Source of the DNA: Candidatus Methylomirabilota bacterium
GTDB taxonomy: Bacteria > Methylomirabilota > Methylomirabilia > Rokubacteriales > CSP1-6
NCBI GenBank assembly: GCA_036002485.1
Contig: DASYTI010000028.1
Coordinates: 1 to 46,850 of the forward strand
DNA length: 46,850 bases
Reading direction: 5' to 3'
A model generated the notes under the pieces. The model did no database searches. It saw nothing but the letters and a program-made list of their open reading frames with translations, and was not told the origin of the DNA. A program made the translations under genes and the position numbers. Below, in pieces: positions 1-46,850 of the stretch; positions within the stretch are counted from its first letter, which is position 1; each line of letters starts with the position of its first letter.

Positions 1-351
1 GCCGCCAAGGCCGGTCGCGCGGGGGCCGTGCTCCTGGTGGAGGGTCCACGCGCGGTCGCGAACCGGGACCTCATCGCAGAGCTCGGCTTGAGGAACCGGC
101 TGCCCGTGATGGGCCATTTCAGACCTATCGTCCAGGCGGGAGGGCTGATGTCATACGGGGTCGACCTGAACGATCTGTTCCGCCGCGCCGCCGGCTACGT
201 GGACAAGATCCTCAAGGGAGCGAAGCCCGCCGACCTGCCCGTCGAGCAGCCCACCAAGTTCGAGCTCGTCGTCAATCTGAAGACGGCAAAGGCTCTCCGC
301 ATCACGCTCCCGCCATCCGTGCTCTCGCGGGCGGACGAGATCATCGAGTGA
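1..351 (+). CDS. ABC transporter substrate-binding protein, C-terminal part
   Basis: The reading frame is open from the first base of the window to TGA at 349-351, so this is the last 116 residues of a gene that starts outside. The text GLMSYGVDLNDLFRRAAGYV followed by DKILKGAKPADLPVEQPTKF and NLKTAKAL is the usual C-terminal signature of the ABC_sub_bind family (PF04392, TrpX-like periplasmic binding proteins). These proteins sit in the periplasm and deliver a ligand to an ABC permease; the ligand cannot be read from this fragment. The family call is firm; the permease and ATPase genes are not in the window. The next gene converges on it from the minus strand. Confidence 0.85.
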   Translation, partial: AAKAGRAGAVLLVEGPRAVANRDLIAELGLRNRLPVMGHFRPIVQAGGLMSYGVDLNDLFRRAAGYVDKILKGAKPADLPVEQPTKFELVVNLKTAKALRITLPPSVLSRADEIIE

Positions 352-426
352 TGAGCTAACTGCTCCTTGGCCTCGAGGAGCTCAAGTAGTTCCCATGCCC
401 TCGGGAGCAAGAATGTTCCGCTTCGA

Positions 427-445
427 GCGCCGGCTTCGCCGGCGC
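427..445. repeat. GC-rich perfect hairpin in a convergent gap
   Basis: Arms GCGCCGGC and GCCGGCGC are perfect complements around a TTC loop. It lies between the convergent ends of the ABC binding protein (stop 351) and the CMD-like gene (stop 559), so it may help end transcription, but no T-run follows. It adjoins a repeat fragment at 455-483. Confidence 0.5.
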
Positions 446-454
446 CATTCTCAG

Positions 455-483
455 ATTGCTCGCCTCGGACGGCAGGGCCCCAG
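455..483. repeat. Fragment of the fold-back repeat family
   Basis: This stretch carries the blocks CTCAG, CTCGCCTCGG and GGCAGGGCC. The same blocks occur in the same order in the reverse complement of the right arm of the fold-back element at 24339-24555. It looks like one degenerate arm left in a convergent intergenic space. The relationship is judged by eye. Confidence 0.4.
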
Positions 484-525
484 CCCCGCGACGTCCTCCG
501 GCTCGCCCTGCGTCGGGGGGAGGCT

Positions 526-552
526 TCGGAAGGGGGGCGGAGCCCCCCTCCG
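526..552 (-). terminator. Strong hairpin after the CMD-like gene
   Basis: The bases CGGA-A-GGGGGGC and GCCCCCCTCCG form a long GC stem with one bulged A and a GGA loop. It lies directly past the stop codon of the minus-strand gene ending at 559 and before the end of the plus-strand gene at 351, the position of a bidirectional terminator. There is no clear U-tract, so intrinsic termination is inferred from position and stem strength only. Confidence 0.5.
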
Positions 553-558
553 AGCTCG

Positions 559-1107
559 CTATCCCGGCAGCTTGTCGCCGTCCGCCGGCGCGACGACCTC
601 GAAGGCGTTGACGACCCCCGAGAGCATCGCGAAATAGTTAGCGGCCGCCGTCAGCTCGACCATCCACTGGGCATCATGCCGGTTCTTGAGGGCGTCGAAG
701 ACGGCCTGGTCGGCGCGGTTCGTGCGCATGAGCTGTCGAACGTAGGTCACGATGTCCCGCTCCTCCGCGGGAAGCTTGCCCGGGTCGCCCTTGGCCCGGA
801 GGAGGTCGATGACCTCCTCACCCAGGCCGTTGCGACGGGCCGCGCCGACCTGGGCCGCCCACACGTACGCCGCCTCGCGCTCGCGGACGGCGCTCAGGAT
901 GGCGATCGATCGGAGCTTGGCGTCGACCACGCTCTCGTCGCGAAAGAAGGTGACGAGGGGGAGGATCCGCTCCGCGAGCTTGGGGCTGTGAAGAAGCATG
1001 CTGAACGGCCCTCGCACGTTGCCGAATACTTTCATCACTCCGTCGACGACGGCGTGGTGCTCGGCGGGTACGTCGGACTTGCCGGTGATGGGAGCGACGC
1101 GGGGCAT
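559..1107 (-). CDS. Carboxymuconolactone decarboxylase-like protein lacking cysteines
   Basis: A protein of 182 residues beginning MPRVAPITGK. The ATG at 1107 is preceded by AAAAGGAGCTCATC, a good ribosome site. The helical pattern and the segment REREAAYVWAAQVGAARRNG match the AhpD/CMD-like fold (PF02627), where related proteins carry E-Y-E-W-x-x-H. Here the usual His position is Gln (WAAQVG), and the protein contains no cysteine, so it cannot work like AhpD, which uses a CxxC pair. It is the last gene of a minus-strand operon, 44 nt after the crotonase. Reaction unknown; a lyase or decarboxylase on a ring-derived acid would suit the family but is not shown. Confidence 0.8.
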   Translation of the reverse strand: MPRVAPITGKSDVPAEHHAVVDGVMKVFGNVRGPFSMLLHSPKLAERILPLVTFFRDESVVDAKLRSIAILSAVREREAAYVWAAQVGAARRNGLGEEVIDLLRAKGDPGKLPAEERDIVTYVRQLMRTNRADQAVFDALKNRHDAQWMVELTAAANYFAMLSGVVNAFEVVAPADGDKLPG

Positions 1108-1151
1108 GATGAGCTCCTTTTTAGAGCGGGTAGGACGGCAGGGCCGGACGC

Positions 1152-1940
1152 TCAGCGGCCTCGGAATGTCGGCTTGCGCTTCTCTCGCCACGCGGCGTGG
1201 CCCTCGGCCTTGTCCTCCGTCAGCTCGAGGGTCGCGAAGCGATAGAGATCGACCAGCGAGGCGTCGGCGAGGTTGGGCACGTCCAGGCCGCGGAGCAACG
1301 ACTCCTTGGCGAGGCGCGCGGCCAGCGGCGGCAAGGACGCGATGTGCCCCGCCACCTCGAGCGTCTTGTCCATCAGGCGGGGGTGCGGCACCAGCCACTG
1401 GGCCAGGCCGATGCGCTGCGCTTCCTCGGCTCCGAGGGGGAAGCCGAGAGTGAGGCGCATGGCGTGGCCCCGGCCCACCCAGCGGGCCAGGCGGGCCGCG
1501 CCGCCGTAGGCGGGCAGGATGCCGAGCGCCACCTGGGGCAGGCGCCATTCCGCCCGCTCGGAAGCGACGAGCAGATCGCAGCAGAAAGTGACGATGCAGC
1601 CGATGCCGACGGCATACCCGTTGACCGCGCCCACGAGCGGCTTGGGGAAGTTCCCGAGGATCTCGAAGGCGCGGTCCCGTCGCTTCGGAATGCCCTTGAT
1701 GAACTCCGCGGCCGAGGCCATGGTGTGCGTCTTCGGGTCCTTGAGGTTCGCCCCGGCGGAGAAGGCGCCCCCGGCCTCGTCGCCGGTCAGGACGGCGCAG
1801 CGGATCTCGTCGTCATCCTCCATGGCCGCGAAGTGACGGGCGATGCCCTCGTTGAAGTCGGCGCCCCACGCGTTGCGCGCCCCGGGGCGGCTGAGCGTGA
1901 CGATACCGATGGGACCGCGTTTCTCGTACGCGACGGGCAT
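1152..1940 (-). CDS. Crotonase-fold protein (enoyl-CoA hydratase/isomerase family) without the two hydratase glutamates
   Basis: 262 residues from ATG at 1940; an in-frame extension upstream to 2009 overlaps the neighbouring gene and is not needed. The oxyanion-hole segments are clear: FSAGANLKD (about residue 60) and GYAVGIGC (109-115). In classical enoyl-CoA hydratase the catalytic Glu144 follows GGGC and Glu164 lies 20 residues later in QPE. Here these positions are Ile116 and Gln136 (LPQVALG). The protein therefore probably binds an acyl-CoA but should not hydrate a double bond by the standard route; other crotonase chemistries (thioesterase, isomerase, C-C hydrolase, dehalogenase) remain possible. 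Ten bases separate it from the racemase homologue upstream in the same operon. Confidence 0.85.
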   Translation of the reverse strand: MPVAYEKRGPIGIVTLSRPGARNAWGADFNEGIARHFAAMEDDDEIRCAVLTGDEAGGAFSAGANLKDPKTHTMASAAEFIKGIPKRRDRAFEILGNFPKPLVGAVNGYAVGIGCIVTFCCDLLVASERAEWRLPQVALGILPAYGGAARLARWVGRGHAMRLTLGFPLGAEEAQRIGLAQWLVPHPRLMDKTLEVAGHIASLPPLAARLAKESLLRGLDVPNLADASLVDLYRFATLELTEDKAEGHAAWREKRKPTFRGR

Positions 1941-1950
1941 GGGGACGTCC

Positions 1951-3087
1951 TCACTCGGTGGGCACGGTGGCGCGGCTGGAGAAGTAGACGCGGGCGACTC
2001 GTGGCCCAACCGTCGTGGCCACGTGGTGGAGACCGAGGCCGTGCCGGGACGCGACCTCGGCCGGGGAAATCTCCAAGGCGCCCTGGCGGCCGATGATCAC
2101 GACCTCGTCGCCTACACGTGCGTCGGGCACGGCGGTCAGATCGATCCGCGTGTGCTCGAGCGACGGCGAGCCGACCACGGGCACGGCCTGACCGCGCACG
2201 AGGACGTGGCCGGCGTGCAGCCAGCGTAGGCCGTCGGCCGAGCCCATGGGCACCACTCCGAGTCGCATCGGCGCCGCCACCGGGAAGGGAGCCAGCTCGG
2301 CAAAGCGCTCGCGGGGAGCGAGCTCCTTGAGGGCGATCACACGCGTGGTGAGGGCGCGGAACGTCGGGCGGAGCGGAACGGGCGGCGTCTCGCCGGGGAA
2401 GGTGATGCCGTAGAGCATCCGCCCGGGATCGACCGCGTTGAGATACGTGTGGGGGAAGCGCAGCACGAACGGAGTCGCGGCCAGGAGCCTGATGGGCACC
2501 GGAACGCCACGCGCCTCCAGCTCGTCGACGACACCGGTGAACCGGCCAAGCTGCCAGTCGGCGTAGGCAGGATCGCTGCCGACCTCGGCATGGGGATGGG
2601 CGCAGATGCCGCCCAGGCTCAGGTGACGCAGCTCCAGCATGGCCAGGATCGTCTTGACCGCCTGCTCGGCGGGAACCCCGAGGCGCTCGAGCCCCACGTC
2701 GACCTTGACGAACACCTCGCACGGACCGGCCGCGGCCTGCGAGTAGGCCCGGGCGCCCTCGAGATCGACGAGGGTCGGGATAAGGCCGTGAGCGAGAGCG
2801 TCGGGGGCGGCCTCGGGCAGCGAGTTCGGATAGACGAGAATGGGCGAGGTAATTCCGCGCTGGCGCAGCCGGATGCCCTCGGACAGATCGGCCACGGCCA
2901 GGTAGTCGGCGCCGTTGCGGACGAACACCCTCCCCATCTCGGCGGCCCCGAAGCCGTAACCGTCGGCCTTGACGACGGCAAACACTTTGCGCTCGGGGCC
3001 GACGAGCCGCCGCACCGCCATGATGTTGTCGGCGGCGGCGTCGAGGTCGATCTCGAGCGTGGTCGGGCGGAGCGGGATGGTGGTCAT
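1951..3087 (-). CDS. Alanine racemase homologue with altered active site (fold type III PLP enzyme)
   Basis: 378 residues from ATG at 3087. The alignment with bacterial alanine racemase runs end to end: PLP lysine K40 in VFAVVKADGYG, the AHPHAEVGS strand, LRFPHTYLN, MLYG, GHVLVRGQAVPVVG and VVIIGRQG. Key residues differ. The Arg that contacts the PLP ring nitrogen (VRxG in Alr) is Asp220 (AVDPGRMLYG). The second catalytic base, Tyr of GYADG, is Ser283 (MGSADG). The CMDQ substrate loop is SLEH (309-312). Family membership is firm, but racemisation by the known Lys/Tyr two-base mechanism is unlikely. An acid at the ring nitrogen is typical of PLP lyases and decarboxylases. It lies 52 nt after the DAO-type oxidoreductase in a minus-strand operon. 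Confidence 0.85.
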   Translation of the reverse strand: MTTIPLRPTTLEIDLDAAADNIMAVRRLVGPERKVFAVVKADGYGFGAAEMGRVFVRNGADYLAVADLSEGIRLRQRGITSPILVYPNSLPEAAPDALAHGLIPTLVDLEGARAYSQAAAGPCEVFVKVDVGLERLGVPAEQAVKTILAMLELRHLSLGGICAHPHAEVGSDPAYADWQLGRFTGVVDELEARGVPVPIRLLAATPFVLRFPHTYLNAVDPGRMLYGITFPGETPPVPLRPTFRALTTRVIALKELAPRERFAELAPFPVAAPMRLGVVPMGSADGLRWLHAGHVLVRGQAVPVVGSPSLEHTRIDLTAVPDARVGDEVVIIGRQGALEISPAEVASRHGLGLHHVATTVGPRVARVYFSSRATVPTE

Positions 3088-3139
3088 GACGGGTCTCCGC
3101 CGAGGAGCATACCGCACGGAGCGATGCCGACGACGCGTT

Positions 3140-4396
3140 TCACGAGGCGGACGACATCTCGCTGCCCGCGCGGTAGTGGGTCGCGTAGGCCCGCCGGCAT
3201 TGCTCGCGCAGCGCGGTCTCGTCGGGCTCCCGCCCCGCGAAGCGCGCGGTGGAGATCTCGGAGAGATCGAGCGACGGCGCGCCGTCGAGGATCCACTCGG
3301 CCATCGCCTCGCCGAGGGAAGGGGAGACGCTGAGGCCACCCACGCAGCAGCCGCTCATCACCCAGGCGCCCGCCACCCCAGGCAGCGGCCCCGCGAGGTA
3401 TCGGTCGTCCACCGTGAGGGTGGGCAGCCCGCCGCGGTGCTCGGCCACGCGGATCGCGGGGTCCTGGAAGATCGGGAACTGCTCGCTGACGCTGCGCGCG
3501 AGCCGCCACAGCACCTCGATGTCGAGCGGCAGCTCGGCGATGTCGAAGGACGGGGGGAGCGCGGCGACGTCGACCTGCAGCGGATCGGGCTCATAGCCGC
3601 CCAGCATGAGCCCGCCGCGCTCGTGGCGCACGTAGACGTTGGCGTCGATCACGCGGGCGATCGGGAACTCGGGCCCGACTCCAGGAATGGGCTCGGTGAT
3701 CAGGAGCTGATGGCGCGTCGGCACCACAGGCAGCGATCCGCCGAGCCTGGCGGCGACGAGTCGCGCCCAGCCGCCGGCGGCGTCCACGACCGTGTGTGTT
3801 CCGATCGTCCCCTGCAGCGTCCGGACGCCTTCCACGCCGCCCGCGCCGATCTCGAAGCCCGTGGCGGGCGTGTGCGGGAGCAGCACGGCTCCGAGCTTTT
3901 CCGCCGCCCGGCAATAGCCGATGGGCAGCTCGGACGGCTCGACGTTGCAGTCTGTCGGGCTCCACGTGATGGCCACGATGCCGCGCTCGCCGAGGATGGG
4001 CAGCCGCCGTCGCGCCTCGGCGATGGAGACGAAGTCGATCTCGACGCCGACGGCGGCGCCGCGGGCCACCTCACGGGAGAGCTGCTCGGCGTCGCCCTCC
4101 GTGCGCGCGATCTTCAGCGCGCCGCTCTGGGTGAAGCGGAGCGGCTGGCCGGTCTCCTCGGTGAAGGCCGCGAGCTTCGTCACCGCGCGCTGGGCGAGCC
4201 GGGTGAGGGCCGGGGTCGCGCGGACCTGGCTCGAGAGCCCCGCCGCGCGCGGCGATGTCTGCGAGGCGAGGGCGAAACGCTCGAGCACCGCCACGCGGGC
4301 GCCACGCCGCGCCAGGTGGTACGCCGCGCTCGCGCCGAAGGCGCCGGAGCCGATGACGACGACGTCCGCCGAGGCGAGCACGGGCTTGTCCGTCAC
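3140..4396 (-). CDS. FAD-dependent oxidoreductase, DAO family (sarcosine/glycine oxidase-like)
   Basis: 418 residues. The N-terminal dinucleotide fold is VVVIGSGAFGASAAYHLARR (GxGxxG) followed by an acidic strand end (VLER). The C-terminal part has the family pattern of a second FAD contact, GAWVMSGCCVGGLSVSPSLG. Members oxidise secondary or tertiary amines and D-amino acids with FAD in the cytoplasm; the substrate is not evident. The start is GTG at 4396, which overlaps the TGA of the upstream Mo-subunit gene (GTGA), so the two are probably translationally coupled. Direct linkage to a PLP enzyme homologue suggests amine or amino-acid chemistry (inference). Confidence 0.9.
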   Translation of the reverse strand: MTDKPVLASADVVVIGSGAFGASAAYHLARRGARVAVLERFALASQTSPRAAGLSSQVRATPALTRLAQRAVTKLAAFTEETGQPLRFTQSGALKIARTEGDAEQLSREVARGAAVGVEIDFVSIAEARRRLPILGERGIVAITWSPTDCNVEPSELPIGYCRAAEKLGAVLLPHTPATGFEIGAGGVEGVRTLQGTIGTHTVVDAAGGWARLVAARLGGSLPVVPTRHQLLITEPIPGVGPEFPIARVIDANVYVRHERGGLMLGGYEPDPLQVDVAALPPSFDIAELPLDIEVLWRLARSVSEQFPIFQDPAIRVAEHRGGLPTLTVDDRYLAGPLPGVAGAWVMSGCCVGGLSVSPSLGEAMAEWILDGAPSLDLSEISTARFAGREPDETALREQCRRAYATHYRAGSEMSSAS

Positions 4397-6666
4397 CGTC
4401 CGGAGAGGGCGGCCTTGACCCGATCGGGCCGGAACGGCACGGTGCGGAGCCGCACGCCCGTCGCGTCGAACACGGCATTGCCGAGCGCGGCGGGCACCGG
4501 CGTCGACGCCGCCTCGCCGACGCCGAGCGGCGGCTGGTCCAGCCGCTGGATCAATTCGAACTCGAGGGCCGGAACCTCCGGAAAGGTCAGGATCGGGTAC
4601 GAGGCCCAGTCAACCGTGGTGACGCGGTCGCCATCGTAGACGACCTCTTCGTGGAGGGTGCGGGAGAGGGTCTGGATGATATTGCCCTCGACCTGGCTCT
4701 GCACGCAGTCCGGGTTGATCATGAGCCCGCAGTCCTGGGCGCATACCACTCGCGTCACCCGGATGCGGCCGGTGGCCCGTTCGACCGCCACCTCCATGCC
4801 CATGGCCACCAGCGTCTCCTCGTGCTTGTAGTGGATGTAGGCGATGCCGCGGCCCCTGAGCACGGCCGCCTTCGGGTCGGCGGGGCGTGGCGACGGCCGA
4901 GGCCGCCAGCCCATGCGCGCGGCCACCCGGCGCAGCACCTCGACCCCGCGCGGGTTGGTGAGGCGGCGCAGGCGGAACTCGACGGGATCGACGCGCGCGA
5001 GAGCCGCGATCTCATCCACGAACGACTCCAGGGCGAAGGTGTTGGCGACCTTCCCGGGCGCGCGAAACGCGGAGGTGCGAAGCGCAGCGTCGGGAATCCA
5101 GTGCACGACGGCGTTGACGTTCGGGAGCGTGTAGGGCGGGTCCACGTTCTGGTAGATCAGCCCGGTGGATCGTCCCTGCGTCTGCGGGATTCCCGCCGCA
5201 TCCAGGGCCAGCAGCGGAATATTGGGCAGGTCGGCGGTGGCGATGGGGAGCCACGCCTGCGTCTCCCATGCCGCCACCCCGCCCTCGGCATCGACGGCGG
5301 CCCGCAGCTCGAGAAGCTGAGCGGGACCCTTCGGGTCCAGACCGTGCTCCTCTTGCCGGCTCCACTGCACGCGGACCGGGCGGCCCAGCGTCTTCGAGAG
5401 CAGCGCCGCCTCCGCAGCCGCGTCGTCGGCGCCGTTGGGGCCGTAGGAGCCCGCGCCGTCAAGATAGATCACGCGCACGCGATCCCGCTCGAGCCCGAGG
5501 AAGCGGGCGCACGTGTCCTGGAACCCGTGGGTGCTCTGGGACGAGCTCCAGACGGTGGCGCGATCGGCCCGCACGTCGGCCACGCCACAGGAGGGCCCGA
5601 TGGAGCCATGGGTCTGCATGGGCCAGCGGTACGAGGCCGCGAGGCTCCGCATCCCGGGGGCCGGCGCGCTCAGCGCCGAGAGATCGCCCCGCTTGGCGAT
5701 CTCCTGGTCGCGGACCACGCGGCTCGCCCGCATCGACTCGAACTCCCTGGTGTAGTCGGGCAGCCCCGTGCCGGCCGTCCACTTCGTGTGGAGCGCGCGA
5801 GCCGCTCGCACCGCCTCCCACTCCCGCTCGGCCACGACGGCGAGAAAGCTCTGGAGCCGCACGACGCGGGCGCCGCCCATCCCGGCGATGGGCGACTCAT
5901 CCACCGACACGAGGGTGGCGCCCAGCGCGGGCGGCCGGATCACGCGGGCGTGGAGCATGCCCGGCAGCGTCAGATCGTGCAGATAGCGGTGATGACCCGT
6001 CACCTTCGCCGGGATGTCGGGGCGGGGGAGGGGCTTGCCGATGAACCGGAAGCTCTGCGGCGCTTTCAGGGGCGCTCGGCCGTCGACCTTCAAGTTGAAC
6101 GCGCGATCGCCGATCAGCTCTCCGTAGGTGACCGACGCGCCCCCGTCCTTCGCGCGCACGACGCCATCGACCACCTGGAGGTCGCCGGCCGGCCGTCCGA
6201 GACGCTGGGCCGCCTGGGCGAGGAGGGCCTGGCGCGCCGTGGCCGCCGCCCGGCGGAGCTGAGTGCCGCCGCGGGCGATGCCGTAGCTGCCGGCGGTGGC
6301 GCCCTGATTGGGGGTGAGCGCGGTATCGCCCTCGATCATCGCGATGCGCTCGAGGGGGACGTCGAGCTCCTCGCCGGCGAGCTGGCGCATGGCGATGCGC
6401 CCGCCCGTCCCGATGTCCACCTTGCCGACGAAGATGGTCACGGACCCGTCGGCGTGCACGGCCAGGAACGAATCGACGGCGTCCGGAGCCAGGGGCTTGC
6501 CGAGGATGCGATCGGCGCCCGGCAGCGTCTGGCCTGCCGCCCGCGCGAGGCCGTCGAGCCCGAGGCCGACGATCAGGACCCCGCCCGCGACGAGGAAGCT
6601 CCGCCGCGAGATGCTCCCGGCTTTCCTTTCAGCTTCGCCTCGCGCGCGGCGACTGCGCGGGGCCAT
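4393..6666 (-). CDS. Molybdopterin-binding subunit, isoquinoline 1-oxidoreductase beta (IorB)-like, Tat-exported
   Basis: 757 residues. The N-terminus has a twin-arginine signal, SRRSFLVAGGVLIVGLGLDG, typical of periplasmic IorB-type enzymes. Later segments are diagnostic for xanthine-oxidase-family Mo subunits: GGRIAMRQLAGEEL, YGIARGGTQL, SQSTHGFQD, SAFRAPGKVANTFALESF and the catalytic Glu in LGVGEAASTPVP. Such enzymes hydroxylate an aromatic heterocycle or aldehyde with water as oxygen source. One base separates it from the Fe-S subunit upstream. No FAD subunit (CoxM type) is adjacent, as expected for two-subunit IorAB enzymes that pass electrons to a cytochrome. The substrate is unknown. 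Confidence 0.92.
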   Translation of the reverse strand: MAPRSRRARGEAERKAGSISRRSFLVAGGVLIVGLGLDGLARAAGQTLPGADRILGKPLAPDAVDSFLAVHADGSVTIFVGKVDIGTGGRIAMRQLAGEELDVPLERIAMIEGDTALTPNQGATAGSYGIARGGTQLRRAAATARQALLAQAAQRLGRPAGDLQVVDGVVRAKDGGASVTYGELIGDRAFNLKVDGRAPLKAPQSFRFIGKPLPRPDIPAKVTGHHRYLHDLTLPGMLHARVIRPPALGATLVSVDESPIAGMGGARVVRLQSFLAVVAEREWEAVRAARALHTKWTAGTGLPDYTREFESMRASRVVRDQEIAKRGDLSALSAPAPGMRSLAASYRWPMQTHGSIGPSCGVADVRADRATVWSSSQSTHGFQDTCARFLGLERDRVRVIYLDGAGSYGPNGADDAAAEAALLSKTLGRPVRVQWSRQEEHGLDPKGPAQLLELRAAVDAEGGVAAWETQAWLPIATADLPNIPLLALDAAGIPQTQGRSTGLIYQNVDPPYTLPNVNAVVHWIPDAALRTSAFRAPGKVANTFALESFVDEIAALARVDPVEFRLRRLTNPRGVEVLRRVAARMGWRPRPSPRPADPKAAVLRGRGIAYIHYKHEETLVAMGMEVAVERATGRIRVTRVVCAQDCGLMINPDCVQSQVEGNIIQTLSRTLHEEVVYDGDRVTTVDWASYPILTFPEVPALEFELIQRLDQPPLGVGEAASTPVPAALGNAVFDATGVRLRTVPFRPDRVKAALSGR

Positions 6667-6667
6667 C

Positions 6668-7144
6668 TCAGCGCCCGCCCGTGGTCGCGGAGGCGGCGCG
6701 GAGGACCGCGCGAATCACGCGGGCGTGGCTGCCACAGCGGCAGAGGTTTCCGGAGAGCGCCTGCCGTACCTGCTGCTCGCTGGGGCGGGGCGTGCGCGCG
6801 AGGAGGGCGCGGGCGGTCATGACCATGCCGGCCGTGCAATACCCGCACTGCGCCGCCTGCTCCGCGATGAATGCCGCCTGGAGCCGATCGGGACGGTCGG
6901 GGGAGCCCAGGCCCTCGATGGTGACGACCTCCTGACCGACCACCGCGCTCGTGGAGGTCACGCACGAGCGGACCGCGCGCCCGGCGACGAGCACGGTGCA
7001 GGCGCCGCACTGGGCGAGACCGCAGCCGAAGCGGGTGCCCGTCAGCCCAAGATCATTGCGGAGAGCGTAGAGCAAGGGAGTGTCGGGGTCATCCGACTCG
7101 ATCTCCCGATTTGCGCCGTTGACCCGCAGCGCCAGCTTCGCCAT
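6668..7144 (-). CDS. [2Fe-2S] subunit, isoquinoline 1-oxidoreductase alpha (IorA)-like
   Basis: 158 residues from ATG at 7144, preceded by CAGGGAGGACGCGC, a good ribosome site. It holds the two expected clusters: plant-ferredoxin type FGCGLAQCGACTVLV (about residues 40-55) and helical type CGYCTAGM with LCRCGSH. It carries electrons from the Mo centre of the adjacent subunit. It is the first gene of a minus-strand run of six (Fe-S, Mo, DAO, racemase homologue, crotonase, CMD-like) with gaps of at most 52 nt or overlaps, so the promoter should lie in 7145-7264. Confidence 0.93.
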   Translation of the reverse strand: MAKLALRVNGANREIESDDPDTPLLYALRNDLGLTGTRFGCGLAQCGACTVLVAGRAVRSCVTSTSAVVGQEVVTIEGLGSPDRPDRLQAAFIAEQAAQCGYCTAGMVMTARALLARTPRPSEQQVRQALSGNLCRCGSHARVIRAVLRAASATTGGR

Positions 7145-7264
7145 GCGCGTCCTCCCTGGAGCGGTGACACCGTTTCTGACGGGGGCGTCACGCGACGGTG
7201 TTTCGGAGACGCTACCACGCGCGCCCGACGGCCGCCAGCGAACCGGCCCGCAAATTTTCTGCGA

Positions 7265-7849
7265 TCATGGCTCACGGAGCAGGTGCCGGAAGGTCAGGCT
7301 TATCCGCTCCCCTTGCCGGCCCGCCTGACGCGGGATGCCGTGGACGTAGTGGCGCTGGCAGGTCCCTCCCATCACGAGGAGGGCCCCGTGTCCAAGCGAG
7401 AGATCGTGCCGCTCTCGATCCTGTTTCCGGCGCGGCTTGACGACCAGTCGCCGCGCCGTGCCGAGTGACACGATGGCCACCAGCGGGTCCGGGCCCAGCT
7501 CCGGCTCGTCATCGGAGTGCAGCCCCATGCTGTCCTCGCCGCTCCGGTAGCGGTTGACGAGGACGTGATTGAAGGTCATGCCGGCGCGCGCGTTGACATT
7601 GGCGAGCAGCCCGCGCGCCGTCGGCGTGAACGGCCGTGGCTCGAGCGTTTGCCCCGAGTAGCGGTAGGCGAGATCGCCAGCCCAGGCAATCAGGCGCGGC
7701 TGCAAGATGCGGCGCCCGAACAGCACGATCTCCCGCTGCTCCCAGTCGAGCTCGCGACGAAGGCTCGCCAGCGCATCGTCGGCTTCCTCCGTGGGTAGCC
7801 ACTCGGCGTCGTAGTCGAGCCAGGCGCCGGAGGTGAGGGGAATACGCAT
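7265..7849 (-). CDS. alkB: AlkB-type 2-oxoglutarate/Fe(II) dioxygenase
   Basis: 194 residues from ATG at 7849. A GTG at 7885, one base after the TAA of the upstream gene, would add 12 residues; the ATG fits homologues better but neither start has a clear ribosome site. Iron ligands are His111 and Asp113 (GLHSDDE) and His170 (RHYVHGIPR); the 2-oxoglutarate arginines are in GERISLTFR. NVNARAGMTFNHVLVNRYRS matches the nucleotide-recognition region of AlkB/ALKBH2 proteins. Family members reverse N-alkyl damage in DNA or RNA by oxidative demethylation. It follows an unrelated oxidoreductase on the same strand and may be co-transcribed with it. Confidence 0.92.
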   Translation of the reverse strand: MRIPLTSGAWLDYDAEWLPTEEADDALASLRRELDWEQREIVLFGRRILQPRLIAWAGDLAYRYSGQTLEPRPFTPTARGLLANVNARAGMTFNHVLVNRYRSGEDSMGLHSDDEPELGPDPLVAIVSLGTARRLVVKPRRKQDRERHDLSLGHGALLVMGGTCQRHYVHGIPRQAGRQGERISLTFRHLLREP

Positions 7850-7885
7850 CGCGAAAGGTCGCGCGAGGATCTGGGGGGCGCGCAC

Positions 7886-8872
7886 TTACTCTGACGCGGG
7901 ACCGGCCAGCTCGTACGCCTGGTCGATGAGCACGGCGACGCGCGCGCAGTCCTCCACGCCGATCGGGGGCGGGGCGCCGCGACGCCAGTGGTCAAGGGCG
8001 TCGCGAAGCGCGGTGAGAGCGATAGGCTCGGGAAGGGGGACGGCCGCCGTCTCCTCGCTGGAGGCGGTGACCAGGCGGAGCATGTCGTCCTTCACGGCGA
8101 GAATGGCGTCACGCCCGGCGATCTTCCACTCTCCGTCCGTTCCGTTTCGCGGAAAGCCGTTGCCGATCTCGATGGTGCCGAGGATCCCGCCCGTCGAGCG
8201 CACGAGCACCGAGGCGTAGTCTTCCACGCGCTCGCCGAGGGCACGCCGGCTGAGCTGCGCCCCGGTGACCTGGGCATCCTCGCCCGTGAGGTAGAGAAAG
8301 AGGTCGAGAGCATGCGGACCCAGGTTGCGCAGACATCCGCCGCCCGCCACCGCGGGATCAAGCATCCACGGCGCGCCCCACGCGGGGTAGCGCCCGGACG
8401 TGGGGCGGTTCAGACGGAAATAGATATGCGACAGGGGACCGAAACGCCCCTCGGCGAGGAGCTGCCGGGCGCGGGTGGTGAAGGGGAGATAGCGCTGGGC
8501 CAGCGGCACCGCGACGAAGGCCCGCTTCGCCGCCGCCTTGTCGGCGATGCGCCGCACTTCGGCGGCGTTGATCCCCATGGGCTTTTCCATGAGAAAGGGA
8601 TAGCCGTGGTCGAGCAGGTAGTGGGCGGTCTCGGCCATCACGCTGTGGCGACCAAGGGCAATCACGAAGTCGGGGCGCGTCTCGGCCAGCATGTGGGGGT
8701 AGTCGGTGAAGACAGGAGGATGGCCGAGGGCCGCGGCACGTTCGGCCGCCACCGCCGCGCTGGGGTCCTGCACGCCCACGAGCTGAACATCGGGCAGGGT
8801 CACGAGGTGACGCAGATAGGCCGAGTCGTAGAGGGAATGCCAGTGGCTGACCTCGATGGCCGCGACGCGCAT
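7886..8872 (-). CDS. Gfo/Idh/MocA family oxidoreductase
   Basis: 328 residues from ATG at 8872 (MRVAAIEVSHWHS). It has an N-terminal NAD(P)-binding Rossmann domain, the signature MEKPMG about residue 100, and the C-terminal alpha/beta domain starting near LSHIYFRLN. Family enzymes oxidise or reduce sugars and cyclitols; the specific substrate is not readable. A second possible start, ATG at 9007, overlaps the stop of the LLM gene as ATGA. It would add 45 residues made entirely of two copies of a 66-bp tandem repeat, so the conserved N-terminus favours 8872. Both starts should be considered when measuring the protein. Confidence 0.9.
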   Translation of the reverse strand: MRVAAIEVSHWHSLYDSAYLRHLVTLPDVQLVGVQDPSAAVAAERAAALGHPPVFTDYPHMLAETRPDFVIALGRHSVMAETAHYLLDHGYPFLMEKPMGINAAEVRRIADKAAAKRAFVAVPLAQRYLPFTTRARQLLAEGRFGPLSHIYFRLNRPTSGRYPAWGAPWMLDPAVAGGGCLRNLGPHALDLFLYLTGEDAQVTGAQLSRRALGERVEDYASVLVRSTGGILGTIEIGNGFPRNGTDGEWKIAGRDAILAVKDDMLRLVTASSEETAAVPLPEPIALTALRDALDHWRRGAPPPIGVEDCARVAVLIDQAYELAGPASE

Positions 8873-9002
8873 CAACCCAGCCCTCGCCTCACCGCTCTCG
8901 TCGCCTGCGGCTCCTCGGCAGCGTTTCGGCTCGAAGATCAACCCAGCCCTCGCCTCACCGCTCTCGTCGCCTGCGGCTCCTCGGCAGCGTTTCGGCTCGA
9001 AG
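8871..9002. repeat. Two tandem copies of a 66-bp unit
   Basis: The unit 8871-8936 is repeated without change at 8937-9002, and a third copy begins (ATCA) before diverging. It fills the whole gap between the LLM stop (9004-9006) and the Gfo/Idh/MocA start and shares two bases of that start codon. The unit is a multiple of three and open on the minus strand, so an upstream start reads through it in frame. The internal text CAGCCCTCGCCTC and GGCTCGAAGA also occurs in the fold-back element near 24373-24409, which suggests one dispersed family. Confidence 0.95.
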
Positions 9003-9003
9003 A

Positions 9004-10029
9004 TCATCGCGGGCTCCCGACGGCGGCCGCGACCTCCCTCATGAAGCGCCGCATGAACCCGCTCACGTCCGGCACGAAGGCCGTGATGACGAACTGGCGG
9101 GCGCCCGCGGCCATGGCGCGGCGAATCTGCGCCACGCAGTCATCGGGGGTACCGGCGATGCCGAAGCGATCCCGCAAGAACTCCGTCAGGCCCCAGCGCT
9201 CCGTCAGGTCGGCATTGACGGCGCCGGCGATCTCGTGCTGATGGGCATCGTATTCCCGCTGGAGCCCCCGGATGCGCTCGTGAAGGTCGGGCGGTAATGC
9301 CTTGCCCTCGAGCGTGAAGCGGAAGGCGTGGTTGGCGCTCGCGGCCAGGGCCATCCTGATGGGCGCCACCGCGGCCTCGCGCGTATCGGCCACATTGGTC
9401 TTGGCGAACCACCATATGTCGAGGTCCTCGAGCGTCCGCCCGGCCGCGCGCGCGCCCCGCTCGATGGCGGCGAGCGACACGCTGATGACCTCGGGGGTGA
9501 GGCCCAGTCCCACGATCACGCCGTCGGCCACGCGCCCGGCCAGCTCGAGCGTTCGGGGCCCTTCGGCGGCGAGGTACACGGGCACCCGGCGCGTGGACCG
9601 CCGCACCTGCCATTTTCGACCGGTGTGCTCGACGACGACCCCGCTCGTGAGCTGCCCGAGCGTGACCACGGCGTCTTGGAGACCCGCCACCGTGGAGGGC
9701 GGCGCCCCGAGCGTATAGATCGCGCTGTCCCCGGAGCCGAGTCCGAGGATGGCGCGGCCACCCGAGAGCTCGTCGATGCTCGAGATGGCACTCGCGGTGA
9801 CGACCAGGTGGCGGGTCTGTGGATTGGTGACGAGCGGCCCCAGCCGAATGCGCGACGTCTCGCGGGCGGCCACCGCGAGGGCGACGTAGAGCTCGCGGAA
9901 CACCGACTGCGAGTCGGCCACGCCAAGGAGGTCGAACCCAGCCTCCTCCGCTTCGCGGCAGAGCCTCCCGAAGTCGCCGAGCGACTCCGGGAGAAACACG
10001 ATGCCGAATCGCGCGCGGTTGCTCGTCAC
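9004..10029 (-). CDS. LLM-class flavin-dependent monooxygenase/oxidoreductase
   Basis: 341 residues from a GTG start at 10029. The luciferase-like TIM barrel is shown by FGIVFLPESLGDF, RIRLGPLVTNPQTRH, SIDELSGGRAILGLGSGDS and a C-terminal GTPDDCVAQIRRAMAAGARQ. Members bind FMN or F420 and act on varied small molecules; GLGSGDS near residue 100 is typical of the F420/FMN phosphate region. Two other LLM proteins lie in the window (15514-16449 and 19438-20592), but they are not close copies. It ends 132 bp before the downstream Gfo/Idh/MocA start, separated only by the tandem repeat. Confidence 0.9.
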   Translation of the reverse strand: MTSNRARFGIVFLPESLGDFGRLCREAEEAGFDLLGVADSQSVFRELYVALAVAARETSRIRLGPLVTNPQTRHLVVTASAISSIDELSGGRAILGLGSGDSAIYTLGAPPSTVAGLQDAVVTLGQLTSGVVVEHTGRKWQVRRSTRRVPVYLAAEGPRTLELAGRVADGVIVGLGLTPEVISVSLAAIERGARAAGRTLEDLDIWWFAKTNVADTREAAVAPIRMALAASANHAFRFTLEGKALPPDLHERIRGLQREYDAHQHEIAGAVNADLTERWGLTEFLRDRFGIAGTPDDCVAQIRRAMAAGARQFVITAFVPDVSGFMRRFMREVAAAVGSPR

Positions 10030-10132
10030 GGTGCCCTCTCGGCTGATGGCAAGGTCGCTACGTGGGTGGGTGCCGAGTGGACCTTATCATGTCACGGCCC
10101 GCGGCCGAGGGCTGCCCCGCGCGGCACGCTGG

Positions 10133-10795
10133 CTACGCCTGACGCACTCCCAGACCCAGGAACAGATCCCGGGTCACCATCTCGGCAACCTCGGCCACGG
10201 GCCTGTCGAGCACTCCATCGATGAGGAGAGCGGAGAGGCCGTGGACACTGGACCACGCGGTGAGGGCAAGGTCCGCGGCCGGCTCCTCGGAGCGCACGAG
10301 TCCGGCGCGCTGGCAATCCGCGATCGCGTCGACGACCATGGCGAGCGTGTCGCTGGCGACCTGACGAAGAGCCGGGAAGGCTGAGCGGTCCGCCATGTCG
10401 CGTCCGAACATGACGCGGAAGTGTGATGGATGGCTCGTGGCGAACGTCACGTAGCCGAGCCCCACCGCCCGGAGCCGCGCGAGGGGGATGTCACCGCAGT
10501 CCTGGACGGACTGACGCATGGCGGTCATGAGGGAGCGGAACCCGTCCTCGGCCACCGCGGCGAGGATGGCTTCCTTGTTCGCGAAGTGGCGGTAGGGAGC
10601 CGCTTGCGAGACGCCGGCCAGGCGGGCAACCGCCCGCAAGGTCAGCGCTTCCGTGCCCTGATTCTCCACGATATGGAGCGCCGCATCCAGGAGTGCCCGG
10701 GGCAGGTCGCCGTGATGGTATCCCCGATTCGGGCGCTTGGGCCGGCGGGGCTGACGCTGCTTGGGCGGAGGTTCTCGGGGATCGACCCGTTGCAC
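10133..10795 (-). CDS. TetR/AcrR family transcriptional regulator
   Basis: 220 residues from a GTG at 10795. A basic, proline-rich N-terminus leads into the DNA-binding domain; the helix-turn-helix is LTLRAVARLAGVSQAAPYRH (about residues 50-69), followed by FANKEAILAAVAEDG. The C-terminal half resembles the WHG-type ligand domain (PF13305). It is divergent from the amidohydrolase gene; the 107-bp gap holds a perfect 17-bp palindrome, the likely operator. By family precedent it represses itself and the divergent gene until a ligand binds. The ligand is unknown but may be a substrate or product of the amidohydrolase. Confidence 0.92.
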   Translation of the reverse strand: MQRVDPREPPPKQRQPRRPKRPNRGYHHGDLPRALLDAALHIVENQGTEALTLRAVARLAGVSQAAPYRHFANKEAILAAVAEDGFRSLMTAMRQSVQDCGDIPLARLRAVGLGYVTFATSHPSHFRVMFGRDMADRSAFPALRQVASDTLAMVVDAIADCQRAGLVRSEEPAADLALTAWSSVHGLSALLIDGVLDRPVAEVAEMVTRDLFLGLGVRQA

Positions 10796-10820
10796 GATTG
10801 AACCTAGCCTAGCTTTTTGG

Positions 10821-10837
10821 TGTTGACACTGTCAACA
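10821..10837. promoter_or_regulatory. Probable TetR operator, perfect 17-bp palindrome
   Basis: TGTTGACACTGTCAACA has 8-bp arms around a single C. It lies between the divergent TetR and amidohydrolase genes. A TTGACA -35-like hexamer is embedded on both strands (10823-10828 on plus, 10830-10835 on minus), so a bound repressor would block both promoters. The -10 boxes are not clear. Confidence 0.75.
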
Positions 10838-10843
10838 TCTATA

Positions 10844-10860
10844 TGTTACCAATGTTCACA
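10844..10860. promoter_or_regulatory. Possible second, weaker TetR operator
   Basis: TGTTACCAATGTTCACA matches the upstream palindrome at 12 of 17 positions and begins 23 bp downstream of it. Its own arms pair at 6 of 8 positions. It could be a low-affinity site for the same regulator. This is a suggestion from sequence similarity only. Confidence 0.35.
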
Positions 10861-10902
10861 TCAGCCAGGATCCATGCCGCGAGGCAGCGGGCAGGAGGAA
10901 CG

Positions 10903-12357
10903 ATGATGCGTGAACGACGCTGGGTTCGGAAGTGGGGCCGGGACGTCGAGACCGATGGGTTTTCGCCGCTCCCGACCCAGGTCATATCGAACGAGGAGTA
11001 CCTCCCGCTGCCCCAGACGCGCGAGCAAGCGCGGGTCGCCGCGCTGCTGCAGGAGACGGCCCGGGCGAACGCGCACCGGCTGGGAGTGAGCAGGCGCGAC
11101 TTCCTCTCGTCCAGCGCGGGGATGGCCTCCGCTTTCCTTGCCTTGAACACGGTCTTCGGGCGATTCTTCGAGGTGGATCCCGTCGAGGCCGTGGAGTCAG
11201 CGGCGGCCGACGCGCGGAAGCCGTCAGACCAGTTCATCTTCGACATCCAGACCCATCACGTGGCCGCCCCTCGCCAGTTCCCGTACCTTCTCGGTCTGCG
11301 CCGGCTCGGGCGCGTCTGGAATCGCGAGCTCGAGAAGGACCGCGGCATCATGGAGGATCTCTATCTCGGCAACTACATCAAGGAGATGTTTCTCGACAGC
11401 GACACCACGGTCGCCGTGATCAGCGGCATCCCCTCGGCGGCCGAGGCGAGCAACATCCTCCCCCCGGACAAGATGGCGGAGACGCGCGACGTGATCAATC
11501 GACTGGCCGCCTCCCAGCGGCTCATCGCGCACGGGCTCGTGTCCCCCAACAAGGGAACGACCGACCTGGAGGAGATGCGACGTCAGGCGGCCGACCTCAA
11601 GATCAGCGCGTGGAAGGGGTACACCGGTCTGCCCTTCGGCAATCCGCCGAAGCCCTGGCGAGTCGACGACGAGAGGGTCGCCTACCCGATGCTGGAGGCC
11701 TCTCGCCGCCTCGGCGTCAAGAACATCTGCCTGCACAAAGGGCTGCCCCTGCAAGGCGGCGTCGAGGAGTACTGGCATCCCAGGGACCTCGAGCGCGCGG
11801 CCAAGGACTTTCCCGACCTGAACTTCATCGTCTATCACTCGGCCTTCCACTCGCTCCGCCCGGCCCTCGCCACCGCCCGCGACGAGTTCCGCACCTCGGC
11901 GCGCGTGGACTGGGTCTCCGACCTCTGCGAGATCCGCCAGGGCAATCCAAGCCTCACCAACATCTACGCCGAGCTCGGCTCGACATTCGGCCAGATGGTG
12001 ATCACCTCGCCGCTGCTCTGCGGTCACGTGCTCGGCATGCTCATCCAGTCGTTCGGCGCCGATCACGTCCTGTGGGGCACAGACTCCATCTGGTGGGGCT
12101 CGCCGCAGTGGCAGATCGAGGCCCTGCGCCGATTCACCATGCCCGAGTCGCTCATGAAGCGGTTCGGATACCTCCCGCTCACGCCTGACGTGAAGGCGCA
12201 GATCTTCGGCCTCGGCGCCGCGCGCGTCTACGGTATCGATCCGGGCCTGCACCGCAATCCGGTACCTCCGGACTACGTGTCGAAGCTGAAGGCGGCCTAT
12301 CGGGAAGAGGGGCCGAGCCCGAGTCTCACTCAATACGGATGGGTGCTGGAGGGCTGA
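10903..12357 (+). CDS. Amidohydrolase family protein, Tat-type signal
   Basis: 484 residues from ATG at 10903, chosen because AGGAGG lies at 10893-10898; the frame is open to 10843, but that start would lie within the operator region. An RRDFLSSSAGMASAFLALNT stretch near residue 65 looks like a Tat or membrane-anchoring segment set far from the start. The TIM-barrel metal ligands of amidohydrolase-2 enzymes (PF04909) are visible: QTHHV, NICLHKGL, VYHSAFHS and WGTDSIWW. Members hydrolyse or decarboxylate aromatic or cyclic acids. It is probably controlled by the divergent TetR protein. Reaction and substrate are unknown; the location is likely extracytoplasmic. Confidence 0.85.
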   Translation: MMRERRWVRKWGRDVETDGFSPLPTQVISNEEYLPLPQTREQARVAALLQETARANAHRLGVSRRDFLSSSAGMASAFLALNTVFGRFFEVDPVEAVESAAADARKPSDQFIFDIQTHHVAAPRQFPYLLGLRRLGRVWNRELEKDRGIMEDLYLGNYIKEMFLDSDTTVAVISGIPSAAEASNILPPDKMAETRDVINRLAASQRLIAHGLVSPNKGTTDLEEMRRQAADLKISAWKGYTGLPFGNPPKPWRVDDERVAYPMLEASRRLGVKNICLHKGLPLQGGVEEYWHPRDLERAAKDFPDLNFIVYHSAFHSLRPALATARDEFRTSARVDWVSDLCEIRQGNPSLTNIYAELGSTFGQMVITSPLLCGHVLGMLIQSFGADHVLWGTDSIWWGSPQWQIEALRRFTMPESLMKRFGYLPLTPDVKAQIFGLGAARVYGIDPGLHRNPVPPDYVSKLKAAYREEGPSPSLTQYGWVLEG

Positions 12358-12400
12358 GCGGACCATCCTCACCCGTGGGGCAAGAAAAGGAGACTTTGTC

Positions 12401-12931
12401 ATGAGAGTTCGCAAGCGCCGCCAGCTCGTGATTGCCGCGTCCGTTTCACTCGCGCTGCTCTTCTCGTTGATAGCTTCTGCTCGCGCGCAAGCTCCTCAGG
12501 GGGGTTTCGCCAGCGTGGTCAGCGCGGCCAGGGCGTGGTCCGGGTGTCTCGGCGTGGAGACGGGGCAGACGGCGAGCGGCAAGCGAGTCATCTTCGCGTG
12601 GTTCGAGAGCAAGAAGGCCCTGGTCGGCTGGTATCACTCGGAAGTGCACCAGAAGGCGATGAAGACGGCCTTCCCGAACCAGACCTTCGACCGCGAGCCG
12701 CTCCCCGATACGCCCGAAGACAGCGGGCCCATTCTCGCCATCGTGTCCTTGAAACTCCTCGACGCGCCGAGGCCCGACGCGACGTCCCTGCCCATTGCCT
12801 CGATCGGGATCGAGCTCTACACGCCCTTGCCCGGGGGCGTGGCCGTAGGCGGACGATTCGCGCCCGAAGCTATCAAGGTGCGTGGACTGCGGGAGATCGA
12901 GCTGGGGTCAACGCAGGGTCGACCTCGCTGA
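12401..12931 (+). CDS. Secreted protein with an ABM-like dimeric alpha/beta segment, function unknown
   Basis: 176 residues from ATG at 12401, preceded by AAAAGGAGACTTTGTC. There is a clear Sec signal peptide (RKRRQLVIAASVSLALLFSL, then ASARAQA). The text RVIFAWFESKKALVGWYHSE and VHQKAM recalls antibiotic-biosynthesis-monooxygenase (ABM) folds, in which a small barrel binds a substrate or heme, but the match is too short to call. It starts 43 nt after the amidohydrolase and is followed by a secreted hydrolase, so the three may form one exported set under the TetR operator (inference). Confidence 0.65.
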   Translation: MRVRKRRQLVIAASVSLALLFSLIASARAQAPQGGFASVVSAARAWSGCLGVETGQTASGKRVIFAWFESKKALVGWYHSEVHQKAMKTAFPNQTFDREPLPDTPEDSGPILAIVSLKLLDAPRPDATSLPIASIGIELYTPLPGGVAVGGRFAPEAIKVRGLREIELGSTQGRPR

Positions 12932-13044
12932 CGGGGCCTTCGGCGTCAGGGCGTGCCTACACGGCCGGATGTCCGCAATTTGCTCGAGAAGGTACGCCCA
13001 CCCATGCTCCCCGCCTCAGGGCGCCCCAAAAACGAAGGTGCTCG

Positions 13045-13992
13045 ATGAAAATTACGCTTTCGCTGCTAGTGGCCCTCATTCTCTCTTCCGCGACGGGCGC
13101 GGCCGGCACTGTCGGCTTCCAGCGCGTCAGCGTGCCGGATTCGGACGACAAGCCACGCGAGGTCGGGATCTGGTATCCGAGTGATGCCCCGGCGTCCGCC
13201 CAGCTGCTCGGTCCACACCGCCAGACGGTGGCGCCCGACGGAGGCCTTGTCGGAAACCAACTGCCCCTCATCGTAGTCCTGCACGGCGTCCAGGGTTCCT
13301 TCGAAAACCACTACCACACGGCCCTCGCGCTCGCCGAAGCCGGGTTCGTGGTGGCCGCCGTCGCCCAGAGCCAGGAGATTCGTCTCGTCGAACGGCCACG
13401 CCATGTTGCCCGCGTGCTCGACTACATGCTCGCCGCTTGGCCTTACCACGACCGAGTGGACCCGACCCGCATTGGCATCTTTGGGTACTCCGTGGGCGGC
13501 TTTACGGCTCTCGTGACGATCGGAGGCGTCCCCGACTTGAGCCGGATCACTCCCTATTGCGCCGAGTTTCCGGATCGCGTTTGCGGCATGCTGAGGGAGC
13601 GCAACGTCGATACCAACACTGCCGCCTCGGCCTGGGTTCGTGACGGGCGCATCAAGGCCGCGGTGGTCGCCGCGCCGACGCTCGGCTTCACCTTCGGAAA
13701 GGATGCGCTCGCGCCGATCAAGGTGCCCATGCAGCTTTGGCGCGCCGGGAATGACGACATCACCCCCCATCCGCGACATGCGGAGGCCATCTATACCGCG
13801 CTGCCGACCAGGCCCGAGTACGTCGTCATCCCAGGCGCCGGCCACTTTGCCTTCCTCACCTGCAGCGCAGAGATGGTGAAGCGAGCACCCGTGATTTGCC
13901 AGGATGCGCCGGACTTCGACCGTCAGGCGTTTCACCGGGCGTTCAATGGCGCGGTCGTTGACTTCTTCAAGAAGCAATTCCCGGCCCCATGA
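13045..13992 (+). CDS. Secreted alpha/beta hydrolase (dienelactone hydrolase/PAF-acetylhydrolase-like)
   Basis: 315 residues from ATG at 13045. A signal peptide (MKITLSLLVALILSSATGAA) is followed by an alpha/beta hydrolase core: LPLIVVLHGVQGS (oxyanion region), nucleophile Ser149 in GIFGYSVGG, acid Asp237 or Asp238 in LWRAGNDDITP, and His267 in IPGAGHFAF. The length and layout fit the predicted dienelactone hydrolase family (COG4188). It should hydrolyse an ester or amide in the periplasm. It is the third exported protein in a row after the TetR-linked amidohydrolase, with a 113-nt gap before it. A bidirectional terminator follows. Confidence 0.88.
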   Translation: MKITLSLLVALILSSATGAAGTVGFQRVSVPDSDDKPREVGIWYPSDAPASAQLLGPHRQTVAPDGGLVGNQLPLIVVLHGVQGSFENHYHTALALAEAGFVVAAVAQSQEIRLVERPRHVARVLDYMLAAWPYHDRVDPTRIGIFGYSVGGFTALVTIGGVPDLSRITPYCAEFPDRVCGMLRERNVDTNTAASAWVRDGRIKAAVVAAPTLGFTFGKDALAPIKVPMQLWRAGNDDITPHPRHAEAIYTALPTRPEYVVIPGAGHFAFLTCSAEMVKRAPVICQDAPDFDRQAFHRAFNGAVVDFFKKQFPAP

Positions 13993-14042
13993 GCTCGACG
14001 ACATGGACGGCGTCACACCACGGCGAGCGAACCCGAACGGGC

Positions 14043-14076
14043 TCCGGCGGGGAGCTGGCCCCAGCTCCCCGCCGGA
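14043..14076. terminator. Bidirectional hairpin between convergent genes
   Basis: The arms TCCGGCGGGGAGCTGG and CCAGCTCCCCGCCGGA are perfect 16-bp complements around CC. It sits between the stop of the alpha/beta hydrolase (13992) and the stop of the peroxiredoxin-like gene (14092). Its position and strength fit a shared terminator, although no U-tract is present. Confidence 0.75.
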
Positions 14077-14091
14077 AGGGTCTGCGGTGGA

Positions 14092-14640
14092 TCAGGAGGC
14101 GGCGGCCTTGGTGGCCTTCAGGACCTCTTCGGCGTCGAGCAGATCGAGGGGGTTGTCCATGACCTTGATGAACTTCACGGTCCCCGTCTTGTCGATGATG
14201 AAGTAGGCTCGTCTCGCGTAGCGGTAGACCGGGCTCTTCTCGTCGGTCTGCATGGCGCCGTAGGCGGGGAGCATCTGACGCCGGAAGTCCGAGAGGAGAA
14301 GCTGCTTGCTGCCCTGATCCTTCTGCCACGCGGCGAGGGCGAGGTGATGATCGGTGCTGATGCCCACGACCTGGGCACCCAGGGCTTCGAACTGCGGCAG
14401 CGCCGCCTCGAAGCCCCTGAGCTCTTTCGTTCAGGTGGGGGTGAACGCCGCGATGAAGGTGTAGAGGACGACGGGACCCTTGGCCGTCAGGTCGGACAGC
14501 TTGACGGGCTTGCCGTCGATGCCGTTCAGCGCGAAGTCGGGCGCCTTCTGTCCGACCTCGAGGGCGCCCGCGCTACCGACGAGGGCGACGCTGATCAGGG
14601 CCGCGGCGACGATGCTCCGGAGCAGCAGGGATGTTCGCAT
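14092..14640 (-). CDS. Secreted peroxiredoxin-like protein, probable selenoprotein (in-frame TGA at codon 70)
   Basis: 182 residues if TGA at 14433-14431 is read as selenocysteine. ATG at 14640 has TTGGAGGTCCC before it. A Sec signal (RSIVAAALISVALVGSAGA) is followed by a redoxin fold: VGQKAPDFALNGIDGKPVKL, GPVVLYTFIAAFTPT, stop, TKELRGFEAALPQFEALGAQ, VVGIST, YARRAYFIIDKTGTV. In BCP/PrxQ the peroxidatic cysteine lies in TPGCTKE; here the text is TPT-TGA-TKE. The frame is intact on both sides for 69 and 112 codons, and the protein has no cysteine elsewhere. A stem-loop at 14380-14419 begins 11 nt past the TGA. If it were a pseudogene, this would be its only lesion. Role: reduction of peroxides in the periplasm (family inference). 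Confidence 0.8.
14380..14419 (-). promoter_or_regulatory. Candidate bacterial SECIS stem-loop
   Basis: On the transcribed strand CAGGGGCTTCGA pairs with TCGAAGCCCTG with one bulged G, and inside it GCGGC pairs with GCCGC around a GCT loop. It begins 11 nt after the TGA, and the loop lies 29 nt after it, within the spacing known for SelB-dependent elements; a G at the start of the loop is also usual. GC-rich coding DNA can form stems by chance, so this supports rather than proves recoding. Confidence 0.6.
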
Positions 14641-14737
14641 GGGACCTCCAATTGGGCGGATGTTGTTGAGCCAGTAACCCCGACGATGACCTTTCGGTTC
14701 CATCGAATCGCGCCCCGGCCTTCGCCTTCGCGGGCTC

Positions 14738-15517
14738 CTAGCCCTTGAACCAGTCGCGCAGTGGCTTCACGACCGCGCCAGCCTTGACGAGGCCGTCCCG
14801 GACGGCGGCCACGATCTTTTCCGCCCCCGGGCTGTCGCCATGTATGCAGATCGTGTCCACCTTGGCCGTGATGGTCTTGCCGGTGATGGTCGTCACCTTC
14901 TGCTCCATGGCCATCCGGACCGCCTGATCCGCCGCCTTCGACGGATCGCTGACCAGGGCGTCCTTGCCGAGTTTGCGGCTGACGAGCTGGCCGTCGTCGG
15001 CATAGACGCGGTCGGCGAACCCCTCGGCGGCCACCCGCGCCTTGGTCTTGCGCGCCTCCGCGTCGTACTTGGTCATGGCCATGACCATGAGGATCAAGCT
15101 CGGGTCGAGCTCGGCGACCTGCTCAGCCGAGGCGCGACCCAACTCGAGATTGTCCTCGAACATGTGGTACTGGATGCCGTGAGCCTTGACGTGCTGGAGG
15201 GTGGAGCCGGCGGCCTTGACGAAAGCCCAGAGCGCGCCCACCTGATAGCGATGGATGTCCTTGATTTCCTGGGGGCTCACGTCCATGCGCCGCCGGCCGA
15301 AGCCCATGAGGTCGGGCAGGCCGGGATGCGCGCCGATGGCCACGCCGTGCGTGAGGGCCAGCTCCACGCTCTTGCGCATCACGTGCGGGTCGCCGCCATG
15401 GAAGCCGCAGGCGACGTTGGCCGACGTGATGTGCGGCATGACGTCCTCGTCGCGCCCCAGGGTCCAACGGCCGTAGCTCTCTCCCATGTCGCAGTTGATG
15501 TCGATGTAGATGCTCAT
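14738..15517 (-). CDS. pxpA: LamB/YcsF family protein, 5-oxoprolinase subunit A-like
   Basis: 259 residues from ATG at 15517, which overlaps the stop of the LLM gene as ATGA. The N-terminus IDINCDMGESYGRW, SANVACGFHGGDPHVM, GVAIGAHPGLPDLMGFGRR and ICIHGDSPGA are the standard motifs of PxpA. In characterised bacteria PxpA works with PxpB and PxpC to open 5-oxoproline with ATP. No PxpB or PxpC gene is in the window, and the gene is joined to an LLM enzyme and a CoA-transferase instead. It may therefore use partners encoded elsewhere or act on another lactam (inference). Family call firm, reaction less so. Confidence 0.88.
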   Translation of the reverse strand: MSIYIDINCDMGESYGRWTLGRDEDVMPHITSANVACGFHGGDPHVMRKSVELALTHGVAIGAHPGLPDLMGFGRRRMDVSPQEIKDIHRYQVGALWAFVKAAGSTLQHVKAHGIQYHMFEDNLELGRASAEQVAELDPSLILMVMAMTKYDAEARKTKARVAAEGFADRVYADDGQLVSRKLGKDALVSDPSKAADQAVRMAMEQKVTTITGKTITAKVDTICIHGDSPGAEKIVAAVRDGLVKAGAVVKPLRDWFKG

Positions 15518-16449
15518 AGCTTTGCCATGACCTCCTTGGCGATTCGCTCCACCTGCGCCGGCTGGTAGCGGTACGGGATCAGGATAATCCGATTCACGCC
15601 CGTTTTCACGTGGGCCCGCAGCTGCTCGATGCACTGCTCGGCCGAGCCGTGGATGGCGTGCTCGATGGTAGACTCGCTCCAGGCCGCCGTATCCCACTCG
15701 GTGGACAGCCACTGGCGCATGTCCGTCTCGGTCTCCTCGCGGTTCCTGCCGACGTAGATGGCCAGCTGGTTCGTCGCGCTGAGGGCGGCGGGATCGCGGC
15801 CGGCCTCCCTGGCGAAGGCGCGGATCTTCTCCCAGGACTTGGTGAAGCTCTCCGGGGTGTAGAAGTAGGTCAGCCAGCCGTCGCCCACCGTGGCCACGCG
15901 CTTGAGCACGGCGTCGACATAGCCGCCGATCAGCACGGGCGGGCGGGGGCGCTGGGCCGTACGCGGCACCATGACGGCATCGCGCAGGTTGAACTCGTCG
16001 ACCTTGATGGTGACGCGCTCTTCCGTCCAGAGCCGGAGGAGGATGTCGAGATTGCGCTCGAAAATGCGCCCGCGCTGCTTGAAGGGCACGCCCACCGCGT
16101 CGAACTCTCGGGCGTACCATCCGGCGGCCACGCCCAGGATGAGCCGGCCGCTCGAGATCACGTCCAGGCTGCCCAGGGCCTTGGCGGCGACCACGGGATT
16201 GCGGAGGGGGAGCACGAGCACGCCCGTGCCGAGCTTGATCTTGCTGGTCCGCGCGGCCACGGCGGCCAGCGTGGTGATCGAGTCGATGATGGGGAACGAG
16301 GGCTCGACGCCCAGGAGGATGTGGTCCCAGGCCCAGAGCGACTCGAAGCCGAGGGCCTCGGCGCGCTCCGCGTAGGCGTACAGGCTCGTGACGTCGGGTA
16401 CCTCGCCGGGGCCGACGAAATTGCGGATGGCCAGACCGAACTGGGTCAC
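15514..16449 (-). CDS. LLM-class F420- or FMN-dependent oxidoreductase
   Basis: 311 residues from GTG at 16449 (VTQFGLAIRNF). The frame is open further upstream, but that part is translation of the CCCTCTCCCC palindrome (text HPALSPEGRG) and is not coding. Luciferase-like features: LGFESLWAWDHIL, IKLGTGVLVLPLRNPVV, SLDVISSGRLILGVAAGWYA, and a C-terminal SAEQCIEQLRAHVKTGVNRI. The pattern GxxxGW after the beta strand is common in F420-dependent members. It lies between CoA-transferase subunit B and PxpA in one minus-strand operon. The substrate is unknown. Confidence 0.9.
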   Translation of the reverse strand: MTQFGLAIRNFVGPGEVPDVTSLYAYAERAEALGFESLWAWDHILLGVEPSFPIIDSITTLAAVAARTSKIKLGTGVLVLPLRNPVVAAKALGSLDVISSGRLILGVAAGWYAREFDAVGVPFKQRGRIFERNLDILLRLWTEERVTIKVDEFNLRDAVMVPRTAQRPRPPVLIGGYVDAVLKRVATVGDGWLTYFYTPESFTKSWEKIRAFAREAGRDPAALSATNQLAIYVGRNREETETDMRQWLSTEWDTAAWSESTIEHAIHGSAEQCIEQLRAHVKTGVNRIILIPYRYQPAQVERIAKEVMAKL

Positions 16450-16462
16450 GGGGATCCTTCGT

Positions 16463-16503
16463 ATCCCTCTCCCCTCAGGGGAGAGGGCAGGGTGAGGGGT
16501 GGG
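16463..16503. repeat. CCCTCTCCCC-type palindromic intergenic repeat, copy 1
   Basis: CCCTCTCCCC-TCA-GGGGAGAGGG at 16465-16487 is a perfect inverted repeat, followed by CAGGGTGAGGGG. It fills the space between the CoA-transferase B stop (16505) and the LLM start (16449) in a minus-strand operon. This repeat type is widespread in high-GC bacterial genomes. Three further copies lie at 34201, 34281 and 36624. Confidence 0.9.
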
Positions 16504-16504
16504 T

Positions 16505-17281
16505 TCATAGAAACTGCCGCGCGGGATCGAGCATGCGCAGGATACCAAGCTCCTCGTCGGTTGGCGGCTTGGTCGTAGTCAGCGTGTCGGACACGAGCAC
16601 GTCGAAGCCCGTGCTGGCGCGGACCGTGTCGACGGAGACGCCAGGGTGCAGGGCCTCGAGGCGCATCCGCCGGCTCCCGGGCTCGAAGCCGAAGACGCCG
16701 AGGGTGGTCACCACGCGCGAGACGCCCCCGAAGAGCAGGCCGCTCTTGCGGCGGCTGTCGCCCCCGTCCAGCCAGCCGGGGCTCGTGATGAAATCCACGG
16801 TGTCCGAGAAGCGCCGCTTCTCGTGCACGGTGAGAATGATGACCTCGCGGCAGAGCGAGATGATGTCATTGGCACCGCCGCTGCCGGGGAGCCGGACCTT
16901 GGGCCGCTCGTAGCTGCCCCCGATGGCGCTCGTGTTGAGATTGCCGTAGCGGTCGATCTGGGCGCCGCCGATGAAGCCCACGTCGAGAAACCCCCGCTGG
17001 GCGAGCAGGAAGGCGTCCGTGATGCCGGGCAACATCTGGGCATGGTAAGCCGCGCGCATCTCATTGGTCGAGATGGGCAGCGAGCCCGGCTTCCATCTGG
17101 GCCCGATGATGCCGCCCTCCACCATCATGGTCAGGCCCGGCGCATGGGTGCGCTGGGCGAGCGCGGAAGCCATCAAGGGGGCGCCCACGCCCGCGAAGAC
17201 CGTCATGTTGTCCTTGAGCTCGCGCGCGCCCATCACGGCCAGGAGCTCGTTGGGCGTCACGCCGCTCCCGCCCGCGCTCAC
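16505..17281 (-). CDS. CoA-transferase family I, subunit B
   Basis: 258 residues from a GTG at 17281 overlapping the TGA of subunit A (GTGA); another GTG at 17260 is possible. The catalytic glutamate region is visible as TMMVEGGIIGPRWKPGSLP, and the fold continues with GFIGGAQIDRYGNLNTS and RLPGSGGANDIIS, as in glutaconate and 3-oxoacid CoA-transferase beta chains and in IpdB-like proteins. The complex moves CoA between carboxylic acids, or in IpdAB-like members opens a ring. It is paired with the subunit A gene upstream. Which acid is handled is not readable. Confidence 0.9.
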   Translation of the reverse strand: MSAGGSGVTPNELLAVMGARELKDNMTVFAGVGAPLMASALAQRTHAPGLTMMVEGGIIGPRWKPGSLPISTNEMRAAYHAQMLPGITDAFLLAQRGFLDVGFIGGAQIDRYGNLNTSAIGGSYERPKVRLPGSGGANDIISLCREVIILTVHEKRRFSDTVDFITSPGWLDGGDSRRKSGLLFGGVSRVVTTLGVFGFEPGSRRMRLEALHPGVSVDTVRASTGFDVLVSDTLTTTKPPTDEELGILRMLDPARQFL

Positions 17282-18240
17282 GAGACCAGTTCCTTGCCGC
17301 GCCGCTTTGCCGCGGCCAGCGCTTCCTCCCCGAAGAGGGCCAGATACTCCGCGTGGGTCGCGGGGCCGTAGACATAGCGGTCCAGGTATTCCTGCACGGC
17401 GGCCGGGCCGCGCGCGTTGATGCTCTCGACGTACGCGCCGAAATGATCTGGCTCGGCATCGTAGAGGCCGTAGCACTCGTGCGGGTAGGCGCCGTGGGGC
17501 ACGTGAACGAGGGCGTCCACGATGAAGCCCGGGATGACGGTCCGGTCGGGATGCCGGCGAATCTCCTCCTCGCTCACGATCTCTTCCGCGGTGACGAGCA
17601 CGGTGGCCGCCGCGCGCGAGATGTCGGCGTCCATGTGGGCATAGCCGTCGATCTGGCAATTGCCGAAGCGGTCGGCGCGGTGCACGTGGAGCAGCGCGAC
17701 ATCGGGGAAGAGCGCGGGCACGGCGAGGAGCTTCTCGCCGGTATACGGGCAGTCGATGATCTTGGCGCCGCCCACGTCCACCAGGCTGGAGCCCAGCATG
17801 GTCAGGGCGGGCAGAAAGGGCACGCCCATGGCCGCCGCGCGGTAGCGCAGCCCGATTCCGAGGTGGCTCCACTCCTCCATGGGCACGCGGCCCGACTCGA
17901 CGTATTCGCGCACGATCTTGGAGAGCCCCCAGGGCAGGCCGATGCCCATCCAGGAGGTGACGACCTTGTCCACGGCGCCCGCGACCATGCACCACTCGCC
18001 CTCGTAGCACATGAGGTTGCGCGAGATGCTGAGCCCCTGGGGGCGGCGACGGAGCAGCGCGCGGATGAGGGCCAGGGGCGTGCGCGAGAAGAGGCAGCCG
18101 CCGAAGGCGAGGTGATCGCCGTCTTTGATCTGGGCGACGGCGTTCTCGATGGTCGTCAGCTTCTCGCCCGCGCTCTTCGGCTTCCCCTCGAGCCGGGCCC
18201 GCGCGGCCCGGAAGTCGTACTCGCGAGGCGAGATCGTCAA
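17278..18240 (-). CDS. CoA-transferase family I, subunit A
   Basis: 320 residues if translation starts at TTG 18240, which overlaps the TGA of the cysteine-synthase-like gene (TTGA). No ATG or GTG lies near the conserved start, and the same overlap style is seen at other junctions here, so the TTG is plausible but unproven. Family text includes AVAQIKDGDHLAFGGCLFSR (nucleotide loop), MLGSSLVDVGGAKIIDCPYT and HVHRADRFGNCQIDG, matching glutaconate CoA-transferase alpha or IpdA-like chains. It forms a heteromer with the next gene product. Confidence 0.88.
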   Translation of the reverse strand: MTISPREYDFRAARARLEGKPKSAGEKLTTIENAVAQIKDGDHLAFGGCLFSRTPLALIRALLRRRPQGLSISRNLMCYEGEWCMVAGAVDKVVTSWMGIGLPWGLSKIVREYVESGRVPMEEWSHLGIGLRYRAAAMGVPFLPALTMLGSSLVDVGGAKIIDCPYTGEKLLAVPALFPDVALLHVHRADRFGNCQIDGYAHMDADISRAAATVLVTAEEIVSEEEIRRHPDRTVIPGFIVDALVHVPHGAYPHECYGLYDAEPDHFGAYVESINARGPAAVQEYLDRYVYGPATHAEYLALFGEEALAAAKRRGKELVS

Positions 18241-19286
18241 GAAATGACCTCCCAGCTCTTCTGGAAGCGATCGAGCTGGTCTACGGTGTGGGGATCGAGC
18301 GGATGATCGCGCTCCGGGATGTCCACGTGCTTGGCCTCGCCGCACAGCGGCGTGGTGAAGTAGCGCTGGCCCGTGTCGTTGATGATGGTGACGATGGAGG
18401 GAAGCTCCGGATGGCGGCGCGCCAGCTTGAGGGCGGCGGCGACATTGCAGCCGCTCGAGATGCCGCAGAAGATGCCCTCTTCCTTGGCGAGCCGACGAGC
18501 GGTCTCGACGCTCTCGTCGGTGGTGGTGGTGATGATGCCCGTCAGCTGGGCGACGTCGAGGTTGCGCGGCACGAAGCCGTCGCCGATGCCCTCGATGCCG
18601 TGATGCCCCCAGGCGCGCGCGGAGAGGAGCGCGCACTCCGCGGGCTCGACGGCGTAGAGGCGTACCGCCGCGTCATGCTGTCGCAGGTAGCGGCCCACAC
18701 CCGTGAGGAGCCCGCCCGAGCCCTGGGAGTCGACGAAGGCGCCGACCTTGCCGTCCATCTGGGCCCAGATCTCCGGTCCCGTGGTCAGCATGTGCGCCTC
18801 GACATTGTCGGGATTGTCGAACTGACCCGGCACCCAGTAGCGCGCGGGATTCGCGGCGCGTATCTCCCCGAGCTTCTGGAGGGAAAGATCCACGTCGCTC
18901 TCGCCGCCCTTGGTGAAGACGAGGTCGGCGCCGTAGGCGCGCATGATCTTCTTGCGCTCCTCGCTCATGCCCTCGGGCATGACGATGGTGCAGGGATAGC
19001 CCTTGACGGCCGACACCCAGGCGCAGGCGATGCCGGCATTGCCCGTGGAGCACTCGAGCACGCTCATGCCGGGCTTGAGATCTTCCCGCGCCTCGGCGCG
19101 CTCGAACATGTGGAGATAGATCCGGTCCTTGAGGCTGCCCGTGGCCCCATACCACTCGACCTTGACGTAGAGCGCGGGCTTGACGTCCGCGGTCATCCGG
19201 TTCAGCCGCACGAGCGGGGTGCGGCCGACGGCGGCGGCGATCGAGGGCAGGGCGCGCGCGTAGCGAGCCCATTCGAGGGGCGTCAT
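18237..19286 (-). CDS. PLP-dependent cysteine synthase-like enzyme (CysK/CBS family)
   Basis: 349 residues from ATG at 19286. The PLP lysine is in ATGSLKDRIY, the substrate loop in LECSTGNAGIA, the phosphate loop in DSQGSGGLLTGVG (usual GTGGT), and the C-terminal contact in GIFCGISSGCNVAAAL. Family enzymes replace the beta substituent of serine derivatives with sulfide or another nucleophile. It heads a minus-strand operon with CoA-transferase A and B, an LLM enzyme and PxpA. That setting, without serine acetyltransferase or sulfate genes, leaves its role in bulk cysteine synthesis open. No strong ribosome site is visible before the ATG. Confidence 0.9.
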   Translation of the reverse strand: MTPLEWARYARALPSIAAAVGRTPLVRLNRMTADVKPALYVKVEWYGATGSLKDRIYLHMFERAEAREDLKPGMSVLECSTGNAGIACAWVSAVKGYPCTIVMPEGMSEERKKIMRAYGADLVFTKGGESDVDLSLQKLGEIRAANPARYWVPGQFDNPDNVEAHMLTTGPEIWAQMDGKVGAFVDSQGSGGLLTGVGRYLRQHDAAVRLYAVEPAECALLSARAWGHHGIEGIGDGFVPRNLDVAQLTGIITTTTDESVETARRLAKEEGIFCGISSGCNVAAALKLARRHPELPSIVTIINDTGQRYFTTPLCGEAKHVDIPERDHPLDPHTVDQLDRFQKSWEVIS

Positions 19287-19437
19287 AGAGTTGGCAGTCT
19301 AGCATTTCTCCTTCGGAGGGGCGACCCGGACCACCCCGCGAGCGGCGGCGCTCCGTGTATACTTCGCGTGTGACGAAGGCACGTGGCTTTGGCGCCCGCG
19401 GGGGCGACGGGAGACAGCCTGCGGGGAGGAGGACGCC

Positions 19438-20592
19438 ATGAAGGTCGGCACCGCGCTGAACATGCTGAGCAAGGAGGGGCACTCGGACGCGGCCGTGCTC
19501 GCCGAGCACATGGCCCTCGGCGATCTGGCCGAGCCGCTCGGCTTCGACTCGCTCTTCGCCCTCGAGCACCACTTCACCGGGTATGCCATGTCGCCGTCGC
19601 CCACCCAGCTCCTCAGCTACTACGCGGGCCGCACGCGCCGGATCACCCTGGGCACCGCCGTCATTGTCCTGCCCTGGCACGATCCCGTACGCGTGGCCGA
19701 AGAGATCGCCCTGCTCGACGTGCTGTCGGGCGGGCGTTGCCTGTTCGGCTTTGGCCGCGGAGCGGCCAGCGCGGAGTACTCGGGCTTCCGCATTCCCATG
19801 GAGGAGGCCCGCGCCCGGTTCGTGGAGGCGGCCCGGATCGTGGTCAAGGCGCTCACCGAGCCGTCGTTCGACTGGGACGGCGAGTTCTTCAAGATCCCGC
19901 GGACGTCCATTCGCCCGCGCCCGATCTCTCATCCCGAGCGACGCTTCTACGCCTCGTCGGTGAGCCCGGAATCGGCGGAGATCATGGCCAAGCTCGGGTT
20001 CGGGGTGCTCGTGGTCATGCAGAACGAATGGCCGAAGGCCGCCCAGGACATCCAGCGTTATCGCGACACCGCCACGAGCGTGGGCCACCCCCCGCGGCCC
20101 CCCATCATCCTCATGAATATCTCCGTGGCGGAGAGCCGTCCGGAGGCGCAGGAGCGGGCGAAGACGTATCTCAGCCGCAAGTGGGACTCGATCGACAACC
20201 ACTACCACTTCTCCGACGGGCACCTCGCGTCCGTGAAGGGGTACGAGTTCTACGGCAACATGGCCAAGACGTACAGCAAGATGAAGGACGAGGGCTACCG
20301 CAAGAAGGCCACGGACTTCTACGTCAAGATCCAGGTTGTGGGCACGCCCGACGACTGTCTCCAGCAGCTCGCCGAGCTGCACCGCCTCACCGGCCTCGAC
20401 CATCTCGTGACGGAGTTCGGCTACGGGGGCATGCCGCACGAAGAGGCGGAGCTGAACATGCGGCTGTTCGCCGAGCGCGTGATGCCCGTGCTCCAGCGCG
20501 ACCGCGCCTTCTCGAGCGGGCCGGCGGGGACGGGGGAGGGAGTAGCGGGATCGCTCGTGACCGGCGCGGACGACGTGTTCGCGCCGGCTTGA
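19438..20592 (+). CDS. LLM-class flavin-dependent oxidoreductase, bacterial-luciferase-like
   Basis: 384 residues from ATG at 19438, with GGGGAGGAGGACGCC before it. Family features: GFDSLFALEHHFTGYAMSPS (the EHHF motif of luciferase-alpha-like enzymes), RITLGTAVIVLPWHDPVRVA, LDVLSGGRCLFGFGRGAA, and VGTPDDCLQQLAELHRLTG. Members are FMN-dependent monooxygenases. It is divergent from the cysteine-synthase-like operon (151-bp gap) and followed by a regulator gene 229 bp on. The last 30 residues are of low complexity and probably flexible. The substrate is unknown. Confidence 0.92.
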   Translation: MKVGTALNMLSKEGHSDAAVLAEHMALGDLAEPLGFDSLFALEHHFTGYAMSPSPTQLLSYYAGRTRRITLGTAVIVLPWHDPVRVAEEIALLDVLSGGRCLFGFGRGAASAEYSGFRIPMEEARARFVEAARIVVKALTEPSFDWDGEFFKIPRTSIRPRPISHPERRFYASSVSPESAEIMAKLGFGVLVVMQNEWPKAAQDIQRYRDTATSVGHPPRPPIILMNISVAESRPEAQERAKTYLSRKWDSIDNHYHFSDGHLASVKGYEFYGNMAKTYSKMKDEGYRKKATDFYVKIQVVGTPDDCLQQLAELHRLTGLDHLVTEFGYGGMPHEEAELNMRLFAERVMPVLQRDRAFSSGPAGTGEGVAGSLVTGADDVFAPA

Positions 20593-20821
20593 CGGGAGTT
20601 GCTAAGTCACAAGCGGCGAGCGGGTCAGGCCACGTCTTGCCGAGGGCTTCGAGTCCGGCTCGCTTCAAGTCGTCGGGCATCATGACAATCTCGTGATTCC
20701 TTCTGGCACAACCTGATCTCGTTTCTCCACTCCGAGGACATTCTCGCGAGCTTTCGTCGATAGTTCCCGAAGACGTCCGGCAGGATGGGTGGTTGGGATC
20801 AGCTGCTCTTGGAGGACCTTG

Positions 20822-21523
20822 ATGGCGACACGGACCAGGGAGGAGGCGAGTGCCCCGGCGCTGACGGCGCTCCGTCGCGTGGCGTATTTTCGCTCGGTCC
20901 CGGCGGCGGAGCTCGCGCCGATCGCCCGGCGCTGCCGGGTCCTGGCGCTGGGCAAGGGAGAGCGCGCTTTCGAGGTGGGCGAGCCGTGCCCGGGACTCTT
21001 CGTCATCATCTCGGGTGCGGTAGAGCTCCGGCAGGCCTCGCCGCGCGGACGAGAGCAGGTGCTGCACGCCGAAGGCCCGGGGGCAGCGCTCGGCGAAGCG
21101 CCGCTCTTCGACGGCAAAGGGTTCATTGCCACGGCCGTCGCCCCGACGCGGCTGGTGGTGGTGCCACGGACCGAAGTACTTGGCCTGTGTCGGCGTCACC
21201 CGGCGGTGGCTCTGGCCATGCTCGGGAGCATGGCGCGACGTGTGCGGCGTTTCGCCGTCCTGGCGGAAGACCTGGCGCTCAGAAGTGTCACGGAGCGCCT
21301 GGCCCGGCACCTTGAAGCGGCCGCCGACGGCGAAGTCGTGAATCTGGGGCTGACGCAAGAGCAGCTCGCCTCGCGCCTGGGGACCGTGCGCGAGCTCGTC
21401 TCTCGGGCCCTTGCCGAGCTGGAGCGGGGCGGTCTCATCGAGCGACGTCGCTCGAAGATCGTGCTGCGCGACGCCGAGCGCCTGGCCGCCCTTGCCCGGG
21501 GCGAAAGTGACGATGTGACTTAA
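20822..21523 (+). CDS. Crp/Fnr family transcriptional regulator
   Basis: 233 residues from ATG at 20822, preceded by GGAGGACCTTG; an in-frame GTG lies upstream at 20789 but has no such site. The cyclic-nucleotide-binding fold is PCPGLFVIISGAVEL to ALGEAPLFDGKGF, and the C-terminal helix-turn-helix is LTQEQLASRLGTVRELVSRA. The FNR-type N-terminal cysteine cluster is absent, so an oxygen-sensing Fe-S cluster is unlikely; cNMP or another effector is possible. Its stop codon lies inside a Crp-like palindrome that precedes the next gene, which suggests that it controls that gene (inference). Confidence 0.92.
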   Translation: MATRTREEASAPALTALRRVAYFRSVPAAELAPIARRCRVLALGKGERAFEVGEPCPGLFVIISGAVELRQASPRGREQVLHAEGPGAALGEAPLFDGKGFIATAVAPTRLVVVPRTEVLGLCRRHPAVALAMLGSMARRVRRFAVLAEDLALRSVTERLARHLEAAADGEVVNLGLTQEQLASRLGTVRELVSRALAELERGGLIERRRSKIVLRDAERLAALARGESDDVT

Positions 21524-21529
21524 GTCATC
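21514..21529. promoter_or_regulatory. Crp/Fnr-type binding site
   Basis: TGTGACTTAAGTCATC closely fits the Crp consensus TGTGA-N6-TCACA and contains a perfect 12-bp palindrome (21516-21527). It overlaps the stop of the Crp/Fnr gene. A possible -10 box GATACT at 21552-21557 would put the site centre about 41-42 bp ahead of the start of transcription, the class II activator spacing. Confidence 0.65.
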
Positions 21530-21587
21530 GCGCGGCCGGCCGTGCCCTTGGGATACTCGGCCCGATCATTCACCCAAGGAGGCCGAC

Positions 21588-22205
21588 ATGAAGCGAGTCG
21601 CGACGATAGGCGTCGGAGTGCTGATGGTGGCCGCGTGGCTTGCCGCCTACGGCGGGGTCTGGGCGCAGACGCCATCGGGCTCCGGCGGGCATGGGTCGAC
21701 GTCACACGAGAGCATGCACCAGGGACATCATCCAACCGAATCGCCCGTGATGCCGGGCCAGGATGCTTTTGGCGCGATCGCGGAGATCGTGCGCCTGCTC
21801 GAGGCCGACCCCGCCACCGACTGGAGCCGAGTCGACCTCGAGCGCCTGCGCCAGCATCTGATCGACATGAACGAGGTGGTTCTGCGCGCGGCCGTGAAGT
21901 CCGCGCGGGTGCCGGGCGGGCTCGCCATGGAGATCACGGGAGCCGGCCGAACTCGAGCGGCCATTCGCGCCATGGTCCTCCCGCATGCGGCAGAGCTCGA
22001 CAAGATGCCCCGGTGGACGGCCAAGGCCGAGCCGATCGCGGCAGGGGCGAGGCTCACCGTGGTTGCCCGCGACGCAGGCGATACCACGACGACTGCCCGC
22101 ATCCGAGAGCTCGGCTTCGCCGGGCTTGTTGTGCAGGGTGGCCATCACGGTCCCCATCATCTGGCCATGGCCAGGGGAGAGCTTCCCGCCCCTCACCGTC
22201 ACTAG
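21588..22205 (+). CDS. Secreted histidine-rich protein, function unknown
   Basis: 205 residues from ATG at 21588, with CAAGGAGGCCGAC before it. A Sec signal peptide ends near GGVWAQT. His-rich tracts lie at both ends of the mature protein: HGSTSHESMHQGHHPTES and GGHHGPHHLAMARGELPAPH. Such tracts often bind copper, nickel or zinc. The middle part (DAFGAIAEIVRLLEADPATD and LRQHLIDMNEVVL) is helical and common in uncharacterised exported proteins. It is probably activated by the neighbouring Crp/Fnr protein through the site at 21514-21529. A role in metal handling is inferred only. Confidence 0.75.
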   Translation: MKRVATIGVGVLMVAAWLAAYGGVWAQTPSGSGGHGSTSHESMHQGHHPTESPVMPGQDAFGAIAEIVRLLEADPATDWSRVDLERLRQHLIDMNEVVLRAAVKSARVPGGLAMEITGAGRTRAAIRAMVLPHAAELDKMPRWTAKAEPIAAGARLTVVARDAGDTTTTARIRELGFAGLVVQGGHHGPHHLAMARGELPAPHRH

Positions 22206-22241
22206 GACGCGGATCCTTGGCACGGGAGGCGAAAGCTTCCG

Positions 22242-22270
22242 TTGACAGCGACCGGGCCCTACCCTATAAA
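22242..22270 (+). promoter_or_regulatory. Near-consensus sigma-70 promoter
   Basis: TTGACA (22242-22247) and TATAAA (22265-22270) are separated by exactly 17 bp. Transcription would begin near 22277, about 60 nt before the ATG of the secreted repeat protein. This is the best housekeeping promoter seen in the window and suggests steady, strong expression. Confidence 0.8.
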
Positions 22271-22337
22271 TCGGGCAGTCGGCGGACGCTGATTGCGAGC
22301 GCGGACGGCGCGCACCACATCCAGGGGAGACCACGTC

Positions 22338-23111
22338 ATGACGACCTACCGGACGCTCGCGCGGCTGATCGCGCTCTGCCTGCTCCTGCTCGCGGCCTCC
22401 GTCGCCGCGCAAGAAGTGCTGACCAATGACTCGGTGATCGCCATGAAGAAGGCGGGACTGTCGGACGCGGTCATCCTCGCCAAGATCCGGTCGAGCCAGT
22501 CGAAGTTCGACGTCAGCACGCAGAGCCTCGTGTCGCTGAAGCAGGCCGGCCTGTCGGATCAGGTCATCGAGGCCATGGTTGGGCACACGGGGCCGGGCGG
22601 GACCACGCTCACCGCTCCGGCGGGGGCGCCGGCGAGGACTCCGGGCGGAGGGCTTCCCCAGGGGCGCGACAGCGTCTACCACTACCGCGGCGATCAGTAC
22701 ATCGAGCTGGCGGCCGCCGCGGCATCGATCGAGACCAATACGCAGTTCTTCTCGACGAAGAGCGAGATCGTCCTCAAAGGGCGTAAGGCGGCCTACCGCG
22801 TGGCCGACCGGGAGCCCGTTTTCTTCAGCGTGTGGGCTCCCAACGAGGCCCCCCTCGTTCGCCTCAAGCCCGGTGATGACAATGACGATCGTAACCTCAA
22901 GATCTCGAGCGGCGCCTTCATGCCCTTTGGAGGCACCCACAAGCAGGGCGTACGGAACGAGGACAAGATCGACGTCGACGCGGAGAAGGATCCCCGCGGC
23001 TTCTACCGCATCAAGCCCAAGAAGGCGCTGGCCCCGGGTGAGTACGGCTTCATCATTACTCAGGGCTTCGCGACGGGAACCGGCAAGGTCTACGATTTCG
23101 GCATCGACTGA
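22338..23111 (+). CDS. Secreted protein with two LT/STxS..KAGLSD repeats, function unknown
   Basis: 257 residues from ATG at 22338, with AGGGGAGACC upstream. A signal peptide (LIALCLLLLAASVAAQ) is followed by two related helical repeats, VLTNDSVIAMKKAGLSDAVI and VSTQSLVSLKQAGLSDQVIE, then a Gly/Pro linker, then a beta-rich C-terminal domain with QFFSTKSEIVLKGRKAAYRV and LAPGEYGFIITQG. The repeat type is seen in many exported proteins of soil bacteria; no function is established to my knowledge. The strong promoter and export suggest an abundant envelope or periplasmic protein. Confidence 0.75.
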   Translation: MTTYRTLARLIALCLLLLAASVAAQEVLTNDSVIAMKKAGLSDAVILAKIRSSQSKFDVSTQSLVSLKQAGLSDQVIEAMVGHTGPGGTTLTAPAGAPARTPGGGLPQGRDSVYHYRGDQYIELAAAAASIETNTQFFSTKSEIVLKGRKAAYRVADREPVFFSVWAPNEAPLVRLKPGDDNDDRNLKISSGAFMPFGGTHKQGVRNEDKIDVDAEKDPRGFYRIKPKKALAPGEYGFIITQGFATGTGKVYDFGID

Positions 23112-23204
23112 GCGACGGTCAGGGCCCGACGCGCCCTCTCTGTCCGCTTTCGCGATCTGAGATCGCCTCCGCCCAGCAACCGCTCGGCCCGAAAGGGAAA
23201 CGAC

Positions 23205-23588
23205 ATGCCCAGGAAAGAAACCATCAAGGTGAGTTTGGCCGCCTCCAACCCCAACCTGTCCGCGGCCACCAGATTCGGCAATCTCGTTTTCGTGGCGGGC
23301 CAAACCGGGAGGCATCCCACCACCGGGGAAGTCGGCAAGGATATCCGTGAGCAGACCCGCAATGTCCTGGAGCGAATCAAGCTGATTCTCCAGGCCGCGG
23401 GCACCTCTCTCGACAACGTGCTGACGGTGACCGCGTATCTCACCAGACGGGAAGACCTGGCCGCCTACAACGAGGAATACGGCAAGTATTTCCCCGCCGA
23501 CAAGCCGGCCAGGACCACGGTGGAGGTGATGCTGAACTCCCCCGAGCTCCTAGTGGAGATCACGGTCACCGCGTGCATCCCTGACTGA
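23205..23588 (+). CDS. RidA family protein (enamine/imine deaminase)
   Basis: 127 residues from ATG at 23205. The RidA (YjgF) fold is recognisable from NLVFVAGQTGRHPTTGEVGK, QTRNVLERIKLILQAAGTSL, VTAYLTRREDLAAYNEEYGK and the C-terminal PARTTVEV and LLVEITVTACIPD. The Arg of PARTTVEV is the carboxylate-binding residue conserved in active deaminases. RidA proteins hydrolyse reactive 2-aminoacrylate made by PLP enzymes, and some relatives act in catabolism of heterocycles. It stands alone, with a convergent glycine-zipper gene after it. Confidence 0.93.
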   Translation: MPRKETIKVSLAASNPNLSAATRFGNLVFVAGQTGRHPTTGEVGKDIREQTRNVLERIKLILQAAGTSLDNVLTVTAYLTRREDLAAYNEEYGKYFPADKPARTTVEVMLNSPELLVEITVTACIPD

Positions 23589-23638
23589 CGCCACGCCGGC
23601 GGGGTGTCGGATGGCAAGACCCGACCGCGGAGACTTGA

Positions 23639-23671
23639 GCGGGCGCCACGCCGAGAAAGCGTGACGCCCGC
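23639..23671. terminator. Hairpin between convergent RidA and glycine-zipper genes
   Basis: GCGGGCG-CC-ACGC and GCGT-GA-CGCCCGC form an interrupted stem around CGAGAAA. It lies between the stops at 23588 and 23691, so it could end transcription from both sides. No U-tract is present. Confidence 0.55.
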
Positions 23672-23690
23672 ATGGTGGAGTGAGCGAGCT

Positions 23691-24266
23691 CTAACGAACG
23701 TTATAGATGGTGATGTCGTCGGCCGCGCGGGGGCGGAGAGCGGCCTCGGTCACGGGGCCACGATCCGCGCTGCCGGGAGCGGCTCCGCGCTCGGCGAAGC
23801 CGGGATTCCCGAAGATCGTCCCGCACTCGTTCTTCGTCTTGTAGGCGCCGTAGCCGGTGCCGGCGACGGCACCAACCAGACCGCCGATCAAGGCACCCTT
23901 ACCCGCGCCCGAGCCGCCGTTCGCAATGGCTCCCCCGGCGGCACCCAGGCCCGCGCCGAGCAGCCCACCGAGAGCACCGGGCTTGGCGATACGCCAGGCG
24001 CGATCACCGCCGGTCGCACAATCGGATGCCGTCGTAGCTACCGGAGTCGGTCGAGGCGTGTACACGGTGGCGTGGCTCGCCACCGGCGTTACCCGAGGCG
24101 CCACGACCGCGGGGGCGCGGCGTACGGGCGTCGGGGCGTAGGTTGCGGTCATGGTATCGGCGGGCGCCGCGGGACGGAGCATGTAGGCGGTGGTGACGCC
24201 CGTGAGGAGCGAGGTTCCCGTTACGAGAGCGATGCCGGTCGTGACAATCTTACCGAGTGGGCTCAT
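23691..24266 (-). CDS. Glycine-zipper membrane/envelope protein
   Basis: 191 residues from ATG at 24266 with GAGGAGGAATCGACC upstream. An N-terminal hydrophobic segment (KIVTTGIALVTGTSLLTGVT) acts as signal or anchor, followed by a Pro/Ala/Thr-rich linker. A glycine zipper of small-residue repeats follows: PGALGGLLGAGLGAAGGAIA and GKGALIGGLVGAVAGTGYGA. Such zippers pack tightly in membranes in outer-membrane and YMGG-type proteins. Two cysteines (SDCATGG and KNECGTIF) flank the zipper and could form a disulfide. The function is unknown; the envelope location is inferred. Confidence 0.78.
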   Translation of the reverse strand: MSPLGKIVTTGIALVTGTSLLTGVTTAYMLRPAAPADTMTATYAPTPVRRAPAVVAPRVTPVASHATVYTPRPTPVATTASDCATGGDRAWRIAKPGALGGLLGAGLGAAGGAIANGGSGAGKGALIGGLVGAVAGTGYGAYKTKNECGTIFGNPGFAERGAAPGSADRGPVTEAALRPRAADDITIYNVR

Positions 24267-24338
24267 GGTCGATTCCTCCTCTCACCCGGCTATGACGGAC
24301 ACGGTGAGGGGGGTATTCGACGCCGCAGGGACCCGACG

Positions 24339-24555
24339 GGGTACTGGGCCAAGTTGCGAGCCACATTTACTCAGCCCTCGCCTCGGGCTTCGCCCTCAGC
24401 TCGAAGAGCCACGCCCGAGGGAGCCGGCAACGCGAGGCGTACGTGGGTGTACGTTGAGCGTTGCTGGCGACCGAGAACGTGGCCGTTCGAGCTGAGCGGC
24501 CCTGCCGCGAGGCGAAAGCTGAGTTGACCTGGCGAAGCAAATTGGCCCAGTACCC
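24339..24555. mobile_element. 217-bp fold-back (MITE-like) element
   Basis: The outer 14 bp, GGGTACTGGGCCAA and TTGGCCCAGTACCC, are perfect inverted repeats. Further in, both arms carry the blocks ACTCAGC, TCGCCTCG, CTCAGCTCGAA and GCCACG in the same order, and they meet near 24447, so the whole element can fold into one long imperfect hairpin. It encodes no protein. It fills most of the 335-bp space before the CoxL-like gene. No flanking target duplication is obvious. Confidence 0.7.
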
Positions 24556-24601
24556 GCGCGCTGGACAGGTGTGCGGGCTGTTGATATGGTCGGGCGGTTC
24601 C

Positions 24602-26947
24602 ATGGGCGCGAAACTCTTCGGGGCCTCCGTTCGCCGGAAAGAAGACCCTCGCTTCCTCCGCGGTGAAGGCCGCTATGTGGATGACATCAAGCTGCCCGGG
24701 ATGCTCCACGCGGCCTTTGTGCGGAGCCCGCACGGCCACGCCAGAATCGTTTCCGTGAAGACGGACGCGGCGCGCCGGATGCCCGGGGTGGCGCATGCCT
24801 TCGCCTTCGCCGACCTCGAGCGGTGGATGAAGCCGCTGCCTCTCTTCGGCGCCGTCCCCCCCGGTCTCGCCGCGCGTGTCAATGTCACCATGAAGCAGGT
24901 GCCGCAACTGGCCATGGCGCGCGATCGCGTGTTCTTCGTGGGCGAGATCGTGGCCATGGTCCTGGCCACGAGCCGTGCCCTGGCCGAAGACGCCGGTGAG
25001 GCGATCGAGGTCGGGTACGAGCCGCTGCCCGCCGTCGTCGACATGGTGGCGGCGGCCGAGCCCGGCTCGCCGGTGCTCCACGGCGAGTGGGGCGACAATG
25101 TCGCGATTCACTTCGCCACCGGCTTCGGCGATGCCGACGCCGCCTTCCGCGCGGCTGACGTCACCGTGCGCGAGCGCTTTCACATACAGCGCTATGTCGG
25201 CATGCCCATCGAGACACGCGGGGTAGCCGCGCAGTGGGATGTGCGCGACGGCACCTTGACCACGTGGAATGGCACTCAGGTGGTCCACTTCGTCCAGCAA
25301 GGACTGGTGGCCGCCCTCGGGCTGCCCCCCCACAAGATCCGCGTCATCGCGCCGGACGTGGGCGGAGGCTTCGGCACCAAGGCCACGGGTTACCCGGAAG
25401 ACTTGCTCATCCCCGCCGCGGCCATCGCCGCGCGTCGCCCCGTCAAGTGGGTCGAGGACCGCCGCGAGCACATGATGGCGGCCGCGCACGCGCGTGACCA
25501 GATCCACGAGATCGAGATCGCCGCGCGGCGCGACGGGACCATGCTGGCCGTGCGCGACCGGATCTGGGTCGATCTCGGCGCCTACAATTCGTGGGGTATC
25601 GTCCTGCCCTACAACACCGTCGCCCACCTCCTGGGACCTCACCGCGTGCCGAGCTTGCGCGTCGAATGCCGAGGCGTCGTCACCAACAAGACGCCGAATG
25701 CTCCCTATCGCGGCGCGGGCCGCCCCGAGACCGTCTTCGCCATGGATCGCATCGTGGATTGCCTCGCCAGAGAGCTGCGCATGGATCCCGCCGAGCTGAG
25801 GCGGAAGAACTACCTGAGCGAAGCCGATATGCCCTATGAGCTCGGCATCCCGTATCGCGACGGCAACCGGCTGGTTTATGACAGCGGCGATTTCAAGGCG
25901 GCGCTCGACTCGGCGCTCTCGACCATCGGCTATGACGCGCTCAGAAGAGGGCAGGCGGAGCTCAGGGCCAGAGGGGTTCACCGCGGCATCGGCATCTCGG
26001 GCTATGTCGAAGGGACGGCCATCGGTCCCTATGAGGGGGCCGTGGTCAGGCTCGATCCCTCGGGGCGCGCCGTGGTCGCCACGGGCGCCTGCAGTCAGGG
26101 GCAGGGGCACGAGACCTCATTCGCGCAGATCGCGGCGGACGCGCTCGGCATTCCGCTCGACTGGGTGACCGTGGTGGGCGGCGATACGGCGGCCATTCCG
26201 TTCGGGGTCGGTACCTTCGCGTCGCGGAGCGCGGTGAATGCCGGCAGCTCCATCCACGTGGCGGCCGGCAAGGTGAGAGACAAGATCGCCCAGGCGGCGG
26301 CCGCCCTCCTCGAGGCGGCGCCCGCCGACATCGAGGTCAACGACGGCACCGTGTCGGTGCGGGGCGCGCCTGGCTCCTCGGTGCCGCTCGCGCGCGTCAT
26401 CCAGTCGACCATCCCGACTTTCGCCAAGGCCGGCTCCCTCTCGCCGGACTTCGAGGCCACGGTCTATCACCATCAGCCGACAGTGACGTATACGAGTGCA
26501 GTGCATATCGCTCTCGTCGAGGTGGATGCCGGCACGGGGTCGGTCCGGCTCCTGCGCTACCTCGTGTCCCACGACTGCGGCAAGGTCATCAATCCCGTCA
26601 TCGTGGAAGGGCAGATCCACGGCGGCGTCGCCCAGGGCATCGGGGGCGCGCTGCTCGAGGAGATGGTCTATGACGAGCAGGGCCAGCTCCTCACCGGCAC
26701 TTTCATGGACTACCTCGTCCCCACGGCCATGGAGGTGCCGCCCATCGAGACCGTGCATCTCGAATACCCGTCGCCGCGCAACCCTCTGGGCATCAAGGGG
26801 ATAGGCGAAGGCGGGGCCATCTCGCCTCCCGCCGCCATCGGCAATGCCGTCGAAGACGCCCTCGCCCCCTGGAATGTCCGTGTCACGCGCACGCCTCTCG
26901 GCCCCTCCGTGGTACTCGACCTCATCCGCCGGGCGAAGAAATCGTGA
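24602..26947 (+). CDS. Molybdopterin-binding large subunit, CoxL form II-like
   Basis: 781 residues from ATG at 24602. The start fits the conserved KLFGASVRRKEDPRFLRGEG. Signature text: PDVGGGFGTK, NAPYRGAGRPETVFAMDR (the AYRGAGR motif marks form II CoxL proteins rather than true CO dehydrogenase, which has AYRCSFR), SQGQGHETSFAQIA and the catalytic Glu in IKGIGEGGAISPP. The enzyme hydroxylates an unknown substrate with a Mo cofactor, FAD and two Fe-S clusters. It is followed by the M and S subunits through GTGA and ATGA overlaps, so all three should be made together. The fold-back element lies just upstream and may hold or disturb its promoter. Confidence 0.93.
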   Translation: MGAKLFGASVRRKEDPRFLRGEGRYVDDIKLPGMLHAAFVRSPHGHARIVSVKTDAARRMPGVAHAFAFADLERWMKPLPLFGAVPPGLAARVNVTMKQVPQLAMARDRVFFVGEIVAMVLATSRALAEDAGEAIEVGYEPLPAVVDMVAAAEPGSPVLHGEWGDNVAIHFATGFGDADAAFRAADVTVRERFHIQRYVGMPIETRGVAAQWDVRDGTLTTWNGTQVVHFVQQGLVAALGLPPHKIRVIAPDVGGGFGTKATGYPEDLLIPAAAIAARRPVKWVEDRREHMMAAAHARDQIHEIEIAARRDGTMLAVRDRIWVDLGAYNSWGIVLPYNTVAHLLGPHRVPSLRVECRGVVTNKTPNAPYRGAGRPETVFAMDRIVDCLARELRMDPAELRRKNYLSEADMPYELGIPYRDGNRLVYDSGDFKAALDSALSTIGYDALRRGQAELRARGVHRGIGISGYVEGTAIGPYEGAVVRLDPSGRAVVATGACSQGQGHETSFAQIAADALGIPLDWVTVVGGDTAAIPFGVGTFASRSAVNAGSSIHVAAGKVRDKIAQAAAALLEAAPADIEVNDGTVSVRGAPGSSVPLARVIQSTIPTFAKAGSLSPDFEATVYHHQPTVTYTSAVHIALVEVDAGTGSVRLLRYLVSHDCGKVINPVIVEGQIHGGVAQGIGGALLEEMVYDEQGQLLTGTFMDYLVPTAMEVPPIETVHLEYPSPRNPLGIKGIGEGGAISPPAAIGNAVEDALAPWNVRVTRTPLGPSVVLDLIRRAKKS

Positions 26948-27813
26948 AGCCGCCGCCCTTCGAATACGTCGCGGCCTCGAGCGCCGCGGACGCGGTGGAG
27001 GCGCTTCGCCGCCATGGTGACGACGCCAAGGTGCTCGCGGGAGGACAGAGTCTCATTCCCATGCTCGCCCTGCGGCTGGCCAGACCGGCGGCGCTGGTGG
27101 ACATCAATGGCTGTGGCGATCTCGAGGGCATGGCCGAGTCCCGAGGCGTCTTGACCGTGAACGCGCTGGTGCGCCAGCGCGCACTCGAGCGCTGGGCGCG
27201 TGAGCGCGCGCCCCTCCTCGCCGAGGCGTTGCGGTGGGTGGCGCATCCCCCGATACGGAATCGCGGTACCGTGGTGGGCAGCGTCGTCCACGCCGACCCC
27301 GCCTCCGAGCTGCCCGCCCTCCTCCTCTGCCTCGACGGCGAGGTGGTCGCGCGGCGGAGGGGAGGGGAGCGCGTCATTTCCGCCGGCCAGCTCTATCTCG
27401 CGCCCCTGACCACCTCGCTCGAGTCGGACGAGCTCGCCACCGCGGTCCACTTCACCCTGCCGCCCGCGGGCGCGGGCTGGGGCTTCGCCGAGGTGACGCG
27501 ACGCCACGGCGATTTTGCCCTGGTCGGCTGCGCGGCGGTCCTGGCCCTGGATGGCGGCGGGGCCGTCTCTCATGCGCGCCTCGGCTTCTTCGGTGTCGGC
27601 GGCACGCCGGTCAGAAGCGGGCCCGGCGAGGCCGCGCTCCTGGGCGAGAAGGCGACGGCGGCGCGCCTCGGCGAGGCGGCGAAGGCGGCGGCGGCCGCCC
27701 TCCGCCCCGACGGCGATCTTCACGCCACCGCGGAATACCGCTCGAGCGTGGCCGCCACCCTCGCCGAGCGGGTGCTCACCGCGGCGCTCGAGCGCTGCGG
27801 GAAGACGGAATGA
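26944..27813 (+). CDS. FAD-binding medium subunit, CoxM-like
   Basis: 289 residues from GTG at 26944 overlapping the TGA of the large subunit. FAD-binding motifs of the family are AKVLAGGQSLIPMLALRLA (about 31-49) and IRNRGTVVGSVVHADPASEL (usual TIGGSxxHADPAAE). The C-terminal domain follows from FGVGGTPVRS. It passes electrons from the Fe-S subunit to an acceptor through FAD. The large-medium-small order matches the usual coxL-M-S-like clusters in part and differs from the second Mo hydroxylase of this window. Confidence 0.93.
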   Translation: MKPPPFEYVAASSAADAVEALRRHGDDAKVLAGGQSLIPMLALRLARPAALVDINGCGDLEGMAESRGVLTVNALVRQRALERWARERAPLLAEALRWVAHPPIRNRGTVVGSVVHADPASELPALLLCLDGEVVARRRGGERVISAGQLYLAPLTTSLESDELATAVHFTLPPAGAGWGFAEVTRRHGDFALVGCAAVLALDGGGAVSHARLGFFGVGGTPVRSGPGEAALLGEKATAARLGEAAKAAAAALRPDGDLHATAEYRSSVAATLAERVLTAALERCGKTE

Positions 27814-28292
27814 AGCGCGCCATTCGCGTGACCGTCAATGGCGTGCCGCACGCGCGTGATGCCGATGTGCGCTCGACTCTCGCTGATTTCGTCCGCGAAG
27901 ACCTTGATCTCACCGGGACCCATGTCGGCTGCGAGCACGGCGTGTGCGGCGCCTGCACCGTGCTCCTCGACGGCGAGCCCGTCCGCGCCTGTCTCATGCT
28001 GGCCGTCCAGGCCGACGGCCGCGCCATCACGACCATAGAGGGCATCGCGCCCGGCGATGGGCTTCATCCGGTCCAGGAGGCATTCTGGGGCAAGCACGGG
28101 CTGCAGTGCGGCTACTGCACGCCCGGCATCATCGTGAGCGTCTGCGCCTTCCTCGAGGAGCATCCGACTCCGACGCACGAGGAGATCCGCGAGATGCTGG
28201 CCGGCCATCTCTGCCGCTGCACCGGCTACCATTTCATCGTGGAGGCCATCGCCGAGGCCGCGCGCAGCCTGGCAAGCAGCCAGAAGGCTTGA
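27810..28292 (+). CDS. [2Fe-2S] small subunit, CoxS-like
   Basis: 160 residues from ATG at 27810, overlapping the TGA of the M subunit (ATGA). It has both clusters: [20 protein letters not shown] and [10 protein letters not shown] with LCRCTGYH. The sequence [20 protein letters not shown] is typical of CoxS/XdhC-type small subunits. It completes a three-subunit Mo hydroxylase with the two genes before it. The next gene, an ABC binding protein, begins 115 nt on and may belong to the same transcript. Confidence 0.94.
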
Positions 28293-28407
28293 CGCGATAG
28301 ATCGAGTCGGGCATTGTGCATACACCGCGGGCAGAGTCGCCTACCTTCGTCACTGACGCCGTCATGCTGCTCACGTGAGTCTTCGAGAGGGACGGGAGGT
28401 CCGGACT

Positions 28408-29685
28408 ATGCGGAGCTGGCTCAAGCGATTGACCTTGAGCGCGGGCGCGGTGGCGGCCGTCATGACCATGGCGGCTCACGCTCCGACGGCGCAGCCCAAA
28501 GAGATCGTGATCGGGGTGCTCTATCCCACCACGGGCCCCACGGCCCAGGCGGGTATCGACTCCAAGACCGCCGCGGAGCTCGCTGTGGAGATCGTCAACG
28601 GCAAGCATGATCTCGACCTGCCCCTGGCCCGGACCGAGGGGCTGCCGAACCTCGGGGGGGCCAAGGTCCGCCTCATCGTGGTCGACCATCAGGGCAAGCC
28701 CGAGCTCGGCCAGTCCGAGGCCGAGCGGCTCATCACGCAGGAGAAGGTGATCGCGCTCTACGGCGCCTACCACAGCTCGGTCTCGGCCACGGCCAGCCAG
28801 GTCGCCGAGCGTTACGGCATCCCGTATCTATCCGGTGAGTCGTCCTCGCCCACGCTGCACCGGAGGGGCTTCAAGTGGTTCTTCCGCACGAGCCCGCACG
28901 ACGAGCATTTCTCCATGGCCATGTTCGAGTTCCTCAAGGAGTTCCAGGCCAAGAAGGGCGTCAAGCTCCCCAGCGTCGCCGTGTTCTATGAGGACACCCT
29001 CTTCGGAGCGGACTCGGCCAAGGTGCAGGAGAAGCTCGCGGGCGAGCAGGGCTACAAGATGGCGGAGAAGATCGCCTACCGCTCGCGCAGCACGTCCCTC
29101 ACCTCCGAGGTCCAGCGCCTCAAGTCCGCCAACCCATCGGTGCTGCTGCCCACGGGCTACACCAATGACGCCATCCTCTTCGTCCGCACGGCCCGCGAGC
29201 TGGACTACAACGCTCCGATGATCCTGACCCAGGATGCCGGCTACATCGAGTCGGACTTCATCACGGCCGTGGGCAAGGACGCCGACGGCATCATGTCGCG
29301 CTCGGTGTTCTCCCTCGACCTGGCCGCGAAGAAGCCGATGGTGGCCAAGGTCAATGCGATGTACAAGGCCAAGCAGGGCAAGGATCTCAACGACAATACC
29401 TCGCGCTCCTTCACGGGCATGATCGTGCTGCTGGACGCCATCAATCGCGCGGGCTCCACGGACCCGGAGGCGATACGCAAGACGCTCCTCGCCACGGACC
29501 TCAAGCCGTCCCAGGTCATCATGCCGTGGAAGGGCGTGAAGTTCGATCCCGCGACGGGCCAGAACGAATCGGGCACCCCCCTCATCACACAGTGGCGAGG
29601 GGGACAGCTCAAGATCGTCTGGCCCTTCGACCTCGCCTCCACGGACGTGCTCTACCCGCTGCCCAAGTGGTCCGAGCGCAAGTAG
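28408..29685 (+). CDS. ABC transporter substrate-binding protein, branched-chain amino acid type
   Basis: 425 residues from ATG at 28408, with GGGAGG about 10 nt before; an in-frame GTG upstream lacks this site. The signal peptide is LKRLTLSAGAVAAVMTMAA. The Leu/Ile/Val-binding fold (PF13458) is shown by EIVIGVLYPTTGPTAQAGID, KPELGQSEAERLITQEKVIA, GIPYLSGESSSPTL and NAPMILTQDAGY. Such proteins deliver amides, aromatic acids or short amino-acid-like ligands. Its place between a Mo hydroxylase and hydantoinase genes suggests that it captures the substrate of this pathway (inference). No permease or ATPase gene is nearby. Confidence 0.93.
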   Translation: MRSWLKRLTLSAGAVAAVMTMAAHAPTAQPKEIVIGVLYPTTGPTAQAGIDSKTAAELAVEIVNGKHDLDLPLARTEGLPNLGGAKVRLIVVDHQGKPELGQSEAERLITQEKVIALYGAYHSSVSATASQVAERYGIPYLSGESSSPTLHRRGFKWFFRTSPHDEHFSMAMFEFLKEFQAKKGVKLPSVAVFYEDTLFGADSAKVQEKLAGEQGYKMAEKIAYRSRSTSLTSEVQRLKSANPSVLLPTGYTNDAILFVRTARELDYNAPMILTQDAGYIESDFITAVGKDADGIMSRSVFSLDLAAKKPMVAKVNAMYKAKQGKDLNDNTSRSFTGMIVLLDAINRAGSTDPEAIRKTLLATDLKPSQVIMPWKGVKFDPATGQNESGTPLITQWRGGQLKIVWPFDLASTDVLYPLPKWSERK

Positions 29686-29733
29686 CGTTCCCGGCGCCGC
29701 GGGAGGATGACGGCAGGGTGAGGAACCCGGTCG

Positions 29734-31740
29734 ATGGCTGAGGGCGTGCGCATTGGCGTGGACGTGGGGGGCACCTTCACGGATCTCGTGGCCTGGGATC
29801 CGGCGGGACGGATGGAATCGTGCAAGGTGCCGACCACGCCCGGGAATCCGGCCGAGGGCGTGCTGAACGGCATCGCCACCCTCGCGCCCAGAACCGGGCC
29901 CTGGGCCTCCCTCGCCCACGGGACGACCATGGTCACGAACGCCATCGTGGAGCATCGGGGCGCGCCCGTCGGCTATATCACCACGCGCGGCTTCCGCGAC
30001 GTGCTCGAGATCGGGCGCATGAGCCGCCTGCACCTCTATCGGCTCGACCTGCCCGCCAAGCCCGAGCCGCTTGTGCCGCGCCGCCGGCGCCGCGAGATCA
30101 CCGAGCGCGTCGGGCCCGACGGGACGGTGCTCACACGGCTTCACCTGGAAGAGCTTCCCGCCATCGTGGAGGACTTCAAGCGCGAGGGTATCGAGAGCGT
30201 GGCCGTGTGCCTGCTCCATTCCTATGCCTCGCCCGCCCACGAGCAGGCGCTCCGCATGGCTCTGGAGGCGCATTTCCCCTACGTCTCGATCTCGAGCGAG
30301 ATCAACGCGGAGTTCCGGGAGTACGAGCGCGGCTGCACCACCGTGCTCAATGCCTCGGTCATGCCCGTGGCCGCCCGCTATCTCGATGACCTCGCCCACC
30401 GCGCCGGCGGCAAGCCGCTTCATCTCCTCAACGCAGCCGGCGGCATGATGTCGGTGGAGGCGGCCAAGGAACGTCCGCTCAGCATGGCCATGTCGGGGCC
30501 GGCGGGCGGGGTGGCCGCCGCCGCGCATACCGCGCGAGCGCTCGGGCTCGCGCGCGCCCTGGCCTTCGACATGGGGGGCACCACCACGGACGTCTGCCTC
30601 ATCGCCGACGGCGTGCCCGAGACGGCGGGGCAGCGCAAGCTCGGCGACTATCCGGCGCGTATGCCCATGATCGCCGTCGAGTCCATTGGCGCGGGCGGCG
30701 GCTCCATCGCGAGGGTCGAGCCCACGGGCGCGCTCAAGGTGGGGCCGCGGAGCGCTGGCGCCATGCCGGGGCCGGCCTGCTATGGGCAGGGCGGCACCGA
30801 GCCCACGGTGAGCGATGCCAACCTGCTGCTGGGCTATCTCAACGCGGAGCGGGTCTACGGCGGCTCCATCCGCCTCGAGTCGGCCCGGGCGGAGTCCGTC
30901 ATCGCGCCGCTCGCCGAGCGCTTCGGGCTCTCCCTCATCGAAGCCGCGCATGGCGTGGTCGAGGTCGCCAATGCCAACATGCTCCGCGCGCTGCGGCTCG
31001 TCTCGGTCCAGCGTGGCTACGATCTCCGCGAGTTCTCGCTCATCGCCTATGGCGGGGCGGGGCCGCTCCACGCGGGCGCCCTCGCGCGCCAGGCCGGGAT
31101 CTCGAGCGTCATCGTGCCGGCTCACTCGGGCGCCTTCTCGGCCCTGGGCTGCCTCGTCTCGCCGCTTCGCTATGACACGGTGCAGACGCACCGGGCGCGG
31201 CTCGAGACATGGGACGCCAAGGTGGTGGAGGAGCGCTTCCGCGCTCTCGAGGCCCAGTCCCTGCGCCCGCTTCTTGACGAAGGGCATGCCCTGGACCGGA
31301 TCGTCGTGCTGCGAAGCCTCGACTTCCGCTATCTCGGCCAGAACTACGAGCTCGAGGTGGACTTCGTCCCGGGCGGGCCCGGCGCGCTCAAGGCAGCCTT
31401 CGAGAAGCGCCACCGTCAGCTCTATGGCTATGCCACCGGAGAGAACGTCGAGTGCGTCAACCTGCGCGTGACGGCGCGCGCGGCCGAGGAGCCGCCGCCG
31501 CTGCCCGTGCCGCCTTCGGGCACATCGGCGGTGGCCACCGGCTCGCACCGCGCGTATTTCCAGGAGAGGGGCGCCGTGGACATGCCGCGCTATGACCGGA
31601 GCTGTCTGCCCACTGGTCACCTCGTTACCGGGCCGGCCATGATCGAAGACGAGTGGTCGACCACGATCGTCTACCCGGGCATGCGCTGCGTGGCCGACCG
31701 TCTGGGCAATCTCGTCATCGAGGTGGGAGGCCAGGCATGA
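29734..31740 (+). CDS. hyuA: Hydantoinase/oxoprolinase family protein, A subunit (HyuA)
   Basis: 668 residues from ATG at 29734. An actin-like ATPase core is plain: RIGVDVGGTFTDLVAWDPAG, LAHGTTMVTNAIVEHRGAPV, GAGGGSIARVEPTGALKVGP and AMPGPACYGQGGTEPTVSDA. These are the classic motifs of HyuA and of acetone or acetophenone carboxylase subunits. With HyuB it would use ATP to open a cyclic amide (hydantoin, oxoproline, N-methylhydantoin) or carboxylate a ketone. It is coupled to HyuB by an ATGA overlap. The exact substrate is not readable from sequence. Confidence 0.93.
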   Translation: MAEGVRIGVDVGGTFTDLVAWDPAGRMESCKVPTTPGNPAEGVLNGIATLAPRTGPWASLAHGTTMVTNAIVEHRGAPVGYITTRGFRDVLEIGRMSRLHLYRLDLPAKPEPLVPRRRRREITERVGPDGTVLTRLHLEELPAIVEDFKREGIESVAVCLLHSYASPAHEQALRMALEAHFPYVSISSEINAEFREYERGCTTVLNASVMPVAARYLDDLAHRAGGKPLHLLNAAGGMMSVEAAKERPLSMAMSGPAGGVAAAAHTARALGLARALAFDMGGTTTDVCLIADGVPETAGQRKLGDYPARMPMIAVESIGAGGGSIARVEPTGALKVGPRSAGAMPGPACYGQGGTEPTVSDANLLLGYLNAERVYGGSIRLESARAESVIAPLAERFGLSLIEAAHGVVEVANANMLRALRLVSVQRGYDLREFSLIAYGGAGPLHAGALARQAGISSVIVPAHSGAFSALGCLVSPLRYDTVQTHRARLETWDAKVVEERFRALEAQSLRPLLDEGHALDRIVVLRSLDFRYLGQNYELEVDFVPGGPGALKAAFEKRHRQLYGYATGENVECVNLRVTARAAEEPPPLPVPPSGTSAVATGSHRAYFQERGAVDMPRYDRSCLPTGHLVTGPAMIEDEWSTTIVYPGMRCVADRLGNLVIEVGGQA

Positions 31741-33374
31741 GTGCCACCACGCTGAGCCCGGTCACCCTGGAAGTCGTGCGCAATGGCCTCTATGCCATCG
31801 CCGAGGAGATGAGCGTCATCGTCATGCGCTCCGCGCGCTCGCCTCTATTGAAGGAAGCGGGCGACCTCTCCTCCGCGCTGACCGACGCTCAGGGCCGCTT
31901 GATCGCCCAGGGGCGCGACATTCCCATCCACATGGGGGTCATGGGCTTCACCGTCAAGGAATTCCTCAAGCGAATTCCTGCCGAGACACTGCGGGACGGC
32001 GACGTCTGGTTCCTCAACCTTCCGGAAGTCGGGGGCAATCACCTGCCCGACGTCAAGGCCGTGCGCCCCGTCTTCTTCGAGGGCCGGCTGGTCGCCTTCG
32101 CGATCAACCTCGCTCACTGGGCGGATATCGGCGGCGCCGTCCCGGGCAGCTATGTTCCGTGGGCCACCGAGTGCTACCAGGAGGGGCTGCGGATCGCGCC
32201 GATCCGGCTCTTCTCGGCCGCGGGGCCCGAGCGGCCCGCCCTCGACTTCGTGCTCTCCAACTTGCGCGGGCGCGGCGAGCGGGAAGGGGATATCTTCGCC
32301 CAGTTCGCCGCCAATGATGTGGCGGCCCGGCGCCTCAACGAGATCCTCTTGCGCTATGGCGCGGAGACGGTCACCGCCTGCTTCGAGAGATTGCACGACG
32401 AATCCGAAGCGCAGATGCGCGCGGCCCTGAGGGCTCTGCCAGATGGCGCCTGGGAAGGCGAGGACTTTCTCGACGACGACGGCGTCGAGGATCGACGCAT
32501 CCGGATCAAGGTGCGCGTGACCAAGAAAGGCGACGAGGCGAGCTTCGATTTCTCGGGGAGCGATGCCCAGGCGTTGGGGCCCGTCAACACGACCTACTAC
32601 ATCGCCTGCTCGGGCGTCTACTACACGATGAAGGCGCTGGTGGCGCCGGACGCGCCGCCCAATGAAGGCTGCTACCGGCCGCTTCGCGTCATCGTGCCGG
32701 AAGGCAGCGTGCTCAACGCCGATCCTGACCGGCCCGTGGTCGGCGGCAACCACGAGACGTCTCAGCGCGCGGTGGATGCGATCATGCGGGCCATGGCGCA
32801 GGTCATCCCGGACCGCGTCCAGGCGGGAGGGCCGACGACGGCCGGCCTTCTCATCCTGGGCACGCGCCTGCCAGACGGCCGCTGGGCCGTCTTCTACGAG
32901 GTGCACGGCGGCGGTGAGGGCGCCACCACCGGCAAGGACGGCGCCTCCGCGACCCGCGTGCACATGTCCAACGTGATGAACACGCCGGTGGAGGTGGTCG
33001 AAAGCGAGTACCCGCTCATGATCGAGGAGCTGGCGCTTCGCCCGGGCTCGGGAGGCGATGGCCGCCACCGCGGGGGTCTGGGCTTCCGACGGGCCTACCG
33101 CGTGCTGAGCTCCGAGGTGACGCTGACGACCATGATCGAGCGCCGGCTGGTGCCGCCCTACGGGCTCTTCGGTGGCCGGGAGGCCGCGCCCTTCAAGATC
33201 ACGCTCAATCCGGGCACCCCGCGTGAGCGGGATGTGAAGGGGAAGGAGACCATGAAGCTCGCTCAGGGCGATCTGGTTCTCCTGGAGACCTGTGGCGGCG
33301 GAGGCTATGGCAATCCCGCCGACCGGCTGCCCGCCGCCCGTGAGGCAGACCGCCGGGAGGGCTATGTCGCATGA
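31737..33374 (+). CDS. hyuB: Hydantoinase B/oxoprolinase family protein (HyuB)
   Basis: 545 residues from ATG at 31737, overlapping the HyuA stop. The start LSPVTLEVVRNGLYAIAEEM, DLSSALTDAQGRLIAQGRDI and PIHMGVM, GGNHLPDVKAVRPVF, HWADIGGAVPGSY, and the C-terminal SGGDGRHRGGLGFRRAYRVL with CGGGGYGNPADR are diagnostic of HyuB (PF02538). It forms the hydrolytic half of the HyuAB complex. An SDR gene follows through another ATGA overlap, so HyuA, HyuB and SDR form one translational unit. Confidence 0.94.
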   Translation: MSATTLSPVTLEVVRNGLYAIAEEMSVIVMRSARSPLLKEAGDLSSALTDAQGRLIAQGRDIPIHMGVMGFTVKEFLKRIPAETLRDGDVWFLNLPEVGGNHLPDVKAVRPVFFEGRLVAFAINLAHWADIGGAVPGSYVPWATECYQEGLRIAPIRLFSAAGPERPALDFVLSNLRGRGEREGDIFAQFAANDVAARRLNEILLRYGAETVTACFERLHDESEAQMRAALRALPDGAWEGEDFLDDDGVEDRRIRIKVRVTKKGDEASFDFSGSDAQALGPVNTTYYIACSGVYYTMKALVAPDAPPNEGCYRPLRVIVPEGSVLNADPDRPVVGGNHETSQRAVDAIMRAMAQVIPDRVQAGGPTTAGLLILGTRLPDGRWAVFYEVHGGGEGATTGKDGASATRVHMSNVMNTPVEVVESEYPLMIEELALRPGSGGDGRHRGGLGFRRAYRVLSSEVTLTTMIERRLVPPYGLFGGREAAPFKITLNPGTPRERDVKGKETMKLAQGDLVLLETCGGGGYGNPADRLPAAREADRREGYVA

Positions 33375-34150
33375 GAATCGAGAATCGCATCGCCCTGGTG
33401 ACGGGCGCGGCCAAGGGCATGGGCTGGGATATCTGCCTGACCCTGGCGCGCGAAGGCGCGCACCTGGCCCTGGCCGCGCGTGATGTGCCGCCGCTCGAGA
33501 AGCTCAAGGGGGAGGTCGAGGCGCTCGGCCGCCGCGCGCTCGTCATCCCCACGGACGTGACGGACGAGGCGGCCGTGGAACGCATGGTGGCGAGAACGGT
33601 CGAGATCTTCGGTCGCATCGACATCCTGGTCAATGCCGCCGGGGTCACCGGGCCCATCGAGACGCCCGTCCAGGAGATCAAGGCCGAGGATTTTCGCTTC
33701 GTCCTCGAGGCCAATATCCTCGGCACCTTCCTCCCCACCAAGCACGTGCTGCCCACGATGATCGCGCAGAAGTACGGCAAGGTGGTCAATATCAGCGGCA
33801 CCTCGGGATTGCGCGGCTACAAGTACCGGGCCGCTTACTCCTCCTCCAAGTGGGCGCTGCGCGGCTTCACCCGCACGGTCGCCCTCGAAGTCGGGCCGCA
33901 CAATATCAACGTCAACGCCCTCCATCCGGGCATCGTGGCCGGCGACCGCATGGACAAGCTCTGCCGCGAGAAGGCGAAGAAGCGCGGCTGGACGCCCGAG
34001 CAGGTGCATCAAGAATACGTCAACGAGATGGCCCTCCGCCGCGTCACCACCTCCCAGGACATCGCGAGCACGGTCCTCTACCTCGTCTCGGACGACTCGA
34101 AGAACATGACCGGCCAGTCCGTGACCGTGGACGGCGGCTGGGACGTCTGA
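33371..34150 (+). CDS. Short-chain dehydrogenase/reductase (SDR)
   Basis: 259 residues from ATG at 33371, overlapping the HyuB stop. Classical SDR motifs are complete: TGAAKGMG for the cofactor, NAAG at the beta-4 strand, catalytic Ser in NISGTSGL and the YSSSK active-site pair, and a C-terminal NMTGQSVTVDGGWDV. It should oxidise an alcohol or reduce a ketone with NAD(P)H. Coupling to HyuAB places the reaction in the same pathway, perhaps on the ring-opened or hydroxylated product. Two inverted copies of the CCCTCTCCCC repeat follow. Confidence 0.95.
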   Translation: MRIENRIALVTGAAKGMGWDICLTLAREGAHLALAARDVPPLEKLKGEVEALGRRALVIPTDVTDEAAVERMVARTVEIFGRIDILVNAAGVTGPIETPVQEIKAEDFRFVLEANILGTFLPTKHVLPTMIAQKYGKVVNISGTSGLRGYKYRAAYSSSKWALRGFTRTVALEVGPHNINVNALHPGIVAGDRMDKLCREKAKKRGWTPEQVHQEYVNEMALRRVTTSQDIASTVLYLVSDDSKNMTGQSVTVDGGWDV

Positions 34151-34200
34151 TGCTCGTGTCTCTCGGCTGCAGCGGAGAAGACCGCAGCTCTATTCTAGAT

Positions 34201-34236
34201 CCCTCTCCCCCACTGGGGGAGAGGGGAGGGTGAGGG
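34201..34236. repeat. CCCTCTCCCC-type palindromic repeat, copy 2
   Basis: CCCTCTCCCCCA-C-TGGGGGAGAGGG at 34201-34225 is a perfect 12-bp inverted repeat, followed by GAGGGTGAGGGA. It lies after the SDR gene. Copy 3 lies 44 bp on in the opposite direction, so the two together can form a longer hairpin before the next Mo-subunit gene. Confidence 0.9.
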
Positions 34237-34280
34237 AGTCGATTCTCTCGGCGATGAGAGAGCTGCGGGCGAAAAGCACA

Positions 34281-34317
34281 CCCCTCACCCTGGCCCTCTC
34301 CCCTCAAGGGGAGAGGG
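34281..34317. repeat. CCCTCTCCCC-type palindromic repeat, copy 3, inverted
   Basis: CCCCTCACCCTGG leads into CCCTCTCCCCTCAAGGGGAGAGGG. It is the reverse of copy 2. It ends 11 bp before the ATG of the second Mo hydroxylase large subunit, so it occupies the space where a ribosome site would be expected. Confidence 0.9.
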
Positions 34318-34328
34318 ATATTAGTTAA

Positions 34329-36656
34329 ATGGCCTATCGCGTGATCGGCAGGTCCCCGCCTCGAGCGGACGCCTGGGAGAAGGTGCGGGGCCGCCCCATC
34401 TATGCCGGCGATCTCGCGATGGCCGGCATGCTCCACGGCAAGATCGTCCGCAGCCCGTATCCCTCGGCGCGCATCGTCAAGATCGACACCAGCGAAGCCC
34501 GGGCCCTGCCGGGCGTCGTCGCCGTGCTCACTCACGCCGAGGTGCCGCAGAACGCGCTTCGCATGGAATTGCCCGGGCGCATGGCCGAGGCGACGGCGGG
34601 AGCTGTGCTGGCGACCCAGCCGGTGCTGGCCGAGGATCGCGTGCGCTTCCAGGGCGAGCCCGTCGCGGCCATCGCGGCGGAGACTCCGGAGATCGCCGCC
34701 GAGGCCGCCGAGCGGGTTCGGGTCGAGTACGAGCCGCTCCCGGGCGTCTATGATCCGGCGGAAGCGCTGAAGCCCGGCGCCCCCCACGTCCACGAGGGCG
34801 GCAATCTCCTGCGGGCCTGGCATATCCGCAAGGGCGATGCCACGGAGGCCCTCGCGCGCGCGGACGTCATCGTGGAGAAGACCTACCGAACCCCGTTCGT
34901 GGATCACGTGTACCTCGAGACGGAGACGGGGATCGGCTGGATCGACGCCGAGGGCACCCTGGTCCTCCGCGTGAGCACCCAGGTGCTGGAGCATTTCCGC
35001 GACGTGGCCGAAGTCCTGCGGCTGCCCCACGGGAAGGTGCGGCTCGAGGGCGCCTATCTGGGCGGCGGCTTCGGCGGCAAGGAGGACGTGACGGTCGAGT
35101 GCCTGCTCGGCCTCCTCGTGTGGAAGACGCGGCGGCCCGTGCAGCTCGTCTTCTCGAGGGAAGAGAGCTTCATCGGCCACGGCAAGCGTCATCCGTATCT
35201 CCTGCGCTACAAGTCCGGGGCCACGAGGACGGGCGAGCTGGTGGCCATGGAGGTCGAGCTCGTCTCGGACTCGGGCGCCTACGCCGCGCTCTCGCCCTGG
35301 GTGCTCCTGTACAGCCTGGTGACGGCGACGGGGCCGTACCGGGTGCCTCACGTCAAGGTGGACGCCTTCACCGTCTACACCAACAATCCGGTGGCCAGCG
35401 CCTACCGCACCTTCGGGTCCATCCAGACCTGCATCGGCTATGAGGGACAGATGGACGCCCTGGCCGCCGCGCTCTCCATGGATCCGCTCGAGCTCCGCGA
35501 GAAGAACTTCCTGAGGAAGGGCGACAGGATCGCCACGGGGCAGGTGCTCGAGAGCGAGCCCATGCTGGGCGAAACCATGCGGCGCGCCTGGCAGGCCCTG
35601 GGCCCCCCGCGCGAGGGCGACGGGCCCGTTCGCGTGGCCCGAGGCCTCGCCGCCTCGTTCACGCCGTATGGGCGCATGTGCTGGACGCGCGACTCCGCCT
35701 CCGCCTGGGTGGGCATGGAGCTCGACGGCTCCGCCGTGGTCCGCTGCGCCGCCCCCGATGTGGGCGGGGGACAGACCTCCTCCCTCTGCTCGATCACCGC
35801 GGAAGTCCTGGGCCTGCCCGTAGAGCATGTCGCGGCCGTCGGGCGGGACAGCCACTTCACCCCGCGGGCCGGCACGACGACGGCCACGCGCCAGCTCTTC
35901 ATGTCCGGAAACGCGGTGCTCAAGGCCGCGCACGAGGTACGCCGGCATCTTGTGGATCAGGCCGCGGAGATGCTGGAAGCCGCGCGGGAAGACATCGAGC
36001 TCACGGAGGGACGGGCTCTCGTCCGGGGCGCGCCGGATCGCGCCATCGACTTCTCCGCGCTGGTCAAGGCCGCCACGGCGGCGGGGCGCCCCGTCCAGGC
36101 CCTCGACAAGTACGATGCGCCGTCGGCGCCGACGATTGATCCCATTACCGGGCAGGGCAAGCCCTTCAACGACTACACCTTCGGCACTCAGGCCGTCGAG
36201 GTCGAGGTGGACGAGGAGACGGGCCAGACTCGCGTGACGAAGCTGGCCGCCTGCTATGACGTGGGTCAGGCCATCAATCGCCAGAGCGCCGAGGGCCAGA
36301 TCGAAGGCGGCGCCGTGCAGGGCCTGGGCCACGCCCTCCTCGAAGAAGTCGTGCTCGAGGACGGCGTGTCCAAGAACCCTCATCTTCTCGACTACAAGAT
36401 TCCCACCACCCTCGACGCGCCCGAGATCATCACGATCCTGCTCGAGTCGGGACAGGGCCTCGGGCCCTTCGGCGCCAAGGGCATCGGGGAGCCCGCCATG
36501 ACCCCGACGCCGGCCGCGGTGATGAACGCCGTCACGCGCGCCGCCCGCGCCCCCCTGACCCGCTTCCCCCTCACCGCCGAACGCGTCCTCGCGGCTCTCA
36601 AGAGCCAATCAGCTTCGAAAAATCCCTCTCCCCCATCGGGGGAGAGGGCAGGGTGA
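34329..36656 (+). CDS. Molybdopterin-binding large subunit of a second xanthine-dehydrogenase-family enzyme
   Basis: 775 residues from ATG at 34329. Family text: PRADAWEKVRGRPIYAGDLA, LGGGFGGKEDVTVECLLGLL, SAYRTFGSIQTC (AYRGFG-like), PDVGGGQTSSLCSITAEVLG, and the catalytic Glu in AKGIGEPAMTPTP. It is only distantly like the other two Mo subunits here. The last 13 codons (KNPSPPSGERAG, then stop) are read from repeat copy 4, so the repeat supplies the present C-terminus and stop codon. No usual ribosome site is visible because the inverted repeats come right up to the start. The Fe-S and FAD subunits follow. Confidence 0.92.
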   Translation: MAYRVIGRSPPRADAWEKVRGRPIYAGDLAMAGMLHGKIVRSPYPSARIVKIDTSEARALPGVVAVLTHAEVPQNALRMELPGRMAEATAGAVLATQPVLAEDRVRFQGEPVAAIAAETPEIAAEAAERVRVEYEPLPGVYDPAEALKPGAPHVHEGGNLLRAWHIRKGDATEALARADVIVEKTYRTPFVDHVYLETETGIGWIDAEGTLVLRVSTQVLEHFRDVAEVLRLPHGKVRLEGAYLGGGFGGKEDVTVECLLGLLVWKTRRPVQLVFSREESFIGHGKRHPYLLRYKSGATRTGELVAMEVELVSDSGAYAALSPWVLLYSLVTATGPYRVPHVKVDAFTVYTNNPVASAYRTFGSIQTCIGYEGQMDALAAALSMDPLELREKNFLRKGDRIATGQVLESEPMLGETMRRAWQALGPPREGDGPVRVARGLAASFTPYGRMCWTRDSASAWVGMELDGSAVVRCAAPDVGGGQTSSLCSITAEVLGLPVEHVAAVGRDSHFTPRAGTTTATRQLFMSGNAVLKAAHEVRRHLVDQAAEMLEAAREDIELTEGRALVRGAPDRAIDFSALVKAATAAGRPVQALDKYDAPSAPTIDPITGQGKPFNDYTFGTQAVEVEVDEETGQTRVTKLAACYDVGQAINRQSAEGQIEGGAVQGLGHALLEEVVLEDGVSKNPHLLDYKIPTTLDAPEIITILLESGQGLGPFGAKGIGEPAMTPTPAAVMNAVTRAARAPLTRFPLTAERVLAALKSQSASKNPSPPSGERAG

Positions 36657-36660
36657 GGGG
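36624..36660. repeat. CCCTCTCCCC-type palindromic repeat, copy 4, overlapping a gene end
   Basis: CCCTCTCCCCCATCGGGGGAGAGGG at 36624-36648 is followed by CAGGGTGAGGGG. It covers the last codons and the TGA of the second Mo large subunit. A gene ending inside the repeat indicates insertion near the old stop, or recruitment of repeat bases as coding sequence. Confidence 0.9.
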
Positions 36661-36680
36661 GCACAGGCCTACACCATCCC

Positions 36681-37139
36681 ATGCGCCTCGACTTCACCCT
36701 CAACAACCATCCCTGCCGCGCGGAGGCTCCCGCCCACTGGACGGTCCTCGATCTTCTCCGCGATGGCCTCGCCCTCACGGCGACCAAGTATGGCTGTGGC
36801 GAGGGCGTGTGTGGCACCTGCACCGTGCTCCTCGACGGCGAGCCCGTCCGCGCATGCCTCGTTCTCGCCTCCCGGCTCCGCGGGCGGACCCTCCTCACCG
36901 CCGAAGGTCTGGAAGACAATGGCCAGCCTGACCGGCTTCAGAGCGCCTTTGCCCGCGCGGGCGCGGCCCAGTGCGGCTTCTGCACGCCGGGCATGCTGCT
37001 CTCCGCCCGCGCGCTGCTCGCCGCGAATCCCTCGCCCACCGAGCACGACGTGCGCGAGGCCCTCGCCGGCAATCTCTGCCGCTGTACCGGCTACACGAAG
37101 ATCATCGAAGCGGTGCTGGCCGCGGCGGGCGCCCGCTGA
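36681..37139 (+). CDS. [2Fe-2S] small subunit of the second Mo hydroxylase
   Basis: 152 residues from ATG at 36681. Clusters: [20 protein letters not shown] (first) and [12 protein letters not shown] with LCRCTGYT (second). It follows the large subunit by 24 nt and shares one base with the start of the FAD subunit (TGATG). The gene order large-small-medium differs from large-medium-small at 24602-28292, so the two sets are unlikely to be a recent local duplication. Confidence 0.94.
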
Positions 37140-37996
37140 TGCGCCTCCGCCCATTCGCGCTGGTCGAGCCCGAGACGATTCCCGAGGCCGTCGAGATCCT
37201 GGCCGGGCTGGACGGAGAGGCCCGGGTCATCGCCGGCGGCACCGCGCTCGTCCCCACCATGCGCCTCGGTCTCGTGGCGCCGGACCGTCTCGTCTCGCTG
37301 CATCGCATTGCCGGGCTGTCGGACATCCGCGTGGACAAGGGCATGCTCGAGATCGGGGCCATGGCGAGCCTGTCCGCCCTCGTCCGCCACGGCGCCGTCC
37401 GCGAGGGCTGGCCGCTTCTCGCTCGAGCCGCCGCCCGCGTGGCCACTCCCGCCATCCGGAGCAGCGCCACGCTCGGCGGCAATCTCTGTTATGCCGAGGC
37501 CGCGTCTGACCCCGCGCCGGCCCTTCTCTGCCTCGAGGCCCAGGTGCGCGTGGCGGACTCCGTGGGCGAGCGGGTGGTGCCGATCGGCGAGTTCTTCACG
37601 GGATTCTACGAGACGGCGGTCGCCCAGGGGGAGATCCTCACGGCGGTACGCGTGCCGCCCATGCCGCCCGGGGCCCGGGCCGCCTACGTCAAGTTCTGCC
37701 CGCGCTCCGCCGAGGACAAGCCGCTCATCGGCGTGGCCGCCCTCGTGAGGCTCGACGACGCGAAGCGGGTGAGGGAGGTCCGGATCGCTCTGGCCGGGGC
37801 CGCTCCCACTCCGATTCGCGCGCGCCGCGCCGAGGCCGCCCTGTCAGGCGAGGCGTTGACGGAGGCGGCCATTCATGCCGCCGCGGACGCTGCCGCCGCC
37901 GAGGCCGACCCGCTCTCCGACCTCATGGGCTCGGCCGACTATCGTCGGGAGATGATCCGCGTGTGGATCCGCCGCCTGCTCCTCTCCCTCCGCTAG
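37139..37996 (+). CDS. FAD-binding medium subunit of the second Mo hydroxylase
   Basis: 285 residues from ATG at 37139, overlapping the previous stop by one base. FAD motifs: ARVIAGGTALVPTMRLGL and TPAIRSSATLGGNLCYAEAA with SDPAPALLCL. The ending DLMGSADYRREMIRVWIRRL is the usual C-terminus of CoxM/4-hydroxybenzoyl-CoA reductase beta-type subunits. It completes the second three-subunit enzyme. The Tyr/Cys text CYAEAASDPAPAL resembles the 4-HBCR/xanthine dehydrogenase FAD loops more than the first set does. The substrate is unknown. Confidence 0.93.
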   Translation: MRLRPFALVEPETIPEAVEILAGLDGEARVIAGGTALVPTMRLGLVAPDRLVSLHRIAGLSDIRVDKGMLEIGAMASLSALVRHGAVREGWPLLARAAARVATPAIRSSATLGGNLCYAEAASDPAPALLCLEAQVRVADSVGERVVPIGEFFTGFYETAVAQGEILTAVRVPPMPPGARAAYVKFCPRSAEDKPLIGVAALVRLDDAKRVREVRIALAGAAPTPIRARRAEAALSGEALTEAAIHAAADAAAAEADPLSDLMGSADYRREMIRVWIRRLLLSLR

Positions 37997-38105
37997 TCGG
38001 TTCCGCGTTGTCGACTGCCGGCCCCGCTTGACGGGTGGCGCGCTTCTGGGAACAATAGCCGCCACGAAAAGGGGTGACGGATGCCACGCTCGTCCACCTG
38101 TCTCG

Positions 38106-40190
38106 ATGGCCGACGATCAGCCCCGCTGTGAGCTCGCCATGACCGCGGGCGCTCGTCCCCTCGCGCGCGGGGCCCACCTGGTGGGCAGCGTCCCCCTCGC
38201 GAGCGCGGAGGCCGTCTTTCAGACGGTGGCCGCGGAGATCGGTGACCGCCTGCGCCGCATCCCCGACGGCGAGACCGGCCCGCGCTCGGACTGGATCGTC
38301 TGGCAGCTCCCCGTCTTCACCTCCCAGCCGCAGCTCGAGGTGGTCCCTCCAGGCCCGGACAGCTGGCGGCCGCTGCCGCGAGTCCGTCTCGGCGAGGGCG
38401 TCCGGCCCGACAGTGTGGTTTTCGAGGCCCTGGGTTACGCGGAAGCAGCGATCGCCTCGTATCGCCTCTTCGCACGGCTGAAGCGTGACGGGCTCGTGCC
38501 GGTGGCCTGCCGCTTCCAGGTCTGCCTGCCCACTCCGCTGGCTCCCATCAGCGCCTTCGTGGTGCCCGAGCATCAGGGTGTCCTTGAGCGCAGTTACGAG
38601 GAGCGGCTGCTCGCCGAGCTGCAGGTGATCCTCCGGGAGGTACCCCACGACCAGGTCTCCGTACAGTGGGACACCAACTTCGAGTTCGGCATGCTCGAGG
38701 GCGTCTTTCCCGTCTGGTTCGAGGACGTCAAGGGCGGCATTCTCGAGCGCCTGCTGCGGCTCTCCCGGCAGGTGCCGTCGGACGTCGAGCTGGGATATCA
38801 CTTCTGCTACGGCGACGTCCAGCACCGGCACTTCAAGGAGCCCGCCGACGCCGGCAAGCTGGTGGAGGTCGCCAATGCGCTGGCCGCGAGCCTCGGGCGG
38901 CCGCTGAACTGGATCCACATGCCGGTGCCCCGTGACCGGACCGACGAGGCGTACTACGCGCCGCTGAAGGAGCTTCGTCTGCAGCCCGAGACCGAGCTGC
39001 ACCTCGGCCTGGTCCACCACACGGACGGGGCCGAGGGAACGGCCCGCCGCATGGAGGTGGCCGCGCGCTTCGCCTCCGGCTTCGGCATCGCCACCGAGTG
39101 CGGCTGGGGGCGGCGCGCGCCGGCAAGCATTCCCGATCTGCTCCGCATCCATCGAGAGCTGAGCGCGCCCGTGCAGCCGTCGGGCCGGCCGCGCGGGCGC
39201 TTCGCATGGCCGGCCGGGTTCGCGCGCATCCCCGACGAGGACTGGACGCGGCAGCCGGTGGACGTCTTTGGCCTTCGCTACGACACCGTCGAGAACCACG
39301 GCTGGTACCGGAACCTCGACCCGACCGTGGAGGACCTCGCCCGGCATCTGGATGAAGGCCAGCTCCTCATCGACTACTCCGGCGGCACCGGCATTCTCCT
39401 CGACCGCCTGCATCTGCGGATCTTCGATCGCCGGGTGGGGATGCTCATCGTCGACAGCTCGCCCAAGTTCCTGCGGGTGGCCCTGGACAAGTTCAGCGGC
39501 GACGAGCGGGTGGGCTTGCGGCTCCTGCGCTGGCGCAAGGAAGAGAAGCGGCTGGACTTCCTCGACGAGGCGATCGGCCCCGCGCTCACGGCCCGCGGGG
39601 CGGAGGCGATTGCCTCCACCAACGCGATCCATCTCTACACGGACCTACCGGGGACGGTCGCCTCGTGGGCCCGAGTGCTGCGGCCCGGAGGCCGCGTCTT
39701 CGTCCAGTCGGGGAATATTCGGAATCCCCAGGCCCGCCCGAGCGAGTGGATCCTGGACGAGACGGTCTGGGCGATCCACGAGGTCGCCACGGGCCTCGTC
39801 CGCAACGATCCGCGCTACGCCGCCTATCGATCGCTCCTCGACGACGAGGCCCGGATGCAGGCGCACGTGTCGTACCGGGACCGCGTCTTTCTCCCCGTGC
39901 GCCCGCTCGACTACTACGTGGGCTGCCTCGAAGGGGCCGGGTTGGCGGTGGAGGCCGTGACCGCTCGCACCATCGAGACCAGCGTCGAGGACTGGTTCGA
40001 GTTCTTGAGCGCCTACCACGAGGCGGTGTTGGGCTGGGTGGGAGGCTCCGCGAAGGTGGACGGCGCCCCGCCGACCAAGGAGGCCGAGGGCGACCGGCTG
40101 GCCCTGATCCGGCACGCCATGGACACGCTCCTCGGCGGCCGGCCGTCATTCCGGTGCTGCTGGACCTACATCACCTGCGTGAGGCCGTGA
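38106..40190 (+). CDS. Fusion of a MetE-like zinc domain and a class I SAM-dependent methyltransferase
   Basis: 694 residues from ATG at 38106; ATG at 38139 is an alternative and neither has a strong ribosome site. Residues 20-370 resemble the UROD/MetE-like barrel: HLVGSVPLASAEAVFQTVA, RIPDGETGPRSDW, VSVQWDTNFEF, then GYHFCYGD (His232, Cys234) and ATECGWGRR (Cys332). These recall the zinc ligands HxC and C of cobalamin-independent methionine synthase. Residues 400-694 form a Rossmann methyltransferase: QLLIDYSGGTGILLDRL (motif I), MLIVDSSPKFL (motif II) and VLRPGGRVFVQSGN (post-I region). The full frame is uninterrupted. It may join thiol activation to methyl transfer, but the substrate and direction are unknown. 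It is not clearly part of the Mo hydroxylase operon (109-nt gap). Confidence 0.75.
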   Translation: MADDQPRCELAMTAGARPLARGAHLVGSVPLASAEAVFQTVAAEIGDRLRRIPDGETGPRSDWIVWQLPVFTSQPQLEVVPPGPDSWRPLPRVRLGEGVRPDSVVFEALGYAEAAIASYRLFARLKRDGLVPVACRFQVCLPTPLAPISAFVVPEHQGVLERSYEERLLAELQVILREVPHDQVSVQWDTNFEFGMLEGVFPVWFEDVKGGILERLLRLSRQVPSDVELGYHFCYGDVQHRHFKEPADAGKLVEVANALAASLGRPLNWIHMPVPRDRTDEAYYAPLKELRLQPETELHLGLVHHTDGAEGTARRMEVAARFASGFGIATECGWGRRAPASIPDLLRIHRELSAPVQPSGRPRGRFAWPAGFARIPDEDWTRQPVDVFGLRYDTVENHGWYRNLDPTVEDLARHLDEGQLLIDYSGGTGILLDRLHLRIFDRRVGMLIVDSSPKFLRVALDKFSGDERVGLRLLRWRKEEKRLDFLDEAIGPALTARGAEAIASTNAIHLYTDLPGTVASWARVLRPGGRVFVQSGNIRNPQARPSEWILDETVWAIHEVATGLVRNDPRYAAYRSLLDDEARMQAHVSYRDRVFLPVRPLDYYVGCLEGAGLAVEAVTARTIETSVEDWFEFLSAYHEAVLGWVGGSAKVDGAPPTKEAEGDRLALIRHAMDTLLGGRPSFRCCWTYITCVRP

Positions 40191-40539
40191 CTCGGCGGTG
40201 CGGGTCGGCGGGGCCGGACGGCTACTCCGTCACGATTATTGCGGGACGCCGCAGAGAGACGCCATGAACTGAGAATCCCGCTGCCCTGATCGCTCCTGGA
40301 TGACCGAGGTCTTCTGGCTCGCCCTGAAGTTCTTTCCTCCTGAGACACACATCTGTGTGGGTAACGGACTCGCCAAGTTGAGTGATCGGTTTCTCGAACA
40401 GTAAAGCGGCCCTTACCATCCCGGATCTCTCCCTTCGGAAGAACTCCCAGGATCGCTCTGTTCCTGGGCGGCGGCGGCATTCTGGCATCTGCCTTGTAGT
40501 CCGGTTGCTTGTGCGGACGACCATAAGGGAGGAGATCAC
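40191..40539. other. Intergenic region with a small palindrome
   Basis: This 349-bp stretch carries no supported gene. The only clear structure is CACACATCTGTGTG at 40346-40359 (6-bp arms, TC centre), which could be a regulator site or chance. The last 20 bases hold GGGAGGAGATCAC, the ribosome site of the next gene. The base composition is less GC-rich than that of the flanking genes. Confidence 0.5.
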
Positions 40540-41190
40540 GTGAGGAATGAATTCTTCCGGGTGGCGATAGTGCTGGCGGTAACGATGACGCTGAGCAGTA
40601 TTGTTCCGGTGGTCGATTCGTGGGCCTGGAGCAGTGGCAGCGGAAGCAGCGGTGGGAGCGCAGGGAGCGGCAGCGGCGGATCAGGAGGCGGAAGTGGTGG
40701 GACCGGAGGCGCCGGCGGTGGTGGATCAGGGAGCGGCGCTGGGGGCAGCAGTGCCAGCGGCGGAAGCGGTGCTGGAGCAGGCGGCAGCGGGGCAAGCGGA
40801 GGCGGAAGCGGTGCCGCAGCAGGAGGCGGCGCGGGCGGCGGCAGCGGCGCGGGAAGTGCAAACGGCGGCGATAGCGGGGCGGGCGGGGGCAGCTCCGTCG
40901 CGGTAGGCGCAGGGAGCCCTCCGGGAGATGCATGGGTTCGAGAGAACGCGCAGCGCGGCAATTTCTTGGCTTCGGTGGGCGCGTTCTCCTTCAGCCAACC
41001 CGCGCCGGCTTTTCGAATGACGCCGGCCCAGGAGCGGACATGGGACACGTTTCGCGCGTGCGCTCCGAATGGGGCGTTGATCGATCAGCTTCGCGTCGAC
41101 GGCTCGTTTTCCTTTCAAGCGACGCTGCAATCCGACGTGCGTGTGATCAAGTCCTGCATGACTCGGGTCGGATACCGGTTCGACTACTGA
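40540..41190 (+). CDS. Secreted Gly/Ser-rich low-complexity protein
   Basis: 216 residues from GTG at 40540, preceded by GGGAGGAGATCAC. A signal peptide (FFRVAIVLAVTMTLSSIVPV, cut near DSWAW) is followed by about 95 residues made almost only of Gly, Ser and Ala. A small C-terminal domain follows: RTWDTFRACAPNG and VIKSCMTRVGYRFDY. Its two cysteines probably form a disulfide; the CM..GYRFDY ending is seen in small envelope lipoproteins. The Gly/Ser tract may be a flexible surface spacer and is prone to length change by slippage. The function is unknown. Confidence 0.7.
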   Translation: MRNEFFRVAIVLAVTMTLSSIVPVVDSWAWSSGSGSSGGSAGSGSGGSGGGSGGTGGAGGGGSGSGAGGSSASGGSGAGAGGSGASGGGSGAAAGGGAGGGSGAGSANGGDSGAGGGSSVAVGAGSPPGDAWVRENAQRGNFLASVGAFSFSQPAPAFRMTPAQERTWDTFRACAPNGALIDQLRVDGSFSFQATLQSDVRVIKSCMTRVGYRFDY

Positions 41191-41282
41191 GGCACGCCTT
41201 CGTGCTCCATGAGCGCCGCGCGACTCGGCGCTCGTGGAGCTCGGCACACGCGGCTTCCACGCTCTGCCCCGCTCGCGCTTGA

Positions 41283-42050
41283 TCATGGAGTGCGAGTGGC
41301 CGAGCCCCACCAGAGCACCGCCATCTGGATGGGGATCACGGAGGCGAGGGCGAGCGCGAAGCCGAGCCACTTGCCGAGCGGGACGAGGGCCAGCGTCGTC
41401 ACCAGACAGAAGGCCGCGAAGCTCCACATGCCGGGGAAGAACCCGCGCAGGAACCGGATGGTCGTGGGCGGGCCCTGCTGGGCATGCGTGAAGGCCATCA
41501 GGATGGTCAGGGCGATGGGGAAAGGCGTGAGGGCGCCGCTCAGGGTGGGGCCGAGGCGGCGCGCGAGGGCGGTCGTGGTCAGCACGAGCGCGACGGCCGA
41601 GATCATTCGCAGGGGCAGGTCCCAGGCCGTGCGGGGGGCCGGCGGAGCGCCCCCGCGTGCGGAGGGCAGGAGCGCTCGGGCGAGCATGAAGCTTGCGAGG
41701 GCGGCGGCGAACGCCGTCAAGGCTGCCCAGTGGACGCGGTGCAGGACGAGAATGAGAAGGACGAAGCTTCCCCAGCTCGCGGTCAGGCTCATCCACCATG
41801 GGGCGCGCAGGCAGGCCCACGCATAGGCGAGGCCGGAGGCCGCCACGGCGATCAGGCTCACGAGCGTGGCGCGGGCCGCCTCCGCGGCGAAGACCTCGCT
41901 CTGCTCGATGGACAGGAAGAAGAGCACGGGACCGGCCACGAGGGGAAAGCTGGCGAGGACGCCGCCCACGCGCGGCCCCCAGCGTCGCCCCGCCAGCGTG
42001 ACCGAGATGATCAGCGTGGGGACGACGATGATCTTCAGAAGGAGCAGCAC
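41283..42050 (-). CDS. Integral membrane protein with an internal duplication
   Basis: 255 residues from a GTG at 42050. The protein is almost wholly hydrophobic, with about eight membrane segments. Two halves match each other: GRRWGPRVGGVLASFPLVAG near residue 21 and ARRLGPTLSGALTPFPIALT near residue 162, each followed by a similar helix and a short soluble stretch. The repeated GPxxxGxLxxFP motif suggests a small transporter or channel formed by two copies of one unit. No family could be named with confidence. It begins 13 nt after the stop of the transporter gene upstream on the same strand and may be co-expressed with it. Confidence 0.72.
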   Translation of the reverse strand: MLLLLKIIVVPTLIISVTLAGRRWGPRVGGVLASFPLVAGPVLFFLSIEQSEVFAAEAARATLVSLIAVAASGLAYAWACLRAPWWMSLTASWGSFVLLILVLHRVHWAALTAFAAALASFMLARALLPSARGGAPPAPRTAWDLPLRMISAVALVLTTTALARRLGPTLSGALTPFPIALTILMAFTHAQQGPPTTIRFLRGFFPGMWSFAAFCLVTTLALVPLGKWLGFALALASVIPIQMAVLWWGSATRTP

Positions 42051-42063
42051 GCGGCCGGGAGCC

Positions 42064-43305
42064 TCAGAAGAAGAGGAAGGTGACGGCCACGAAGAGGGGG
42101 ATCAGGACGAGCCCGCTGTAGAGCATGTAGCCGAAGAAGCTCGGCATCTTGACTCCCGCCTCCTCGGCGATCGACTTGACCATGAAGTTGGGCGCGTTGC
42201 CGATATAGGTGTTGGCGCCCATGGCCACCGCGCCCACGCTGATGGCGGTAAGGATGGCTCCCGGCACGCCGACCACGTCGGGGGGCAGTCCCAGGCCCTG
42301 CCCGAGGGCCAGGAACGCGAGGTAGGTCGGCGCATTGTCGAGGAATGACGACAGCAAGCCGGTGGCCCAGAAGAGCTGCCAGGGCTGTCGCACGCCCAGC
42401 TCATGCCCTCGCGAGTGCAACAGCTCGAGAGCAGGAATCATCGTCAGAAAGATGCCGAAGAAGAGCACGGCAACCTCGACGATGGGATAGGCCGTGAAGC
42501 CATTGGCGCGACGGATCTCCCGGGGTGTCTGCCAGAGCGAGATCGCGGCCAGCGCCAGCATAACCAGCTCGCGCACGGGCTCTCGCAAGAAGGCCACCGC
42601 GAGGACAACGCCGGCCAGCCAGAGCGCGTTGAGGGCGCCGCGCACGCGCAGGGGCTCGACCCGGGCCCGATCGCGGCGAATCGCCTCGACACGCTCTCGC
42701 ACATATTGCGTCGAGTCCCAGACGAAGTACACGAGCAAGAGGGCCCCCACCATCAGGAGCCAGTGCGGCCATAGCCGGAACGTCCACGTGAAGGGGACAC
42801 CCTGGAGGTAACCGAGAAAGAGCGGGGGATCGCCGAGCGGCGTGAGCATGCCGCCGATGTTCGAAACGAGGAAGATGAAGAAGATCACGGTGTGCTTGAC
42901 CCGGGCCCGCTCCCGGTTCGTCTGGAGGAGCGGCCGGATGAGAAGCATGGAGGCGCCGGTCGTACCGACCACCGAAGCGAGCACGGAGCCCGCGGCGAGG
43001 AATCCTGTATTGGTCAGGGGCGTGGCGACCAGGTCGCCCCGGAGGAGCACGCCACCCGAGATGACGTACAGAGCGGCGAGGAGAATGATGAACGAGACAT
43101 ACTCCTCGCCCATTCGCACGAGGGCGCCGGGTCTGCGCATCAAGTAGAGGGTGAGGACGGGCACGCCCAGGAGGCAGGCGACCAGGAGCTTGTTACGGTT
43201 GCGTTCCCACCAGTGCGGTGTCCAGAGCGGGAGTATCGCGATCGAGAGGAGCATGAGGACAAAGGGCATGACCGTGTAAAGCGGCAGCGCGGACTGGGGA
43301 CTCAA
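42064..43305 (-). CDS. Putative sodium:proton antiporter/citrate-type transporter (ion transporter superfamily)
   Basis: 413 residues if started at TTG 43305; ATG at 43269 would remove 12 residues. At least ten hydrophobic segments are visible. Motifs typical of NhaD/ArsB/CitMHS-related carriers (close to PF16980) are VVGTTGASMLLIRPLLQTN, VSNIGGMLTPLGDPPLFLGY, LLSSFLDNAPTYLAFL and MGANTYIGNAPNFMVKSI, where paired Asn/Asp loops dip into the membrane. It probably exchanges Na+ for H+ or carries a carboxylate. No regulator or partner subunit is adjacent besides the duplicated membrane protein. Confidence 0.85.
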   Translation of the reverse strand: MSPQSALPLYTVMPFVLMLLSIAILPLWTPHWWERNRNKLLVACLLGVPVLTLYLMRRPGALVRMGEEYVSFIILLAALYVISGGVLLRGDLVATPLTNTGFLAAGSVLASVVGTTGASMLLIRPLLQTNRERARVKHTVIFFIFLVSNIGGMLTPLGDPPLFLGYLQGVPFTWTFRLWPHWLLMVGALLLVYFVWDSTQYVRERVEAIRRDRARVEPLRVRGALNALWLAGVVLAVAFLREPVRELVMLALAAISLWQTPREIRRANGFTAYPIVEVAVLFFGIFLTMIPALELLHSRGHELGVRQPWQLFWATGLLSSFLDNAPTYLAFLALGQGLGLPPDVVGVPGAILTAISVGAVAMGANTYIGNAPNFMVKSIAEEAGVKMPSFFGYMLYSGLVLIPLFVAVTFLFF

Positions 43306-43385
43306 GGGCGCCTTTTCCGGCTCAGGGCGAGCCGCGTCATTGTACGGCGTGAGGCCTGACGCCGATACGTACTAGCGCATCGGGG

Positions 43386-45485
43386 TCACGGGTGGGACTT
43401 GGAGCGCGGGCCGTCCGCGGCTCCCGCGCCCCGGTAGTCCCACATTCGCGCGGCGAGCGTCACCGAGAGCTCGATGTCCTCTTCGAGGAGATAGCGGCGC
43501 GCGGAGAGCTCGCGCCCCGCCCGCCGCACTTGCTCCAGATAGCTCTCGCGCGAGCGATAGCGCTCCTCGATGGAGATCCGCGGATCGCCGGTCGCCTCTC
43601 GCTCTTCGCGTGTCCGCGGGAAGAACAGGGTGGAGCCGACGAAGACGAGGAGCTGCTCTGGGCATCCGATCTCGGGATGGCGCGGATTCCATCCGGTGTG
43701 CGTGGCCAGGGGCACCGCGAGCTCCGGCACCGCGATGCCGCCGACCTCGTTACCGTCGGCGTCCACGGCGGACACGCGCGAGCCGTAGGCGCCGCCGCGG
43801 CGCGGCGGGATCGTGGGCGTCTCGCGAAGCTCACCGTGGGCGCCGAAGTCCAGGCGCAAGGGCCGCGGGTGGTGCCGGGGATAGTGCGCCTCGGGGATGG
43901 CATCGAAGACCTTGGCCAGCTCCTCGGGCGCCGCCGCGCTGCCGTCGGTGACGCGGGGATGGACGCTCGGGGGCGGCTCCACGCCGTCGGCCACCCAGCG
44001 GTCGAGGTTGACCAGGCACGCGCGCAGCAGCCGGGAATAGTCGACGACGCCGCGCAGGTTCTGGGAGTGGTCGACGGCGCCGGTGGGATCGGCGGCGGCG
44101 ATCTGCCGGTCGGTGGGCGGCCAGGCCCCGAGGCTGTGCTCCGTTCCCGCGTAGAGGTAGATGCGGGTGTTCGGGCCGTGAGCGACGTCGCGGCCGCCGT
44201 CGGGATCGGTGTGGATCAGCGAGGCGTCTCCGCGGTGGTACTCGGCCGACGTGTTCGTGTACATGATCTTGAGCCGGCTCCGCCGTGCGTCGATCCGGCG
44301 ATGGAGCGCATCCGAATGGCCCGTCTCCGGATCTCGTTGGGTCACGTCGGTGAAGGGAAACAGGTGCGCCATCATCTGGGGCCGGTCCTTCGAGTTCTGG
44401 CCGAATCGCTGGTTGAACTCTCCCCGGAGGCCGCCGGGCACATTGGCGATGATCCCGTCCAGCCCCTCGCGGCCCTGCTCGTCGAGGTTGAGGTCGTAGT
44501 AGACGTAGGTGCGAAGCAGCCGTCCCGTCTGCGATCGGCCGTATCCGTAGACATGGCGGAGGCGGCCGGGCGCCGGATTCCCCTCGGCCGCCGTGCCGTG
44601 CTTGATCCACGAGGCCGCCTCGCGGAGCGCGGCGGGGCCGAGTCCCATGACCGGCGCGCCGAGCGCGGTGTAGGCGATCCGGTAGAGCCGGCCTTTCTCG
44701 AAGCCGCCGTCGAGCGTGACGTGACCGGCATCGGGCACGACGCGCTCACCGGATCCGGGGGGGAGCGCATGCTGCCGCTCCTCCCCCGGTCCCCCCCACC
44801 AGCCTTGCCCTCCCGTCACCCTCGCGAAGCGCCAGCGCTCGCGCGGGATGGGGACCGGCTCGGCGTCCGGCTGATCTTGCACGGTGAGCTGCGCGTCACC
44901 CTCGTCGAGGTCGGCGGCGGGATAGGGCCGGTGACCGCGATCGGACAGGAGCATGGACGCCGCGGGCACGTGGCTCTGGAGCTGCGTGTAGACGCGGCCC
45001 GTGATGGGCCGGCCGTCAGGGTGGAGCGCGTCGGGGCCGTGCAGGCGCAGGAGGCCGGGCAGATCCGGCAGGTCACCCTGCCAGGCGCAGGAGAGCACGA
45101 CGAAGCCGCGGCGCATGAGGAAGCCGTCCCCGGTATCGATGGGCGGATCGGGGTCCGAGTTCGGGCCGAAGACCGGCCGCGTGGCGCGATTGAAGTTCGG
45201 GACGGCGATGGTATTGCCCCGGTTGACGACGTCGAGCACCACTCCGCCGCGGCATCGCGTGCGGTCCACCGGCACGAGCAACGAGACCTCGGAGGAGAAC
45301 GTCACGCACCCCGCCGGATCCCGCGGCGCCCGCTCCACGTCCGTGATGCGGGTGTTCGACGGGTGCAGGGGATCGATCGTGAAGTGCAGCCGCCCCTTGA
45401 GCTCTTCGTACGCGCCCGTGTCGCCGAAGGCGGCCCCGTCGGCCAGCGGGCGCCGCAGCGTGATCTCGAACCGTGTCACCGGCAT
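43386..45485 (-). CDS. Large alpha/beta hydrolase domain protein (PF20091-type)
   Basis: 699 residues from ATG at 45485, with AAGGAGCG before it. The N-terminal third is beta-rich (TRFEITLRRPLADGAAFGDT, GGVVLDVVNRGNTIAVPNFN); the catalytic domain has the nucleophile in HVYGYGRSQTGRLLRTYVYY and the likely His in LYAGTEHSLGAWPP. This matches the family of long alpha/beta hydrolase domain proteins common in soil bacteria. No signal peptide is visible, so it is probably cytoplasmic. The substrate is likely an ester, but nothing nearby defines it. Confidence 0.85.
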   Translation of the reverse strand: MPVTRFEITLRRPLADGAAFGDTGAYEELKGRLHFTIDPLHPSNTRITDVERAPRDPAGCVTFSSEVSLLVPVDRTRCRGGVVLDVVNRGNTIAVPNFNRATRPVFGPNSDPDPPIDTGDGFLMRRGFVVLSCAWQGDLPDLPGLLRLHGPDALHPDGRPITGRVYTQLQSHVPAASMLLSDRGHRPYPAADLDEGDAQLTVQDQPDAEPVPIPRERWRFARVTGGQGWWGGPGEERQHALPPGSGERVVPDAGHVTLDGGFEKGRLYRIAYTALGAPVMGLGPAALREAASWIKHGTAAEGNPAPGRLRHVYGYGRSQTGRLLRTYVYYDLNLDEQGREGLDGIIANVPGGLRGEFNQRFGQNSKDRPQMMAHLFPFTDVTQRDPETGHSDALHRRIDARRSRLKIMYTNTSAEYHRGDASLIHTDPDGGRDVAHGPNTRIYLYAGTEHSLGAWPPTDRQIAAADPTGAVDHSQNLRGVVDYSRLLRACLVNLDRWVADGVEPPPSVHPRVTDGSAAAPEELAKVFDAIPEAHYPRHHPRPLRLDFGAHGELRETPTIPPRRGGAYGSRVSAVDADGNEVGGIAVPELAVPLATHTGWNPRHPEIGCPEQLLVFVGSTLFFPRTREEREATGDPRISIEERYRSRESYLEQVRRAGRELSARRYLLEEDIELSVTLAARMWDYRGAGAADGPRSKSHP

Positions 45486-45560
45486 CCATCGCTCCTTCTC
45501 TCGCGGGTCGTGGTCATCGTCATGCCATACTTCGTCAAGGGGGCAATCTTACCTCGCTAT

Positions 45561-45580
45561 CCGCTCCCGGAGGGAGCGGG
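45561..45580. repeat. Hairpin in the leader of the small lipoprotein gene
   Basis: CCGCTCCC-GGA-GGGAGCGG is a perfect 8-bp stem. It lies 17 bases before the GTG start of the lipoprotein gene, right next to its ribosome site GGGGAGG, so it could influence translation. On the other strand it lies upstream of the hydrolase gene and has no terminator role there. Confidence 0.5.
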
Positions 45581-45597
45581 TTGTTGGGGAGGGCCGT

Positions 45598-45870
45598 GTG
45601 GGGAGACTTCACGCCGTGATCGCGTTAGCGCTCCTGGCGGGCGGATGCGCGTCGGGCGGGCCATCGTGCCCGGCAGCGAAGTCCGGCTCGTTCTCGGGCT
45701 GGGGCAGCGGCGGCAGCAATGCCTTCATGTTTGGCCTTCACCGCCCGTGGGGCTGCGCGGACCGCTCCGCTGCTCCCCCACGACCCCCCGCACCCCCGGC
45801 CGCTCCCCCCTCGGCAGACCCCACCTCAGAACCGGCCCCGTCCTCTTCAGGCTCCGGCCTTCCTCGTTGA
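45598..45870 (+). CDS. Small lipoprotein, function unknown
   Basis: 90 residues from GTG at 45598 with GGGGAGG just upstream. The N-terminus VGRLHAVIALALLAGGCASG is a short lipoprotein signal ending in the lipobox LAGGC, so Cys would be lipidated. A Ser/Gly segment with GSFSGWGSGGSNAFMF, two further cysteines, and a Pro/Ala/Ser-rich tail (PPRPPAPPAAPP) follow. Such short lipoproteins often anchor to the outer membrane; no partner is evident. The longer frame upstream is the shadow of the hydrolase. A beta-hydroxyacid dehydrogenase gene starts 119 nt after it. Confidence 0.6.
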   Translation: MGRLHAVIALALLAGGCASGGPSCPAAKSGSFSGWGSGGSNAFMFGLHRPWGCADRSAAPPRPPAPPAAPPSADPTSEPAPSSSGSGLPR

Positions 45871-45989
45871 CGTCCGCCGCGCGGGTCCTGTCCCCGCGGT
45901 AGACCTCGAGAGAGTCGGAGGCTATACTCGGGCCGCCTCCACGATCGAAGTGCTGATGTTCTTCGAGTCACCGAGCAAAGGAGCTGACC

Positions 45990-46850
45990 ATGGCCGTTTC
46001 CGTCGGGTTCATCGGTGTCGGCAACATGGGCAATCCCATGGCGTCCAATATTCTCAAGAACGGCTTCAAGATGAAGATCTTCGACCTGATCCCGAAGGCG
46101 ATGGAGAATCTCGTCCAGGCTGGAGCTCAGCGCTCGGCCTCCGCACGCGAGGTGGTCGAGGGCTCCGAGATCGTGCTCACGTGCCTGCCCGCCTCGCCTG
46201 ACGTCGAGGCGCTCTACCTCGACGCGGGCGGCCTCGTCGAGTGCGCCAAGCCCGGGACCATCTTGATCGATCTGAGCAGCGTGCTGCCCTCCACGCCGCG
46301 CAAGATCGAGCCTCGCGCCCGGGACCGGGGCGTGCACTTCCTGGAATCGCCGGTGAGCGGCGGCGTCAGCGGCGCGCGCGCGGCGACGCTGGCCGTCATG
46401 GTCGGGGGCGATGGCGAGGTCCTCAAGCGCGCCGAACCGGTCCTGCGCTCCCTCGGCCCCAACATCTTCCACGTCGGACCGGTGGGAGCCGGCAATACCG
46501 TCAAGGCCATCAACAACATGATGGCCTGCGTCAACTCGCTGGCCATGATGGAGGGGGTGGTGCTCGGCGTGAAGGCGGGCCTCGATCCGATGACGATCTA
46601 CGAGGTCGTCAAGGCCTCCAGCGGAGGCAGCAAGGCGCTCGAGCGGATCCCGCGCGCGCTGATCCCGCGCGACTTCGAGCCGGGATTCAAGGTGGCGTTG
46701 ATGAACAAGGACCTCGACACCTTCACCACGATCGCCAAGGAGCTGCACGTGCCGGTCAGCTTCGCGAACGTCGCGCAGCGCTACCAGCAAGCTGCGATGG
46801 CGGCCGGACTCGCCGACCAGGACACGTCGGCCGCGCTCATGGTCATCGAG
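45990..46850 (+). CDS. NAD(P)-dependent beta-hydroxyacid dehydrogenase (3-hydroxyisobutyrate dehydrogenase-like), N-terminal part
   Basis: The frame starts at ATG 45990, preceded by AAAGGAGCTGACC, and is still open at the last base of the window (287 codons), so the end is missing. The Rossmann motif is GFIGVGNMGNPMASNI; the substrate loop is LESPVSGGVSGARAATLAVM; the catalytic Lys lies in GNTVKAINNMM. Those are the four-part signatures of the 3-hydroxyisobutyrate/tartronate-semialdehyde reductase family. Only a few C-terminal residues should be missing by family length (about 290-300). Likely oxidation of a short hydroxy acid in the cytoplasm; the exact substrate is unknown. Confidence 0.93.
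   Translation, partial: MAVSVGFIGVGNMGNPMASNILKNGFKMKIFDLIPKAMENLVQAGAQRSASAREVVEGSEIVLTCLPASPDVEALYLDAGGLVECAKPGTILIDLSSVLPSTPRKIEPRARDRGVHFLESPVSGGVSGARAATLAVMVGGDGEVLKRAEPVLRSLGPNIFHVGPVGAGNTVKAINNMMACVNSLAMMEGVVLGVKAGLDPMTIYEVVKASSGGSKALERIPRALIPRDFEPGFKVALMNKDLDTFTTIAKELHVPVSFANVAQRYQQAAMAAGLADQDTSAALMVIE

Follow-up and report, generated by a model that had tools for sequence, protein, structure and literature searches.

A probable selenocysteine-containing, cysteine-free peroxiredoxin encoded by a TGA-interrupted gene of a Rokuibacteriota genome

Does a peroxiredoxin (Prx) gene with TGA in place of its active-site Cys codon encode a selenoprotein, or is it simply broken? The question is raised by a minus-strand locus in a 46,850-nucleotide stretch of DNA (the window), which is contig C28 of a draft genome of 4.45 Mb in 253 contigs (95.7% complete); the nearest named records to this genome are Rokuibacteriota MAGs at 67–93% identity. 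The first-pass annotation, made from the letters alone, had proposed a single frame interrupted only by this codon, and translation bore it out: the frame from 14640 to 14092 (starting MRTSLLLRS, continuing through YTFIAAFTPT*TKELRGF and ending AAAS*) has 182 codons before its stop, and its only internal stop is the TGA at codon 70 (14433-14431). The TPT and TKEL flanks and the total absence of Cys, also claimed there, were likewise found in the translated product. A mechanical gene call broke the gene exactly as had been foreseen, into pieces at 14703-14431 and 14367-14092, both of which have coding-type GC3, and the match to the Pfam AhpC-TSA domain (PF00578) spans the TGA with 111 bits against a cut-off of 26. 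Because a standard gene call splits the gene in this way, a complete redox enzyme would go unannotated in a soil lineage that is both widespread and uncultured. Positions of the features are collected in Table 1.

The locus is, with high confidence, one intact AhpC/TSA gene of the PrxQ-like type, the product of which is probably exported and carries selenocysteine (Sec) decoded from UGA at codon 70; the protein is predicted to be a peroxidase depending on an external reductant. The selenoprotein reading rests on the conservation of the TGA, the Cys found at this position in distant homologues, the purifying selection beyond the TGA, a covarying hairpin and the presence of selA, selB and selC in nearly all relatives, and the proposal of the first-pass annotation, a probable selenoprotein with Sec at the peroxidatic position, is thereby supported.

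Table 1. Features of the window copy and related loci
Feature	Position or locus	Strand	Remarks
Predicted Sec-peroxiredoxin CDS	14092..14640	-	182 residues, Sec at position 70, stop TGA at 14094-14092
TGA read as Sec, peroxidatic position (TPTU TKEL)	14431..14433	-	30-gene alignment; aligns with Cys in homologues
Shine-Dalgarno-like GGAGG	14645..14649	-	Upstream of ATG 14640; sequence
Probable N-terminal signal peptide	14563..14640	-	Hydrophobic segment ending at about VGSAGA/LEVG, cleavage site a guess; sequence and predicted helix 3-19
Putative bacterial SECIS hairpin	14382..14416	-	15 bp, 2-nt bulge, loop GCU at 14401-14399, 29 nt from UGA to loop
selD with Sec-TGA (AGUASK)	L024, C51:43396-44334		
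selD fused to NADH-dehydrogenase-like domain, without TGA	L025, C54:11480-12397		
Prx + TlpA-like UxxC pair loci	L154 (source contig C40, 13000-17000), L005		
Prx + TlpA-like UxxC pair loci in relatives	L067, L069-L083, L115, L133-L135		

Conservation of the TGA and selection beyond it

The alignment of homologues at codon 70 comprised 30 Rokuibacteriota Prx genes, the window gene included, with relatives 52–93% identical to it, and mixed orthologues with paralogues, several genomes (the source genome among them) having two copies. All 30 carried TGA in the identical column and no Cys elsewhere. The family is spread over most of the order, as judged from the 60 relatives searched, and nearly all close matches had exactly one TGA. 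In contrast, Cys occupied the codon-70 column in L132, L086, L088 and L089, as well as in PrxQ of other Methylomirabilota families, and the TGA also aligned with the Cys of the PrxQ structures 2cx3 (Aeropyrum) and 2ywn. L132 (G035:C79) is a 49% identical paralogue, and its placement inside the Sec clade of the tree suggests a Sec-to-Cys change. The first-pass annotation had considered that relatives might show further disabling mutations and no Cys/Sec alternation; this turned out not to be so, since Cys forms exist and the aligned genes, coming from many genera and independent assemblies, contained no other internal stop.

Across the 30 genes, dN/dS was 0.39 before the TGA and 0.35 after it, so the downstream part is evidently translated and useful. 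A pseudogene or a sequencing error, with the TGA as a nonsense codon that disables the gene, would explain the in-frame stop and would agree with SelA, SelB and tRNA-Sec not having been found in the source assembly, but it is scarcely credible against the same TGA recurring in every aligned gene, purifying selection beyond it, copies free of any other stop and a remaining protein devoid of Cys; the conservation of the TGA rules it out. A changed genetic code was also rejected. TGA is the usual stop of the window genes (27 of the 36 called), and the one at codon 70 is thus a site-specific recoding event.

The putative SECIS hairpin and the Sec machinery

Between codons +9 and +20, synonymous divergence among the 30 genes was only 0.26, against about 0.48 in the remaining gene, a sign that the RNA itself is under an additional constraint there. 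The dip coincides with the putative hairpin, which also forms at this place when the genes are folded individually. In the gap-free alignment of the 30 genes, its 15-bp helix was paired in 91.8% of cells, whereas slid controls gave 33–51%. Both sides of a pair had changed in 17 cells, spread over five pairs, against 5.7 expected by shuffling, and the covariation score was reached by none of 500 shuffles. Moreover, the hairpin was more stable than synonymous recodings of its peptide (mean MFE z of -2.25), while at seven other positions in the gene the excess was about zero. Bacterial SECIS elements are described as having a loop of 3–9 nt with G in its first two positions, an upper stem of 4–16 bp, a spacing of 16–37 nt and an MFE of at most -7.5 (PMC13188914). 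The window hairpin falls within this model, with a 3-nt loop (GCU, G first), a 29-nt spacing and an MFE of -27.2 kcal/mol. The loop mark itself is not conserved, G being present in the first two loop positions in only 8 of the 30 genes, the window copy among them; a subset of bacterial SECIS elements deviates from the model (PMC13188914). In the proposed mechanism, SelB and tRNA-Sec would decode the UGA as selenocysteine, directed by the hairpin lying 15–49 nt downstream.

Reading of the UGA by some other route (as Trp or Cys, by near-cognate readthrough or through a changed code) has nothing specific in its favor and is extremely improbable given the use of TGA as the main stop, the homologues with Cys rather than Trp at codon 70, the hairpin at the SECIS position and the Sec machinery in nearly all relatives.

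This machinery was only partly found in the source genome. The first-pass annotation had proposed a search for selA, selB, selC and selD, naming the absence of selB/selC from a complete genome as an argument against a selenoprotein. selD was found twice in the draft, once with a TGA of its own (AGUASK) and once without TGA as a fusion with an NADH-dehydrogenase-like domain, while selA, selB and tRNA-Sec (selC) were not found in this 95.7%-complete assembly. The best SelB match, on contig C222, proved to be translation factor IF-2, and ARAGORN identified the eight top-scoring tRNA-Sec matches as ordinary tRNAs for Leu, Trp, Ser, Arg and Gly; none of these was accepted as part of the Sec machinery. 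The absence thus holds for the draft, but not for most relatives, where matches above the cut-off were obtained for SelB in 54 of 60, for SelA in 38 of 40 and for tRNA-Sec in 35 of 40. In the same-genus genomes G001 and G002, selA, selB and selC lie together on one contig. Source contig C193, syntenic with the flank of this cluster in both, matches the G001 DNA from its own position 84 on; the match starts about 2.3 kb past selC and lacks the sel side. Because C193 breaks off so close to the cluster site, the missing genes are most simply explained by one assembly gap, and this is the likeliest reading, although a contig break is in itself no proof that the genes are present.

The same gap bears on another possibility, namely that Sec decoding has been lost in the source species and the window copy is a relic, even though its relatives use Sec. 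The missing selA, selB and selC would fit such a loss. It is nevertheless very unlikely, as the closest genome (G004, with a Prx 92–93% identical) has all three genes, C193 begins just short of the cluster, and the source genome retains intact both its Sec-type selD and seven more AhpC/TSA-fold genes with a TGA. Furthermore, between the window copy and that of G004 the part after the TGA differs by 7 nonsynonymous changes in 257 sites compared with 22 synonymous ones in 76 sites.

Among the 18 AhpC/TSA-domain matches of the source genome, 8 contained exactly one TGA, and on reading them all, the TGA was at the active-site Cys position in 8 of 8. The further genes of this fold with such a TGA include L001 (TPGUSKC), L004 (RWUPYC), L008 (TWUPSC), L150 (YWUPKC), L151 (SWUGC) and L152 (FGUYNC). 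Deng et al. (2026), as cited in PMC13188914, reported 63 predicted selenoproteins in a MAG of the Methylomirabilota; in so far as that citation describes it, this MAG belongs to the same phylum in GTDB usage and resembles the source genome in its many redox selenoproteins.

Protein family, fold and active site

The AlphaFold model of the protein (pLDDT 89.6) has a peroxiredoxin fold, nearest to that of archaeal PrxQ/Bcp, with Bcp4, Aeropyrum PrxQ and Sulfolobus PrxQ as the best PDB matches and 1-Cys AhpE also near. Position 70 (Cys or Sec) and R144 were invariant among the aligned homologues, and T67 nearly so. The classical PxxxTxxC motif is incomplete, with Ile for Pro at -7 and Thr retained at -3; as the PF00578 score and the fold hold, it is only the strict motif that fails. 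Assignment to the AhpC/TSA peroxiredoxins is thus given by the curated cut-off score, the fold, the TxxC/U motif and the conserved Arg. More narrowly defined NCBIfam models scored under their cut-offs, PrxU (NF040737) with 44.6 of 270 bits and BCP (NF006960) with 58.1 of 140 bits. The N-terminus resembles a signal peptide, both in sequence and in the predicted helix, so the protein is probably exported.

TxxU peroxiredoxins are an established selenoprotein family (PMC13188914, PMC2398784), exemplified by the Sec-containing Prx of Eubacterium acidaminophilum (PMC13188914). The window protein has in common with them the AhpC/TSA domain, a predicted Sec for the peroxidatic Cys and a UGA followed by a putative downstream SECIS; it differs in lying below the PrxU cut-off, in being probably exported and in being Cys-free. 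The nearest solved structures by both sequence and fold are PrxQ/BCP proteins (Aeropyrum pernix PrxQ, 2cx3 and 4gqf; Sulfolobus Bcp4, 3hjp), which share the active-site Thr, Cys/Sec and Arg, but here Sec would replace Cys, no other Cys occurs and a signal-like sequence precedes the domain. Like the 1-Cys peroxiredoxins, which it matches in fold (Mycobacterium tuberculosis AhpE, Sulfolobus 1-Cys Prx), the protein would rely on one peroxidatic chalcogen and on reduction by an external donor; the difference is that this chalcogen would be Sec and that most relatives have a likely dedicated Sec-containing TlpA-like partner.

The selenol of Sec would sit at the N-terminus of the first long helix, within the TxxU motif and together with the conserved Arg (144), and is expected to reduce hydroperoxides, being itself converted to the selenenic acid. 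Since the protein has neither Cys nor a second Sec, it could not resolve this form by itself (a "1-Sec" Prx) and would need an external thiol or selenol. We infer that Sec is actually inserted and that the enzyme works as an exported peroxidase, in line with the "secreted one-selenol peroxidase" that the first-pass annotation had in mind. The Cys-free design, with Sec as the only chalcogen redox residue, offers an uncluttered setting in which to study why selenium is retained.

Gene neighborhood and the TlpA-like selenoprotein

The window copy is flanked upstream by a PxpA/LamB_YcsF gene and on its other side by a converging dienelactone-hydrolase-like gene; genes of the luciferase-like and CoA-transferase types are also near. 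No functional clue was found in these neighbors, and the gene order is conserved only in the closest genome. The window contains three luciferase-like monooxygenase genes (9004-10029, 15514-16548 and 19438-20592) and several for molybdopterin-binding dehydrogenases (4393-6666, 24461-26947 and 34329-36656). Ten further window frames of at least 180 codons with a single TGA were listed.

A different arrangement prevails elsewhere. In 23 locus entries, which include one with a Cys Prx and one sequence counted twice (L069/L117), the Prx gene is directly followed on the same strand by a TlpA-like gene with TGA at the first CxxC position (typically W-U-P-x-C), the homology to TlpA starting about 25–90 nt after the Prx end. 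The second Prx copy of the source genome, on contig C40, is followed by such a UxxC gene as well. The pair of Cys-free Sec Prx and UxxC TlpA-like protein has been kept across many Rokuibacteriota genera, whereas the window copy stands alone within the flanks examined, as do eight close relatives; the mechanical gene call of the window found no TlpA-like gene.

Judging from this gene neighborhood, the most likely reductant of the Prx would be the apparently exported UxxC TlpA-like selenoprotein encoded just downstream of most related genes. The two may form an extracytoplasmic peroxide-reducing relay of Rokuibacteriota, in which electrons pass from selenium to selenium between the products of adjacent genes, the stand-alone window copy being served by the same partner; we put this forward tentatively and give it somewhat less than even weight. 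The conserved pair suggests a specific and directly testable electron donor. Adjacent selenoprotein genes such as Prx/SelW have been reported (PMC13188914, PMC2398784), and a limited literature search found no mention of a Prx-TlpA selenoprotein pair. Sec peroxiredoxins of the TxxU type and selenoprotein-rich Methylomirabilota are already known; the Prx-TlpA gene pair is modestly new.

Two variations of the arrangement were seen. At L132/L155 (G035:C79), the Prx has Cys, yet the downstream TlpA-like partner retains its TGA, so that only one member of the pair seems to have gone from Sec to Cys. In a more distant group of Cys-free Sec Prx (TPTUT; L084, L136-L138), the Prx gene is closely preceded, in the same orientation, by a TlpA-like gene of the ordinary CxxC type.

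Follow-up and report, generated by a model that had tools for sequence, protein, structure and literature searches.

A MetE-related barrel fused to a predicted class I SAM methyltransferase in Rokubacteriales and a few other bacteria

Does a single polypeptide joining a barrel of the cobalamin-independent methionine synthase (MetE) type to a SAM methyltransferase represent a genuine protein, and which reaction could its two halves carry out? The question was raised by a gene in the window, i.e., the whole 46,850-nucleotide stretch of DNA analysed here, derived from a Candidatus Methylomirabilota genome of the order Rokubacteriales. An earlier note, made from the sequence alone, had described one uninterrupted frame combining a barrel that carries HxC and C motifs, like those of the MetE zinc site, with a class I methyltransferase, and had proposed that such a chain could make or break a methyl-sulfur bond or pass a methyl group between carriers. 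Our analysis confirmed the observation and partly supported its interpretation. The note also knew of no characterised enzyme with this layout and, in agreement, our searches of open-access papers returned none on the fusion layout or on the barrel family.

The fusion gene, its distribution and its origin

The fusion gene is contained in an open frame on the plus strand (38028-40190), and translation from the ATG at 38106 gives a protein of 694 residues with His232, Cys234 and Cys332 numbered as previously described (Table 1). Because the relatives align only from approximately residue 20, translation may in fact begin downstream, at the ATG at 38139 or a later one. The sequences GGAG, GAGG and AGGA were looked for in 38001-38160 and none was found. 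A separate plus-strand frame of 216 amino acids with a long Gly/Ser-rich repeat tract is located at 40540-41190 of the window.

Table 1. Features of the fusion gene in the window (conservation counts refer to the 45-row alignment of the barrel or to the 16 fusions)
Feature	Coordinates	Strand	Remarks
Fusion gene	38106..40190	+	694 aa and stop; ATG 38139 = alternative start
N-terminal MetE-fold barrel, residues 19-357	38160..39176	+	VIA Z 22.7 to 3rpd, 20.9 to 1xdj; hhalign to PF01717 set
Ser28, aligned with MetE Ser411 (homocysteine carboxylate)	38187..38189	+	42/45, 3 gaps
Glu56, aligned with MetE Glu462 (homocysteine amino group)	38271..38273	+	45/45
Asp189, matched to MetE Asp577 in one alignment of three	38670..38672	+	45/45
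His232-Phe-Cys234, predicted zinc ligands, end of beta5	38799..38807	+	45/45 each
His271-Met-Pro273 on beta6; Pro273 at the place of MetE Glu642	38916..38924	+	Pro 45/45, His 44/45
Cys332, predicted zinc ligand after beta8	39099..39101	+	45/45
Linker, residues 358-387	39177..39266	+	weak prediction near the end; G030 has an in-frame partial deletion
C-terminal predicted class I SAM methyltransferase domain, residues 388-694	39267..40187	+	VIA Z 18-19
SAM motif I DYSGGTG, residues 423-429	39372..39392	+	invariant in 16/16 fusions
Asp450, acidic residue	39453..39455	+	invariant in 16/16 fusions

The uninterrupted frame was borne out by full-length relatives, and the same fusion, which the earlier note had suggested looking for elsewhere, was present in 16 distinct genomes, among them 11 of 95 in the phylum of the window as well as Chloroflexota genomes and an Acidimicrobiia MAG. 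Among 99 near relatives, the window's own genome counted, 15 contained a match and 11 of these the whole fusion. Ten of the whole fusions appeared as a single match and one (genome G030; L028 / L041) as two matches, which together form a single frame that has lost about 24 residues, in frame, from the linker and the start of the C-terminal domain. The search of the phylum returned the same 15 genomes with a match out of 95, every one in one family, and full-length single-frame relatives in 11 of the 95, at 79-94% identity. In a scan of named genomes, 355 of 371 stretches were confirmed and the best 80 of the 355 were kept; these 80 loci comprised 12 full-length fusions and 68 loci with the barrel half only. 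Eight of the 12 fusions came from Rokubacteria, and the remaining four, at 62-67% identity, from MAGs labelled Chloroflexi (two), Acidimicrobiia and Bacillota. The class of one Chloroflexi MAG yielded three full fusions in 110 genomes, the 'Bacillota' MAG included, and the class of the Acidimicrobiia MAG one in 296 genomes. The MAG titled Bacillota (Centralia_MAG_97, L045) was placed in the class of a Chloroflexi MAG, and its label is probably an error.

A barrel tree was calculated from 69 rows (70 were entered and L060 was dropped by the length and stop filter), including 34 of the 68 standalone loci from the best-80 named set. The 16 fusions were located together on one side of one branch (100/99), which was recovered in 200 of 200 bootstrap trees. 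The barrel and the methyltransferase were joined once in evolution. The dN/dS values of the window versus five Rokubacteria ranged from 0.09 to 0.20 in either half (0.10-0.20 for the barrel), and those versus three far fusions from 0.30 to 0.47, the latter being a crude NG86 figure at high divergence. Purifying selection keeps both halves of the fusion. The window comes from a draft genome (4.45 Mb, 253 contigs), but an assembly chimera, or a chance joining of two genes in one frame, is so improbable as to be ruled out, since the independent genomes carry the same fusion as one clade and the dN/dS values in Rokubacteria are far below 1. One additional locus (L156, genome G199, about 7631-8460) contained the methyltransferase part only (66%, residues 417-658), with a frame change near its end, and looks like a decayed remnant of the fusion.

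The two domains and the predicted metal and thiol site

The barrel modelled alone with AlphaFold2 reached a pLDDT of 93.6 and a pTM of 0.92, compared with a mean pLDDT of 86.2 and a pTM of 0.68 for the whole chain. Structure comparison with VIA-align gave the best match to MesD (3rpd; Z 22.7, rmsd 3.6, 292 aligned), followed by MetE (1xdj; Z 20.9, rmsd 3.5, 283 aligned), a Methanosarcina methyltransferase (4ay8; Z 17.0, rmsd 3.8, 267 aligned) and UROD (1uro; Z 16.9, rmsd 4.2, 269 aligned). The MetE-like nature of the barrel was therefore upheld by Z values above that of UROD, which was rejected as its nearest fold; 4ay8 and 1uro belong to the same barrel superfamily, with a weaker fold match than MetE and MesD and 8% identity. 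Profile-profile comparison (hhalign) of the barrel with 12 PF01717 proteins from these genomes gave a probability of 88.2% and a pairwise E of 2.9e-6. No Pfam match over the barrel, PF01717 (Meth_synt_2) included, was found in 45 members at E up to 10, and no NCBIfam match over the barrel of the window's protein at E up to 1. The 45-row alignment (A2: the window, 12 fusions and 32 of the 68 standalone loci) was also used for a profile search of PDB sequences; MetE was not among the matches: apart from one unrelated protein, these were all methyltransferases, with E values of 0.013 or worse. The barrel represents a family without a Pfam model that is related to MetE. Members are present in Rokubacteria, Chloroflexota, Actinomycetota, Pseudomonadota and others, as well as in 5 of 72,556 plasmid records (25-41% identity), each annotated as 'hypothetical protein'. 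The window's own genome contains a standalone paralogue (L002, contig C106, 16576-17619, minus strand; 46% over residues 10-351), which adjoins a luciferase-like monooxygenase (Pfam) and a gene resembling, by eye, fumarylacetoacetate hydrolase.

Each half of the fusion would work like a known kind of protein. Like MesA-MesD, the N-terminal half is a single MetE-type barrel without a folate barrel, and it shares with them HxC and C as well as the Ser, Glu and Asp of the homocysteine site; 3rpd was the best structure match among the barrels compared. Unlike MesD, to which it is 16% identical, it is fused to a SAM methyltransferase and has no Pfam Meth_synt_2 match. The catalytic barrel fold and three of the four zinc ligands (His, Cys, Cys) are common to the present protein and MetE (1xdj). 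In contrast to MetE, there is one barrel only (from about residue 19) and no N-terminal folate barrel, the fourth zinc ligand, Glu642, is absent, and the barrel is followed, C-terminally, by a SAM methyltransferase as its partner.

In T. maritima MetE, according to PMC539065, His618 ends beta5, Cys620 comes next, Glu642 ends beta6 and Cys704 follows beta8, with Ser411, Glu462 and Asp577 holding homocysteine. The AlphaFold2 models place His232 at the end of beta5, Cys234 after it, Pro273 at the end of beta6 and Cys332 after beta8, i.e., by strand position the three candidate ligands sit on the same strand ends as those of MetE. The claimed likeness to the MetE zinc site stood for His232, Cys234 and Cys332, which align, and did not extend to the fourth ligand, as Glu642 is replaced by Pro273. 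Both MAFFT modes matched S28, E56, H232, C234 and C332 to the same residues in 12/12 PF01717 proteins and aligned P273 with a Glu in 12/12. The D189 residue fell on the Asp of the QID motif in 12/12 by E-INS-i and in another register by L-INS-i and hhalign; Asp189 is the least certain of the homocysteine-site matches because its register depends on the aligner.

None of the 45 aligned members lacked any of the three candidate ligands. We additionally inspected 25 further rows (one fusion and 24 barrels), mostly more distant and down to 27% identity, in which His232 was conserved in 25/25 and Cys234, Cys332, His271 and Pro273 in 24/25 each. Asp189 was changed to Glu in the far group of these rows, and position 273 was either Pro or Thr, a Rhodococcus member having Ser at 271 and Thr at 273. 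Both Cys ligands are lost in one distant barrel, encoded on plasmid pB32-1 of Bosea sp. F3-2 (L164), which keeps the two His and lies in an aromatic-catabolism-like gene set.

As judged from the alignments, the displaceable Glu of MetE is absent throughout the barrel family; with this ligand replaced, the site would not simply be that of MetE. In core methionine synthases the fourth zinc ligand is Glu or Asp, as stated in PMC7857596. The barrel differs from MesA-MesD in having Pro273 at this place and a His two residues earlier, and His271 possibly takes the place of the missing Glu. His242 was set aside as a fourth ligand, being absent in 3/45 rows, all of them fusions (L043, L044 and L045). 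Zinc binding was doubted where the fourth-ligand Glu is Gly (PMC7857596), and a catalytic thiol site without Glu642 is possible because BHMT has leucine there (PMC539065). The presence of HxP throughout the family where MetE has Glu makes it a natural test of what this ligand does in MetE.

The C-terminal domain (METHYLTRANSFERASE, residues 388-694) matched Coq5 (Z 18.9), OxaG and GtmA (both 18.6), TmtA (18.4) and many others, all tied. It resembles these four in fold, motif I and the acidic residue, and differs from them in sequence (13-18% identity), in scoring below Pfam cut-offs and in being fused to a zinc-type barrel. Pfam Methyltransf_12 matched the window's protein at E 0.00013, below the family cut-off, and other members at up to 6.9e-9. 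Together with motif I, Asp450, which we take to be the acidic residue expected at the SAM ribose, and TNAIHLY (505-511) were invariant in 16/16 fusions, and the intact SAM motifs reported earlier were thereby recovered in every fusion. The predicted fold, with motif I and the acidic residue, is that of a class I SAM methyltransferase; it does not fix the substrate. A search with this domain by itself hit 4 of 30 genomes, always within the fusion. No free gene for it was detected beside standalone barrels in the flanks of the loci examined, and all its matches were in fusion loci. Residues 386-397 had a pLDDT below 50 in the whole-chain model, and the relative placing of the two domains was left unfixed (pTM 0.68).

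Genomic surroundings of the fusion

In the window, genes for the three subunits of a molybdenum hydroxylase (34329-37996) precede the fusion gene; the small [2Fe-2S] subunit of this enzyme, at 36681, was assigned by eye. Genes for hydantoinase A and B, for a periplasmic binding protein and for an SDR also lie upstream. The earlier note had suggested a check for conserved neighbours, and no shared direct neighbour emerged: these varied by locus and included CoxM-like, PF01717, methylmalonyl-CoA mutase, thiolase, RNA polymerase alpha and porin genes. Because of these differences, no operon that would name the pathway was found around the fusion and barrel loci. Pfam identified Liv-type ABC importer genes in the vicinity of L023 and L043, and comparable ORFs were seen close to L028 and L044. 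Several barrels have SDR, enoyl-CoA hydratase and TauD genes in their vicinity. All of these are common genes and were set aside as functional clues.

The one association that recurred was with a complete PF01717 gene, present in the fetched flanks of 5/15 fusion loci vs 1/74 standalone loci (Fisher p 0.0004), a test that ignores the origin of fusion and standalone loci from different phyla. Three of the five linked fusion loci represent one syntenic arrangement, and collapsing them gave 3/13 (p 0.01). The fusion of one Chloroflexi MAG (L043, 6884-12248) is flanked by three separate PF01717 matches. The window's own genome contains 13 PF01717 matches in 4.45 Mb (loci L115-L127), seven of them spanning most of the profile; this is an unusual expansion of MetE-like proteins, and such genes are therefore common there. 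The same genome has a Met_synt_B12 (MetH-type) match in an open frame of 1149 amino acids, on which ground the fusion was rejected as the cell's main methionine synthase.

Candidate reactions of the fused protein

The reading that we tentatively prefer is a two-domain methyl- or alkyl-transfer enzyme, in which a homocysteine-type zinc-thiolate barrel and a SAM methyltransferase act on one small molecule. The residues of the barrel make a thiol-activating role for this half probable; the whole coupled scheme, with both sites acting on the molecule in successive steps, is advanced with greater reserve. Homocysteine or a close alpha-amino thiol would be bound by the barrel via Ser28, Glu56 and Asp189, as the aligned residues suggest, and its sulfur would be activated on a metal at the predicted site His232, Cys234 and Cys332, where the displaceable Glu of MetE has apparently been lost and His271 may have replaced it. 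In the version that we consider most likely, the SAM domain would control how far the substrate is methylated, and the substrate would pass a methyl or alkyl group to the zinc-bound thiolate, yielding methionine or a thioether; the protein would be a salvage or catabolic enzyme. The involvement of both sites with one molecule is suggested by the fusion being single and strictly kept.

This reading is favoured by putative zinc-type and homocysteine-type residues that persist down to 27% identity and correspond to the MetE site described in PMC539065 and PMC7857596. It is also in line with the SAM motifs in 16/16 fusions, the single origin, the purifying selection, both folds and the homology to PF01717, as well as with the PF01717 genes near 5/15 fusion loci and the MetH-type domain elsewhere in the genome. 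Against it stand the apparent absence of the fourth zinc ligand of MetE in 45/45 rows, the aligner-dependent match of Asp189, the lack of a shared operon and the unfixed placing of the domains in the model. The fused form would bring SAM chemistry and the activation of a thiol together in a single chain, and its substrate would therefore reveal a sulfur or one-carbon step in uncultured soil bacteria. The fusion is a concrete new enzyme candidate from soil bacteria related to Rokubacteria.

A less likely alternative, which nevertheless deserves weight, is that methylation follows a reaction at a C-S bond. In this case, the barrel would join an amino thiol to an electrophile, or release it, and the C-terminal domain would O-, N- or S-methylate the product, thiol and methyl belonging to separate steps of biosynthesis or detoxification. 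The superfamily of the barrel holds, beside MetE, the epoxyalkane:coenzyme M transferase (PMC10418091), which performs such a joining with epoxides, and an altered chemistry would fit the loss of the MetE Glu; however, the kept homocysteine-type Ser, Glu and Asp suggest that the thiol is that of an amino acid and not coenzyme M. The fold matches of the C-terminal domain are small-molecule methyltransferases, including the S-methyltransferases TmtA and GtmA, but they are tied among many substrates.

It is unlikely that the two sites perform a single composite reaction, in which the zinc-activated thiolate of the barrel meets SAM in the C-terminal domain and the protein is a SAM-dependent thiol methyltransferase. 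Both sites are in one chain and the C-terminal domain was never found apart from the fusion in the 30 genomes, yet an active site of its own, closed, is normal for each fold, the linker is weakly predicted and 24 residues are deleted in G030. Moreover, barrels standing alone far outnumber fusions (68 of the best 80 named loci), so the barrel can work without the C-terminal domain.

Plants have an S-methylmethionine cycle. We also regard as unlikely a single-chain methyl cycle, in which the SAM domain would convert a thioether, or a compound like it, into an onium by methylation, and the zinc barrel would transfer this methyl group to homocysteine to form methionine, with a His-Cys-His-Cys zinc set replacing His-Cys-Glu-Cys. 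If true, it would be a bacterial one-protein counterpart of the plant cycle on the MetE fold.

The idea that the methyltransferase does the only chemistry and that the barrel merely binds the substrate or senses a thiol appears improbable. Such decay has precedent, since the N-terminal barrel of MetE itself lost zinc and homocysteine binding (PMC539065), and the Bosea relative lacks both Cys. In the fusions, however, the ligand and thiol residues were invariant in every aligned member, and the barrel dN/dS in Rokubacteria was 0.10-0.20.
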